A stretch of 64,000 nucleotides of DNA from Craspedostauros australis. Taxonomy: Eukaryota; Bacillariophyta; Bacillariophyceae; Mastogloiales; Achnanthaceae. How positions within the stretch are numbered: position 1 is the first letter of the stretch; the number at the start of each line of letters is the position of its first letter. Of this stretch, positions 1 to 64,000 are shown piece after piece. The notes beneath the pieces are model-generated. The model did no database searches. It was not told where the DNA came from and worked only from the letters and a program-made list of their open reading frames with translations. Where the stretch lies: NCBI GenBank assembly GCA_026770025.1, contig JAMXDE010000007.1:62001-126000 (forward strand), written 5' to 3'. The translations under genes and the position numbers were made by a program.

Positions 1-172
1 TAATCTACATGGTTTCCGGACTCTTCACGAATGTTTGGATCGAGCGGCACTCGATCAACCTGGTTCCGTGGCGTCATTCCATACTGATGTTATTGCTGTT
101 ATTTTCGAGCTATGCATCTCCTTTATCGCATGGCACTCTCTGCGACCACACTCCAACTTGATGCCTTCACAC

Positions 173-192
173 AGAGAGAGAGAGAGAGAGAG
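173..192. repeat. (AG)n microsatellite
   Basis: Uninterrupted AG dinucleotide run of about ten units just beyond the stop codon of the FKBP gene, probably in its 3' UTR. Nothing else recognisable is seen in positions 1-201. Confidence 0.9.
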
Positions 193-201
193 CACTCGCA
201 A

Positions 202-966
202 CTAACGAACCCTCGTCACCTGCACCTCGAGGAATACGTATTCTCCCGGCACATCCTTGCGCACGTTCTGCACCCGCCGCATTTGCTGCCGCGGTCCAAA
301 CCCAACGGGCAACGGCCCCGGCTTGCCATCCTCCAATCCTTGCACGTAGGCCAAGCTCGGCGGGATGAGGATGCGTCGCACGGCGCCCTGCTGCATGCCG
401 CGCACGCCTTCGTCGACGCCGGCGATGGCCGAGCCGTCTCCGACCGTGAAGATGAATGGCACGCTGCCGCTGACCTCGGAACTGTCGACGAAGTATCCGT
501 TGGATTTGCGCAATACCCATTGCATGTTGACGCGGCTGCCCTGCTGCACCTCCATGCCGCTGCCGGGGCGCAGATCGGCGTAGACGACGCCGGATGAGAG
601 CTTCTTGTACGCCTCGCGTGGGACGGGTGCCTGGTCGTCCATGTCGGACAGGGCGAAGGTGCCTTGCCGGTATTCCTCCGGCAGCGCCTTGGTTTTGCCA
701 GGCGGTGGATTGCCTTCCACCAAAGCTTCGGCGGTTGATGCGAATCCTGTGATGCCCATCATGACGCCCGCGCATGCGGCCGATGCCGCGCTGCGAACGA
801 AATTGCGTCGATCCTGTTGCTGAGGCTGCGCTGTACCATTGGATTCTTCAGCTGCGGCAGGCTGGGCAGATGAAGATACCGATGGCTTGGCATCATGGAT
901 TGGAACACCGAAGGCCGCGGCCCGGTCCACTGCCAACAGCGCAACAATTCCGGCAACAAGCTTCAT
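202..966 (-). CDS. Thylakoid-lumen FKBP-type peptidyl-prolyl isomerase
   Basis: Single-exon gene of 254 codons for an FK506-binding-protein-like immunophilin, predicted to act in the thylakoid lumen. Residues 1-18 form a hydrophobic signal peptide ending AAA before Phe19, the heterokont plastid cleavage motif. A second signal follows: a twin arginine at 53-54 (DRRNF), a hydrophobic stretch and an A-x-A site near residue 81, as in Tat-imported lumen proteins. The FKBP domain spans about 105-254, with recognisable FTVGDG, AIAGVDEGVRGM and RRILIPPSLAY segments. Lumenal FKBPs often act as assembly chaperones with weak isomerase activity; whether this one is catalytic cannot be told. The start is the only ATG giving the full bipartite leader. 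It is divergent from the IF-2 gene across a 616-bp spacer. Confidence 0.93.
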   Translation of the reverse strand: MKLVAGIVALLAVDRAAAFGVPIHDAKPSVSSSAQPAAAEESNGTAQPQQQDRRNFVRSAASAACAGVMMGITGFASTAEALVEGNPPPGKTKALPEEYRQGTFALSDMDDQAPVPREAYKKLSSGVVYADLRPGSGMEVQQGSRVNMQWVLRKSNGYFVDSSEVSGSVPFIFTVGDGSAIAGVDEGVRGMQQGAVRRILIPPSLAYVQGLEDGKPGPLPVGFGPRQQMRRVQNVRKDVPGEYVFLEVQVTRVR

Positions 967-1582
967 GATGTTGTCTATCTATTGGTATAATATATTATAA
1001 TATTATACTTCTTTTTGCGGATCCGTGTGAGTGTGAGTGTGAGTGTGAGTGCGAGTGCAGAGTGCAATAGATTCTGACAGACACAACGATGCTTCCAATG
1101 CTCTCGTATTCGGAAGTGCAAAGTCGGTGGATGTGGATGGTGTTGCTGAGCAAATCCACCGAGGTGTCAGCAGTGTTGATGCCGATTCTTCGGATCCGTT
1201 GACATGATGTGACGTTGTTTTGATGATGTGCGACAGATCGCGGGAAAACTGCGACAACAACGTTGGTCTGCACATCTGACGTGGTTAGGTCGTTGTAGTC
1301 GCACTCGCATAGATTCTTTAGAATGATATTTCATTTGTCTGACCGTGCATCAGTCGGATGTAACAATGTGACGTAAATACTTTCGCGAATCTCACCACAC
1401 ATCAACCAACACCAACAAAAAGCGCAAATCCCAAACACGATGCAACTTCGCATTTGCTGTCTGCCGAAATCACGCTCCTCACAAACCGCAATGCTTCGAT
1501 GCTTCGGCGTCCGAACTGGCTTTGACCTTACATCCACCTTTGTGGTTCAACGCATAGACTAAGGAGGAAAGGAGGATCCAAG
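967..1582. other. Divergent intergenic region with GTGTGA microsatellite
   Basis: A 616-bp spacer between two divergent genes, expected to hold both promoters. It contains a (GTGTGA)n-type microsatellite at about 1026-1058 and an AT-rich stretch at about 980-1010 upstream of the FKBP start. Open frames across the repeat encode only SHSHSH-type low complexity and are not credible genes. Confidence 0.6.
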
Positions 1583-4500
1583 ATGCTTCGACGTTGCATC
1601 GCTGCACATACCGTGAGGGCCGGAAGGTCCCAGCTTGGTGCCTCTCCGAACGCGATTTCTCTGAGCCGTCATTGTTCATCAACACGATCGCTGTCATTGC
1701 AGTCATTGCAGTCACCATGGTCGCCATCCTCGCCAGCGCAGTCACCAATCATTGGAGGGCGCGAACAACCAAGGGTGGCGATTGGATCAAACATCCATGC
1801 TTCGAATGGACTGCATGTTCCTTCTCGAAGCAGCATCCACGTTCACCGCCGCGCCTTCTCGACAAGTGGTGGCGGCCATGACGCCATGAAGCGGATTCTG
1901 GAGAAACGGATGGCAGCGCATCAGCAGCAGAAGGGTGCGAGACCACCACAACAGCAAACGGTGACAGCGGCAGCAGCGGCCGTCGCATCGGCATTACCTA
2001 AAGCTTTTAGAGACCTCCCCAAGGCGGCGTCGGCCTTGGCCGATGCGACAAGCCAACGCACTCAAAATCAGCGATTTAACAACGATGGTACTGGTGGCGG
2101 CAGTCGCGGCAACAGCATGGGGAGGGGTGGAGATGGCAGGAACCAACATAAACCACACAACCACAATAATAGGAATAACAACGGGTGGAATCGGCGGAAC
2201 AACCGTGGTCACGACAACCACATGAGACGGCAGCATCAGCGAGATGATGGCCAACGAGGAGGGTACAGAAATGATAACCAAGGACGGCAAGACAACAACA
2301 ATAACAACAACAGCAACTACAATGGGAGTGGTAATGGCAACGTCAACACCTGGAACAAGAGGAATGAAAACCGTGGACACGACAATAATCGCGGACACAA
2401 CAGTGATCGAAACAATCACAATCCGCGCATGCAACAGCGAAACCAGCCGCAGTATCACGACCAACGGCAAAAGCAGGCACCACCATCGGAGAACCGCGGC
2501 GGAAAATCAAGCCAAGTCAGCCTGGCCAACCTCATGGCCCAAATACAGCCAAAGCCGCCGCCGAAGAACTCCGCATCGGGTAGCAACCTGAATCGAGATC
2601 GGAACTTGTTTGCTTCGTTGCGACCACAGAAAGGGCTGGGCCACCAATCCAGTCAGAGTCGCCCAAGTCGGCCTGCCGTCTCCTTCCAAGGTTTTCTCAA
2701 GAAGGAGCGGAAAAATGATTCACAGCCGTCACCGCCGCCGTCGCAGAGTGGACGTGAATCGAAAGATGCCAACGCCGCTGGTCGATACCAGAATGCATCC
2801 TCAAGGCCGACAGGGTTCAACCATTTCAATAGAGGGCAAGGACTGAACCGACGCTTCGAAGGGAGAAAACAGGCGCTGATGAGAAACGGAAATCAATTCC
2901 TTGTGGGCCGCAAGGGACGCACGGAGAGAGGAGAGGACGTACCATCCGGAATGGACGATGCTGTCGTTACATTGCCCAACTATCCCATTTCGCTGGTCGA
3001 AGTGTCAACCCTGCTTCGCATCAAGCAGCAGGAGATCAAACGGATCTTATCGTCGCTGGGTGAAACTCAGGAGGAAGGTCTGGATGTGGATTTGGTGGAA
3101 TTACTCGCGTTGGAATTGGGAGTCGAGACGCAGCGTGCTGAGCAGAAGCAGAGCGTGGAGGCTGAAGATCTGCTGCTGCAACGCAGAGCCGTGGCGGAGG
3201 AGGACATCGAGCAAGAACAGACAGGCGAGACAGGCGGAGTATCGGCAACCGCTGCAGAATCATCACCTACGGCAGAGACCATGGTGACGTTGGTCGCACG
3301 CCCGCCCGTGGTCTGTATCATGGGCCACGTCGATCATGGCAAGACGACTCTTATGGATGCATTGCGTCAGCGATCCAGAGAACAGGAAGGGCCATCCAAA
3401 AAGAGCAAGGAGAAGAAGAAGAAGAAAAACAAGAAGGGAGCCAAGAATCAAGGCAAGAATGATGGATCATCCAATGTGGCAGGAACGGAAGCGGGCGGCA
3501 TCACTCAGGTCATCAGCGCCTTCCAGGTGTCCATGACACAGGACTTCGGCGAAGACAAGGTCGTCACGTTCCTTGATACGCCCGGGCATGCTGCCTTCAA
3601 GGCCATGCGCCAGTCGGGATCACACGCTGCCGATGTCATCGTGCTGGTCGTGGCCGCGGATGATGGCGTCTCGGAGCAGACGGTCGAGATCCTCAACTTC
3701 TACAAGTCCATCGTGGCTGGTTCGGCTGACGGTGGCATCACGATGGTGGTGGCGCTGAACAAGATTGACAAGCACGGAGTGGATGTCGACGAAGCCAAGA
3801 CGCGGGTGGAGAATCAGCTGATGGAGCATGGCATTTTCTCAGAAGGCATGACAATAACAGACTCCGAGTTCGGACCGCCTGTGCAAATCATTCCAACCTC
3901 CGGACTCACGGGCCTTGGTTTGGAAGATCTCATGGAAGGTTTGGTGCTTCAAAGCGAGATGATGGACCTTCGTGCGGATGACAAGGCGTTGGCGGAAGGC
4001 ATCGTCATGGATGCCAGGATAGAGAAGGGCCATGGCGTCGTTGCCGACTGCATCATCCGTTGGGGAAGCATGAAGAAGAATGATGTCATCGTCAGCGGAG
4101 ATCAGACGGGACGTGTTCGACTGCTCAAGGATGTGAACGACAAGATGCTCAAGAAGGGCGATCCCTCCATGCCCGTCCGAATCGTCGGCTTCAAATCAAT
4201 ACCCAAGGCTGGCGATCCCATCATCTGCGTTGACAGCGAAGAAGAGGCAGAAGAGATCATCAAACGACGCATGGCGTTGGATGACGATGGCGATGATGAT
4301 GAGGACCGGCCGGATATGCCACAGAATCTCGAAGTTCAAATTCACGGCATGCGCAAGAAGGATTCCTTGCGTGTCGGCCGCGTCATCGAGCGGGCCAACA
4401 TCCCCGACAGCGACGGGCGCGTCCGAGTTCCGATCATCGTCAAGGCGGAGGCCGAAGGGTCCTTGGTGGCCATTCGGGAATCGCTGGTGGACCTGGGCAA

Positions 4501-5092
4501 CGACTCCGGCCATCCGCTGGTGATCGATCCCGTCTACGAAGGTGTCGGCGCCATCAACGAATCCGACATCCAGCTGGCCAAAGAGAGCGAAGCACCCATC
4601 TTCGCCTTCGGTCTGAAGCGCATCGACCAAGCCACGCGCAACGCGGCCGACGACGAAGGCGTACAGCTGTACGCCAACGACGTGATCTACACTCTCCTCG
4701 ATCAAGCCAAAGATCTGTACGCGCAATACCTGCCGCTCATGCCAAAGGAGACCGTCCACGGCACGGCCATCATCAAGGCCGTGTTCGAGATCGACGGTGC
4801 GAATGGCAAGGAAAGCATCGCCGGTATGCAAGTTCAGGACGGCACGATCTTCCGAGACGCCTCCCCAGGCAGCGATGCACGGTGCTACTTCCGCGTGCTG
4901 CGCGATGGCGCTATCATTTCTCCCGAAGGCGACACCGTCACCGCCTCCAGCTTGCGCCATTTCAAGGACCTTGTGGACAGCGTCGAGCGCGGCAATGAAT
5001 GCGGTTTGGGGTTGTCCGGGTTTGAGGAATTCAAGGCAGGCGATGTCGTCGAGTGTTTTTCGACCGAGATGAAGCAGCCAGACTTTGAGTAG
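1583..5092 (+). CDS. Mitochondrial translation initiation factor IF-2
   Basis: GTPase that places initiator tRNA on the small ribosomal subunit in organelles. The single-exon frame encodes 1,169 residues, longer than typical bacterial IF-2 because of its N-terminal half. The basic, Ser/Arg-rich start resembles a mitochondrial presequence; there is no signal peptide. Residues about 150-360 are Asn/Gly/Arg low complexity, including a poly-Asn run. An IF2_N-like helical segment lies at about 465-500. GTPase motifs: G1 GHVDHGKT at 581-588, G2 GGIT at 638-641, G3 DTPGH at 665-669, G4 NKID from 726, and a TSGLTG G5-like segment at about 773. A Lys-rich block of about 32 extra residues lies between G1 and G2. 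Translational beta-barrel and C-terminal IF-2 domains follow to the end. Confidence 0.95.
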
Positions 5093-5455
5093 AATGAGAA
5101 AAACTGCGGATGAGTGTGCTTTTGCGTGCTTCTCTGTGCAAGATAGTAATATGAGACGGAAACAGCAATCCGGACTCCTCTTCTGATCTATTCTATTCAG
5201 CATGTATCCTATTCTATTAATGATGAGGCCCACGTGTGATTGGTGATTTCTTGTCTCCTTCATTAGCCTTCAATACTTGATTTCGGTCCAACTAGTCAAA
5301 GATGGATCTTGTTCTCACGAATCTTTTGCGAAATCTTCGTGATGTGTGCAGAAAACTTCGCAACAACAACACGCCACAACACAACCACAACATCAACGAA
5401 CAAGAAAAGGAGAAAGATAAAGACGACGACAGAGATCGAAGAGGGGAACACAAAG
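5093..5455. other. Intergenic spacer and 5' leader
   Basis: Spacer of 363 bp between the IF-2 stop and the chosen start of the next gene. It holds the IF-2 3' UTR and an A/C-rich leader with CAACAACAAC-type sequence. An upstream in-frame ATG exists at 5309, but the residues it would add are low complexity, so it is not used. Confidence 0.5.
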
Positions 5456-6348
5456 ATGACCATGTCCCTCCTGATCTCTCCATTTCGCCATACATCCACC
5501 AGGATCCTTCCCGCAACCGCAAGATATCTTCCCGCATTCACCAGCTCGAGCAACAGGTATGTGTGTGTATGTGTGCATTGGTAAAGCTGTTGATGTGAAG
5601 CTAGATGTGCTGCGATGCTGTGCTTGTGGGTGGAGCCATGAAGTGATGTGATGTGATGTGACACATTCGCGTTGATACAGGATCTTGGAACTCAACTCAC
5701 GTGCAATCGTCTCTTCTCTGCCTTGCTTTGCTTCGCTTCGTTCTCTGTCTCGATTTGGCATGCTTGCGATTGGCGATGACCGCAGAACCATGGGCACCAT
5801 CGCAGAAGGAGTTGAATTCGACACCGTCGCACGTGAATGGCGATGCAAGTGGTCGGGCGACAACGACAAGAAGTCGCTGGTCGAAGCGCAGAAGGCGCTC
5901 AAGGAAGTGCTGGCTGACATTAAGGCCGTTGATGGTTACAAGAAGGTCGACCGTGTTGTTTGCGGAGGATGTCTTGATTTCAAGGTGAGTTTGGTTGCAG
6001 TTGCTGTGATCGTACCAACTGAGCGGATGTATTGCGTTCCGCAGTGTTGTGGCTGGTTGTCAGTTGTTGCAAGGGCGTATCTCACGCCCAATCCTCTTTG
6101 ACATACTTTCAACTGTCGTCATCTACACACTCTTACATTCACACACGCTGATCGCCACCACGATCGAACAATTGAATGGAAATCACTGCCCTCCCCACGA
6201 ACAGGTCATCACCTCTCTTGGCGCGGATAAGTTCGGCGCATGGGAGGAAGCCAAGTTTGCACCAGAGGAGGCGTTCCTCGCCAAGATCAAGGCAATTGAT
6301 GGAATCACTACCGTCGAGACCCAGACATACACCATCATGCCAATGTAA
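5456..6348 (+). CDS. Small conserved protein of unknown function with organelle presequence
   Basis: Inferred coding exons: 5456-5556, 5786-5984 and 6205-6348 (147 residues). The conserved body starts at the internal methionine 5790 (MGTIAEGVEF) and ends in ETQTYTIMPM; I believe similar short proteins occur in other algae, but I know no function. Exon 1 encodes a basic, Ser/Thr-rich leader (SPFRHTSTRILP) resembling a mitochondrial presequence. Introns are 229 and 220 nt, with GTATGT/GTGAGT donors and CAG acceptors. A second acceptor at 5680 would add exactly 35 in-frame codons without a stop. The conserved pair of Cys in CGGC lies just before intron 2. Translation from 5790 alone (112 residues) is the conservative alternative. 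Confidence 0.7.
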
Positions 6349-6529
6349 AACGCCGTATCAGGCCAGCCTCTTTTCGCCCAGCTCTTCCACTAACAATTAC
6401 AGAAACCTCAAGTTGGAGTTACAGCATTGCTACTCCTTATTTTTGTTTACTTCAGATGATCATCTTGCTTCACGGGATCGTTTGCGTGATTGATTGACAA
6501 GTCGTCGCTGCCTGCTTTGCTTTAACCGC

Positions 6530-7578
6530 TTATGTCCATGCGAATGCCTTGTTTGGATCCTTGTTGGCAGCGGCATCGTTGGCCTGTGTCATTTCCTGAG
6601 AGACTGGTTGGTTCACGATGAGCGGCTCCCACTTGTCGCTTCCATCTGATTTGTTGTAGATGGAAACGCAGCAGTATGTGGGATGGCCATGACCCAGCCA
6701 ATCGTTGTCAGTCAAGCTTTCATACAGATGGGTGACCGGTCCTCCTGTTGATCGGGGTGTGATGCGGGATAGGGTGACAGAGACGATGACGCAATGGTGT
6801 CAGTATGACATGGAAAGGCGGGGCACTCAAATAGCATGCATAATAGTTAGCGGACCGCACACCATACTACACAACACTTCATCAAACGCTGCTCACCATG
6901 CGATACCATGACGATGGTTTCGTCCACATGAGCCTTGCTCAATTCTTCGGCCGCCTCATGCATGCGAGCTCGTTGGGTTTTGAACGACTCCAACTCGGGT
7001 GGGCAAAACTGGTACTCCATCTTGAGCTTCGTCTTCGAGACGTGAGCGTCATCCATCATGGAGAGCAGCGCTTCGTCATTCTCGGCATCTTTCCAGTTGA
7101 TCAAGTGCTGGATTGGTTGCTTTGATGCAGGATGGAGCTTCTCCGGTTCTTGGATGAGCTTGTCCAATGGATTTTCACGTCGCAGATGATCCCACGTTCC
7201 ATCGCTGGTCGGCAAAGCCCAGGAACGGTAGAATCCTTGATTCAGGCTTTCCACCAATCCTTCTTCCGCTCGGATCTTGGCTGGAGATTCCAGGTTTGTG
7301 CTTGCGTGAATCGAAATGGCTGCAGCCGTCTGACGACAGCGCAGCAACGGAGACGAGTAGACAGCACTGACCGTGGGAGGCATGTTGATCTTTTCCAACA
7401 TGGTTCTCAAATTCTTTCCCACCGTCGTTGCTTGCACCTTGCCGTGTTCTGTCAACGGAGGATCCCACGGCCGCTTCGCCGAAGCGATCCAGTTGCCACC
7501 GGCATCTCTGGTGACATAGTCCTGTCGCTCCCCATGTCTAACGACCACCACGCAGCGTCCACAGCCGGACTTGGTCAT
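6530..7578 (-). CDS. Histidine phosphatase superfamily (phosphoglycerate mutase-like) protein
   Basis: Two exons, complement(6530-6744, 6897-7578), 298 residues; the 152-nt intron has a GTGAGC donor and CAG acceptor and preserves frame. The catalytic RHGE motif is at residues 14-17 (the phosphorylated His is H15), and the second-histidine motif VSHGG straddles the splice junction near residue 227, so splicing restores the family's expected VSHG context. SSPLLRCRQTA matches the conserved SxxxRxxQTA helix. The family includes phosphoglycerate mutases, fructose-2,6-bisphosphatase and UBASH3-like phosphatases. The long insert between the two motifs resembles the eukaryotic UBASH3/ecdysteroid-phosphate-phosphatase branch more than glycolytic dPGM; the substrate is not predictable. 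No targeting signal is seen, so probably cytosolic. Confidence 0.88.
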
Positions 7579-8150
7579 TCTGTACGTGCGGGGTAGGTTG
7601 GTGTAACAAATATTATTATTATTTTATGGATTGATTCGCAGGCACCTGCTCGAATGTGTGGAAATGAATCTTGTGGAATCAAGAGTGAACGGTTTTGACC
7701 CTCTTCAAGGCGCAATGATTCAGGTAAGCTTCACGCAGCAGTGCAGCAGTCAAGCTCCGTACAATTTATTGTAGGACCTCCAATCCGTTGCTCTCCTTGT
7801 TGGATTCGTCAGTGTTCGTGTTGTTTGTTTGGTCATTGGCGCCATCGTATCTCGCCGTGATGATCCTCTCCCTTGCTCGCACTCTCACGCCTCTCAGTCC
7901 ACGGCTTCGGCGAAACACGTTTGGAGATCGCAGGCGTGGATTGGGAGGATCGAGTCGTGTGTGGTGTCGCATCCAATCCCGAATCTGAACGATGGCCTCA
8001 AACTTCATTCCGACGATAATGTGTGTGGCGAGTGCATGGTGTCTTGTGTTTTGGTTTGGTTTGGTTGCGCATTTCTTCCACACAAATCACAGTCCAACCC
8101 ATTCATCATTCATCACTCATCCAACCCAGTTGCTTCGCCAATCCACCGAA
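7579..8150. other. Divergent intergenic region
   Basis: A 572-bp spacer between the histidine phosphatase (-) and the BRCT protein (+). An AT-rich ATTATTATTATTTTA stretch lies about 30 bp upstream of the phosphatase start. The downstream part is in frame with the BRCT gene (possible ATG at 7992) but encodes a hydrophobic, unconserved-looking leader, treated here as 5' UTR. Confidence 0.5.
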
Positions 8151-9260
8151 ATGCCCAAACGAGCTGCACAAGGATCATCGTTGTTCGATGACAGCCCAGA
8201 TCCTCCCACCAAAAGGGCTAGGGCTGGGCAGCACCATGCTGATCAAAACGATTCGCCCACCGCCACCGTGACTTCATCGCTTCCGATGAATCAATGGAGA
8301 GTTGTGTTGACGGGAATCTTCGACAGGAAGCCTACACTCGAGGCATCCTTGAAGGCCAAGGGCGTCAAGGTCACTCAAGCCATCTCCGGCAAGACGACGC
8401 ACCTCGTGTTGGGTCGGACAGGACGCAACGACTACGGCCGCTTAACGGGAGTTGGATCTTCGAAGTACAGCACGGCAGTGTCAAAAGGCATTCCGATCGT
8501 GACAGTGGCAGAACTGCTCAGGCTCTTGCGGGGAACCGGGGACAACCGAACTTCAGCCCATACCAATGCAGGAGACACGGTCACGCTCCCGCAACAAATA
8601 ATACCAAAGAAACCAAGCAAGCGAGCATCAGCCGTCTCCAAGGTTGTGTTCGTCATGAATGCTTCCAACGAACCCAAGCTATCCTTGCCAAAGATCAAAA
8701 AGGAATTGGCCGATCACTTTGACATGTCCTTCGAAGATCACAGGACCCGAAACAGTCTCAAGAAGGCGTTGAAGACATGCGTTGATGATGGCAGACTGCG
8801 CAAGGTCGGCGCCTCATACGAATCGCCCACAAATGACGACGATGACGACGCCGACAACGATGGCTTCGATTACGACGTTGCCTACTTTGAACGTGAAAAC
8901 AAAATCGAACAATTGTGCCCAGTGCGAGGTAGATGGAGAGGGCTGTTTGAAGTGAAGCGCAAGGTTTCCAACACAGCCAGGGCCATCTGCGGTGGATGCG
9001 ATGGAAGGATTCGCAAAGGAGAGGTGCAGGTGACGGTGTCTGACGATTCGTTGTTCAGGATGCTCGTCTTCCCAGGCGACGCCCACGAAGGTGTCACGCG
9101 CGGGTACGTGGAGTGTTCGTATCCAGGATTCGACGTTGTTGGAAGGAAGAGATTCAACATCCATGAAGAATGCAAAGGTGAAGCAACTCGTTTGCGTAAG
9201 GCCGTGTTCGACAGAGATTGGCAGCAAATCAGGCAGCACGTCATTCAGGACAGATTATAG
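8151..9260 (+). CDS. Nuclear BRCT / H15 winged-helix / zinc-finger protein
   Basis: Single-exon gene of 369 codons. An N-terminal basic patch (TKRARAG, 20-26) looks like a nuclear localisation signal. A BRCT domain at about 48-128 (WRVVLTGIF, TTHLVLG) resembles the single BRCT of RFC1 and PARP1 and would bind DNA ends or phosphopeptides. Residues about 160-225 resemble a linker-histone H15 winged helix (LSLPKIKKELADHF, LKKALKTCVDDGRL). An Asp-rich linker follows, then a putative zinc finger with Cys280/Cys283 and His338/Cys341, a CxxC...HxxC arrangement like PARP-type fingers but with longer spacing. A role in DNA damage or replication is inferred from the domains; no polymerase catalytic domain is present. 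The start at 8151 is preferred over 7992 because the extra 53 residues look like translated UTR. Confidence 0.8.
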   Translation: MPKRAAQGSSLFDDSPDPPTKRARAGQHHADQNDSPTATVTSSLPMNQWRVVLTGIFDRKPTLEASLKAKGVKVTQAISGKTTHLVLGRTGRNDYGRLTGVGSSKYSTAVSKGIPIVTVAELLRLLRGTGDNRTSAHTNAGDTVTLPQQIIPKKPSKRASAVSKVVFVMNASNEPKLSLPKIKKELADHFDMSFEDHRTRNSLKKALKTCVDDGRLRKVGASYESPTNDDDDDADNDGFDYDVAYFERENKIEQLCPVRGRWRGLFEVKRKVSNTARAICGGCDGRIRKGEVQVTVSDDSLFRMLVFPGDAHEGVTRGYVECSYPGFDVVGRKRFNIHEECKGEATRLRKAVFDRDWQQIRQHVIQDRL

Positions 9261-9831
9261 ACTACGCGCATCAGGGGAAGAACAGAGTAGATCAGGCCAG
9301 GATGGTGTGCCCTGCGAAGGTCTCTGGTATCACGGAATTAGAAGACGCGGAGGTGCACGTCCTGCAAAGTATTATATTATATTCTACGAGTACAACTCGC
9401 AGAGTTGCAACTGCCCCGAATCTCTTCCTCCGTTTCCCTACACCACACCGACCATAGTATTCCATTGAATTCGACCTCCCCAATCACACGAATCAATTCG
9501 TGTCTCACATGCTGACATCGCTCGTGACTCCGGGTTTCCAATGAAAAGGCGCCAAAAAGGTGCCAAGTTCAAAGTCTCGATCATGTCTGCCATCTGTTGT
9601 TTGTCGTGGTTTCACAACCATGTCGGGAAATAGGCGACTTCGGGAGATCGCGTGTCTGTTCCTTCCCACGAACACTGGTATCCTTGTGACAGCAACGGGG
9701 GCACTGCCAACAATCTTGTGACTGCCATTCGATTGCGATTACGCAAGCACTCACCCATATTCTATTATATTATTCTATTCTATAATATTATACGTACGCA
9801 CTCACCGACACAGTGCAGTGTGATCGCAAGG
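9261..9831. other. Intergenic spacer
   Basis: A 571-bp spacer. Two AT-rich tracts (about 9370-9382 and 9758-9792, TATTATATTATTCTATTC-like) are the only distinctive sequence; the second lies shortly upstream of the PPR start and may be promoter or 5' UTR. An in-frame ATG at 9652 would add 60 residues that read like translated AT-rich DNA. Confidence 0.5.
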
Positions 9832-12030
9832 ATGGGCCGTCCCACAAAGGCGTTCTTCGTGACATTCGCCCCATGCTTCGCAATCGCGTCGTTGTGCCTG
9901 TTCTCAGTCTCGGTGGAATCGTTTGCCCATCATGGCAGCTGCCAACGAAGCCTCGCACATTTCAAAGGACCCACAGGCACGAGCGTGAAGATGATCATGG
10001 TAGAGGGTGGATGCAGAGAGCAACGAATGTCGTCAGCCAATCACAACGGCAATACCAACAGCAACAGAAACAGCAGTAACAGTAGCAATCACAATGTGGC
10101 ATCCTCCAACTCGGCAGTTTGGCGCAATCGCCAGCCGCTGAGGACGCGACTCTGCGCAGTTGGCAACGGCAACCCACGCGTCGACGCGAACGAACGCCGA
10201 CAGCAGAGCCTGGAACAGGGAAACAACCCGCTGATATCGCTGAATCTGAATCTGGATTCGCTGGCGCAGCAAGGCGCAGCTCCTCGTGCGCAGGAGATGC
10301 TGCAGCGCATCCGAGCACTGCATCAGGAGGGGTACTACGATGTGTCGCCGGACACCGTCTCCTACAACACCGTGCTCAAGGCATGGAAGGAGGATGACAA
10401 TCCCGACAAGGCCTACGAGCTGCTGCAGGGCATGCTCGACAGCCACAGCGCCGCCCAGGCCGACGTCATCTCCTTCAACACCGTCATGATCTCGTACGCC
10501 CGACAAGGCGACCATCGCCATTGCGTCCAGCTGCTGCATCAGATGGAGGAGAAGGGAGGTCTGCTGCAGCCGGATGTCGTCACGTACAACGCCGTGCTGT
10601 ATTCGTATGCCCAGTCTCGTGACAAGGGCATGGCATTGAAGGCGGAGAAGCTGCTGCGACACATGATGGATCCTCTCAAGTCGAACGTCATGGTGGACAC
10701 CACGTCGTTCAACACAGTGATTTACGCATGGGTGCAGCAGGTGCAAGGACCGAATGCAGGACAGGCAGCGCAGCGTGCGCAGGATCTGTTAGAGCACATG
10801 GTGGTGATCAATGAGGCTGGCAATCACGGCGTGCAGCCGGACATCTACACCTACAACTCGGTCATCCAGGGATGGGCCAAGTGCGGCAAGCCCTACAAGG
10901 CGCGCGCGATCTTCGAACGGCTGCGTCGCGATGATCCGCAAATCGAGCCGAATCGTTTCACCTACACGGCCATCATGTCCTCGTTGGCCAAGGCAGGTCA
11001 GCCGCAGCGCGCGCAAAAAATCTTGAACGATCTCATGCAGGCATACGAGGACGGCAACGTGCAGATGAAGCCAGACACGATCGCATTCTCGTGCGTCATC
11101 GATGGATGGGCCAAGATATCTGGCGCCGACAACCCCGGCGCGGCCGACGAAGCGATGAAGCTGCTGGAGCAGATGAAAGCCTTGGAGGATGACGGCATGG
11201 GGCCCAACTCTCAAACCTACACCTCCGTCATCACGGCGCTGGCCAAATCTGGCAAATGGGATGCCTGCGGGACCGCCCACTCTCTGCTGATCGAGCTGGA
11301 AGAACAGCACGCGGACGGACGCATCGAGCTGAAGCCGACCAACTTCCACTGGAACGCCCTCCTCAATGCCTACGCCCGCAGCCCTCGCGCGGACAAGGCC
11401 CTGCGCGCGTACCACGTGCTATGCGAGATGAAGCAGCACCCGCGTGCCGAATGCCATCCCGACATCATCTCCTACAACTCGCTGCTCATGGCGTGCGCCA
11501 ACGCCTTCGGCGACGAGGAGCTGAAACGAAAGTCGTACGAGATCGCGGTGGAAGCCTTCCGCACGACGATGCGCGACGGAGGCAACGATCATCGCAGCGG
11601 TGGCTCGAAGCAGACGCCGAGGATGAACCGCACGAAGAGGAATGATGGAAAGTCAAGGCCAAGGCAGCCCCGAGCGCGCACGCTGGAACCCACGTCGACG
11701 ACGTTCGCCCATTTTTGCAAAGCGACGCGGCGGTTGGTGCGGCAGCCCAAGCAGACACAGAACCTGAAAGAGGTGTTCTCCCTGTGCTCTTCGAGAGGCC
11801 TCGTCAACGAAATCGTACTGCAGCAAATGAAGAGGTCCATGCTATCGGATGAAGACTGGATGGACATCTTGCGCGGCAGCAACAGCGGCGGCCGTGATGG
11901 TGGTGCTGGCGATGGTGGCGGTGGCAATGAACGGACTCCGCCGAGGCGACCATTTGCAACGAAAGGTATCAACGACAGTCTGGAACTATCCCATCTCCCA
12001 CGCGAGTTCATCTGCAACGCCAGACGATGA
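9832..12030 (+). CDS. Plastid-targeted pentatricopeptide repeat (PPR) protein
   Basis: Single-exon gene, 732 residues. PPR proteins bind organelle RNA through tandem 35-residue helical hairpins and act in its processing, stability or translation. At least eight P-type repeats are readable between about residues 170 and 565, with signatures such as DTVSYNTVLKAW, DVISFNTVM, DVVTYNAVLYSYA, DIYTYNSVIQGWAKCG, NRFTYTAIMSSLAKAG and DTIAFSCVIDGWAK. The N terminus (from 9832) is a hydrophobic signal peptide ending VES before Phe31, an ASAFAP-like plastid motif. A Ser/Asn low-complexity linker lies at about 70-100. The C-terminal tail is basic and Gly-rich, without an obvious SMR, E or DYW domain. The start at 9832 is chosen because it places the signal peptide at residue 1. 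Confidence 0.9.
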   Translation: MGRPTKAFFVTFAPCFAIASLCLFSVSVESFAHHGSCQRSLAHFKGPTGTSVKMIMVEGGCREQRMSSANHNGNTNSNRNSSNSSNHNVASSNSAVWRNRQPLRTRLCAVGNGNPRVDANERRQQSLEQGNNPLISLNLNLDSLAQQGAAPRAQEMLQRIRALHQEGYYDVSPDTVSYNTVLKAWKEDDNPDKAYELLQGMLDSHSAAQADVISFNTVMISYARQGDHRHCVQLLHQMEEKGGLLQPDVVTYNAVLYSYAQSRDKGMALKAEKLLRHMMDPLKSNVMVDTTSFNTVIYAWVQQVQGPNAGQAAQRAQDLLEHMVVINEAGNHGVQPDIYTYNSVIQGWAKCGKPYKARAIFERLRRDDPQIEPNRFTYTAIMSSLAKAGQPQRAQKILNDLMQAYEDGNVQMKPDTIAFSCVIDGWAKISGADNPGAADEAMKLLEQMKALEDDGMGPNSQTYTSVITALAKSGKWDACGTAHSLLIELEEQHADGRIELKPTNFHWNALLNAYARSPRADKALRAYHVLCEMKQHPRAECHPDIISYNSLLMACANAFGDEELKRKSYEIAVEAFRTTMRDGGNDHRSGGSKQTPRMNRTKRNDGKSRPRQPRARTLEPTSTTFAHFCKATRRLVRQPKQTQNLKEVFSLCSSRGLVNEIVLQQMKRSMLSDEDWMDILRGSNSGGRDGGAGDGGGGNERTPPRRPFATKGINDSLELSHLPREFICNARR

Positions 12031-12057
12031 AGTGGGAATTGCGTAACATATGATGGC

Positions 12058-12058
<1 letters not shown>

Positions 12059-12086
<28 letters not shown>
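12059..12086. repeat. (TC)n microsatellite
   Basis: Perfect TC dinucleotide run of about 14 units just after the PPR stop codon, in the likely 3' UTR. Confidence 0.95.
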
Positions 12087-12088
<2 letters not shown>

Positions 12089-13847
12089 GGGAGCAACAGT
12101 CCTTTGCATGGACAGACTACGACTAAAGAATGAACTCTTTCATCCTACTCGACGAATGCTCCACGTATGACTGCATCCAGCGCTGTCGCTGTCAACATGG
12201 AGCAGATATGTCCTCCTCTTGTGCTCGATGGATGCGATGGTGGGCAGTGTGTACTCCATCATGATGTACTAGAATAGTATTGAACAATGCGCGCCTGAAC
12301 AACGACAACAGTACAGAAGCCTTCTCCACGAACGATAGGCAGGAGAGATCCGATGGGCTCTAGACTGTCACGCGACCTCCACTCTAGGGGCACTCCCCCA
12401 AGGCCGCAGCTGGCAATTCGGAATCAGAACGAAGAGGGCCATCAGAAGGCACCCAGCGAGAAACGCTGTCTGCTCGCTGCATCACTTTCTGCCATTGCTA
12501 TCATCAACATCATCCGTAGCACCGCGAGCAACGCTAGAAGGATCAAACCACAACACCTTCCCACCGAATCAATCGGAGCAGACGAAAGTAGGACTGCCAA
12601 CTCTAGAGCATGCCTCCCTCATCGCCATCTTCACTACATCCCTCGAGCATCGTTCTGCGCCTCCCCCTCCAGGAGAGTTTTTGGATCAAAATCGCAGAAC
12701 CGCATCCGCACATGCACGGTGCCCTCTTCCAGACACCTCCCCGAGCACAAGGTGTTGCATCTATCGAAAGAAGATCGTCTGGAAGGCCTCCTACACCCAA
12801 TGTGACCAACATACCATCAGACAGGGTGGCGGAACTGCACCCTTGCCGACATGACCAAGGATACACATTAAATCAGTTAAATGATGGAGCAACACACAAC
12901 GACAGAAGTTTGTCTAGACACGAAGTTAGGCTACAAGAAAACCTCCGCAACCTGACGACGGTCGGACCAATGCCTCAATCCGAGGAATCGAAGCCCGCGA
13001 CAAGTGCGCATTGTTTGCTTCTGCGAGTTTGCGACACCTTCTCCTTTCGTCTGCGTTTTGTTGCCTCCATCTCACACAAACACAAAATCCCCAGCACGAT
13101 GCGTGCAACCATGGCCGAATGTGGAAAGTTGGCTTGCCATGCATCTCAGAGGCCCGCATGATGCACATACCTGCGGCGACAAGTGGAGAAACGAAGGGCG
13201 CAGTTAGTTTGGAAAAAGGTGGGCGCGTTGTCGAGATAAGTACGTTCGCGATGCAAAACTGACATAAAATGAAGCCAAACGCAAAAATGGCGAGGTGGTG
13301 TAACATCCGTTGCATGTGGTACGGCGAGTGGTGAAGGAATCGGGATGGTTGCATGGACATGGTCTTTGGAATGGCCCAGGGCGGTGAGGGAGGAGGGCCG
13401 ATCGATCGTGGGCTTTGGACGAGCCAGAAATCGGTTTGGTGATGGCGGCCTCTGGCCGTTTCTGGCAGTTTGCTGGGCGCGAAACCGACATGGACCAGCC
13501 ACAGTACGAAAAACACGACTGCCAAGGCAAGAAAGGGAACATCGAAAATGTGGATGGTGAATCGATGATTCAATCGACTCCAACGTCCCAGATTGTCCAC
13601 ACATCTGTCCACCTGTGAGGAATCCTATTTGTCGCATGCGATATGATTTGAGACATAACTATGACATACAGGCCCAAAAGAGAGATGGAGAAAGAGCCAC
13701 GAAAAAAATTGGGTGAGCCCAATCTTCGCGATTTGCGGTGAAGCGACAACGGAGAACGGTGAGATGTGCCCAACGCAGTGCAGCATCCTCCAAACCCCCC
13801 AAAACAGTGGATCCACACCAACCGACCAAGAAGGGGGATAGTCCCAT

Positions 13848-13914
13848 CAACATCATTGACTTCATCATTGACTCCATCATAATCATTGACATCATCACAA
13901 TCATTGACATCAAG
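13848..13914. repeat. ATCATTGAC minisatellite
   Basis: Imperfect tandem units around the core ATCATTGAC (ATCATTGACTTC, ATCATTGACTCC, ATCATTGACATC and so on), upstream of the homeodomain-PHD gene. Confidence 0.85.
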
Positions 13915-14068
13915 ATCTGCGTGCTGAGCTGTGTTGCAAGCATCACCCATTCCACTCCGAAGCTGACTTTGCGCTACAGTGAAGCGCGTGCAAACCACAC
14001 CATCCACGCGAGAACAGCAGTGCAGCATCATCAGAACAGAGCAACAGCAGAAGCCGCGTCCGAGATCA

Positions 14069-14158
14069 AGTCACAGGGCATCACTCATCGCATCACTCAT
14101 CGCATCACCCATTGCATCACTCGTTGCATTACCCATTGCATCACCCGTTGCATCATTG
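14069..14158. repeat. CATCACTCATCG-type tandem repeat
   Basis: About seven imperfect 12-13-nt units of the form GCATCACTCATC or GCATCACCCATT, about 100 bp upstream of the chosen start of the homeodomain-PHD gene and probably in its 5' UTR. If translation began at 13979 this stretch would read as an Ile-Ala-Ser repeat (LIASLIASPIASL). Confidence 0.85.
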
Positions 14159-14260
14159 CGCCACTCCAACTGTGCCTGTCGTTGCTTGGTGGGAGAGCAG
14201 CGCAGGCATCATATCATCACTGCGCCAAACACACGTGAACTCACTCCACAAGCAACTGAG

Positions 14261-17200
14261 ATGGCAGAAGGAGAAATGGGCAATCAGGTCACTGCAAAGA
14301 CGCACAGGCCTGGGGAGGATCGCGCGAGGTCTCTTCAGGGATCGGCTGAGGCCACGAACAGCACCAGACGCGCCAACCAAGGCGGCGACATGAGCTTCCA
14401 TGCCGATACCAACGTTGCAGCACCTTTCGTCGCGGATATGGATGTGCTGGAACCAACGCCCATCGGATTGCCGGACGATGCTCTCAGCCCAAGGCCGTTG
14501 GCGCCTTCTGCAGTGGCCGCATCTGCGTCCGACAATATCATCGCTCATCTTGGCACTGCGTTGGGACAGACCCCCAGAACGGGGACATCCACGCGAGCAG
14601 CGCAAGGAGCAACCCCGTTGATTGCAGATCGAGGCCTCGCGATCATTTCCACCAGCGTTGCCTTGCCACCGGATGTGCCTGTTGCGTTGGCGGCGAGCGC
14701 GAACAGCACGAGCGTCAATGCTCGTGGCATGGATGTGTCATTTGCAGACTCCGATACTCTCAAGGCGACCGCCGTCGATCTTTTCCCGAAGGTGCTTCGT
14801 CGTGGACGAAAGTTTCAAAACACCTTTGGTCGGGCATCAAATGGAAGTGGTAGTGGAAGTGGCAGTGGTAGTGGTACCACTGCTGCAACTGCAGCCGGTG
14901 CTGACGCCGAGAATTGGACCGGTCACAGCAACGAGGGGTCATCGGCGATGATTCAAAGTGCTCAGTCGGCCTCCAGCTATTCGCAAGTGAACATGTTCGC
15001 ATCTCCGTCGTCGAGTTCTATCTCGAGATTCCAGAATGATTCTTCCTATAACCAAAACGCATCGTCGACGTCGCAGCTCATGACGGCGATGCAACAACCG
15101 CGATCGGATCCGTTGGGTTTCGCAACTCCGATCAGCAATGGCACCAGATCCTCCAGCGCGAAGACCAAAGGTCGGCCGTCCATGGGAATGAAAGATCTCA
15201 AGAAATTGGCAAAGGTTGTGCCACAGCATGCGCCAGAACCTTCCACGAACGCTGCTGCACAAGACAACCCGCTGGCGTTTGCCACCATATACGAGTCCAC
15301 CCCAACCAAGACGGGCATCAGCAGGAAGGCTCCGAGCAGTCAGCGCAGGGTTCCTGGCAGAGGTCGAGGGGCAGGTAAGGGAAGAGGCGCTGGAAAGACA
15401 CGCAAGACATCAGCCAAGACGAGAATCAACAGAACCAAATCGAGAAAGGCTACCGCAGCAGAGTCGTCATCGCCATTTCCCGGCGTGCCAACGTATACAT
15501 CGACTCCAACGCCAGCATCAACGAGATCGGCAGGAAAAGGAATTGGCACGCCGGCCTCGTCTACCTTCTCCTCGACCACTTTCTCCACACCGCTGCATGT
15601 CGACGCCTTGACCATGACGACACCAGTTTCCGCAAAGGCGCCACCAACGCAAACCAAGTCCAGGCGAATCACCAATAAATCCACAAAAGCAACCGGAGTG
15701 GCCGCATCGCGCAAATCAAAGACCAACTACAAAAAACGACAGCGGGTGGAAGTGCCATCCAGAGGGAGAGGTCGGCGCAAGGGTGCGCACGGCGCATCAA
15801 GTCGCAAGGCGCCTCCTCGATCATCCGGCCCTCCACTGCACATTGCTGATGAATTCCCGCAACGGCTTGTCAATCCACTCCTCGAGGCGCTTGTGCCTGG
15901 CGTGGAACCACCGACACGCAACGATCAACCCGTCATGGGTCCCGAACTGCTTGCCCCGACGCAGATTATTTTCTACGAACCCGACACGTATCCTATATCG
16001 TTCCTCGGTCGTCTCCTTGGCTTCGACATACCTATTCCTAGCCCAAAGTCCAGACCCCCCGTCTTCCCCACCACCATCGACGCCAACACGGTGCCCATGA
16101 TCCGCAATTCCTTGCCGGACCCAGCCCAGCATCTTCCGGCACCAGGCAAGCGCAGGTTGAACCGGATCAAGGTCAGTCCGCTCGGCGATGAAGACGACCA
16201 GACGATGCTCGATAGGCTGGACCCCGTGTACCGCCATTTCCTCGCCAACGGATTCGACCGTTCCACCATGAAATCGCCCATCTCGGCGCAAATGACTCAA
16301 TTCAACAAGCTGCTGGCCCAGCAGACTCGAAGCGGGATGTGGCGCACCATAGTCAGCAAAGCCAAGGAGTGCGTGCGAAACAAGAGCGATCTGGAGCATG
16401 TCGACTTCGTGGATTGGAACTCATTCGCTTCCAAAGCAGGCAAACAACGAACGCACTGGACCATCGGAAACAACCGCGTCTTCTCGAACCTCCCATCCTT
16501 CACATTCGGCGTGGTGGCATTGGATGCCAAGACGAAGCAACCGGCTGCCATGCTCACCTACTCGTTTCTTTGGGCTCAGATGCAACCGGACTTGCTGGGA
16601 CAAGTGGAATCCGAACTCGTGATGCTGATCAACGGTGTGGCATATCCCACAGATCGGCCCGTGACGCACAGAACTCAAATCTTTGATGGATCGCCTCCCA
16701 TTGCGCAGCGGTCGCAGATGCAGACGTCCAAATCGCCGGCCGCGACACAAACACCTACATCATCACCAGCGGCGGCAGAAGCGACGGAAGCGGGTAGAGG
16801 TCTTCGATCGAGCTCGTCCACCAAGTATGAGATCGAGGAAGAACCACCGAGGCGAACTGGGCTCACACGCGGCGCCGCTACCTCAACAACTTCCAACTCC
16901 ATTGGCAAAAGACGGTCGTCATCATCGACCACCAAAGGAGCACGGGTTTCTCCCTCGCGCAAAAAGAGTTGGCTGCCACAATCGACGGTGGACTATCTCA
17001 AGGCATGGATGCTGTCGCCAGAACACATCGATGAACCATACCCCAGCCCTGAGGAGAAGGCTCGCATCATGAAGGACACAGGCATCGGCAGCAGCAGATT
17101 ACGGAATTGGTTCGTCAACAACCGCAAACGCATCTGGAAGCCCTACGTCGATGCCATTGGTAGAGGCGAGGTTCCCACACCAGCATCGCCCTGCGACGAC

Positions 17201-20200
17201 GCCATGTCGCACGAGGACGTCATGGAGTTGGACGATATGGACACACCGTTCACAGACGACAACGACGACAAGGACTCCACCCTTGACGATGTGGCCGTGG
17301 ACCTTTCCGCAACTTCCCTCCTTCCGTCAAAAACCCAGAGTCTGCCGAGTTCCTCGGAATTGGATGCTAAACCATCCGCAACGGCAACGCCAGCAACACC
17401 GTCGGCAACAACAGCAACAGCCGCAGCAACGATACCAGCAACGACGACAGCCGTTGACGACAAGCTCCGAATAGCGACTCCTGTCAAATCGGAAGCACGC
17501 CACGATAAGTCTGCCAACAGTCCCAAATCTCCAGGGACACTGAAAACTATAAAATACTTGGAATGCACAATGGAGGAAACGTCGCAGATCGTTGGTTCGA
17601 TGGTGCAAGATGTGATCTTCGTCGAGCAGGTCGAAGAGGAGGACGAGGACGAGGAGGTGGTGAGACCACAATCCGCGATGGAAGTGGAGCCTGCCACCGC
17701 GCTGCGTGTAACCAACGAAGAACCGAAAATGGATGCGGTGAAATCGAGCGCGGAGCATGAGCATAAGAAGGACGATGGTGCGACAGCCACAAACCCCGCC
17801 ACATTGCCACCATCTACAGAAGACGTCCTCCCCAACAAAGACACAAACACAGGCGCAAAATCAACATATGCAATCGCTGCGAATGGTGAAACAACTACGA
17901 CCGCGACAGGTGACAAGACTGACAAGCAACCGGCTGATGCGCAACCAACTGATACAACGACTTCCATCGCAATCGAACGGCCCCGGCTGGAATCGCAGCA
18001 CTTGGAGATCACGGTCAACGACTCAGTATTGCTTGTGATGATAACCCTGGCCTTGGAGCATACGCGTGCCAACGATGTATGGTACGCCATGATTGAAGCC
18101 CCTCGAGACAAGCAGGAGATGTTGCAAAAGCACTTTCGCATGTCAAAGCTACCGTGCCTCCATGAACAGGCAGACGTTCCTCTCATTTGCGATCTAAAGA
18201 AATGCAGCTCCCGCTACACATTCCAAATGTGCAAGCATGTGAGCACTCCAATCACCAAAACCGTCGATGGTGGCGACCGGACCAACGGAAACGATGATAT
18301 CGAGGGCAGCGAGGACGCCAAGAATGGCAAAGATACTGGTGTCGAGCATGAGAGGCAGGAGGACGACGCCGAGATCCAGAGGCACGACCGCGTCATTGCG
18401 CGATTCCCAAACGTGGACACTGTTGGCAAGTACTTCGGTTTGAAATTGAAATCATCTTCGCGGAACAAGCACCTGCTCACGCGCAAGAAAGACAACAACT
18501 TCGCAAGTGCCCCAGTTGGAAATCAACGCACCGCCACTGCTGCGATACGTGCTACTGTTGGCAACGAGGAGGATGATATACCAAAGTTCTCCCTGCTTGC
18601 CCCTGATGGTCAGGAGGGTGAGTCATTTATCTTGCCTCCATCCAAGAAGGGGCATTTAGACCTCGATATTTTCAAGGTCTTTCCGCAAATAGAAGCCTCC
18701 GACCCTCCGGCAGCACCAGCAACGACGGATGGTAGCGACGTTGACGATCTCCTCGAGACATTGCTCGAAAAGCAAAAAATGCTGAAGGAGCTCGAAGACG
18801 GGTTGGAGCCAACGACGCGCAAGCTCTTCGCTCAGGCAATTCAGCTTCGACAAGATTTCGAAGGTCCCGAGGCGACCCAGCGACGGGCGCGCGAAAAGCG
18901 GTTGCTGATGGAAAACCAGCGAATTATCGAACGTCGCAAGGAGATGGACATCGCATGGCAGAAGCAGCTAGAGCAAGACATGGACGCGGTTTGCATGATC
19001 TGTGATGACGGCGAGGTGACTCCCGACAATCAGATTCTCTTCTGCGAGGCATGCAACGTCCCGGTGCACCAGTTCTGCTACGGCGTGGAAAAGATCCCCG
19101 AAGGTGATTACTACTGCGTGGCATGCAAGCACTTCAAACGGGAGAAGATGTCGCAGCTCATCGCGCGGAAGACGAAGCTCAACATCCTGCCACCGACGAA
19201 GATAACGCCCCCGCCGCTCCCGATCTGCTGTGAGCTGTGTCCAATCAAGCAGGGCGCCTTCATTCGCACCGACACGAAGAAAAAGATCAAGGCCAACGAC
19301 GGGACGGTGATCACGAAGTGGGTTCACAACGTTTGCGCCAAGTGGCAAGGCCTCAACTTCATCGAATCTGGGAATCCAGACATCGTGGAGGACGTTGCGG
19401 ACCTCAAGGTGTACTTCATGCGCCTGAACGTTCGCTGTTTCATCTGCAAGGGGCAGAGAGGGGCGTATCAGAAGTGCCGCTTCGAAGGATGCAAGAATTA
19501 CTGCCACGTCACGTGTGCTCGACTGTCCGGGGTTTGCGAGGTGATCCACGGCGAGAACTACGAAGGCCCGGTCGCCGACAATCCCTGGACTCTCCTTTGC
19601 CCTGAGCATTCCAACGTCGACCCGGAGACACGCAAACGAGATCCCGTTCCCATCGAAGATCTGATCAAGGCCTCGCAGCAATTCCCTCCAGAACCCAAGC
19701 CGGCCCCACTGCCACTGCCCCCAAAGCAGTTCAACAAACTCAATGGAAAGGAACGCCGACAATATCTCGCCAATCGGGACTACGAGAAAACATTCTACAA
19801 AGATATCCTTACTCGTCGACTGGCAGGCATGCGTTGCGAGGTTTGCGATGAGGTGGAAGAGGACGGACGAGGCCTTAGCCGGTGCGTGCGTTGTCACGCC
19901 GTGAGCTGCGTTGCCTGCATGCTGCCGCAGACCGAAGAATTTGAGCGCAGCATCGTGTGCGTCAAATGCCAATACGTCGACAAGAAATTGGGCGAACGGA
20001 AAGCAAGTAAGGACAGAATCACCGCTTACGACAAAAAGGAGGGCAAAGCAGGCAAACAGAAAAGCGACGGGAAGGGCAAAAAGTTTGTCACACCCAAATG
20101 TAATATCTGCCTTCAAGCCGGTGGCTGGTTGCTGGAAGCATTCGCCAAGCCCGTCAACCGACAAAACTACTGGAAGAAGGCTCACAATGAATTCAAAAGG

Positions 20201-23200
20201 ACTCTCTTCGCACAAGATCTGTGGTGTCACGCCGCATGCGCGTAGTAAGTTGGATCGGTCAGCGTGTGTGCGATGCCTGTGCGTATGGATATCCTACGTA
20301 GTGTGGCTCAGCGAGATGCTATTGATTTATCGTGTGCAATTGAACATGTCGGAGATCCCCATCGTTGCTCTTGCTCGCCATTCATCTCACTCTTGTCAAT
20401 TTTTTCCGTCGTTTTCCATCGCTTTCGTTGCCGTTGTTGCGATTACCTCGCACTCATGTTTATTTGTTTTGCTTTTGCGTCCGCCTGCATTGCGTCGTGT
20501 CACGTCTCTGCGTGCAGTTGGCATCGAGATCTAATCGTCGACCAAAGGACGGGGAAGGTGGACTGTGCTAACGTCATCATGTCGAATGGCAGAGGACACG
20601 TCCTCTCGCAACGGAGGTGTGGTCTGTGCGGCATGACCAATGGGCTGAAACTCAAGTGCACTGCCGACGACTGCCGAGCATGGGGCAACAAGCGAATGCC
20701 ATGGGTGTTTCACATTACTTGCGCTCGGCAGGCGGGATATGAAACCAATCATAATGACGAGCTGGAGCATCCTTTCTATCGTAAGTGTGTGGAAGGAAAT
20801 CACCGCGATGTTTGCAGCTGTTGCGCCGGCCTTGCTAGTTTTGACAACATGATTCGCCATCTTACGAATGCTCTCCAACTGGATATCCAACGACGAACTC
20901 AACTGTCTTGCGGATCACTTTTGCTCACCCACTTTGCCCCACCCCTCATGTCTCATCTGTCTGCTGTTTGTATGATACTCGTACTCGCGCCCGGAATCGC
21001 GCTCGTAGTGAGGTGCCACGACCATGGAGGCAACAACTACAACCTCCGAGCCAGATTGGAAGATCTGATCGAAATCGAACGCAGACGAGCGAAGAAGAAC
21101 TTCTCGGCGGCGGATGGGCCCATGCCGTTCGCCCATGCCTCGCGGCTGCTGAATCAGGCCATAAATGTAATGAAGACGCTTGGTTGGGCCTGGCGATGGG
21201 CAGAGTCCTGGGTGGCCAATGGATCATCCTGGGAGCCGCTGCTGGAACCTGGACAGACGGAGTCCAACATGACCAAGGAGGAACTTGGCATCATCGACAG
21301 CACCCCCGAGAGTCGATGCGAAGATGCCAGACGCTGCAGGCTTGCAGCGTTCGGAGCGGCCCTGCGCAATCGCGATTACGACGACGAGGATGAATTCAAG
21401 GAACGGGAGCTGAAGAGAGCACTACGTGCCCTCCTTCATACCCAAAGCCTCGTGGGACCTCTCAAGGACTTTGAGATCAAGTTCTTCATGCAATGGCTCT
21501 GCTTGGCGTACCGTTCTAAGTCTCGCTTGCTTGGTTTTGGAGACGACAAAATTCCTGTGTGGGATGGTGGATTCTGTCTACATGTCGACGACAAGACACG
21601 GAAGTTCGAATTGGGATCGAGGCCGCTCCCAGGCTTGCACAAGCAAACCGACGAGTCGAGGATTTTCGAAGTGGGAGTGATTGAACCCGACGACTTTCTC
21701 AAACCGGAGCTTGACAGCAATGGTATACCAATAGTTCTTCCCGAGCTTCCGGAGCGCAAGCTAAAATCCGGTAGGGCGAGACGGAGACGAAGGAGCAAAT
21801 CCACGATCGATCAGAAGATGGCAACAGACACACCTGAACCGTCCGAACATGGCGATTATGATGATGACAGTGGCGACTGTACAGTTTCAGAGGAGAAGCG
21901 TGCCCTGGGCCACCAAGTCGCCCTTGATCATGCAGAAGATGACGTTTCCAATCACGCTGCGCCATCGGCTGAAGCAGAACAACGCGGGCAACAGCATGGG
22001 CATCAACATGAATATACTATGCCAGACGATGAAGAGACACCAAAATCAAAGAAAGCAGCAGAGAAGAGCAGGTCCAAGTCAAAGAAGAAACAGCAGAAAC
22101 AGAGCCGAAGGACGACCGCGGGGAAGTCGCCAGCGATTGCACTGCGCGATTTGCCGGCGGATGAGTACGCCGGTCCAACACTCCAGAATAGACCATTCCT
22201 GCAAGCCATAGTCCATGCACCACGACAGAAGAAGAAGGGGCCACGTTCGAGGCACGTCAAGTTTGTCACAACTGAATTCAGAATCGTCGTCATGATCAAT
22301 GATACACCAGAACGCTACGAATCGTTTTTCGAAGAAGCGTACCCAGATGGTGTAGTTCTGGAGGATGAAGAAGATGGTGCCAACGCAGGTATGGGCGCAG
22401 CGACTGATCCGGGCGTGCCTGATGCAGTAATAACACCCACACGGAGAAGCAGAAGGACAAGGACGAGAAGAAGCGTGCAGCAGGTTGAACAGAGCCTTGT
22501 CGCTGATGAGAACGGAAGCGCTTCGGCTTATCCTCCGCATGATGCTTCCATGAAGGTCCACACGGAGGCGATTGGCGCTGGTCGAGGTTCTCATCGAAAG
22601 GATCGAACCTTCTCGCCGAGGGCAATGGCTGTGGATCTTGCAAACAGTAAAGACCTGAAGGTGGCGACGAAGGCAAGGCTTGGAACAGATCAGCTTGGGG
22701 ACCCCATTGAAACCCCTGCAACTTCAACGCCGAAGTCCGCTGGAGATGAATCACCGAAGACGCCTGACATACAAATCGTGAAATCCCCTTTCTTGGTGCG
22801 CTCATTGCAAAGGAAACGCAAATACGAGGAGGCTGGAATGCTTGCCGATGGGGAGGGCAAGAAGTACCGCTCACGAAGGAGGCTGAGAACTCTGTTCGTG
22901 GAATCCACCTCTGTCCAACCAGAGGAAATGGATGAGGGATCTCGGCATGGTGATGGAAGCTCTCTGCTCTCTGACGATGAGAATGACGTGCAACAGCCCA
23001 CGCAACGCGCGAAGAAAGCATCAAAGGGCAAGAGCAAGAAGAGATCAAAGAAATCGAAGAAACCAAAAACAAGTTCCGCGGTACGGGATGCACAGCATGC
23101 GTTGGAGGAGGCTGAGCCAGCTGCGAGCAACAAGAAGTTGACACAATATGCCTCGATCGAATTCGGTGGAAGAAGACCCCGATTGCGCAACGTGAGCTAC

Positions 23201-23890
23201 GAGGACCAGGATTCCGACATTGATGATCCGTCGTACATCGACAATCCCAAGACCGGCGTCAAGGCGCGCTCGAAAAACGGTTCCGTGTCAGGCGCCTCAC
23301 CATCCACTCCGCACACACCGAACTGGGCACAGTCCTCCGAGCATGAGAGGAGGAAGCACAGCAAAGGAAAGAACAAGGACAGGAAGAGGACGTCGGGGAC
23401 TGCTACTGCAGTCGCAGATGCCGGCGAGTCGAGCAAGCATCCCAAGGAGCTCCTCGAAGCCACTGGAGAACATGGAATGGAAACTCCTCCTCCACCATCA
23501 ACATCGAAACGCATGCGGCGCAGTTGCGACGTTGGTCCGTTGATCATGAGTCTATCATCTCCCACTCACAGCCCGAGCAGCGACGCTGTGGAAGTCGAAC
23601 CAAGTCGGACAAAGAGAAAGAGAAAGGCAAAGACGCCGGTGACACGGCCCAAGCAGAAGGCAAGGAGGGAATTGAATCCTGAAATTGCTGCAATTCTCGC
23701 TGCACAAGCGCACGATAGTGAGAAGAGCTGCCGAAGAAAGCGGGACTTCGAGCTGGCAATGGAGCTGATGGCTAGGTGTGTCAATGGTTTGTCGATCGCC
23801 GATCCAGTGGGGAAGGCCACGACAGCCTTGGGGAAGGCAAGGATGCGAGCCAAACTGGAGGCTGCGAAGTTGCACTTCGCCAAGAAGTGA
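14261..23890 (+). CDS. Giant chromatin protein: TALE homeodomain + PHD + two extended PHD modules
   Basis: Inferred exons 14261-20244, 20518-20780 and 21009-23890 encode 3,042 residues. The introns (273 and 228 nt, GTAAGT donors) interrupt the second extended-PHD module, and splicing restores its Cys/His pattern (HAACAYWH; then FYLRCHDHG). In order: a Ser/Thr-rich disordered N terminus; a TALE/KN homeodomain at about 903-965 with the PYP loop extension and WFVNNRKR recognition helix; a disordered segment with acidic stretches; a PHD finger at about 1574-1624 (CMICDDG, CNVPVHQFCYG); an extended PHD at about 1656-1783 (CELC, HNVCAKW, CFICK, CHVTCARLSG, CPEH), as in JADE/BRPF proteins; a PHD-like Cys cluster at about 1857-1905; a second extended PHD at about 1946-2090; then a helical region and a long basic, Ser/Lys-rich tail. 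This predicts a sequence-specific DNA-binding histone reader in the nucleus. An upstream ATG at 13979 is less likely. Confidence 0.85.
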
Positions 23891-24149
23891 GGGAGGAACT
23901 GCATGGCAAGTCAACGGCGAGCTGGTGAACATGAGCAGAGCAGAGCAGCGTGCTTGCAAAGGTGCCCATACCATACGAGCTAGGCGTTTAGGTCATCGTT
24001 ATTGTCCATCTCAAAGGGCTGCGCTTGTGTTGTTGCTGCAGCAGCCCATCAGTTGCCTTCGCTTCAACTCTCGAATCCGCTTCCTCTTCTTGTTCGTACT
24101 TGTGCACTGCCGTAGTCCGATTGTGTACTACTAGATCTCTCCGCTGTTG

Positions 24150-24881
24150 TCATTGCGACGCACTGTTCCCATCCACCCATTCCACATCCATGTCGCAACC
24201 ACTCGCCAGGATCATGTTGGCCACGGGACATCGTACCTCCGTCTGCTCCTTGAGGACCTCCATCTGCTCGACCGGCACCGGCTTGCCGCGCTTGGCATGG
24301 ACCCGGATCGTGCCTTCGATACGCTGAAGACGAGACACGGTGACGGGCGGCGTCTGCAACGGCAATCCAATCGCACCGCGCTGATCGCGCGTGGCGGTGA
24401 TGTCGATGAATTCCAGACGATCAATGAGGAGCCGCTGCGGTGCCATGTGGCGTCCCACGAAGATGGCGGTGGCCTGCGTGCAACCCATCCAGGATGCCAG
24501 CAAGAGCTCGACGGGTTGCGGTGCCGTGTTGGTGCCGCCCATGGATTTGGGAATGTCCGTCGTGATGGTGAAGTTGGTGTTGACGGTTTGGGTGGTGGTG
24601 ACGGTGGAACGACCCGTCGCTTGGAAGGTGTAGGATTTGATGTGCTCGGTCGCATCATCATCATCATCATCGTGCGCGTTGCTACTGCTGTGGATGGCAG
24701 TCGTTGTACTCGTCGCAGCATCCGTACTTGTCGCAGTAGTCGTCCCAGTAGTTTTGGCAGTAGTCGTCGCGAAGGGTCGTCGTATCAACAGCTGTCTACT
24801 CAATTGTATTCGCATAGTATCGCTGTTGGATGATTTGAAGATGCCTCGGGAGAATGCCCGAGGGAAGGATGCAACGAACAT
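24150..24881 (-). CDS. OsmC-family protein, probably mitochondrial
   Basis: OsmC/Ohr-type proteins reduce organic hydroperoxides with a cysteine pair; many eukaryotic relatives are uncharacterised. The frame from 24881 gives 243 residues. The N terminus is basic and Ser/Arg-rich (SFPRAFSRG; MRIQLSRQLLIRRPF from the next in-frame Met at 24815), as for a mitochondrial presequence, followed by a Thr/Ala and poly-Asp linker. The OsmC fold covers about 85-243: a beta strand (SYTFQATGRST), MGGTNTAPQPVELLLASWMGC (helix carrying the first Cys) and RCPVANMILASGCD (second Cys region). Which Met is used is uncertain; an upstream in-frame Met at 25061 is unlikely. It is convergent with the giant chromatin gene over a 259-bp gap. 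Confidence 0.85.
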   Translation of the reverse strand: MFVASFPRAFSRGIFKSSNSDTMRIQLSRQLLIRRPFATTTAKTTGTTTATSTDAATSTTTAIHSSSNAHDDDDDDATEHIKSYTFQATGRSTVTTTQTVNTNFTITTDIPKSMGGTNTAPQPVELLLASWMGCTQATAIFVGRHMAPQRLLIDRLEFIDITATRDQRGAIGLPLQTPPVTVSRLQRIEGTIRVHAKRGKPVPVEQMEVLKEQTEVRCPVANMILASGCDMDVEWVDGNSASQ

Positions 24882-26504
24882 GGCGCCGCGTACGTTGATG
24901 CTGTTGTAGCTGTTGATGTTGAAGAAAAAGAAAGTTGCGAAGGTGATGAGGAACCTGATGTGTCTGATGTCGTTGGTTGCTGTTCTGCCCAACATCGTCG
25001 TTGCCCTGGCGACTGCTACCTGGTGCGGAGTAAGTAGTGTGCCTTGATGTTGAACAACCACCTTGTACGTACGTACTACTATGATGCGATGGAGTAGGAG
25101 TTGATGCTCTTGTTGCCTTTGTTGTTGCTATCTTTGGCCCCTTGCATCTTCTTCCATCTCACTCATCTGCTTTCTGTGACACACGAAACCAACGTTAAAA
25201 AAGATACGATCGTGATTGACGTGATGCCACGACTCATAGCATTCGTGCGAAAGAATTCCGGTTGTGGCGCGCATTCATGTGTTTGTGACACTGCAACGGA
25301 TAATCCTGCGCGAGCGTGACACTGGATCGGATGATTTTGAATTGTGTCACACACGCAATGGTGGTGGGAACGGAGCGAAGGAATCCTCAACACGAACGAC
25401 TGCCGAGACGAGAGAGCCAAGAGTGCCAACAACAGGAAACAACAGCAACGACAGCAACGACAACGGCAAGAAAGACGGAGGGCATCGACGTTGTGGGAAG
25501 GCGCAACCGCGATGGTGAGAAGTCAAGGAGGAGGGAACAAAGAGAACAAAGGGTCCAACGAGCACGCAAGAGTACGACTACTCGTGCGAAGAAGACTTCG
25601 TGGTGAATCGGGCACAGCTCTTCGTCAATCGGTCACAATGCAGCTTACACAATCCACAATTCACAATCCACAACGCAGCCAATCCGGCACGCAAGTAACA
25701 ACAAAGCCAAGAGTCAATCGCAACGAAGTCAATCGAAGTCCATTGAAGTTACTGCGAGTATCAGCCAAGCCAAGCTGAGAGGAGAGGAACGAAGGCACCA
25801 CACAAATCTTTTGCAGCACCATTCAAAGTTTGAAACCCAGAGCAACCACAAAGCGCAGAGGCAGAATAGCAAGCGCAGTTGGACATCAGCACCCAAGACG
25901 AACCGACGGTGAGTGCTTCCACACAGTATCATTGTTGTAGGTTGGACAACCAGAAAGTGCAAGAGAGCGGGCGCATCGATGAATGCGATGACGAAAACCA
26001 TGGCAAATGATCCCATCTTGTGAACAATCAGCACCGCAATTGGAGGGCCACGAGAAACCTCACGGACAAACCATCCGGCAGCTCACGCATCCGTCATCTT
26101 TCATTCTTTCTGCCATCATCTTTTGCCAAACCAACGGCCGCAAACGGTTGCGATTCCATTGAATTCCGACCCAATTGAGCAGACATTGATCAAAGAGACA
26201 AACCATCGCTTGTTTGAATTCAGGCTCCCAAACGACGTTCCTCAAAGCAAGGCCTTCAACAACGAAGCCGTTCAAGCCATTGTTGTCAAGATCAACGGCA
26301 ACAAATTGAACTCAACCGCTGAGCTCTCGAACGCATTGAGAGACTGTATCGTATTATAGAATACGTATCGGTTCAATCACAAACTATCTTCGGTGATATC
26401 CCAGCAGAGTACGATACGAGAGGATAGCAACGTCATTGAATCACTCTTTCGTAGTGGCAGATAAGCACGAGTGACATCATACATCACATAATACATCATA
26501 CATC
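24882..26504. other. Divergent intergenic region, no supported gene
   Basis: About 1.6 kb between the OsmC gene (-) and the rhomboid gene (+). It contains CAACAGCAACGACAGCAACG-type purine/CAA-rich sequence at about 25430-25480 and (CATCATACAT)n-like sequence just before the rhomboid start. Frames of 70-144 codons overlap one another on both strands without recognisable motifs. A 5' UTR intron for either gene cannot be excluded. Confidence 0.5.
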
Positions 26505-27985
26505 ATGAAGTCTTGGGGAAAGAAGAAGAAATCGGATTCCAGCACCGCCAGCGGCAGCACGCGGGGGACCAACAGAGGACGAAGCGCGAAAAGCGGCAAC
26601 TCTGCCGCTTCTGCCAGCCAAACCGCCGCAACAAGCAACAACAACAATAACAGTGATTCTCCAACCAGCAGCTACCAGCAATTCCAGGACGAGGTTCCGG
26701 CATGGCTGCAGCAGGAATCTGGCGCCGTCAATTCATCTAACCAAGCGAGAGCAGGTGGTGGCGGCGGCGGGAATGCCTTCTTCGATCACTCAAAGGAATC
26801 GCCCACTAAAACCTACAGGCGTGAATCGTCCGGAAATGGAAGCGGCAGCGTTGGTGGCCATGGGAGCCATCGTTCGAAGCAGAACAGGCGGAAGCACCAG
26901 AATCTGCATGAGCGTACTGACTCGGGCAGCTTCAGCCAGTCCGAGGACTTCCGTTCAATCTTTGACAGCAAGAACGAGCCGCTCAAACCCAATGGATCCG
27001 ATGAGGGTGAGGAAGAGGACATATACATCGTCAAGCAGAAGTACGGATACTTCAGTATCCTCTTCTCCGTCGGTCAGGTCGCAGTGCTGATCATCATGAT
27101 GGCCCAATGCGGCGTCGCGCCCATCAACATCAATCCCATGTTCGGTCCCTACCCCGATGCTCTTAGCGAATGGGGCGGAAAGAATGCCTTCAATATCCTG
27201 GAGGAGCACGAGTGGTGGCGACTCATCACGCCCATCATGCTGCATGCCGGAGTCATCCATCTTCTGTGCAACATCGCCGTGCAGCTCGAAACCGGCGCCT
27301 TCTTCGAGCGAGAATGGGGCAGCACCAACTGGCTCATCATCTACCTCACTTCGGCCCTCGGTTCCTCCGTCCTCTCCGTCATCGCCATGCCCGATGCCAT
27401 CAGCGTCGGTTCTTCCGGTGCCGTCATGGGATTGTTCGGTGGCAAGCTGGCAGAAGTTATCTGCCGCTGCTGCGAGTCCGATAAAACGGAGCAGGGACGC
27501 ATCGGTCATCAGGTTCGCAAGGAGCAGTGCGCCGGTGTCACCTGCAGCGTTGTTGTCGTCATGCTCTTTTCCTTCATACCCTATGGTACGTCATATGACT
27601 TTAGATGGATGTGTGTGTTGCTTCATGCACTGTTGCAAGCCATTTGTTGCTCAAACTCGCACTCACACTCGCACTCATCGATCTTGTCGTCATCCTCTCT
27701 TGTCAACCAACAGTGGACTGGGCGGCTCACCTGGGTGGACTACTCGCGGGTCTCGTCGTCGGTGTGATGGTCTTTTCGCTCAAAATCAAAACCCTCACTT
27801 GGAGATTGGCGTGGTTCATCGTCGGCACGGCCTTGACCGGCCTCTTCTTCGGCATTTCCCTATTCGCAATGTACAACGGCGACATCGACGTTGCCGACGA
27901 ATTGGAAGACGTCTGCGGCTACTACAAGGAGAATTTCGACAATTACGAATGCAACTGCATGCGAGATCAGCAGCAAGATCGTTGA
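26505..27985 (+). CDS. Rhomboid intramembrane serine protease
   Basis: Two exons, 26505-27585 and 27714-27985 (450 residues); the 128-nt intron has a GTACGT donor and CAG acceptor. Rhomboids cleave transmembrane substrates within the bilayer. The catalytic Ser304 lies in GSSGAVMG and the catalytic His366 in DWAAHLGGLLAG. An HLLCN motif at 252-256 supplies the oxyanion-hole His and Asn. The WWRLITPIMLH segment is the conserved loop-1/TM2 entry. The first about 175 residues are disordered (Ser/Gly/Asn-rich, poly-Gly, basic), after which TM1 begins near 185. The catalytic His is encoded only after splicing; reading through the intron gives a frame lacking it. The C-terminal tail after the last helix is acidic with several Cys. 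No signal peptide is seen, so a secretory-pathway or plasma-membrane site is plausible but unproven. Confidence 0.93.
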
Positions 27986-28075
27986 AGCAGGCAGCGTTAA
28001 TGCCTGCACTGCGAGTACGCAATTGAGCACAATTCTACACCATACAGCAGTTAAGTCTTTTGGTAGTGTCTGAAT

Positions 28076-28100
28076 GAACGAATGAATGAATGAATCAATC
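28076..28100. repeat. AATG microsatellite
   Basis: Imperfect (GAAT)n/(AATG)n run in the 146-bp convergent gap between the rhomboid and photolyase-hydrolase genes. Confidence 0.7.
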
Positions 28101-28131
28101 AAATGAATTAGAGAGAGCAAGTTTGCTTCTG

Positions 28132-30440
28132 TTACGCCACCAATTCCTTTGCTCGCAAGAACTCCGTGCGTTCCTGCTTGGTCGTCGCCATCCACTTTGC
28201 AATCGATTCGGCAACCAGCGACGGCACTTCATCATGCGGACAGTGTCCCGCCTGCAACGGGTCAATCGTGATGCCAGCTCGAAGCTTGCCCAGATCTTCG
28301 CACCGTGCCTTGGCGTCATTCAAAGGATCCAACACGCCTTGCGGCATCAGCACCGGCCCCTCAAACGTCGACTGCAAAGGCCCCTCGCTGCGTTGCATCA
28401 GCAGCTCATTGTACGGACGCGACGGTGGCAACTTGGTGCCCGAAATCATGACATTGATGGCACCGGGATCCAGCGAATCTCTCAGGATGTTTTGGCACAA
28501 GACCGTATCGACGGCCGCAGGATTGGTGGGATACAGATTGACGCAGATGGATTGGATGCGTGGGCGCAAGTAGGCCAAGATGGCGTTGCCCAACAGTCTT
28601 GCCAATGGCGGTGGGCTGTGGAGAGCATGATGAATTGGTGAGTGAGTGAATAGGTGAATGAGTAAGTGTTGGGAGGCAGCGAGTGAGAAAATGTTGGGAG
28701 ATCATCATACCAATAGTATCAAAGAACATTGAGCAACGCAAGATATATGACGCACAAGACCACGTGTACGTACCGCAACGGATCCAACTGACCGGCAATC
28801 GTCTTCTCCGCCGTCGTGACTTGCGTCGCAGCCGCTTCGGCCTGGTCTTGAATGATGCCGGCCGGATTCATGAGGATCACACCTGAGCATTGGCCCGTGC
28901 CGGGTCCACCCGATGCACTGAGCGTGTTCGACGTGACTGTGGCATCGTTGGCACCGGCGCACATGGCCGTGAATCCGCCGATGGAGTTGCCGCCGATGAC
29001 GACATTGCTGTTGACAACCAACTCCTGCAGGAAATCTCCAATCTGACATTCCCACGTGTATCCCGAGTACGTGATGGCTGGCTTTTCGCTGTGTCCGAAA
29101 CCCAACAAGTCGGGGGCGTAGCACGTGATGTCGTCGTTGTCGCTTCGCAATTCTTCAATGGTCTTGGCCCATTGCGTGCCAGATGCGCCGAATCCATGCA
29201 CAAAGAGGATGGCATCGTCGTCGTCTTCCGTGGGTGTCGTCATGGCGTACCGACAAAGAAATCCATGCCATCGCGTGTACTTGTACTGGAGGTCCTGCGA
29301 TGCCGTGCTCTCAGCTGTCTCCTTCATGCATTGGGCCGCGAACAATCGATGCCATTCCTGCCCTTCCAAGAAGGTGTGGATGGGATTGGTGAAGAACCGA
29401 TCCTTGTTGGCCTCAATCGACTTGGCGATGCGCCGTGGTGAGATGGTGCCAAAGAGCAGCGGAGCGGCCAGGTATCGAATCAGAAGCTCGCCCTCCAGGA
29501 GGTTGTTGACGTTGTCGGGCTGGAAATCCATGTTCCACTTCATCGTGGCATGCTCCAAACTGTTGGGATTGGTTTGAATGGTGGGAAGGTACTTGGCAAA
29601 TGCGGCATCCTGCTGATCGCAAACATCGACGTAGGTCTCGAGGAACCGATGGACGGTGCTTTCGCGGATACTGGAGGCGTCCATGCCACCCCAATGTGTG
29701 CCGTACAATCCCGTGTTGGTTTGGGCCTCGCATTGCTCGTCATCGAGCTGCAGCAACGATTGCACGCGCTTTGTGAACTGCTCCAAATCGAGCGGCGCAC
29801 CAGCCTCGAGCTCCAGGTTGGACGTCACGGACGACACCTCGACCGGCGCGTTGAGCTCCTGCGCGAACGTCTTTGCATACTCCGGATACATTGCGGGCAA
29901 CGCCCCGACGGCGTTCCACGGCGCGTCGCGCAGACGACACGACCACGGCACGACATCCAATCGCGATGATACGAGATCGCTGTAGGCGCCATACCCCATC
30001 GCGTTGTCGGCCGGACCCAAATCGCAGACATGCAGAGATCCCTCGATATCCGCCAACGCCTCGGCCTGCGTGATGACCTGCAATTCCAAATCATGCTGCT
30101 GCTTCAACGCGTCACGCAGACTTTCGACGGCATGATACAGCATGCGCGTCGTTTCGATGGGATGGGCGCGCATGCCCGGAATGTTGCGCAGCGTCCGGTC
30201 GTCGAGCACGACGAGGGGCAGGACGTTGGCATTCTGCGAGGCTCGGCGCAGTCCTTCGTGGTCGTCGACGCGCAAATCGCCGACACCGAAGAGGACGACA
30301 TCGGCGGTTGCCGACAAGGCCGTCGAGCGCACGTGGGGAAGCGGCGTCGTGAAGGCGTGCGCCGCTGGAAGCAGAGCGAGGACGCAGCTGATCGACAGCA
30401 ACATCGTTGGCGTTGGGATCCACATTGTGGTCGATTCCAA
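28132..30440 (-). CDS. Plastid-targeted photolyase-like / alpha-beta hydrolase fusion
   Basis: Two exons, complement(28132-28615, 28774-30440), 716 residues; 158-nt intron. The N terminus is a signal peptide (LLSISCVLALLPAAHA) followed by Phe-Thr-Thr-Pro, a plastid ASAFAP-type motif. Residues about 45-200 resemble the Rossmann-like N-terminal domain of DNA photolyases/cryptochromes (DVVLFGVGDLRVDDHEGL, VLPLVVLDDR). A helical middle section (about 200-400) looks too short and diverged for a full FAD-binding domain. The rest is an alpha/beta hydrolase: oxyanion VHGFGASG near 414, nucleophile Ser486 in GNSIGG, and the catalytic His expected at about 680 in GHCPHDEVP, on exon 2. The same architecture is, to my knowledge, found in a plant protein annotated as photolyase (Arabidopsis AT4G25290). 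DNA-repair activity is doubtful; a plastid esterase role is inferred. Confidence 0.88.
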
Positions 30441-30548
30441 AATTATGATGACGAGGATGTTGTGCCAACGAAAACAACGTCACAAAACGAAACGAATGAG
30501 GTGTTCACCAACTCATGACTAAACTAGGTACTCGTGACTCGCTTTATG

Positions 30549-32399
30549 TTAGAAAACGCCGGTGAGAAATCCAAAGACCTCGAATTCGACAATGGTGAAG
30601 TTCTCCTGATCGCAGAGGGGTTGGTTGTTGAAGGTATCGCACGGACCCGTGCTGCCGACCTGAAAATCATCCTCGATGCAGAGTCCGAAGGAACCGTCCT
30701 CTCCACCGCCGCCAAAGGCGATCATCTTGTGCGACGTGTCACAGATCTGGATGTAGCGGTTGGCGCCGGACCATTTGTGGACGCGTATTTTGTCGCTGTC
30801 CCGGAAAGCCTTGAAGAGGCAGGATTCGGCGGATCCGTAGTACTGCGTGTTCTTTTGGTTGTGCGCCTTCCACGGCGATCCGGCGTATCCGCCGAAGACC
30901 TCGTTGCGCGATGTGCGCACGACCAGCAGCGAGCGCTGGACTTCGTTCATGATGCGGAGGAAGGCGTCGAATGAATCGCCGTCCCTCGTGAGGCTGTACA
31001 GGCGCTTCCATTTGCAGTAGGAGACCGTGGACGGCAGCACGTGGATGGCCACCTGATGCATCTGGTCGTCGTTGAGGATGAGCGAGGGAGCATCAGCTTC
31101 CTCTTCCTCCACCCTGACTCTGGGCGTCAAGGACAATTCGTCCTCGACCTGCAGGCTGGTGATGTCGATGTGTCCCGACGCGCCTTCGCCAGATTTGGAG
31201 ACGCTGGGAGCATCGGCGACTCGCACGCCGTCATCATTGTCCTCCGCATCCTGCGACATGGCCGACAACGAGGATCTCGTGGTGCTGGTGACACCAGCAA
31301 CACCACCGCCAGCACCAACGCCGTTGCTGGCACTGGCCATCTGTCGAAAGGTCGAGTTTTCGTCGAGAAAGGACGACGAGGAAGACGACGCCTGCCTCTC
31401 CTTCTTTTCCGCCTCCGCTATCTTCTTGAGCTGACGCTCTGCCTCCGCCTGCAGATACTGCCGTCTCCTTCCGTTTCGCTGTCGCTGTATCCACGCGAAG
31501 CTCGCTGCCATGATGCCCATCGATGTGACGGAGCTGGATGTCGACTTGGACGCCGTTGCTGAATTGGATGTGGACGTCCGAGTCGATGCTGGCATTGATG
31601 TGGACGCTGATGACCTCGACGGACTGGTGAGCAGCGTTGCCTGAGTTGGCGATGATGGGTTCTGCTGGGTGTTTGTTGGTGATGTCGGTGATGCTGGCGT
31701 TGCTGAATTGGATGCGTGAGTTGATGGTGAAGTCGTTGGTGGCGAATCCGCCCGTTTGGCCGCCTCAGATGCAGAGATGGATGGAAAGGACGGCAGGTGC
31801 TTCTCTTCCGAGTGCTTTGGGGAGAAGTTGGAGAAGCTGGAGATGCCGGAGGACCTGGGGACGGTGCGGCTGTGGTTGGTGGGGGAATCGACCAGGACCT
31901 CGCCCACCAAGGAGCAGGACGCAGCCACGAACTTGTCCTCCTCGTCCTGCGCATGGGAGGCTTCGTCCTGATCCTGCTCTCCGTGCTGATCCTCTGTCTG
32001 ATCGAAAGGAACGCTTTCTATGCTGTCTTCAGTCATGACGCCCTTGATGCTGGGCAAGCTCTCGTCATCCGTCAAGGCTCTGCTCATCACGATGCGCTGG
32101 GGCTTGTCTGGAGTCAGTCTGCCTCGCATGGGGTCTCCTCCTTCCTTTGCCGCTGTCATGGTGCGAGTAGTGGTGCGAGTGGTTGTACGAGTATCAGTAG
32201 TCGTAGGTGTCTTCACTTGAGTGTCTGCTGATGGATTGGGTGCTGTCTCCATGCTACTACTGCTGTTGATGCTGCTGCTGATACTACTGCTGTCGATACT
32301 GCTGTCAGTGGCATCCTTCGAGTCCGAGCTTGTGGTGGGGCTGATGGTGGCCTCAAATTCGTTGGTGTTCTCAGACGTCAACTCAACGGCATTCGGCAT
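30549..32399 (-). CDS. TLDc-domain (OXR1-like) protein
   Basis: Single exon, 616 residues. The C-terminal 180 residues (about 437-616) are a TLDc domain, found in OXR1/NCOA7/TBC1D24 proteins that protect against oxidative stress and, in several eukaryotes, bind and regulate the V-ATPase. Supporting segments are KRLYSLTRDGDSFDAFLRI, VFGGYAGSPWK, SCLFKAF, YIQICDTSHKMIAFGGGGEDGSFGLCIEDDF and CDQENFTIVEFEVFGF. The N-terminal 430 residues are Ser/Thr-rich and disordered with poly-Ser and Thr-Arg repeats, plus a Lys/Glu helix at about 300-345. No LysM or GRAM domain is seen. The gene precedes the photolyase-hydrolase fusion on the same strand with only 108 bp between. Confidence 0.9.
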   Translation of the reverse strand: MPNAVELTSENTNEFEATISPTTSSDSKDATDSSIDSSSISSSINSSSSMETAPNPSADTQVKTPTTTDTRTTTRTTTRTMTAAKEGGDPMRGRLTPDKPQRIVMSRALTDDESLPSIKGVMTEDSIESVPFDQTEDQHGEQDQDEASHAQDEEDKFVAASCSLVGEVLVDSPTNHSRTVPRSSGISSFSNFSPKHSEEKHLPSFPSISASEAAKRADSPPTTSPSTHASNSATPASPTSPTNTQQNPSSPTQATLLTSPSRSSASTSMPASTRTSTSNSATASKSTSSSVTSMGIMAASFAWIQRQRNGRRRQYLQAEAERQLKKIAEAEKKERQASSSSSSFLDENSTFRQMASASNGVGAGGGVAGVTSTTRSSLSAMSQDAEDNDDGVRVADAPSVSKSGEGASGHIDITSLQVEDELSLTPRVRVEEEEADAPSLILNDDQMHQVAIHVLPSTVSYCKWKRLYSLTRDGDSFDAFLRIMNEVQRSLLVVRTSRNEVFGGYAGSPWKAHNQKNTQYYGSAESCLFKAFRDSDKIRVHKWSGANRYIQICDTSHKMIAFGGGGEDGSFGLCIEDDFQVGSTGPCDTFNNQPLCDQENFTIVEFEVFGFLTGVF

Positions 32400-33102
32400 C
32401 GTGTGACCTTCTTGGATCGACCTCCTCCAACAGCCTCTCCAAGACCGCTGTTGTCATGGGAGTCTCTGTGGCACCGTTGGCGTCCGCCAAAAATAGTGCG
32501 TTCTGTTGATGTCTTTGATAATAGCACAAAAAACAGCCCACGCTCCTCTTCTCCACACTCTCTCTGCACCACTCTGTGCTTCTCTACCACGAATTGTGTC
32601 ACGCCCCGTGTCCACAACGAGGCCAAATGCAAAGTGCGGAACGGAAACCCGTTACTTTGTCGTTTTTCGCTTCCCTCGCGTTGTATGCGCAGGTTTGTCC
32701 GTGTTTCGGATTCGCTGGCAAGTCACAAGCATGTCCCGTCGTCATTGTGGACGGAATCAAGTTTGAAATATGCGGCACGAACTCTATTGTCACAACGCAC
32801 GAGGTCTCTGTGCGCACACAATTCAAAAAAAGAAGACAACACATGCCAAAGAAGGAGAAGGAAGGAAAGAACCGTGACGAATTCGCCATTGCGATCGGTG
32901 TCAGAAGAAGAAGAAAATAACCTGACGATGGCGGCTCATGCATGACTATGTTGGATTGCATTCTGTTTGCACCAACGGGCGTATCAGAGTCCTCCACGAT
33001 ACTGTACGATACTCCACGATTGTACTCTGCTGAAGCTGGCACCATACTCGTACGGACAAGTGCCTCCTCCAGTAGCACCATACATACCAACACGGAGCTG
33101 AC
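32400..33102. other. Divergent intergenic region
   Basis: A 703-bp spacer between the TLDc gene (-) and the glycosyltransferase gene (+), probably carrying both promoters. Overlapping frames on both strands (up to 180 codons) show no motif I recognise. Confidence 0.5.
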
Positions 33103-34713
33103 ATGGACAACGATCCATCGCCAGCGAAGGCGGAAAATCGGGATGCGACAAGCACACGGAAAGATGAAGGCACGCGGCGAACGAAGAGATCGGCGAATCG
33201 CTTCGCGTACTTCCTCGTGGGCAGCTGCTTGTCGTTCGGTCTCAATGTCTACATCGTGACGCGCAAGGTTCCCTTTCCTCACGTGCTGGACAATGGCGGT
33301 GCAGCGTTGCGGGATCGCTTTATGGAGCTCACGTCTGTCGACAAGGCGAACGAGGAACGCGAGAACAACATACGCGATGCTTCGTTGTGGCGCAAGTCCA
33401 CAAATGCGCCGCAGCAACCACCGGCGTTAACCATTGCGCCATTGTCATCAGGATCATCCAATGTATCGTCATCCATCATATCGTCATCCATGGTATCATC
33501 ATCCATTATATCATCATCCATCGTATCGTCACGCCGCTCGCAGCAAGCGCAGCAACATTCGCAGCTGTCACAGCAATCACCCAAGCTGCAATGCTCGGCA
33601 GCTGTCGACGCCTTCTCATTGCCATCCTACGATGGCTGCAGGTCGTCGTCCGCAGGATTCGTTGACATGATCTGCGCTTTCCAAACGCTGCAGATCGACG
33701 CGTCCAAGATACGCAGCGACCGCGGCGGGGAGCCACTGCAATCGGTCATGGGGCGTGGGGAGCCACCGGAATTTCCAGTTTACACCAAGGGTGCATTCAC
33801 GATCAAGCAAACGCCTCGCATGCCACCGACCGGCAGGCCGATGCGCAACCTGCATCATGTGCAGTCCATCCTGGATGCCATGCAAGTCGGTGACACCACC
33901 ACTTGCGAAACGACATGGCCGGGCACGACGCTCTTGGTCACGCGTTACGAATACGTCAACCTTTTCCACACCACCACCGATTGGTGGAACACCTTCTTCG
34001 TCTTGCCGCACGATGCCAAGCAACCCATCAACATCGTCTTTCTCGATGCGCACGCGGAGGGCATTCTCGATCCAGTTTGGACGCAACTCTTTGCCAACTA
34101 CACCTTCGTGAAGCATCTGCCACATACCAAAACATGCTTCGAACGTGCCATCGTCGTGCCGCCCGGATACGACAACGTTCTGTTCCGTCGGCGGGGCAAA
34201 TTACCGTGCGACAGTGCTGAGATGGTGGAGATCTTCGCACAACACGTGCTGCAATCGTACCACCTGGAAGATGTACAGCAAATTCCGGGCAAGGTCATCA
34301 TCATCGACCGCGTCCCATTCATTTCGCACCCGCGCGCCAAAGCGGCATCGTTCGAACGTATCCTGCGCAACTTCGATGAGCTGCAGCAGCTCATCCAGCA
34401 GATCCCAGGCATCACGTCGGTGCATCTCGTACGACTCGAGCAATTACCCTTCGCCGAACAAGTCCGAGAATTTCGATCAAGCCAGATCGTCATTGCCAAC
34501 CACGGTGCTGGATTGACGCATCTGCTCTACGCGCATCGTTCCGTCAACATCTTGGAATTGAGCTCCAACCACCTCAACTTCTTCGCTTTCATGAGTCAGC
34601 TCAAGGGGATTCATCATGAGTACATTAACATGCGCGCAACTTCGAATCGCCGCATTCCGCAACACGCCATGGGGAAAATCGTCGGTCGTGTCCGAACGCT
34701 CGTGGGGGCGTGA
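33103..34713 (+). CDS. GT61-type (DUF563) glycosyltransferase, type II membrane protein
   Basis: Single exon, 536 residues. A short basic cytosolic tail is followed by one hydrophobic anchor at about 33-52 (FAYFLVGSCLSFGLNVYIV), the topology of Golgi glycosyltransferases. A stem region with Ser/Ile repeats (SSSIISSSMVSS) spans about 115-145. The catalytic part resembles family GT61, which includes plant xylosyl/arabinosyltransferases and EOGT: LFHTTTDWWNTFFVLP near 285, KVIIIDRV, and the hallmark VIANHGAGLTHLLYA around 463-477, followed by the NILELS strand. The likely job is adding a pentose or GlcNAc to glycoprotein or polysaccharide acceptors in the secretory pathway; donor and acceptor cannot be inferred. 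Confidence 0.88.
   Translation: MDNDPSPAKAENRDATSTRKDEGTRRTKRSANRFAYFLVGSCLSFGLNVYIVTRKVPFPHVLDNGGAALRDRFMELTSVDKANEERENNIRDASLWRKSTNAPQQPPALTIAPLSSGSSNVSSSIISSSMVSSSIISSSIVSSRRSQQAQQHSQLSQQSPKLQCSAAVDAFSLPSYDGCRSSSAGFVDMICAFQTLQIDASKIRSDRGGEPLQSVMGRGEPPEFPVYTKGAFTIKQTPRMPPTGRPMRNLHHVQSILDAMQVGDTTTCETTWPGTTLLVTRYEYVNLFHTTTDWWNTFFVLPHDAKQPINIVFLDAHAEGILDPVWTQLFANYTFVKHLPHTKTCFERAIVVPPGYDNVLFRRRGKLPCDSAEMVEIFAQHVLQSYHLEDVQQIPGKVIIIDRVPFISHPRAKAASFERILRNFDELQQLIQQIPGITSVHLVRLEQLPFAEQVREFRSSQIVIANHGAGLTHLLYAHRSVNILELSSNHLNFFAFMSQLKGIHHEYINMRATSNRRIPQHAMGKIVGRVRTLVGA
33450..33535. repeat. In-frame TCATCATCCAT minisatellite
   Basis: About seven units of roughly 12 nt (TCATCATCCATYRTA-like) inside the glycosyltransferase gene, encoding the Ser-Ser-Ser-Ile/Met-Ile/Val stem repeat. 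The unit length is a multiple of three, so copy-number changes would keep the frame. Confidence 0.85.
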
Positions 34714-35479
34714 ATGAAACTGTATACCATGTATTCTATAATATGTAGTGATTAGATAGATGTGGATCTGCTATGGCCATGTGATCACCAACCTTGACTC
34801 AATCGCATCATGTACCATCCGTATAGATTCCCAAAGTGGGTATAGGGACCACATTCAACATGATCATGGTGGGATTGTTGTCCTGATCTACTCCACTCAA
34901 CTCGACACACTTGTCCTGTATGGTAATACGTTGTGCACATCAACTGCATTGGAGTGTTGTACGAGTGTAAGAGTAGAATATAGTAGAATAGTGATGGACA
35001 GTTGCATCGTATCTATTGTACATGTTGTACTCGTAAGATGTCTGGAATAGTACGATCTACACCTCTGTGGCTTGATTCACCACAAACATGTGGACTGGTT
35101 CGATCTGCGTTGCTCGCAGCGATGTTGGTGGTTTCTCACTTTCGCGTTTCTGGATTTTTAGTTGGGCAGCCGATCGTGAATGCCATAATTCGGAACACGA
35201 TGGCTCGGTGTATGACTCGAAAGCACATGTTTTGTGTTATGTGATGATCGTGTCGTCATGCACGAGCCGGCTGAACAACATCCAAACAACAATGATCGGC
35301 ACATGAAACCTTCTTTCCAAACAGGAACGCCCATCGGCAACATTTGGTCGTCGTCGTCAACACCATCAACCACAGAGAGACACAGCGACAGAGCGAGCGA
35401 TTGATGCCATGTGTCGCTTCTTCCGATTTGTCCGTGACAATCCTCATAAAAAGCAATCCACAAACGAAGACAAAGCATC
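34714..35479. other. Intergenic spacer, no gene seen
   Basis: A 766-bp spacer between the glycosyltransferase and protease genes, both on the plus strand. AT-rich GTATTCTATAATATG-like sequence after the stop may contain the polyadenylation region. Short frames on both strands lack motifs. Confidence 0.5.
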
Positions 35480-38263
35480 ATGAGACTACCGATCACCGTC
35501 CTCTCGTTGCAGCTCCTCCTCAGCTCCGTTGCTGCTGCTGCACCGCAACGCACCCCACGGAAGCTTCGTGTGCGTCAAAGGAATCGCAAACTCGTGAAGC
35601 AAAGCAAAGACTGGTTCAACGATCCAGACTCGGATACGCCGGGGCCCGATGGAAAGGAAGAGCTTGATAGCGAAGAAGGCGATGGCGTTATCGCCTTCAT
35701 CGTGGGTGGTGAAGATGCGACGGAGGGAGATTATCCCTACTTTGGTACGTCCTCTGATTGACTGGTGATGTGATGGTGGATGCAGCACAGCACAATACAA
35801 TACAACACAATATCACACAACGGAGTCCGATGTGGCGCTTTCCAGAATCATTCCTACCTCACACCATCTTTCTCTTATTATATGTACACAATGCACACTG
35901 TTGACACTGACCGGCCATGCACGGCACCGTTTTTCTCGTCCCTGCACCCGGCATCGCAGTGGACTGGGGCGGATGCGGTGCGACTCTGATTTATAATGAC
36001 ATCGCCCTCACATCGGCACACGTAAGTACATCGAGCGTTGTGTAGGAATCATCGCGGAGGTGCTGATGTGTTAGATGATTATCTGGACGCCATGCGACAA
36101 CATGCTGCTATCGCTCACGTGGGTGGATTTGGTGGGATTTCTGTTTCTCACTCCCTCTACCAAACTCGTTCCTTTTGTTCTCGACTTGTGATTGTCTTCA
36201 CTCGCCAAACTCCACATCTGGGGCACTCAATGCACACTTCATGCACAGTGGTAAGTCTCAACAAACGCAGACGGTTGCTGGTGAGATGTTGGCGTTGTCA
36301 TCACGTGCGCAATAAGGAGCCTTCCGCTTCTTCTGCCATTACTCGCACAGCCAACCAACCAACTAACCAATTCATCCATTCATTCTGTCGTCATCTTGCA
36401 GCTACAAAACGAACGGGCGTGGCAACGCGTTGGTGGGAGCCTTTGATAAGACCTCAAGCGTCTCCGGCTCCATGTATTCCAAAGTCACGAAGATGATCCC
36501 GCATGAGGAATACGACCGCGCTCAGCGGAACAACGACGTCATGGTCTTGAAGTTGGGAGGATGGGTACGTGCTGTGTGATCATGGTGGCGGTTCAACCGC
36601 TGCCATGCATGTAATGAGAACTTCACTTGCGGAGCGCAATACGCAGCACCAAAGCAAGTCAATCGCATGTGACAGAGTTCCTCCTCCTCCTCCACACTCT
36701 CTTGCAAACTTTCTCACAAACACTGTCTCGCTTTTGTCTGTCTGCATCTCTCACACTCACTCCATTCCCACCCAAACACTCACAGTACGAAAAGGAACTT
36801 GCGGATTTAGATGATGGGAGCATCACCTTGCAGAAAGATGACGCCCTCACAATTGCAGGCTTTGGCCGAACCAGCGAAAGGGGGAAGAAATCCAAAATCC
36901 TGCAAGAGGCTGAAGTGAAATACTACACGAGGAAGGAATGCAGCGATATCTACGGCGGCTACTACAACGGCACCACGATGATCTGCGCTTCCGATGACGG
37001 TGTCGATAGCTGCAAGGGTGATTCCGGTGGCCCGATGCTGCGAGACACGAGAATCGGCACCTTTCAAGTTGGTGTCGTGTCATGGGTAAGTACCATACAG
37101 GCATTGCGAAGGCGATGAAAAGGCAATGCAATGGGGTATCCATCGCTTCGATGGATACGCTTGAGAAGGAAGATGCCATTGGCCGGCATCTGATAGGATT
37201 AGATCGCATCAAATCAAGTCAAATCACCTCACATCTCACACCATGATTTCATCACAACAATCCATTCGTCCTGTCACGTCCCCCTTCCCAACATCATTCA
37301 ACTCTTCGACCACAGGGAGTCGGTTGTGCCCGTGCTGCATATCCTGGTGTGTACGCACGTGTGAGCACCTACTATTCATGGATCCAGGACCAAATCTGCG
37401 CTCTATCCGACAACCCACCACTATCATGCAATGAACCGGAAGAGGTGCTGAAGGAACGACTTGATAACACAACTCAAACGAACACCACGAACACCACAGA
37501 TGTGCTATCCAATGTCACCGAAGTCGTCAATGTGACAGATACGACCAACGTCACAGACACTTTCAACACCACAGACACTTTCAACACTACAGATACATCA
37601 AACACTACAGATACATCAAACACAACGAACGCAACAGCAGAAGAGGAGAATTCCACCACTACGGAAACAACGGAGGATCCACCGGAAGAAGTTGTGGTGC
37701 TGCATCGCTTGCGCATTGACGTGTTGCACGATGAGTACCCGGAGGATACTGGCTGGGTCATCCGAGATGGGTCCAACAACGTCGTAGTCGAGAAGAAAGT
37801 GGGCACGGTCCCACCGTCCGAAGCGAAAACTTTCCTCTCAGAATACGTCGAACTGCTGCCTGGCAACTACAAATTCGTCTTCCTCGACGAGTACGGTGAT
37901 GGTCTGACTGTGGGGCTACAAGGTACGAACGAAGAAGCAGGCAACCAACACATCAGATCTGCTCTCATGATGCTGCTGCTGTTCCTGTGCGATGCATGCA
38001 ACGATCCATCTCACACTTGCGTACTCCTTCACATGCCATTCGTTTTGCTTTTCTTGTCAATGGATCAACATCTCTGCCTCTCGCCACCCCTCTTTCCATC
38101 TGCTCTAATATAATATGATCGACACCGAACCATCCTCGCAGGCTTCTACAACATGTACGAACTCTCCGACACCGGTCCTGACAGATTATTGGCCAGCGGC
38201 GGACCAAAACTCAAGAAATCAATACGGGAGGGCACCCGGTTCTGCCTTGGCAAAGATTGCTAA
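35480..38263 (+). CDS. Secreted trypsin-like serine protease (S1 family), seven exons
   Basis: Inferred exons: 35480-35744, 35960-36021, 36249-36250, 36402-36564, 36786-37085, 37316-37922 and 38142-38263, giving 506 residues. A signal peptide (about 1-20, ending in an Ala run) and a basic propeptide precede the mature start IVGG at 74-77. The catalytic triad reads His109 (TSAHC), Asp155 (NNDVMVLKL) and Ser244 (KGDSGGP). Asp238, six residues before the serine, predicts trypsin-like cleavage after Lys/Arg. The Cys of TSAHC is encoded by a 2-nt exon plus one base of the next exon. After the protease domain come a Thr/Asn-rich segment with tandem NTT sequons and a C-terminal beta-rich domain of about 120 residues ending CLGKDC. 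Introns are 215, 227, 151, 221, 230 and 219 nt, all GT-AG. Expected to be extracellular or lysosomal/vacuolar. Confidence 0.9.
36249..36250 (+). other. Putative 2-nt microexon (TG)
   Basis: The dinucleotide TG sits between CACAG and GTAAGT, a perfect acceptor and donor. Exon 2 ends in phase 0 after the codon for the catalytic His, and the next exon starts with C. Inserting TG yields a Cys codon and the invariant trypsin AHC motif, and keeps the downstream frame. No other AG lies close enough upstream to make a longer exon plausible. Confidence 0.72.
37536..37640 (+). repeat. Tandem NTTDT-coding repeat
   Basis: Degenerate 18-nt units within the protease gene encoding FNTTDT/SNTTDT. Each unit contains an N-x-T glycosylation sequon. 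Confidence 0.85.
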
Positions 38264-39287
38264 AGAGAGAGAGAGAGAGAGGGGGAGCACAACGTAGAAC
38301 AGAGAGGAGTTCGAAAACGTCGTTGCCCCCCAGCATCTACGCGGTCTCGTCCTCGTTGCAGTGCTGGCGCCACCGACCGATCAATCAATCACTCATCCGT
38401 TTAACCAAGCCAGGACAACAGTCTGCGCAATGTCCGAAGGTCAGCGCCTCCACTCGCCATGTTTCCTGATACTTGTCGTGCTTCGCAGGCTCATCATCAA
38501 TCATCCACCCATTTGTAAATAGAGATTGAGAGTAATACCAATACGAGGACGACACCGCACTCTCCTATCGAGTAGAGTACCTCCCTCTGATGCCGAAACG
38601 CAGGTGGCGGAAACTTTTTGTCTGTTTCGAATCCCACGGAGCGTCAACTCCATCGAACGACACACATCACGATTCAATTTCGGTGGTGCCGGCTTGTCCA
38701 TGCTCCAATGACGACTCTGCGGTCTGATGGCATGCATCCGCCAGTCGCCGAGTGTTCGACCCGTATCCTGGAGCGGAGTCGTTCTTGAGGTGGCTTATTG
38801 TTTGCGTGCGCTCGTAACGTAACATCACAAGGAGCATCGCCCTACGACCCCATTCAGGACAAAAAGGTAGTATCCTGCCGATTTTTTATCGGACAACATG
38901 ACTTTTTTGGCAAACGATGTGGCGTGTTGTCCATTAGGGCCATATTTAATTAGCTAGCTTCTACGACACAAGTACCTGGCTGACTTGTCTTCAGCGTGGA
39001 CGAAAATGCTGACGTCAACGACGGTCGATGTCAGACCACGATTGTATTCAATGGTGTGGATGGTGATGTTGTGGCAAATTCGGTGTCGCGTTGATTCCTC
39101 ACGTTGTCGACGATTTGGCTCGGTTGCGTGTTTCCTCCTTCGGGCGTGTTGTGCAAAGCAGCACAGTGTTGGTAGTGGCACCCCTGCGCGTCAGCTGCAA
39201 CAGCAACACTTGCGAATACCACACAACACATAATTATATTATATAATGTCATGGAGCACAATGGCTATTTCTTTGGTATGCAAAATA
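38264..39287. other. Intergenic region left of the retroelement block
   Basis: About 1 kb with a (GA)n run at 38264-38281 directly after the protease stop codon, then unannotatable sequence up to the AT-rich boundary of the non-LTR element. No convincing coding frame is seen. Confidence 0.5.
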
Positions 39288-39304
39288 AATAAATAACTCA
39301 GTGA

Positions 39305-39691
39305 TTACATCATAGACGTGCCAAAAGGCTTTACTCTCGCCTCCATAGGCCCCGTGGGGCCATGTGTTGAGCGAGCTGTCAAGTGTCCCTTCTCAAGCCA
39401 TCCCCAGCCACGACGCCATGCTCGCCTCTTGGCTTGTATCGTTTGCGATCGTTGCCGCACTTTCACCACCGCTTGGATGGCTATCATAGAGTTCACCCAC
39501 TGTTTCATTTGTTTCTCCGTACCGTACTTGATACTGCAGCCTTCTTGGAGTAGATGTAGCTCTGATTCGTTGATGTCCTGGCTCGCACCTTGTATCAGTC
39601 TCCGTACCTGCCTGCGCAAGTCCCTCGCGGCCGGGTGTTGTTCTTCGTCATGCACTTTGGCGTTCCTGGTCATCCACACCTCCCAGGGCAC
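39305..39691 (-). pseudogene. LINE C-terminal tail fragment
   Basis: Open fragment of 128 codons with MPWEVWMTRNAKVHDEEQH, a Trp-x-x-Arg-Asn...His pattern like the C-terminal region after the RNase H of many LINE ORF2 proteins. Further upstream, 39965-40037 on the same strand reads as a Cys-rich knuckle (CKFCRCDETTQNVLQCPEHH). The stop at 39305 lies about 10 bp before the AT-rich tail. Confidence 0.6.
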
Positions 39692-40047
39692 TTTCCGTAT
39701 CCATCACACCATTTCCCAAGCCCATGCTTTTGCGTCTGGATATCAGCACTTGTGCGTCATCATCCAGTGCTCCTACTGGCTTTTTCAGTCCTCGTGCAGA
39801 AGCCCTACCAGTAGTGGGGACCATCCAATGGCACTTTGTGTGTCATTCGAGCCTACGTTCCTCCTCCATTTCACCAAACCAAACCCACTCTCATGTTCCT
39901 AACCAATCGTGGGGATGTTCCAATCTCCGCCATGCGATCCACTAGGTTCGAGGTGGCGATCGTCCATGCCTCGTGATGTTCTGGGCATTGCAACACGTTC
40001 TGGGTGGTTTCGTCGCACCTGCAGAACTTGCATTTGACCAATGACAT

Positions 40048-41134
40048 CTATTCGGTCTGGAGCAACTTCTTGTTGACCCCAATGAATCCAGAGGCCCACT
40101 TCAAAATGAACATGGTCAAGCTGCAGTTTTGCTTGGACTGGCGCGCCGCCTTGTCCGTGCGCCAATCGACCTGGTCCAGCTGGTTGCTGTCCCACTGGAA
40201 CTTCAATGACCAATACTTCATCGCCAAGGCAGACTGAAGGAGCTCATTCATCGCACCTGGGTCTACGTGTGAGTGGTCGTCTTTGCAAAGCTGGAGTCGC
40301 CACCTGTCGGTGTCAGTGGACCAGGTTTGCACGTAGGGTCTCTGACAGGTTTCTTCCCAGAATTGCTTGGCTTTCTCGTCGGCCTCCACATTGAGCTGCT
40401 CCAGCACCGTCAGCTGTTTGCCAGTGGCTTCTTGGTGCTCTTTCACCCATTCCCACTTCAGCAAAGCCAGGATCTGCCATTGGAGCCTCCTGATTTCTGT
40501 GAGAACATCCCAGTCCTTTTGGCTTGGTAGCAAGCCGTCCTCCTGTGCTTGCAAGAGCGCCTGCTTGCCGTCCAGGGCAATGGTGATCACACTGTCCTCG
40601 TGAATGCCTGGAATCTCCAAGACGATTGCAAGGGACGCCCATATCCCAGCTAACTCACTTCCATAGGCACTGTGAACTTCTGGGGCCCCAGAACAAACAC
40701 TTGGCAGTACATGTACTGCTGGGATTCGACGTCAAACGCAATCGATACTGATGTCCCTCGCCTGTCTTTGACGACCCGTCGCTCACCATCAAAAGGCTGT
40801 TGTGGCTTGCTTCCCTTGTTGCCTCGTGGAGCACCATATCCCCCACTAGGATTTCAATTGGATCATATGCGGCGGTGGGCTCGTCAGGAGGCTTTGTGAG
40901 CCTAACATGCCTGTCCCATTCAATTCCGCGTTCTGTGGAACCCACAGAGACTCTCTGGGCGTTCGCTGGAGCTTCAGCCACTGTCGCGATTTGGGTGTAC
41001 TGCTTCCTTTGGGTCCGGCTTCGTTGATACAGTCGATACCATAGAATTGGAGAGGCAGCCAGGTCCAAGATGTCATCTTGATATGGCTCCTTCCACCATC
41101 GCCACGAGCTGTCGTCGCAGTGCCGCTTGCCCAA
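40048..41134 (-). pseudogene. LINE RNase H domain, frameshifted
   Basis: Two fragments in different frames. The upstream one (40655-41134) contains LLMVSDGSSKTGEG, matching the first catalytic Asp motif of RNase H. The downstream one (40048-40620) contains ITIALDGKQAL, EWVKEHQ and LNVEADEKAK, equivalent to the GHQ loop and the last Asp motif. The switch of frame near 40640 shows this copy cannot make the intact domain. Confidence 0.7.
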
Positions 41135-41328
41135 TGATCAGTGTAGCGTTATTCCTTGGTACCATATCAATCTGCACCACTGTTGCCACTCCTTCCACCA
41201 ACCACTTGGTAATCTCTGTGGTTGCTTTGCCCATCATCTTGGTATGATGGACGCCCGTATTCCGTCATGCGCCTCCGACAAGATCCTGGTACCTTCGACT
41301 GACACGATGTCTGACAATCGCAACACCC

Positions 41329-43707
41329 CTAGTTTTTGATGCACATGCTCAGGTGGTAGAGCTGCGCCCCCTTCACCTGCTGCCGGATCCAGATATCCAT
41401 CAGAAAGGAGCCACTTTCACGCTGCGTTTCGCTGGACGTCGTTGTTTCGCACACCTCAATGCTGGTACCCTGGAGTTGACCCCACAGACCAGCAATCCAG
41501 AATTTGGTTGTGCAATGTCCGAGCCAAGCATACAAGTATTGGAATAAGGAACTCCCTACCCCTAGCTCCTCCTTGAGCGCTTGCACCGAGCACTTGATCA
41601 TCTTGCCGGTCTGGGCCCCCAATGAACCTCATCGAAAGCCAGCTGAATCTGAGCCATCAGCTGGGAATTGGCAGGGTTTACAATGCCCAATCCTCTGAGG
41701 GATTTCGTACCGTACACCAGATGTCTTGGCTAGGTTCGTGAGCAGCCCATCGTTGGCAGGGACACTAGTAGTGCCGGCGCCATGATGTATCGCCACTGCG
41801 TCTGGGTGAGCTGGACTAGCGGCAAGGCGTACTCAATCATCTTCATGAATCTCAGTGTAAGCGCCGATCTTGCGTCCTCTGGAGAGATATGCGCAGTACG
41901 CATCCTTCCTCTGAAGTCTTTGGCTTTCTTTCACAACTGCCTCACTTGCTCCCCGTTGTCTCCGTCGAACTTGATGAGCACGCCCAGGGTGAACAGCAGC
42001 TGATCCATCGTCTTGTTGGGGATCTCCGCTCTTGTACCTTTTCCTTCGTCGATGCGAATACTGGTGGTGGCCTCGGCATCGCACTGTTCCCATTTATCGG
42101 TGTTGAACTCGGGTTGGATGACCCACCATGCTGACTTCTCTGGTACCAGCACTCCTCCTGTGACTTGCAGCAGTTGGCTCTAATCCTGGACTGTCTGTTT
42201 CAAGGCTTTGGTATCGGCACCGTCGTGCTCCCGTTGCTCGAGTCGGATCAGGTTGGTATCATCAACAAACGCCAAGCCTAGCACTGGTATGAACTCTCCC
42301 GGCAGACTGGCCAAGGCCAACGTGTGGCCCAGTCTTGTCATGGCCTTAAACATGACAGAGCTGATACCAGCCCAGATTGCAGGGCCTGCCCCATTGTCTT
42401 GTCCAATGCCATGCATGTCGCAGTCAGTGCCTTTTTTGTAGCACCTGCTGGACACTCCGTATGCAGTGCTGATGTGGTGTCTGGCGTCACGTGGGGTGTT
42501 GAACATGCTCCTTGTAGCCAATTCGTTCGCACCCGCGGCCATCATCGCCGCCGCCGCACAGTTGGGTATGATCCTGTTGTAACACGACTTTGCATCATTG
42601 GAACAGAACACTACCGCTACCTTCTGTTGGGATCCGAGGACAATGGTGAGCTGCTTGCTCAGTGCAACACTCATTGCCGATCTGCGCTTTCGGCTCCCTA
42701 ACTGAAAGCCCAATAGCCAGCCGGCCTTCTCCGCCGTCTGGATCATCTGCTTGCCGAGCCGCTTGTTGTTCAGGTTGAACTGCGCATCCATGAGCTGTAT
42801 CGTACGCATTTTCAATGTTGAACACTTGCGCCTTCTTGAGAATTTCCACATTGGTAACATGTTGCCACGGTTTTGGGAAATGTCCGGTCTGGTATGGGGC
42901 CTCCTTCAGCATTGTATCCATGTGGGCCAGTGCCTGAACCGTTGCAGCAGCCTTGTATTGACCAAAATGGGGACAGCTCTGCTCTGAATTGGTGAGCTCC
43001 GTCTGCTTTTTCCAGGCCTTCGAATGCTCCATTACAGTGAGTTCCAACTCGTCCTGCGCAATAGACTCAAGGGACTCCAACAGAACCCTGATCATGGGGT
43101 CAATTGTCTCTGGTATGGGTGCCTCCGTCTCAACGAGTGGTCGTCCAAAATCTGGTATCCATATATGGTCCATGAGTTGCTTGCCCTGGCCAATCATACA
43201 GGGGGCGCTGTTGACCTGGGAGAACCTCTTCTTGTTTTCCCGGATGCATGCTGTGACTATCTTGTACTGCTCATTACATTCATGCAGCTGTCCTTTGTTG
43301 TCCATTAACAGAACTTTGGTGGTCATCAATTTGCCTTGCCCGAACGCCGCTCTGAGGCAGCCAGCTTGCTCTCGCTGCTTCTCCCTGTTCAGGAGAGTTT
43401 GCAAAGCAGCTTCGTATTCTTGTTTGTTCGAGTCATGTCGTTGTCTCGCCATCCGCACCAGGTGATCTTGCCTTGCTTGTGTGTGCTCTATATTTTTCTT
43501 GTAGTAGGCTTTGTATGCTTCAGAGCACATTTGCTGCGCTTGTTGGAGGTTCATGCCTTCCTTGAGGCCTACCCGCTTTCTGGTTTGCCACCGAAGAGAG
43601 GAGTTCACTTTCACACCCAGGAGATGCTTCACCTCAAGTGACCAGAGTTGAATCACGTCCTGAGAGTGTTGTATCTCTGGTGACCATGCAACTTCCCCAA
43701 TTTTCAA
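41329..43707 (-). pseudogene. LINE reverse transcriptase, broken by frameshifts
   Basis: The upstream fragment (42595-43707, 370 codons) is the N-terminal RT region and the fingers. It shifts frame near 42800 into 42180-42860, which carries the palm: SNDAKSCYNRI (first catalytic Asp), GIGQDNGAGPAIWA (the equivalent of the QG motif) and LAFVDDTNL (the catalytic DD pair). The thumb-like part (41833-42152) and a later piece (41329-41622) are in further frames. The catalytic residues are still readable, but the frame is not continuous. Confidence 0.8.
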
Positions 43708-44247
43708 CTTTCTGCACCCTTTCTCCGCAAACTGCCTGATCTGGTTCGTTTGTTCCAGGAGCTTGTTGAACTGGAGGCGCTTCTCTCATGGCATGGTCCA
43801 TCCTTGGGCCTTTGTTGATGCCAACAATTCCTCCACGCGTCTGTGTATGTTGTGTTGCTGTATTCTTCGAAAAGAGCGTTGTTGTAGCGTTGTACAACCC
43901 GCACGACACTGAGCACCAGTCTATTGGGCATGATGGATCGAACTGGCTTTATTCTCATCCCCAGGATCTGTGCGAAGCTCATGTCCGTCCATACTGCTCT
44001 ATGGTCCGATGGAATTGGAGCCCCAAATGCCAGATAGCCTGCTTTCTCCATCTTCCCCCTTCCGTAACATAGATTGTGTTGATGGGCACGTTGCTCCTGT
44101 TCTGTTGTTGTGTGGCTTGTCGGGATTCCTCTCCTATTCTGTCTTCCACCGCGTTCTTCATTCCAATCTTGACCAGTTGCTTGGATATGTTTCTGTCCAG
44201 CATGTCATTGTTAAGGTCCACTTGGATCATTATTAAAGCACTATCGA

Positions 44248-44411
44248 AAAATCACAAGGGGTGAGCAAAAGCAAAGTACCATGCTGGGATTCGAACCCGG
44301 AACCTCAGTGAGAATTACTGGTGCTCTACCGTTGAGCTACAGGCGATGCGATTGCTGAACCGAACACAAGTGAAATTTATAGATAGTGGGGGCTACGGGA
44401 GTAACGTACTT
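44248..44411 (-). mobile_element. tRNA-derived SINE-like insertion in the LINE endonuclease
   Basis: Insert of about 164 bp between two pieces of endonuclease coding sequence. It is flanked by near-identical direct repeats AGCACTATCGA (44237-44247) and AGCACTATTCGA (44412-44423), which look like a target-site duplication. On the minus strand it carries pol III-type A box (TAGCTCAACGG) and B box (GGTTCGAATCC) sequences in a tRNA-like fold, an unrelated downstream tail and a terminal TTTTT run next to the duplication. That layout is typical of tRNA-derived SINEs or retroposed tRNA transcripts. Confidence 0.7.
44277..44346 (-). pseudogene. tRNA-like pseudogene (head of the SINE-like insert)
   Basis: The 70-nt segment has a clear D arm (GCTC/GAGC) and T arm (GGTTCGAATCC), but the acceptor stem pairs at only four of seven positions. 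The anticodon loop (AATTCTC) lacks U33, and the T stem has a C:A mismatch. It is not a functional tRNA gene. Confidence 0.7.
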
Positions 44412-45313
44412 AGCACTATTCGATTTTGTGCTGATAATCATGATGGTGTTTCCTTCCACATTCCATCTGTGTAGTTCCTCCAGCAAGTCTCTGGTCCATG
44501 CTTCATGCGGATCTTCCTCTCTTCCTTCGGCATCCAGGACCATTGATTGCCGTGCCCACACAGTACTGTGTCCTTTGGTGGATTGTCATGGCCTTTAGGC
44601 AGAAACTGCTTGCAGTAGTATGCTTCCTTTGCCCTCTGATAGAGTCCAACACCATCTCCCCATCCTGCTCTCGTCAAATCTACTTTGGAATGTGTGAGCC
44701 GCCAACTGCGCAGATACCACAATTTTTGCACCGCCGTAAACCCTCAGGTCCCGCTTTGCTTCGTGCGTGTTGTACGAGAAAATGTGCTTGGACCTGGAGA
44801 TCCGACGTCTTCCTTGCTCCGACCATTGGTCTGTGGGTCGCACATGGCCCCATCTTGTGTTAGTCTCAGTCATGAATAGCATGTCAAGGTCGCTCATCCT
44901 GATGAAGTCGAAGACCTCTTTGTTTTTCTGTTGGTATGAGTGTATGGGTATCTGGGGTGCGTTTTGGAAGACGATGCATATCATCGCCCTGGTCTTGTTG
45001 TTCATCGCACCCCCACAAGCATTGTTCAGCCTACTTGCTTCTGTGTGGACAGTCATGTCTGTCATTGTGCTGTCCCTTATACGCTGTGGTATAGTCCAGT
45101 GCATCTGCCCTGTGGCCAATATCCGTTGTTGTCTTGCTCCACTTATTTTGGTGGTACTGGCTTCTTTCCTTGTTCTCTGTTGCTTTGTTTTGGTGAGAAA
45201 GTATTGGCAATCACTGTCATGATCCTTGAGTTGTGTTGGTGTGTTTCTGTATTGTTGTGTTATTGGTTCTTATTGTCTTTGTGTTTTGCTTGCTTCTACT
45301 CCTTTTTTGTTTT

Positions 45314-47009
45314 CTACTCCTGTCTCATGGCTCCTTGGCCTTCAGGTGTGATTGGATCTGTGTCCATGGGGTCTTCCATCTTGTGGTCTCCTTGACTGTC
45401 CTCGTCCTCGTCCTCGTCGTCGCTGTCAGTCTCGCTTGAGCTGTCACCATTGTCCTCATGTTCTCCCAACCTCTGGGTCTTCATCTGGTCACTCTTGTCA
45501 GGCTCATGCTCGTCTTCCTCTGGGATGCTGTTACTTGGGTTGTCCGGGTCGAAGTCTGTTTTGGCTGCCGGGTCTGCTGCGAATTGCTGTGGCCTGGCTG
45601 ACTTGTGTTTTGCAGTGTTTCCAATTGCGGCCCCAAGATGGGCGGTCTGCTGGGCCACTGATAATGTTGCAAAAGTTGTTTCTGTTCTGTTGTCCCTGTT
45701 CTGTGTTCTTGGGTTGGATGTCATTTCAACCTCGAATTCCAGGAGCAGCACCAATTTCATGTTGCCTTGTTCATCCATGTAGCCTTCCCATTCAACATCC
45801 TCTGCGGGTAGCTCAATCATCTCCTCTTCGTCAAGATCGAGAAAGTGAGCACCCCTCTTGCGCGAGTTGCCCCATCTCCAACTCCTCCTCGCTTCTGACC
45901 AACCTGATTTCCTAGTCCACTTTGTAGTATTTGTTTTGGGACCATGCCTCTGGAGTAAACTATCCTTGGCATTTGTGGTCCAGCTTTTTGCTGCAGAAAA
46001 ATGGTAGTTTGGAAATCAGTTCCCGCGCTTCCACCTGTCGTTTGGGATGGAAGACAAAAAAGGTGCGATTGCGGCCGGACTTGTCTGTATCCACAGACAC
46101 AAACAATGTGTAGCCTGGGTCTTCGAAAGACCAAAGATTCAAGATGACCTCGCGCAGAGTGAGTCCTCATTTCAGCACTTCCACATCCAACTGCATGATA
46201 GAGTACATGCCCTCTGTCACCATTTTCTTTTCGAATGCGACCTGATGCGCTACCATCGAACTCAAGTTCGTGAGTTCCAAGGGTGGGTGATAGAACCGTT
46301 GGTCAAGAGCGTCCAGCATGAACCTCATCTGTTTGCCGAGGATGAGTACCGTGTCTGCGTGGTTGTTGACCATGTCGCTCCTTGCGACATGGCAGGATCT
46401 GGGCTTTGACTCACTGCACATTATGTGGGTGACCCTTGGCCAGTTGTGGTAGCCATCCAATTTGGATCGTCGTCCTCTCTTCTTCACCAGTTGAATCTTA
46501 TGGATGCGAAGTTGAACTACGCATTGGTTCTTCACAACCTCATGCTCATTGATGACTTCTGCCAAATCCTCCGTATTCATGGTGCTGTGGCTGCTGAACA
46601 GCCAGCCTGCTGCCACAATGTTGTGTTCCTGAATGTCAGACTTCCTGAAAGCCATTGCAGCTGTTACTAGTGTTCCATCATCCTCAAAAGTGTCGAGGTC
46701 CTGTTTGTGGGCAACCCAAATGCACATGTAGGTCATGAATCCTGTCCTTGCATAGAGACCCTCTACGAATTGCTTCAGCATCTCATAGCTGGTCCATGCA
46801 ACGTCCACGGCCATCCAGGGTCATAGCTTTTTGCTTTTCTGCCATGCCAGGACTTTCGCCTTGGAGTCAGCGCGGAAAATGAATGCGCGTAACACGTTCA
46901 ATCCTGCGATGACTTGCACCAACAGAGTATCACTGACCTCCCTTGACATTGGCAGACACACATCATATAAGCTCTTGTGAATGTTGCTGAGGACATCATT
47001 GATGCTCAC
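45314..47009 (-). pseudogene. LINE ORF1 remnants, downstream part
   Basis: Three minus-strand fragments: 46821-47009, 46167-46814 (215 codons, including KKRGRRSKLDGYHNWPRV, a basic patch) and 45314-45820 (168 codons, ending in a strongly acidic Asp/Glu/Ser tract). They precede the endonuclease, as ORF1 would. I do not recognise a nucleic-acid-binding fold. The copia element interrupts this ORF at 47103. Confidence 0.5.
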
Positions 47010-47096
47010 CAGTTCTCAAGCTTGTGGGTTCTTCCTTGGGTACACTGTTACTTGTTTTGGCTTGCACAACTTCTTTTTGGATGTGGGGTTGGAGAG

Positions 47097-47102
47097 TTGG
47101 CC
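47097..47102. repeat. Target-site duplication, left copy (TTGGCC)
   Basis: TTGGCC directly abuts the TG start of the left LTR and is repeated immediately after the CA end of the right LTR (54962-54967). Confidence 0.8.
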
Positions 47103-47895
47103 TGTTGGCAAGTTCCGCTCACGGTAACCTACGATCGTGGAAGATGGTGTTGGTTGATAGTCGTTCGTTTGCTATTTCATTACGTTGGCACTCCGATACT
47201 CTCGGTGTCCGTTCGTTCTCTTGCCCGATGCTCTCGGCGCGTCAATCTGTTTCGTAGATTCGGTCTCCGACTATGAGTCGGTACGCGAGATCCTCTCTCG
47301 CTCCTCTCTGTATTCTCTCTCTCTCTCTCTCAACATCGTGTGCTCATGCTACACGATACTCCGTGTTCGATGCGTGCTCCGCATCCGACACTCCGTTCAT
47401 TCAGTACTGGCTTCTACTCCATGAGTACTTACCATTTGAAGTTCACCTTCAGTATCCATGATCTTCATGGGTCATCGTATCTTCGCCTCCTGCTCTGACT
47501 TGGAGACAGCTGTCGACGTGGTGACATGTTGACATCCTGTCGACGTCAGTAGGCGTCCTTCTGCTCTCCAGATGTCACGTTCCATTGGTGATGCAGTAGT
47601 CTGTCAGATGATATCGTCATCTGAGGTTTAGTTGGGAAGTACCTCGAGATTCTCTTGGTACCATTGATGGATGGACGGATGATCTTCTGATTCTCTCAGA
47701 AATCGTTATTTGCAAATTTCCTCCAGAAATCTTGCCCCTTTTCGTGTGTTCCATTTCCCCTGTAATTCTGACGAATCACAGCATACTATCGACACGAGTA
47801 TAGTTATACCGTCCAAGTGCGTATGAGAGAATAGCGGGTGAATGATGCACATATACACGTACATCTTGACATATACTCACATGTACATCTCGACA
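47103..47895 (-). repeat. Copia 3' LTR (793 bp)
   Basis: Starts TGTTGGCAAG and ends CTCGACA on the plus strand. It is aligned without indels to 54169-54961 and has two substitutions. It includes a (TC)n stretch at about 47313-47330. Confidence 0.97.
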
Positions 47896-47905
47896 CCCTT
47901 CCTGT
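47896..47905 (-). promoter_or_regulatory. Polypurine tract of the copia element
   Basis: Read on the minus strand, ACAGGAAGGG lies immediately upstream of the 3' LTR, the expected place for plus-strand DNA priming. It is only about 10 nt after the polyprotein stop codon. Confidence 0.8.
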
Positions 47906-47915
47906 GTGCATTCGG

Positions 47916-50900
47916 TCACTCGAATGTTCTCGATGTGTCAAGGTACGACTTCTCATGTTCACGTTGTAAGTCGGCCTTGATGTTCTTGGTGAATCCGTCG
48001 CTTGTGTTCTGCTCGGATTTGATGAAAATGATTTCGATGGTTTTGTTGATTACCATATTCCTCACGTAGTGATGGCGCACGTCGATGTGCCGCGATCGTT
48101 GGGATGTTGATGGGTTCTTGGCGATGAAGATCGCCCCGATGTTGTCCACGCGGACCTTGATCGGTGTCTTCACTGGGACGCCCACACTTTCGAGTAGCTG
48201 CACAACGAAGAAGATCTCCTTTGCCGCTTCGGAAAGGGCAACGTATTCTGCTTCGGATGAGCTGAGTGTGACGGCCTTCTGTGCCTTGGATCGCCAAAGG
48301 ATTGGTACCTTGCACAGGTATAGGATGAATCCCCCTACGCTGATTCTTGTGTTCTTGTCTCCTGCATATTCGCTATCGCAGAAGAGTTCCATGTCCCAGC
48401 CGTCGTCATCTGGACGCGCTGGATGGATCTTCAATCCATAGTCCTTTGTATCGATCACATACTTGATGATCCGATACATCTCCTTCATTGCGGCCTTGGT
48501 GGGCCCGATCAATACCTTGGAGAGTTCCCTCACAGGGTTCGCGATATCTGGTCGCGAGTGCTTGATGAGGAAGAGTAGCATACCGACGCCTCGGCGGTAT
48601 TCGGCATGTTCTTCCGGTCTGACCTTCTGCAGTCCGTTATCTTTGGATGGTCGTACGATGATTTGACCCGGGGTTCCCGGTGTCCCATAACGTTGCATCT
48701 TCTCAACCTTGGCTCCGAACTCTTCGATGAGGTGTCGGATGAGATGTGGTTGACGCAATGTCGCTCTAGTCTTGTCATGGTTCAATTCGATGTTGCAGCT
48801 GAGGTAGTCTCCGAGTCCGCGCTCGATTGTCACCTTGAACTTGCTGCCTTGGATGTCCTTCAGGAATGTCTCCAGTGCCTTGGAGTCTCCGCAACAGAAG
48901 CAATCGTCCACGTAGATGGCCACGATCATGCTTCCTTCGTTCGTCTTCCTGTAGAACAGGCACGGGTCTGCTGCGCTCTGTTCGAAGTTGATATTCTTGA
49001 GGGTCGATACCAACATCTTGAACCATTGCCTGGCGCTCTGCACAAGTCCGTAAATTGGCTTGTGTAGGGTCAGGGCTTCGTCTGGTTGATGATCCATCCC
49101 GTTGGGACAGTTCATGTAGATCTCCTCGTCGAGGTCTCCATGTAGGAATGCCGTTACGACATCGACGAGTGCGCAGTCCATCTTCTTGATTAGCATGATC
49201 ACTATCATGACCCGATAGGTCACGTCATGGATGACGGGTGAGTAATGCTCTTGGAAGTCTACTCCTGCGACTTGTGAATAGCCACATGCAACGAGCCGCG
49301 CTCGATGTGTGCCGTCACGCTTCAACTTGAAGACCCATTTGCACTTGCAGCATCTGCGGCCGCGTGGAATGGCGTCTCGTTTGATCTTACTGTATACCTT
49401 GCGTGTATCCATGGAGTCGAACTCTTTCTTGATGGCTGCTCGATATCCCTTCCGATGGATAGGATCTGGGTGATTGAAGGCTCCATCGAATGTTGTAGGT
49501 TCGATGTGCTTCTCTGGTTCCTTGTTCTCGTCTTGCATCGACAATCCGATGTCGATCGCTGGTCTCTCGGTGATGATTGCATTCATTCCGTATAGTCCTG
49601 TTGTGCTATAGTGAGTGATCTCGATCTCTTCATCTTCGTCTTCGATTTCTTCGTCATCTGTAGTTTCGTTGTTGGAATCGTCGATCATCTCGTCGCTGAG
49701 TTCGTCACTCGCCTCACTGGATGATGGATCGCTCTCATAGCCTTCTTCCTTTCGACCTCGTTCGTTGAAGTCTGCGAGCTCACGCAGAGCTCTGGGAATA
49801 CTCTTCCCTGCAGTTGACTTGGGATTAGCTTCTCCCTTCCTGCCTCGTGCTTCATGACGTCGGATCCTCTCCTTTCTAGCCATGTCACGCTTGTTTGGTT
49901 TGGTTGGTGGAGGTCTCGATGGTGTGTCATGTGTAGACCTCGCTGGTGTGTTCGGAGGAGTGACGCCTGTCTCGTCGTCGGCTTCGTTGCCGGAGGGTAG
50001 GATTTCGTCATCCTCATGATTGGATTCGTTCCGATCTTTCTCGTCATTCTGGATTAGTTGAGTCACTACTCCGTCGTCCTCATTATCCTCGTCATCACTG
50101 TCTGATAGGATGTAGTACCTGTTGCTGTCAGCGAAAGATACTCTCTTCGCTTCCGATGTTTGACGCGTTGCCGTCCTTGGCGTTGCTCCCTTCCGTCCGA
50201 TGGTTGTGAAGCCGTCTGCGTCCGTTGTTCCTGTTTCGTTGGATATGTTCGGTGCTGGTGCCCAGCCACGGAACTGTCCATATGATTGGTTGAGCCATTT
50301 GATGTCTCGTGAACAGATGAGTGACTTGGTCGATGGTCTATACATGTTGTAGACCCCTGATGCATGTTGGTGTGCATATCCAATGAACACCATCTCTTCT
50401 CCTCTGTTCTTGAGTTTGGCGGTAATCCCGCCGTAGGTAGTCTTCACAACACCCACCTCTCCAAACGTGCGTAGTGCATCCGCATATGATGGATCGTTGC
50501 CGAAGAATTGTCGATGTGGTGACTCCTTTTGGTTCTTCGCTACGGTGATGTTGGCGATGGCGGTGGCAGTGCTAGCAGCTGCTGCCCACAGGCCATGCCT
50601 ATACTCTTCGTCGAGCTGTGCTCCGTTGAGCATGGAGCGAATCTTGGTGTAGAGGTACGCGAACTTGCGTTCCACTCTTCCGTTCTGTTGCGGCATGTTC
50701 GATGCCGTGTATTCGAATTTCACGTTGAGTCCTGCATCGATGAGAATATCCTCCGTGGATTTGTTCTCTCCGCTGTTGTCACCTCGGAAGATGATCTGTT
50801 GGTCACCAGTCTGTGACTTGATCGTCTGGATGAATCGTTTGATGTATCCTGGTTGATCACTCTTGTTCTTGAGAAAGAAACTCCAGCAGTGATCCGTGCA

Positions 50901-53900
50901 GTCGTCCACGATCAGGGTCCAGTAGCGTTTATCTCCGAAGCTTATGTGTTTAGTGTAACTAATGTCAATGAAGAACCGTTCGCCGCGGCGAGTAGCTCTT
51001 GGAATAGTTGCCTTCGGAATATTCTTCACTCTTGCGTTCGCGACCGCGCAGTCACGACACACCGGCGTCTCGCCGATGATTTTCCATCCGTACTGAGCGG
51101 CCGTCCGCTTCATGGTCTCGAGTGGCGCGTGGCCGAGCATTCGGTGCAGGTTCACCGCGCTGATCTCCTTGGATGGATTCTTGACGATAGCTGTACAAGC
51201 TTTGTCATCGTCTGTTGGCATGATGGGATGCATCTGCACTCCCGTGATGAATCCGTTGGATGTGGGGAAGACTCGATCGAACACGATCTTCGTTCCGGAT
51301 CCGTTGATGATGTCCATCAGAATGCTGTTGTTACCAAGCTGGTAACCGTTGTACAGAGCCTTGTTCGTGGAGAAAAGGTTCACCGCCATCTTGGGTGTGT
51401 ACTTCACATCATCGAGCCGGATGACGTGGCCAGTGTTGTCTCGCTGTTTGACTTTCAAGCGAATGGATCCCATCTTGGGAGAGTCCAGCTTCGTGCTGTC
51501 TCCCACTTGGACGAAGGACTTGATATGCCGTACGTTGAAGAGAGCGGCGTCCGAGTTGACGATGTGACACGAAGCTCCGCTATCGGCGAGCCAGGTGTCT
51601 TTGTTAACCTTGTCCTTGTACTTGGTGCTCAGTTCGTGGAGTTGCTCCACAGCTGCCGCAGCTATCTCGTCGTCGAAGCTGCCGTCGTCGTTGTCTTCGT
51701 GGACTCCATCTTCGTTGTATGGATGATGATGGTCTCCGTCATCCATGTCGTCGGGTAGTTGCGCGTAGTCCGATGGAATCGTAGTGTTCCGATGAAATCC
51801 TGTGGCTGGATCGTATGGATGGACCCGTGGTCGTTCGCGTAAGAGTACGCGCATACATCCTCCAAGGATGTAATGAAGATCCGTCTCTGGGATTGTCTCT
51901 GTCTCGGCTGCTTCTAGTATGCGATTGATCACAACTGAATTGGCGAGAATCTCTTCAATCGATCTGAAGTTCTCGGATAGGATGGATCCCATCATGTTGA
52001 CCCATATCGGTCTGAGTACTCCTCGTTCGATTCCTGGGAATAGGCTCACTCCTGCTTCCATCACTGCATCGAAGATGAGTTGCTTCTGGATCACCAATGC
52101 TGTCTCTGTTGCATATGGGATGGTGTCATGACGATGGAGGTAGTTGGATCTGTTGGGATCCTCGATTGGTGGGAAGTCAATATTCCCTGGGTATACGACA
52201 CGCTCGTTTGGATTGAAGCTGTCGTCTGGATGATTGCCGTCCTCGGATTCGTCGCTGTCATCCTCGTCGAAGATGCCCGATCTGTTGTTCCCCGCCGCTG
52301 GAGGAGGAGGCGCCGCGCCGCGGTCCGCCTCATCGTCTTCATCTGCGCCGTCCTCGTCGGCGTTGTCGTCGTCATCGCTCATGGCCTCTTCGATGTCACT
52401 ATCGTTGGCCTCGTCGTCCATCTCAGCTTCGTCGCCGTATGGACCGATCAGGTCGTGCGCGTTGAAGCAGCATTCGTAGCTCACTTCGCGTCTTGGATCC
52501 ACCTCGTGGATGATTGGCTCCTCGCTGAGCCACTCCGGGATGATCTCATCATCCTGTACTTCGTCGTCACTCCCGACGTATTCGAAGTTATCGAAGAAGG
52601 AGTCTTCGATGTAGTCGTCGGACACCAACATGCAGAGCGGCATGTCCTTTGCAGAGAGTACCATCTCGTGCCCGCTCTTGTCGTGTCCTTGCGTTGCTGT
52701 GTTGGCCTGTTCGTCGGCCTTCTTCTTTTCGTTGAACTTCTTCTTTCGGCACTCCGCCTCGCGATGTCCGAAGATGCCGCAGTAGTTGCACTTGCCCTTG
52801 AAGCCGCTTCCCTTGTTGCGCTTTCCGTTCATCTTGTTGTTGTTGTTGTTGTTTTTCTTGTTGTTCGGTTTCTTGCGTTCTGGGCAATCGGCGGATCTAT
52901 GGCCATACACGCCACAGTTGTGGCAAGTACCCTTGAAGTTACCGGTGCTTGTGAAGCCGGTGTCGTTGCTCTTCGTGTTGCTGTCTTGGAAGTCGTCGAC
53001 GTATGCCTTGCCTCCTCTGTGGGTGGCGTATGCAGTACGGAGTACTCCTCTAATCGCGTTGATGGTAACCAGTTCCGGATTGAACGTGAGTTGGTGTTGG
53101 AAGTTCACGACGTGGGTTTTGTATTCCACGCTCACCGTGCTGAGGATTTGCATGATCATTTCCTCGTCTGTGATCTCGTACTTGACATCGTGGAGATGCG
53201 ATCGTAGACTCTCAAGTTGCGTGATGTAAATATCGGGGTCCGTGTCTCTCTTCATCTTTTCGTTGTTGAATTGGCGCTTGAGTTTGATCTTCGTCACCGC
53301 ATCGGATGGTCGGAACTTCTCCGCGAGAACGTTCCACGCTCCGTGTGCGTCTCCTTCGGGGTAGTCGACGGAGATGCATTGGTTGATGTACTGGATAGCC
53401 TGCTTGCCCTTTCCTTTCTCTGCATCCATCATGAGGATCAGATCGCTGAAGCAGTCGCATCCCAGCTCGTAGATCTCCTCCATCGCTTCCTTGTCTTCAT
53501 CGGCGGCTGCCGCGATCTCGCTCACTGTTGGCACCTTGGTCTTGCCCAACATCACGTCTCTCGTCTTCTGTGCACGAGCGTATGCCTTCGCTTGGGACTC
53601 CCATGCGCTGTAGTCTTCCTGTTCACCGCTGAACATCGGCGCCTTGATGCGTCGCTTGTTCACGTTGGCTGATGTCGCCATGTTGATTCGTTGTTTCGTC
53701 GTTGGTGCGCTCGCGCCCTTGATTTCCGTCTGTTTCTGTGTTGTCGATTCTTCGATTTTCGCCTGTTGTTGCGCGGAGATTGTTTTCGTCACAAATTCTC
53801 CTCCTGGTGGTGTCTCACTTTTCCCACCCTGTTTGGCTGTGCGAATGCTCTTCGTCACACCAGTCTCCTCTTGCTTGATCGCCTTGAGAATCCTCTTCTC

Positions 53901-54086
53901 CTTACGATGTAGTCTTGCAGACCGTTCTTCTTCGGTCTCGTCGATCGCGCTTGCGTCTGCGCTTGATAGGACAGTAGCCACGGCTGCTTCCTTCTCTTGT
54001 CGTGGTGGAGTCTCACTCGCACCTTCTTCTCTCTTGATAGTCGGATTGGACAGAGGGATCTCTTTCAATTCCTCTTCCTCGCTCAT
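47916..54086 (-). CDS. Copia Gag-Pol polyprotein, intact (2,056 codons)
   Basis: One open frame encodes all replication functions. The N-terminal 100 residues are charged. A UBN2-type Gag domain lies at about 145-345, followed by two CCHC knuckles at 388-401 (CHNCGVYGHRSADC) and 433-446 (CNYCGIFGHREAEC). A very acidic linker and an unrecognised region of about 380 residues follow. The aspartic protease motif LADSGASCH is near 833, the integrase HHCC zinc motif at about 986-1020, and the DDE core follows (FIDISYTKH; IVDDCTDH). After a disordered acidic/basic linker (about 1250-1510) come the reverse transcriptase, with YVDD at 1725-1728, and RNase H, with FCDSEYAGD around Asp1904 and SSSEAEYVAL. 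No frameshift separates Gag from Pol. All signature catalytic residues inspected are present, so this copy may be competent. Confidence 0.95.
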   Translation of the reverse strand: MSEEEELKEIPLSNPTIKREEGASETPPRQEKEAAVATVLSSADASAIDETEEERSARLHRKEKRILKAIKQEETGVTKSIRTAKQGGKSETPPGGEFVTKTISAQQQAKIEESTTQKQTEIKGASAPTTKQRINMATSANVNKRRIKAPMFSGEQEDYSAWESQAKAYARAQKTRDVMLGKTKVPTVSEIAAAADEDKEAMEEIYELGCDCFSDLILMMDAEKGKGKQAIQYINQCISVDYPEGDAHGAWNVLAEKFRPSDAVTKIKLKRQFNNEKMKRDTDPDIYITQLESLRSHLHDVKYEITDEEMIMQILSTVSVEYKTHVVNFQHQLTFNPELVTINAIRGVLRTAYATHRGGKAYVDDFQDSNTKSNDTGFTSTGNFKGTCHNCGVYGHRSADCPERKKPNNKKNNNNNNKMNGKRNKGSGFKGKCNYCGIFGHREAECRKKKFNEKKKADEQANTATQGHDKSGHEMVLSAKDMPLCMLVSDDYIEDSFFDNFEYVGSDDEVQDDEIIPEWLSEEPIIHEVDPRREVSYECCFNAHDLIGPYGDEAEMDDEANDSDIEEAMSDDDDNADEDGADEDDEADRGAAPPPPAAGNNRSGIFDEDDSDESEDGNHPDDSFNPNERVVYPGNIDFPPIEDPNRSNYLHRHDTIPYATETALVIQKQLIFDAVMEAGVSLFPGIERGVLRPIWVNMMGSILSENFRSIEEILANSVVINRILEAAETETIPETDLHYILGGCMRVLLRERPRVHPYDPATGFHRNTTIPSDYAQLPDDMDDGDHHHPYNEDGVHEDNDDGSFDDEIAAAAVEQLHELSTKYKDKVNKDTWLADSGASCHIVNSDAALFNVRHIKSFVQVGDSTKLDSPKMGSIRLKVKQRDNTGHVIRLDDVKYTPKMAVNLFSTNKALYNGYQLGNNSILMDIINGSGTKIVFDRVFPTSNGFITGVQMHPIMPTDDDKACTAIVKNPSKEISAVNLHRMLGHAPLETMKRTAAQYGWKIIGETPVCRDCAVANARVKNIPKATIPRATRRGERFFIDISYTKHISFGDKRYWTLIVDDCTDHCWSFFLKNKSDQPGYIKRFIQTIKSQTGDQQIIFRGDNSGENKSTEDILIDAGLNVKFEYTASNMPQQNGRVERKFAYLYTKIRSMLNGAQLDEEYRHGLWAAAASTATAIANITVAKNQKESPHRQFFGNDPSYADALRTFGEVGVVKTTYGGITAKLKNRGEEMVFIGYAHQHASGVYNMYRPSTKSLICSRDIKWLNQSYGQFRGWAPAPNISNETGTTDADGFTTIGRKGATPRTATRQTSEAKRVSFADSNRYYILSDSDDEDNEDDGVVTQLIQNDEKDRNESNHEDDEILPSGNEADDETGVTPPNTPARSTHDTPSRPPPTKPNKRDMARKERIRRHEARGRKGEANPKSTAGKSIPRALRELADFNERGRKEEGYESDPSSSEASDELSDEMIDDSNNETTDDEEIEDEDEEIEITHYSTTGLYGMNAIITERPAIDIGLSMQDENKEPEKHIEPTTFDGAFNHPDPIHRKGYRAAIKKEFDSMDTRKVYSKIKRDAIPRGRRCCKCKWVFKLKRDGTHRARLVACGYSQVAGVDFQEHYSPVIHDVTYRVMIVIMLIKKMDCALVDVVTAFLHGDLDEEIYMNCPNGMDHQPDEALTLHKPIYGLVQSARQWFKMLVSTLKNINFEQSAADPCLFYRKTNEGSMIVAIYVDDCFCCGDSKALETFLKDIQGSKFKVTIERGLGDYLSCNIELNHDKTRATLRQPHLIRHLIEEFGAKVEKMQRYGTPGTPGQIIVRPSKDNGLQKVRPEEHAEYRRGVGMLLFLIKHSRPDIANPVRELSKVLIGPTKAAMKEMYRIIKYVIDTKDYGLKIHPARPDDDGWDMELFCDSEYAGDKNTRISVGGFILYLCKVPILWRSKAQKAVTLSSSEAEYVALSEAAKEIFFVVQLLESVGVPVKTPIKVRVDNIGAIFIAKNPSTSQRSRHIDVRHHYVRNMVINKTIEIIFIKSEQNTSDGFTKNIKADLQREHEKSYLDTSRTFE

Positions 54087-54156
54087 TCAGCCTGCTGCTC
54101 TTGAATGATGTTCGTCTTCCTCGCACGATACGATTCGCGGGCTCGCCCTGATCTAT

Positions 54157-54168
54157 CGTTTATAAACG
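54157..54168. repeat. Perfect 12-bp palindrome abutting the 5' LTR
   Basis: CGTTTATAAACG directly adjoins the inner edge of the right (5') LTR, exactly where a tRNA primer-binding site is expected. The usual initiator-Met PBS (TGGTATCAGAGC-like) is not seen. Confidence 0.85.
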
Positions 54169-54961
54169 TGTTGGCAAGTTCCGCTCACGGTAACCTACGA
54201 TCGTGGAAGATGGTGTTGGTTGATAGTCGTTCGTTTGCTATTTCATTACGTTGGCACTCCGATACTCTCGGTGTCCGTTCGTTCTCTTGCCCGATGCTCT
54301 CGGCGCGTCAATCTGTTTCGTAGATTCGGTCTCCGACTATGAGTCGGTACGCGAGATCCTCTCTTGCTCCTCTCTGTATTCTCTCTCTCTCTCTCTCAAC
54401 ATCGTGTGCTCATGCTACACGATACTCCGTGTTCGATGCGTGCTCCGCATCCGACACTCCGTTCATTCAGTACTGGCTTCTACTCCATGAGTACTTACCA
54501 TTTGAAGTTCACCTTCAGTATCCATGATCTTCATGGGTCATCGTATCTTCGCCTCCTGCTCTGACTTGGAGACAGCTGTCGACGTGGTGACATGTTGACA
54601 TCCTGTCGACGTCAGTAGGCGTCCTTCTGCTCTCCAGATGTCACGTTCCATTGGTGATGCAGTAGTCTGTCAGATGATATCGTCATCTGAGGTTTAGTTG
54701 GGAAGTACCTCGAGATTCTCTTGGTACCATTGATGGATGGACGGATGATCTTCTGATTCTCTCAGAAATCGTTATTTGCAAATTTCCTCCAGAAATCTTG
54801 CCCCTTTTCGTGTGTTCCATTTCCCCTGTAATTCTGACGAATCACAGCATACTATCGACACGAGTATAGTTATACCGTCCAAGTGCGTATGAGAGAATAG
54901 CGGGTGAACGATGCACATATACACGTACATCTTGACATATACTCACATGTACATCTCGACA
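54169..54961 (-). repeat. Copia 5' LTR (793 bp)
   Basis: Partner of 47103-47895 with the same ends and length. It should contain the promoter that drives the minus-strand transcript; the polyprotein start lies 82 bp inside the element. Confidence 0.97.
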
Positions 54962-54967
54962 TTGGCC
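54962..54967. repeat. Target-site duplication, right copy (TTGGCC)
   Basis: Matches 47097-47102. Six bases rather than the five usual for Ty1/copia. Confidence 0.8.
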
Positions 54968-55444
54968 TGTGGAACTTCTTCATCTTCGTTTTGTCGAGAT
55001 GGATGCCCTTGACCTCCATGAATACCGTTCTTGCTGTAATCCATGCAGCTGTCACATGTGTGGATAGGATCTGTCCACTTTCCACATTGAAGAGGAGAAG
55101 ATGTTGGACGTTGCCAACAGTCGCACCATGATTTGCACCATCAGCAGGTTGGATTCTGCAGTTAGTTTGTTGTCGTACGCGTCGCTGAACAGCTGCTTCC
55201 ACTGTTCGAAGGATGCCCTGTCTGCCAGATCGTCCCTCATCTCCTTCATGAAAGCAATGGGCTCATCAAGTGCGCCCTCCTTCCCAGATGCAGCTTGGAA
55301 AGGTTCCAAGCCCCATGTCATCAGATTCCTCTTGCGGAGGATGTCACCCCAACTTCTCTTGTGCTGATGACTCCAAGTCCAATGGTTCTTGTTTTCAGTG
55401 GGTTGCTTTTTTGGCGTCTTGTTGCCTGGAGAGTCGCTTGCCAC
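54962..55444 (-). pseudogene. LINE ORF1 remnant, upstream part
   Basis: Minus-strand frames 55052-55444 (MASDSPGNKTPKKQ, then AFMKEMRDDLADRASFEQWKQ) and a second frame through 54962-55202 (GIHLDKTKMKKFHRP). The second frame runs straight into the copia insertion point and continues on the other side. It probably includes the start of ORF1; no known domain is recognised. Confidence 0.5.
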
Positions 55445-55662
55445 CTCGGCCTCCTTGTCCTGGACATCCTTGTGCCATGGTCAGCATCCATCGAGCACTC
55501 TGGTTGACTTTGCCAGAGCCGTTTTATGCGCCTGTGCGCACCATTGTCAAAGATTTTGTTCTAGTACTGATTCTACAGGTTCTACGTGAGAATTTTTGTG
55601 CTGGTCCTACATACGTCATCAACTGTGGAAGAGCCATGGGACATTCTTTAGTAGGCAAAATA

Positions 55663-56946
55663 TAGCATTATTTCACACTAAGCTTAGTGTGTTAATACAA
55701 AGCCTTGCGCAACCTGCTTTGCTCCCATTGGACAGGGGATGCCGAGGTCATCTGCTGAGCTGTTGGCATGGTGCGGAAAGAGACTGGTGGCAGTGTTGTT
55801 GTTTGCCATGTTGTTTTCGTGGTGTGATTCGTGTGCTTCCAGATTCATTGACACCAAAATAACAAGCCGAGAGGAGAGCAGATGAACAACAGCCAGCAGC
55901 CAGAGATGGCTGTTGGCAACGACGAGCAGAGAGGAGGGCCAAAGGAACAAACAGAGAATAGATCTGAAATGAGGACAAGGCCGCAATAAAGAGTAGGCAT
56001 ATGGAGGGAAGGCAGTGTGTGCTGATTGGGACATGGACAAAGCTCAGCGTCACGGACCACGAACGACGCTAGAACCGAGAACAAGACAGTGTGAAAGTCA
56101 AGCTGGGGGTCAAGATCTGGATTACCCACTAACCCACAACTCTGAATTTTGACAACTGATCCATGGCCCAGATGAATCAGCATCCTTGGCATGCCTACCG
56201 CTGCCACGCAATCCTCAACATTTCTTCGAAACCAACCACCTCACCAACGCGAAATGTGATTGTGTCGATGATAGGCACGACTGGATAACAAAATCGAAGC
56301 ACGACTGGAGTTTCCAACCCCAATTGCACGTTGACGTCCGCATGCCCAACGTGTGTAGAAATAGACTAATGCGAACAATATAAACTTTTTAAATACAAGG
56401 ATCAGGAGCGTGTTACTTCACGCATATACTCTTTACATAATTATAGGATGAACGAGGTCCTCAAATTAAAAATCGGCACGATAATACCTTTGTATCCTGA
56501 ATGGGGTCCTACATCAACAAAACACAAAAGTTAGTAGCTAGGTTGAGTGGACAGTCTAACGACGAACGATAGAAACGGTTGACTCGATTGACCAAGTTTG
56601 TCACAGCCGACTCGCGGGATCAGAATAATTTGAACTTCCGTTGAGTGAAATTCAAAACGCCCAGAAAAATGAAGTCACCATGGCGAAAACCCATCGGCAA
56701 CCGCTGTCGCAACTGTTCGCGTGTCTCTGGTGATGGTCGTCGTTCTGTGATGTATTATAATAGAATACTAATAGTACAAGTACCTGCTGGTGGTCTGGTC
56801 AATTCTACGTTGAGTGCACCTGGGGATCCACCGCCCACGCATTCACGTCGCAGCAGGAAGAAGTTGGGGAACGGGGAACTGCATTCGACAACACGGGAAG
56901 TAGTGACAGTGATAGCGGCGCAGCACTGCGGTTCATCTCACCAAAG
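55663..56946. other. Intergenic region right of the retroelement block
   Basis: About 1.3 kb. It contains a perfect 18-bp palindrome (55674-55691) next to the presumed LINE end and the promoter region of the coiled-coil gene. Minus-strand frames of 100-120 codons at 55684-56207 are hydrophobic and lack motifs. A plus-strand frame at 56645-57301 mostly overlaps the coiled-coil gene out of frame. Confidence 0.5.
55674..55691. repeat. Perfect 18-bp palindrome
   Basis: CACACTAAGCTTAGTGTG, a perfect inverted repeat with no spacer, about 12 bp outside the suggested 5' boundary of the LINE. Confidence 0.9.
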
Positions 56947-59900
56947 ATGCAGCCGTCTGGCATGGATGGCTCGTATCGCAGCCGACGATCGACCAATGAT
57001 CCATTCGGTTTCCGACGTGACGCATCAGGTGCACGAGGCAACGACGACGCCGATGATGCCAACCAACAGCCGTACGACGTCTCCAACTCGCTGCGACGAA
57101 GCCAGCAGGCGCAAGACGGCGGGTGGAATGCACGGTCGAGCAAGCCAGGATCCAACCAGCAACGCCATGGAGTCTCATCTGTGCGCACAACGCCAAGATC
57201 GAACTCAGCGTCGCGGCGGCAGCAGCATCAGCAGCAGCCGTCGTATGAGTACGACTATCCCACGCGCCACACTCCGCCAAGTCCACCGATGCAACCACTG
57301 AACTTGTCGCACATTTCGCCGCAGGATACCATGTCACAGCTCACGCCGCCGGAAGATCCAGAAGAAGATTCACCGTCTCGCATTGCCATGTCGAAACGAG
57401 CATCTTCATCTGCACATCCCAATGGCATCCACAATCACAGCCACGGCCATAATCGAGGTCATGGACATGGCCACAGCAACACTGACACCATGGACAACGG
57501 CGGCAATCGACGGAACGCCACAATATCGCATTCCACAATCAACAATTCGCAGCACGCACCAATGCAGCAGAAGCGATCGAGGCCACCCAAGAATGGCGGC
57601 GGTGGTGGTGCACCGATACGCATGCCACCATCGTCGTCAATGACGATGGATCGGCCACCTCATCTCAATGAAGCATCGCGGCGCGTGTCCAACACATCCA
57701 GCAATCCCGGAACTCACAACATGAACGGTCGCTCTGGCAGCTATCAGCAACTGCGACGTCAAACGCAGCAGCAGTCGCATGTCTTTCGACAAAGCAACGG
57801 GCACAGCCAAAACGATCACATCAACAGCAGCAACGCTCATGGCAACACAAATGGCAATGGGAATGGAAGCCTCAACACAAGTCACCAGCAACAAGCAGTC
57901 TCGCATTCCTCGGCATATCAGCAGCAATTATCGCAACTCGTGCAGTCTCTGCAAACCACACTACAATCCACACAGCAACGATTGGATGAGGTCGAGACCG
58001 AGCATAATGCGTTGCAGCAACAGCATCAATCCTGCCAAAGTGAGCTCACCAAGATACAGCGGGAGAAACACACTCTGCAGCAAAAGGCCACGTCGCAGGA
58101 AGCCACCTCGGCAGCGTTGGAGGAACGCAACCAACAGCTCGAACAGCAGCTCAAAGATCAGGAGATCAACTTTCAGCAGACAACGAAGGCCGCGCACAAC
58201 GTGGCATCGGAACGCACGCGGTTGCAGGAGCTGCAGCAGCAATGGTGGCAGGTCCAGCAAACTCAGGTGCAGGAGTGGGAACAGAAACAGCAGCAGGAAC
58301 GAGACGAGCTGGACCAGCAGAGGCTGTCGTTGGAGGATGCGCAGCAGCAAGTGGAACGCAAACAAACCGAGCTGACCGAATTGCAACGCTCGTTGCAGTC
58401 GGAACATGAACAGTCGACGTCGAAGCAACGTCAGCTGGCGGAATGGCAAGAACGCTTGCAGCAGCAGCAATCCTCGTTGGACGAGCGCAGCGCGGAGTTC
58501 GCCGAGAATCACGTGGCGCAGCAAAAGCAGATGCGGCAGTTGCAAACCATGGATGCCACCATCCAGGATCAGGCGCGCGAACTGGAACATCAGAAGCAGT
58601 CGTTGCAGGCGCAGCAGGTCCTCATGGAACAGGCGCTCGAAGAAATCACGGAAAGGCGCACGGCCGAAGAGGAGCGGTTGGAAGTCGCGCAGAAGAATCT
58701 GCAAGAAATCGAGGCGCAGGCCCAACGCACGCGCGCCGATACCAAGACGGTCAAGCAAGCTCTCAAGTCCAACCTATCCACCAGCCAGGCAGAATTTGCC
58801 AAAGTGAAGGCGGAGACTGTCAAGCAGAAGGAGGAGCTGAAGAACGTGCAAGCACGAGTTGCGGCGCTGACGAAGGAAGAACAAGAGACACGGCAGGCTT
58901 CGGAAGAACGTGCCAAGGAGGATGTCGCAAAATTGGAGGAACTGTCCAAGAAGATGGAATCGATCCGCAATGACATGTTGATCGACGAAGAAATCATCGT
59001 GGAGCAACGCAAGGAACGCAACGCGCTGCTCGTGTCCATGAAGGATGACGAAGTCCAATGGGAACGATCCAAGCAGGAGCGCATGGCGCAGGAGCAGAAG
59101 GAGATGGAGAAGATGCGGCATGAATCCAAAGCCAAGGTCGATGATGAGATCAAACGTGCCAAACGCGAATTGCTGTCCATCGCGCAGTTCATGAACAAAC
59201 AGAACGAAGGAGTGGCCAATGAGTACGACAAACGCCTGGAGCAGCTCGATCAGATGCGCACCAAGTTGAAATCGGCGACGGACAAGTACAGCAAGGACAA
59301 GGCGCAGCTCGAAAAGGATATTTTGGATTACGCGCAGAAGCGCAAGCAGATGGATCAGATCATCGGGCGGTTGGATAGCTCCGAGGCGCAGTACAAGAAC
59401 CGCGTGAGAGATTTGGAAACCGAGACGGACCAGCTTGGGCAGCAGATTGCGAATGAACGGGCGTTCCACAAGAATGAAATCCAGCTCCTTTCCAACAAGC
59501 ATCAAGAATCGATACAGCGGTTGCAATCCCAGCACAAGGATGAGATTCAGGATGTGTCATCGCGCATGGCAACGATCGAGATGGAGCGATCTCATTTGGA
59601 GCAAGAAATTGAATCCCTCAGCGCCAAGCTGCTGCAACTTCGCAAGGAAAAACAAACCATCGAATCCACCAACGCCGATCTCAACAAGGAGAACCACCAC
59701 CTGCAACAGCAGATTCACTCGTTGCGACTCACAAACACGGACTTGCAAGACAAGCGCAAACGGCTGGAACAGAGAGAGCAACGTATCCGGGAATCGAGCG
59801 AGGATTTGGAACGCAGATTGAGCGACTTGATTGCGGCGGTGAGTCGTTTGTTTGTGTCTTTGCGCTATTTGGTGCTTCGTGCATGGGTGTATGGATGCAG

Positions 59901-62400
59901 AAATGGATCCATGGATGGTCTGCAAGTTGGAATCAGAACCTCATGGTATGCTGCTATGCACTGCCGTACTCACACACTCATGTGCTACGCCACACTCCTG
60001 TCCGCATATGCTCTCTCGCGATATTGATAGGAACACGAATTCTCAGCGATGAAAGAGGAATGGGAAACGACCGCAACGGCCCGCAGGACAGAATTGGAAA
60101 CGCAGCTTGTTCAGATGCGAAAGGAAGCAGAATCACGCGCCGAAGAACGCAAACGGGCACTGGATGCCAAGCTTCGAACGTTGCAGGAAACGACGGAGGC
60201 GGACATTATGCGCCGCACGCAGGAGACCACGACGCAGTTGTCGCAACGACAGGATGCTGCGGAGCAAGAGCTATCGTCCAGAAGGCTGGCGCTGCAGAAG
60301 GAAGTCGCGCAACGCAAACAGGAACTTGCAGCGGAAGTCTCCGAGCAACGCCAGCGTGTCAAGGAAGAGGTAGAGCAGTACTTGCAACGCCAGCAGCTCA
60401 CCGTCGACACAGAATGCCAAAAGAAACGACAAGAGTTGGATACAGAGATACGCGAAAAACGTGGCGCAGTCGACAAGCTGGTGGCAGACAAACGCAAGGG
60501 GCTGCAAGAAGAGCTGACCCGCAGGCGTGCGGACATGGAGGAAACGCTGGAGGCTGAACGCGTGGCTGCAAGAGGGGAGATGCAACGGCAACGGGAAGAG
60601 CAGGAACGGCGTTTGGGAGACCAGCGGCAATTCATGGAACGTGGGGTGAAGGAACAGAAGCAGCAGCTCGAAACAGAGACCAACGAACAGAAACAGCAGC
60701 TGGAATTAGCGAAGGCGAAGCTGGAAAAGGAGCTGCAGGATCTCAAGGAAGCATGCGAGCGGGAAATTGACGACCAGCAGCGCCGTTGCGAATCGGAGAT
60801 TGCCGAGCAGAAGCGCGCGTGCGAATTGGAAATGGCAGAAATGAGACAACACTGTGAGTCAGATGTTGCGGAGCAACGGCGTGTGTGCCAAGAGGAATTG
60901 GAAGCCAAAAGCCGAGCTCTTCAGACCCAATTGGAGACAGATCGCGAGGAGCACGATGGGTTCGTGACTGCGGAACAAGAGGCACTGCACGAAGAGCGCG
61001 AGGCGTTGGCCAAGGATTCGGAAGCATTCACATTGCGCCTCCGTCAGGCGGCGTTGGCCAGATCCTTGAGCCGTCCATGGCGGCAGGATCGAGAAGCCGT
61101 CAGTGCGGCCTTTTCGAAATGGATCCGTGCCACCATGTTTCAAAATGCCGCGGAAGAGGAAGAGAATATGCAAGTGCAGCGCCGTCAACTCAGCGATTCG
61201 ATGATCGAGCTGCAGGTGCAGCGTGACGAAGTCATCAACATTCGAAAGCAGCTGGATGAACGATCGCAGGTGTTGGAACTTCGCGAAGATGAGTGCAACA
61301 AGCTGAAGGTCAAGGTGGAGCAAGACAAGGCATCAGTCGAAAGTCAGCACCAGGCCTTGGAAAAGATGCGGAGTGATCATGAATCATTCTTGAAGCGAAC
61401 GGAAGACGAACTTGAGAAGCGTTCGAATCGACTGGACGAGGACAAGATGGTGTCGAAGCAGAAGCTGGAGGAGCTGATGCTGTCGTTCGAGGAGAAGAAG
61501 ATGGACTTCGAGAAGGCGTCCGAAGATCACGTAGTTGCATTGAAGGATCGCAGAGCGAGCGTCGAGAAGCGCGAGGAGATGCTGAAGGAGAAGGCCGCGG
61601 CATTGAAGGCGGAGGAGCAGAAGATGCTTGCCAAGCGAGCGGAGGCCAGCGAGAATCAGATGAAGGCGCAGACGGAGCTGAACGCTCGGGCGAAGGAATT
61701 GGACGACGAACGGAAGCGGTTGGAAAACGAACGCACCCTGTTTGATCAAGCCAGAGGCAGCCTGAAGGAACTTGAACGCAATCTGTCCGACAAGCAGAAG
61801 AACTTGGACCTTCGCAACGACGCGCTGGACGCCAAAGAGAAGCAATTGGAGAGCGCGTCGAAGGAAAGATCCAGCTTCCGGGGATACAACGGTGGCAGGG
61901 ATCACACCATGTCGCACGTGCTGGATCAAACGCTGCAAAACGAGAGGAAACTGATGGAGGAAAGCGCTGCGGCTGTGTACGAACGCGAGGCGGAGCTGAC
62001 GCAAAAGGAGGTGAGCCTGCGACGAATCGAGGATGATGTCCGCGGGAGGGAGCAGAGGATGTCGTCGGAGACGAAGCAAATCAAGCACGCGCAAAGTAGA
62101 ATCCGCAAGCTGGCGCAGCAGCTTCGAGAGAAGGAGACGAAGGCGCGGCAGAACGAGCAGCGTCTCGAAGAAGAGCTGCAGAGATGTCAGGAAGCGCAGT
62201 CCCGAGTCCAGGAAATGGCCCAGCGATTGCAGCAGAAGGATGCGAGCTTCGAAATGGAGAAGAAGAAGTTGGAGAAGCGCATGCTGCAGTGCGACGCGCT
62301 GGAACGGCAATTGCAGCAGTGGCAGCATGAGCTCGAGGACGGCATCACAGCAGTCTCCTCCATCCACGCTGATGGCGACACTGGGACGACAGGATATTGA
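56947..62400 (+). CDS. Giant coiled-coil protein (1,753 residues)
   Basis: Two exons, 56947-59838 and 60031-62400, joined in phase 0 across a 192-nt intron (GTGAGT donor, TAG acceptor). Residues 1 to about 315 are a disordered head rich in Gln, Asn, His, Ser and Pro (a His-Gly-His run near 160-180). From about 320 to the end nearly everything is Gln/Glu/Lys/Arg heptad sequence, a very long coiled coil with few breaks. One break at about residues 1310-1340 has a different composition (SRPWRQDREAVSAAFSKWIRATMF). No motor, kinase or membrane segment is seen. Structural roles such as a centrosome, basal-body or vesicle-tether scaffold (FBF1-, golgin- or myosin-tail-like) are all compatible; composition alone does not decide. 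A transcript reading through the intron would stop at about 60027. Confidence 0.85.
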
Positions 62401-62679
62401 ATACCGAGATCATGCGAAGCGAAAGCGCTGAGCTCGTTTGTCGTGTCGTTGTTGTGAATCAGTTTACAAATTGCTAGAGGATTATATGGCTATCTTGAGA
62501 GTGTCATCGTGTCCGAGCATGCCGCTTACAGTACTCATACTCTACAGACATTCACATTGCGTGTGATGTTGGCGTCAATGGTTGTTTCAATACTCCAGAA
62601 TACTTTGTCTCCAGAGAGAGAGAGAGAAGATCTGCCGCAAGCGATAACGTCAACATGTGTGTGGCCACGTCTTCATCTA
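62401..62679. other. Short convergent gap with (GA)n run
   Basis: Convergent 3' ends of the coiled-coil and small secreted genes. It contains a short GA run at about 62612-62626 and no coding signal. Confidence 0.5.
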
Positions 62680-63309
62680 TCAACGGCGCTTCTTTTTCTT
62701 GAGACCCGCCTTCAAAGGTCCAATAACCTTGACTCCTTTCTTCAACAGCTTCTTGCCCTTGGCTTTGGGCTTGTCGTACAGTGTGTCTTTGATCTTTGCC
62801 GTTTTGTGTTCAAGCACCTCAACTGTTTCCTTCGTCTTCTTGATAGTGCCTTTGGTCACGCCCTCCACCTTTTCTACCAAGGCATTCGCGTTATCCTTGT
62901 GAAAGATGGTGTCCTTGATGACTTCCTTGGCATTATCCTTCTGCAGCACAGTCTCCCCAATGACTTCCTTTGCACCTTCCTTATGCAGGATGGTGGCTTT
63001 GGCGATTTCCCCCGTCCGATCCAAGGTCGTATCAACAGTCTTCTTGACGGTCTTGTCGAAGACGACCTTGGAGGCGAAGCCAACAGCTGCGGCCGCAATC
63101 AAGGTACTCAAGCCAAAGGATAGTTTGGATGCAATCGCTCTGAGAAGCCTCGCTCGCAGACCGCCCTGGCTACCTTCGTCTGCGTCGATATCAGCATCTC
63201 CCTCGTTTGCGCCTGTAACTTGCGCGTTGATGTCAGCGGAGACGGAAACCAGTGTTGCGAGCAGCATCACCAACGCGACGTTGATCGCCAAGCCGTGAAG
63301 GATCTTCAT
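62680..63309 (-). CDS. Small secreted/lumenal basic protein with degenerate repeats
   Basis: Single exon, 209 residues, not recognised. A clear signal peptide (KILHGLAINVALVMLLATLVSVSA) is followed by an acidic stretch, a hydrophobic segment at about 64-83 (LSFGLSTLIAAAAVGFASKVV, possibly membrane-spanning), then three degenerate repeats of the type ILHKEGAKEVIGETVLQKDNAKEVI. The tail is very Lys-rich and ends KKKKRR. The repeats should be amphipathic helices. It could be a membrane-anchored endomembrane or cell-wall protein; lysine-rich repeat tails also occur in silica-associated diatom proteins, but nothing here is specific to those. Confidence 0.65.
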   Translation of the reverse strand: MKILHGLAINVALVMLLATLVSVSADINAQVTGANEGDADIDADEGSQGGLRARLLRAIASKLSFGLSTLIAAAAVGFASKVVFDKTVKKTVDTTLDRTGEIAKATILHKEGAKEVIGETVLQKDNAKEVIKDTIFHKDNANALVEKVEGVTKGTIKKTKETVEVLEHKTAKIKDTLYDKPKAKGKKLLKKGVKVIGPLKAGLKKKKRR

Positions 63310-63805
63310 CTCTGTGTCGCCTTCAATGAGATGGCAATGCTGATGACTGCGCTTGTCATTTTGTGCTGCTGCCTCAATGTTGTGTCTGCAGCGCAGCGCA
63401 GCACATGTGCGATTTGCTCTTCCCCATCGTGGTCACCTCGGATGCATGAGATTTATGGTGATGTCCCTCCATCTTCTCTTCCCGCTTTCTTGTGGGAGTG
63501 ACGAAACGTGGCGCGAACATGTGCAAGTTGCGTTTCATTCCGCTCACGAACATCATTGATGTCTTCGGAAGATTCATGACTCACAGAGATCCTTTCCCGT
63601 CAAATCCTTCGCTTCAAAGTTCGCAACAACGAGAGGAGTTGAAGGCCTCTCTGGCACAACATTCGCCACACGCAACCTGGATGGAGACCTCATGAACACA
63701 AATCTCACCTGAAGGAGTGCCATCTCTGTCTCACGCACAACTCCAATACAAGAGAGTGTATCAACACACGCAAAACACAAATACAAACAAACCATACACG
63801 CAAGG
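63310..63805. other. Divergent intergenic region
   Basis: A 496-bp spacer between the small secreted gene (-) and the ADRM1 gene (+); no other feature is seen. A minus-strand frame of 140 codons (63574-63996) overlaps the start of ADRM1 antisense and is discounted. Confidence 0.5.
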
Positions 63806-64000
63806 ATGTACTCGGAACTGTTTGACGCGTTGGGCGGTGGAGGGGCCGCTGCCATGGGAGGCCCAAGAGGAGCCAGACAGGAGCCCCAGCCTCTGATCTC
63901 TTTCAAGGCAGGCAAGATGGAGATGACGCAGCAGGAGAACGGAAAATACTGGTGCGTTCCGGATACGCGCCGTGCCAAGGTGCAGCTGCGGTACAACAGC
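63806..64000 (+). CDS. Proteasome ubiquitin receptor Rpn13/ADRM1, 5' end only
   Basis: Sixty-five in-frame codons from ATG 63806 run off the window edge. After a Gly/Ala-rich start, residues 30-65 match the beginning of the Pru (pleckstrin-like receptor for ubiquitin) domain: LISFKAGKMEM, then GKYWCVPDTRRAKVQLRYN, the same place and pattern as the EFRAGKM strand of human ADRM1. This subunit docks on Rpn2 of the 19S proteasome and binds ubiquitin and the deubiquitinase UCH37. The C-terminal DEUBAD domain would lie outside the window, so its presence is unknown. Confidence 0.82.
   Translation, partial: MYSELFDALGGGGAAAMGGPRGARQEPQPLISFKAGKMEMTQQENGKYWCVPDTRRAKVQLRYNS

Follow-up and report, generated by a model that had tools for sequence, protein, structure and literature searches.

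A putative two-nucleotide exon between two introns at the active site of a trypsin-like protease gene in the diatom Craspedostauros australis

The trypsin-like gene and its surroundings

A trypsin-like gene lies at 35480-38263 on the + strand of the window, the 64,000-nt stretch of Craspedostauros australis contig JAMXDE010000007.1 analyzed here, to which all coordinates refer; the host genome comprises 74.8 Mb in 90 contigs. The gene was modeled as seven exons that join into an open frame of 506 aa, provided that an exon consisting of the two nucleotides TG is included (Table 1).

Table 1. Predicted exons of the trypsin-like gene and the two putative introns on either side of TG (window coordinates)
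Feature	Position	Strand	Content	Basis
Exon 1	35480..35744	+	Start codon, hydrophobic N-terminus, propeptide, IVGGEDATEGDYPYF	Joined open frame
Exon 2	35960..36021	+	VDWGGCGATLIYNDIALTSAH; ends with the catalytic His codon, phase 0	
Intron A (putative)	36022..36248	+	227 nt, GTAAGT...CAG	
Two-nucleotide exon TG (putative)	36249..36250	+	Bases 1 and 2 of the AHC Cys codon	
Intron B' (putative)	36251..36401	+	151 nt, GTAAGT...CAG, phase 2	
Exon 4	36402..36564	+	Third base of the Cys codon, YKTNGRGNALVGAFDK...NNDVMVLKLGGW, region of the catalytic Asp	
Exon 5	36786..37085	+	GDSGGP including the catalytic Ser	
Exon 6	37316..37922	+	Remainder of the trypsin domain, linker rich in NTT, C-terminal part	
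Exon 7	38142..38263	+	Rest of the C-terminal region, stop codon	

The TG-containing protein matches the complete Pfam Trypsin model (PF00089; model positions 1-220 of 220, residues 74-287, E = 1.7e-42). Alignment with the solved trypsins 5dk1 and 5dj7 starts at IVGG, extends over nearly the whole domain and keeps the register at AHC, in the Asp region and at GDSGGP. The predicted product can thus be assigned to the S1A trypsin-like serine proteases by its complete domain, by the aligned His, Asp and Ser residues, which we take to be the catalytic ones, and by the Cys that follows the His, although the presence of this Cys depends on the inclusion of TG. Judged by eye, the N-terminus encoded by exon 1 looks like a signal peptide, and the protease is probably secreted. 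A profile search of the 506-aa protein gave no Pfam match for the C-terminal region of exon 6.

Elsewhere in the window, a Copia-type retrotransposon frame of 2056 aa from stop to stop (47916-54086, - strand) matches gag, a zinc knuckle and reverse transcriptase, and in a single frame at 28719-30479 (- strand) a match to alpha/beta hydrolase comes after a weak one to DNA photolyase (E = 4.3e-6). A 2092-aa frame at 13967-20245 (+ strand) has a homeobox KN match, with PHD-type zinc-finger matches further along.

The phase gap after the histidine codon

Exon 2 ends, as the original prediction had proposed, exactly after the His codon (...ACATCGGCACAC/GTAAGT, with GCA CAC as the last codons, up to 36021; slashes mark exon-intron junctions), and the next long exon does open with C TAC AAA, at 36402 (...ATCTTGCAG/CTACAAAAC). 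The gap between them (36022-36401) is 380 nt long, and two bases are missing after exon 2: joining 36021 directly to 36402 shifts the frame and leads to a stop 14 residues past the His, in agreement with the expectation that the frame would be lost without two additional bases. Inside the gap, the context CATGCACAG/TG/GTAAGTCTC contains CAG/TG/GTAAGT at 36246-36256. AG precedes and GT follows the two bases, as at a microexon, and the two splice sites that had been pointed out in CACAG-TG-GTAAGT lie exactly at these coordinates. TG would satisfy the need for both the frame and a conserved residue, which is what characterizes an ultra-short microexon (1 to 3 nt).

Within the gap, 17 exons bounded by AG and GT have a length of 2 modulo 3 and no stop (GC donors were left out of this list), and a Cys codon comes first in one of the 17, namely, TG. 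Single introns were enumerated as pairs of a GT after 35970-36299 and an AG approximately 40 bases or more downstream, up to 36499; 12 of the 293 pairs leave the frame open, and none of the 12 places a Cys after the His. The claim that TG rescues both the Cys and the frame is borne out by these counts. Several candidates were rejected. Acceptors at 36046, 36256, 36271 and 36286 are in phase with donor 36021 and run into stops, while the acceptor at 36451 with the same donor loses 49 nt and has a score of -6.2. A zero-length recursive splice site (ratchet point) was also dismissed, as two bases stand between AG and GT and the product needs both.

Splice sites were scored with a position weight matrix built from seven introns, four of this gene (including the intron that follows exon 1, with a donor, TTG/GTACGT, scoring 10.2) and three of paralogues, with introns A and B' excluded. 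Among the donors of the gap, 36021 (8.6) ranks first and 36250 (7.7) second; among the acceptors, 36249 (7.0) ranks first and 36402 (5.5) second, so that the four sites of the model take the top two ranks in each class and the two highest belong to intron A. The third and fourth acceptors, 36351 (5.0) and 36271 (4.9), are close behind 36402, and the matrix is derived from few introns. On the + strand of the whole window, the score of donor 36250 is equaled or exceeded at 23 of 3,747 GT sites, and that of acceptor 36249 at 62 of 3,689 AG sites. The sequence, frame and site ranks described here, like the paralogue sequences described below, are direct observations.

Frame-keeping splicing that omits the Cys is possible on paper. 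A single intron of this kind would most likely run from a donor at 36041 (GTTGT/GTAGGA) to 36402 and give AH-VSTSSVV-YKTNG. The frame of this join is open and its score sum (10.4) is the highest of the 12 open single-intron pairs; the next two, 36025 with 36485 (10.1) and 36021 with 36493 (8.9), leave out 83 and 91 nt, respectively, at the start of exon 4, and the open pairs other than 36041 with 36402 are weaker rivals of the same kind. However, donor 36041 has a score of 4.9, compared with 8.6 for 36021, which lies 20 nt upstream, and its use would make CAG-TG-GTAAGT a coincidence. The Cys of the AHC motif is normally disulphide-paired, and in the product of donor 36041 its usual partner would stay unpaired.

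The likelihood of such a coincidence was estimated from 20,000 dinucleotide shuffles of the gap interior. CAG-TG-GTAAGT arose in none of them and YAG-TG-GTRAGT in 0.01%; AG-TG-GT alone was found in 6.9%. A frame-restoring exon of <90 nt with a Cys codon first, bounded by relaxed sites (YAG and GTRNG[TA]), was found in 1.65%. Genome-wide, on both strands, YAGTGGTAAGT occurs 12 times, versus 105 for the reversed control, and YAGNNGTAAGT 292 times, versus 2,394. By arithmetic from the genome counts, approximately 3e-5 and 7e-4 occurrences, respectively, are expected on one strand of a 380-nt gap. With reversal as the only control for composition, YAGNNGTAAGT is approximately eight times rarer than its control, as though the genome disfavored such acceptor-donor pairs; among the places listed for this pattern, seven lie in one short stretch of contig 8.

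Introns at the AHC motif in paralogues

The comparison set consisted of paralogues in the same genome, which contains 42 trypsin-matched stretches. Besides the window gene and locus L039, 21 paralogue loci, a part of these matches, were passed to alignment (20 were included and the 21st was dropped as a duplicate). In all 21, Cys directly follows His and the motif is uninterrupted by an intron. The residue missing from the product of donor 36041 is present in every one of these loci, and we regard a single intron that omits the Cys, from that donor or another, as quite improbable.

Three further paralogues have an intron at or near the AHC motif. In L039 (contig 22), which has a tail rich in proline and threonine, ...VLTAAH/GTAAGT is followed, after 426 nt, by TTTTACAG/TGC AAT GTC. 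This single intron is in phase 0 immediately after the His, as is intron A, and the whole Cys codon lies downstream of it (ACAG/TGC). In L055 (contig 20, 908200-909700) and L056 (contig 19, 102600-104600), GTAAGT follows AHC plus two bases, and acceptors 365 and 346 nt downstream, respectively, preserve a trypsin-like frame. These acceptors were picked from six and seven listed open ones, respectively, by site and by likeness to trypsin, and a phase-2 intron at this place is likely in both loci, one codon downstream of intron B'. L055 and L056 come from 10 weak trypsin regions, in two of which a search pattern recognized the motif; the other eight were left out. Single introns at or near the motif thus range from 346 to 426 nt in paralogues; although 380 nt is long beside the 215 to 230 nt of introns in the same gene, gap length was for this reason dropped as evidence for two introns.

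The tree places L039 as sister to the window gene, with a support of 0.77 and long branches, and common descent of their phase-0 intron is therefore likely but not secure. The window gene would have the intron of L039 and, two bases later, an intron that shares the phase of the one in L055 and L056; the simplest reading is that both are present and TG is an exon. Frame, Cys, site rank and paralogues all support the prediction of a two-nucleotide exon that carries bases of the AHC Cys codon.

The pre-mRNA would accordingly hold two GT-AG introns separated by TG alone. An AG and a GT only two bases apart could hardly be bound simultaneously, which suggests that the introns are removed in sequence; once either one is excised, the other would be an ordinary intron. 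The product, CAC-TG-C, would encode the His-Cys of TSAHC and keep the 397 residues after the His in frame. How this gene and its paralogues are spliced, in which order the introns leave and how the arrangement evolved are points that we infer. On these grounds, TG probably lies between two nearly coincident introns removed stepwise by ordinary GT-AG splicing, and we consider it very likely that it is a two-base exon which originated from adjoining introns. Stepwise removal of the introns around a tiny exon also agrees with the discussion in PMC4674806.

The gap could also mark a decaying gene copy, in which the frame is truly broken and TG is coincidental. The trypsin family is large, and one of its copies (contig 7, 649030) has an in-frame TGA. 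The remaining exons of the window gene are, however, open and in phase over 506 aa with a complete trypsin domain, and CAG-TG-GTAAGT is absent from the shuffles; decay is highly improbable. Hardly credible at all is a single intron at 36022-36396 with a non-AG 3' end, CT, for although TGC AGC TAC can be read in frame from just upstream of 36402 through that position (giving AHCSYKTNG) and the loop length would then equal that of the L011-L017 group, both judged by eye, the site has no AG and a score of -4.1, the 3' end is CAG in nine of nine introns of the family models, including A and B', and we know of no established class of CT-ending introns.

For the two-base exon and its flanking introns, the most likely origin is that a phase-0 intron after the His, as in L039, and a phase-2 intron in or beside the Cys codon became neighbors. 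This could have happened by one of two routes. (i) A second intron may have been gained two bases into an exon opening with TGC. (ii) Two introns of the family may have stood five bases apart, and the codon between them may have been lost. By eye, the window gene has one residue fewer in the loop that follows the Cys than the L011-L017 group has; this counts against the two-base exon as such and fits the loss of a codon, but it proves little, since loop lengths vary. The fuller proposal, that TG is a constitutive exon of a diatom nuclear gene, formed when two introns of the family, in phase 0 after the His and in phase 2 approximately one codon later, met in the same gene, possibly as a former 5-nt exon lost a codon, is advanced tentatively, as an account that may well prove wrong. 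If it is true, the paralogues with each intron singly would document a concrete route to the smallest exons.

A search of the genome with the 151 nt of intron B' returned its own place only, and an introner-like origin of this intron was rejected on that result. Introns A and B' align locally no better than shuffled sequences do (score of 10.0, with a shuffle mean of 10.35). By contrast, five of 11 intron pairs outscore the majority of 300 simple shuffles (shuffle fraction of ≤0.06; the lowest, 0.007, is for intron 3 with B'), which is taken to reflect composition and simple repeats.

Known ultra-short exons and amplified gene families

The original prediction had also held that exons of one or two bases lie near the lower limit of splicing and have few documented examples. 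Such exons are indeed rare, but their scarcity was overstated. One-base exons are described in APC11 of Arabidopsis (PMC4674806), in VPS55 of plants (PMC8831610) and in the CYP621A P450 genes of Fusarium, for which 20 orthologues and 18 reads are given (PMC12940212). Read aligners may overlook exons as short as 1 nt (PMC8831610). Two-base exons are described in human GRK6, in a minor transcript, and in SEPT7 (PMC9929638). Earlier work cited in PMC12940212 reports exons of 2 to 5 bp in Arabidopsis, Drosophila and human.

These cases allow some comparison with the window gene. As in APC11 and VPS55, an ultra-short exon essential for the frame would stand between an AG and a strong GT; unlike the plant exons, which have one base and are verified by RNA (PMC4674806 and PMC8831610), the putative TG exon has two bases and is predicted from sequence. 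A 2-nt version of the APC11 exon, with TT in place of the single base, was spliced correctly in Arabidopsis but mis-spliced in rice (PMC4674806), and the latter result counts against the two-base reading. The CYP621A genes share out-of-phase exons, a motif that is rebuilt (PKG there and AHC here) and an intronless relative that serves as a length marker; they differ in being documented by 20 orthologues and by reads, whereas the present case consists of one gene and its paralogues. The origin proposed for CYP621A is the rescue of a lost base by a cryptic exon, while the paralogues of the window gene suggest neighboring introns (PMC12940212). The exons of GRK6 and SEPT7 have the same size as TG, and strong enough flanking sites permit their inclusion, but these are human genes and the GRK6 exon is confined to a minor transcript. 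Human MPC1 minigenes still underwent splicing with exons trimmed to 2, 1 and 0 bp, and the individual introns gave lariats of their own (PMC9929638); this agrees with the stepwise removal proposed here.

A phrase search of the literature for two-base exons gave nothing further that was related, nor did a passage in PMC8042270. The literature searched, with most subscription papers outside its scope, gave no report of microexons in diatoms. The predicted TG exon joins the exons of 1 or 2 nt already known, and the comparison of introns in L039, L055 and L056 is the new part. If TG is spliced in, diatoms would join plants, Fusarium and human as users of such exons. In that case, annotation software with no means of placing a 2-nt exon would yield a truncated or distorted protein, with the loss of its active site. 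From paralogues with each intron singly, the formation of such an exon may be traceable.

Two families of the genome show further features. Eleven of the trypsin loci (L011-L018, L020, L021 and L023, on contigs 7, 17, 39, 53, 70 and 72) form two close groups in which the domain is intron-free, whereas the window gene, L039, L055 and L056 have introns, and it looks as though an intron-free copy was amplified recently across contigs. The silicon transporter family has 88 matched stretches (best E = 4.2e-249; e.g., L065, contig 11, 710408-712021), more than expected for one diatom genome; the same profile gave one match, below the cutoff, in 14 named control genomes. Together with the tail of L039, this family points to a diatom as the source. 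Thirty-two of the 88 stretches score >760 bits, and 4 of these 32 have an internal stop.
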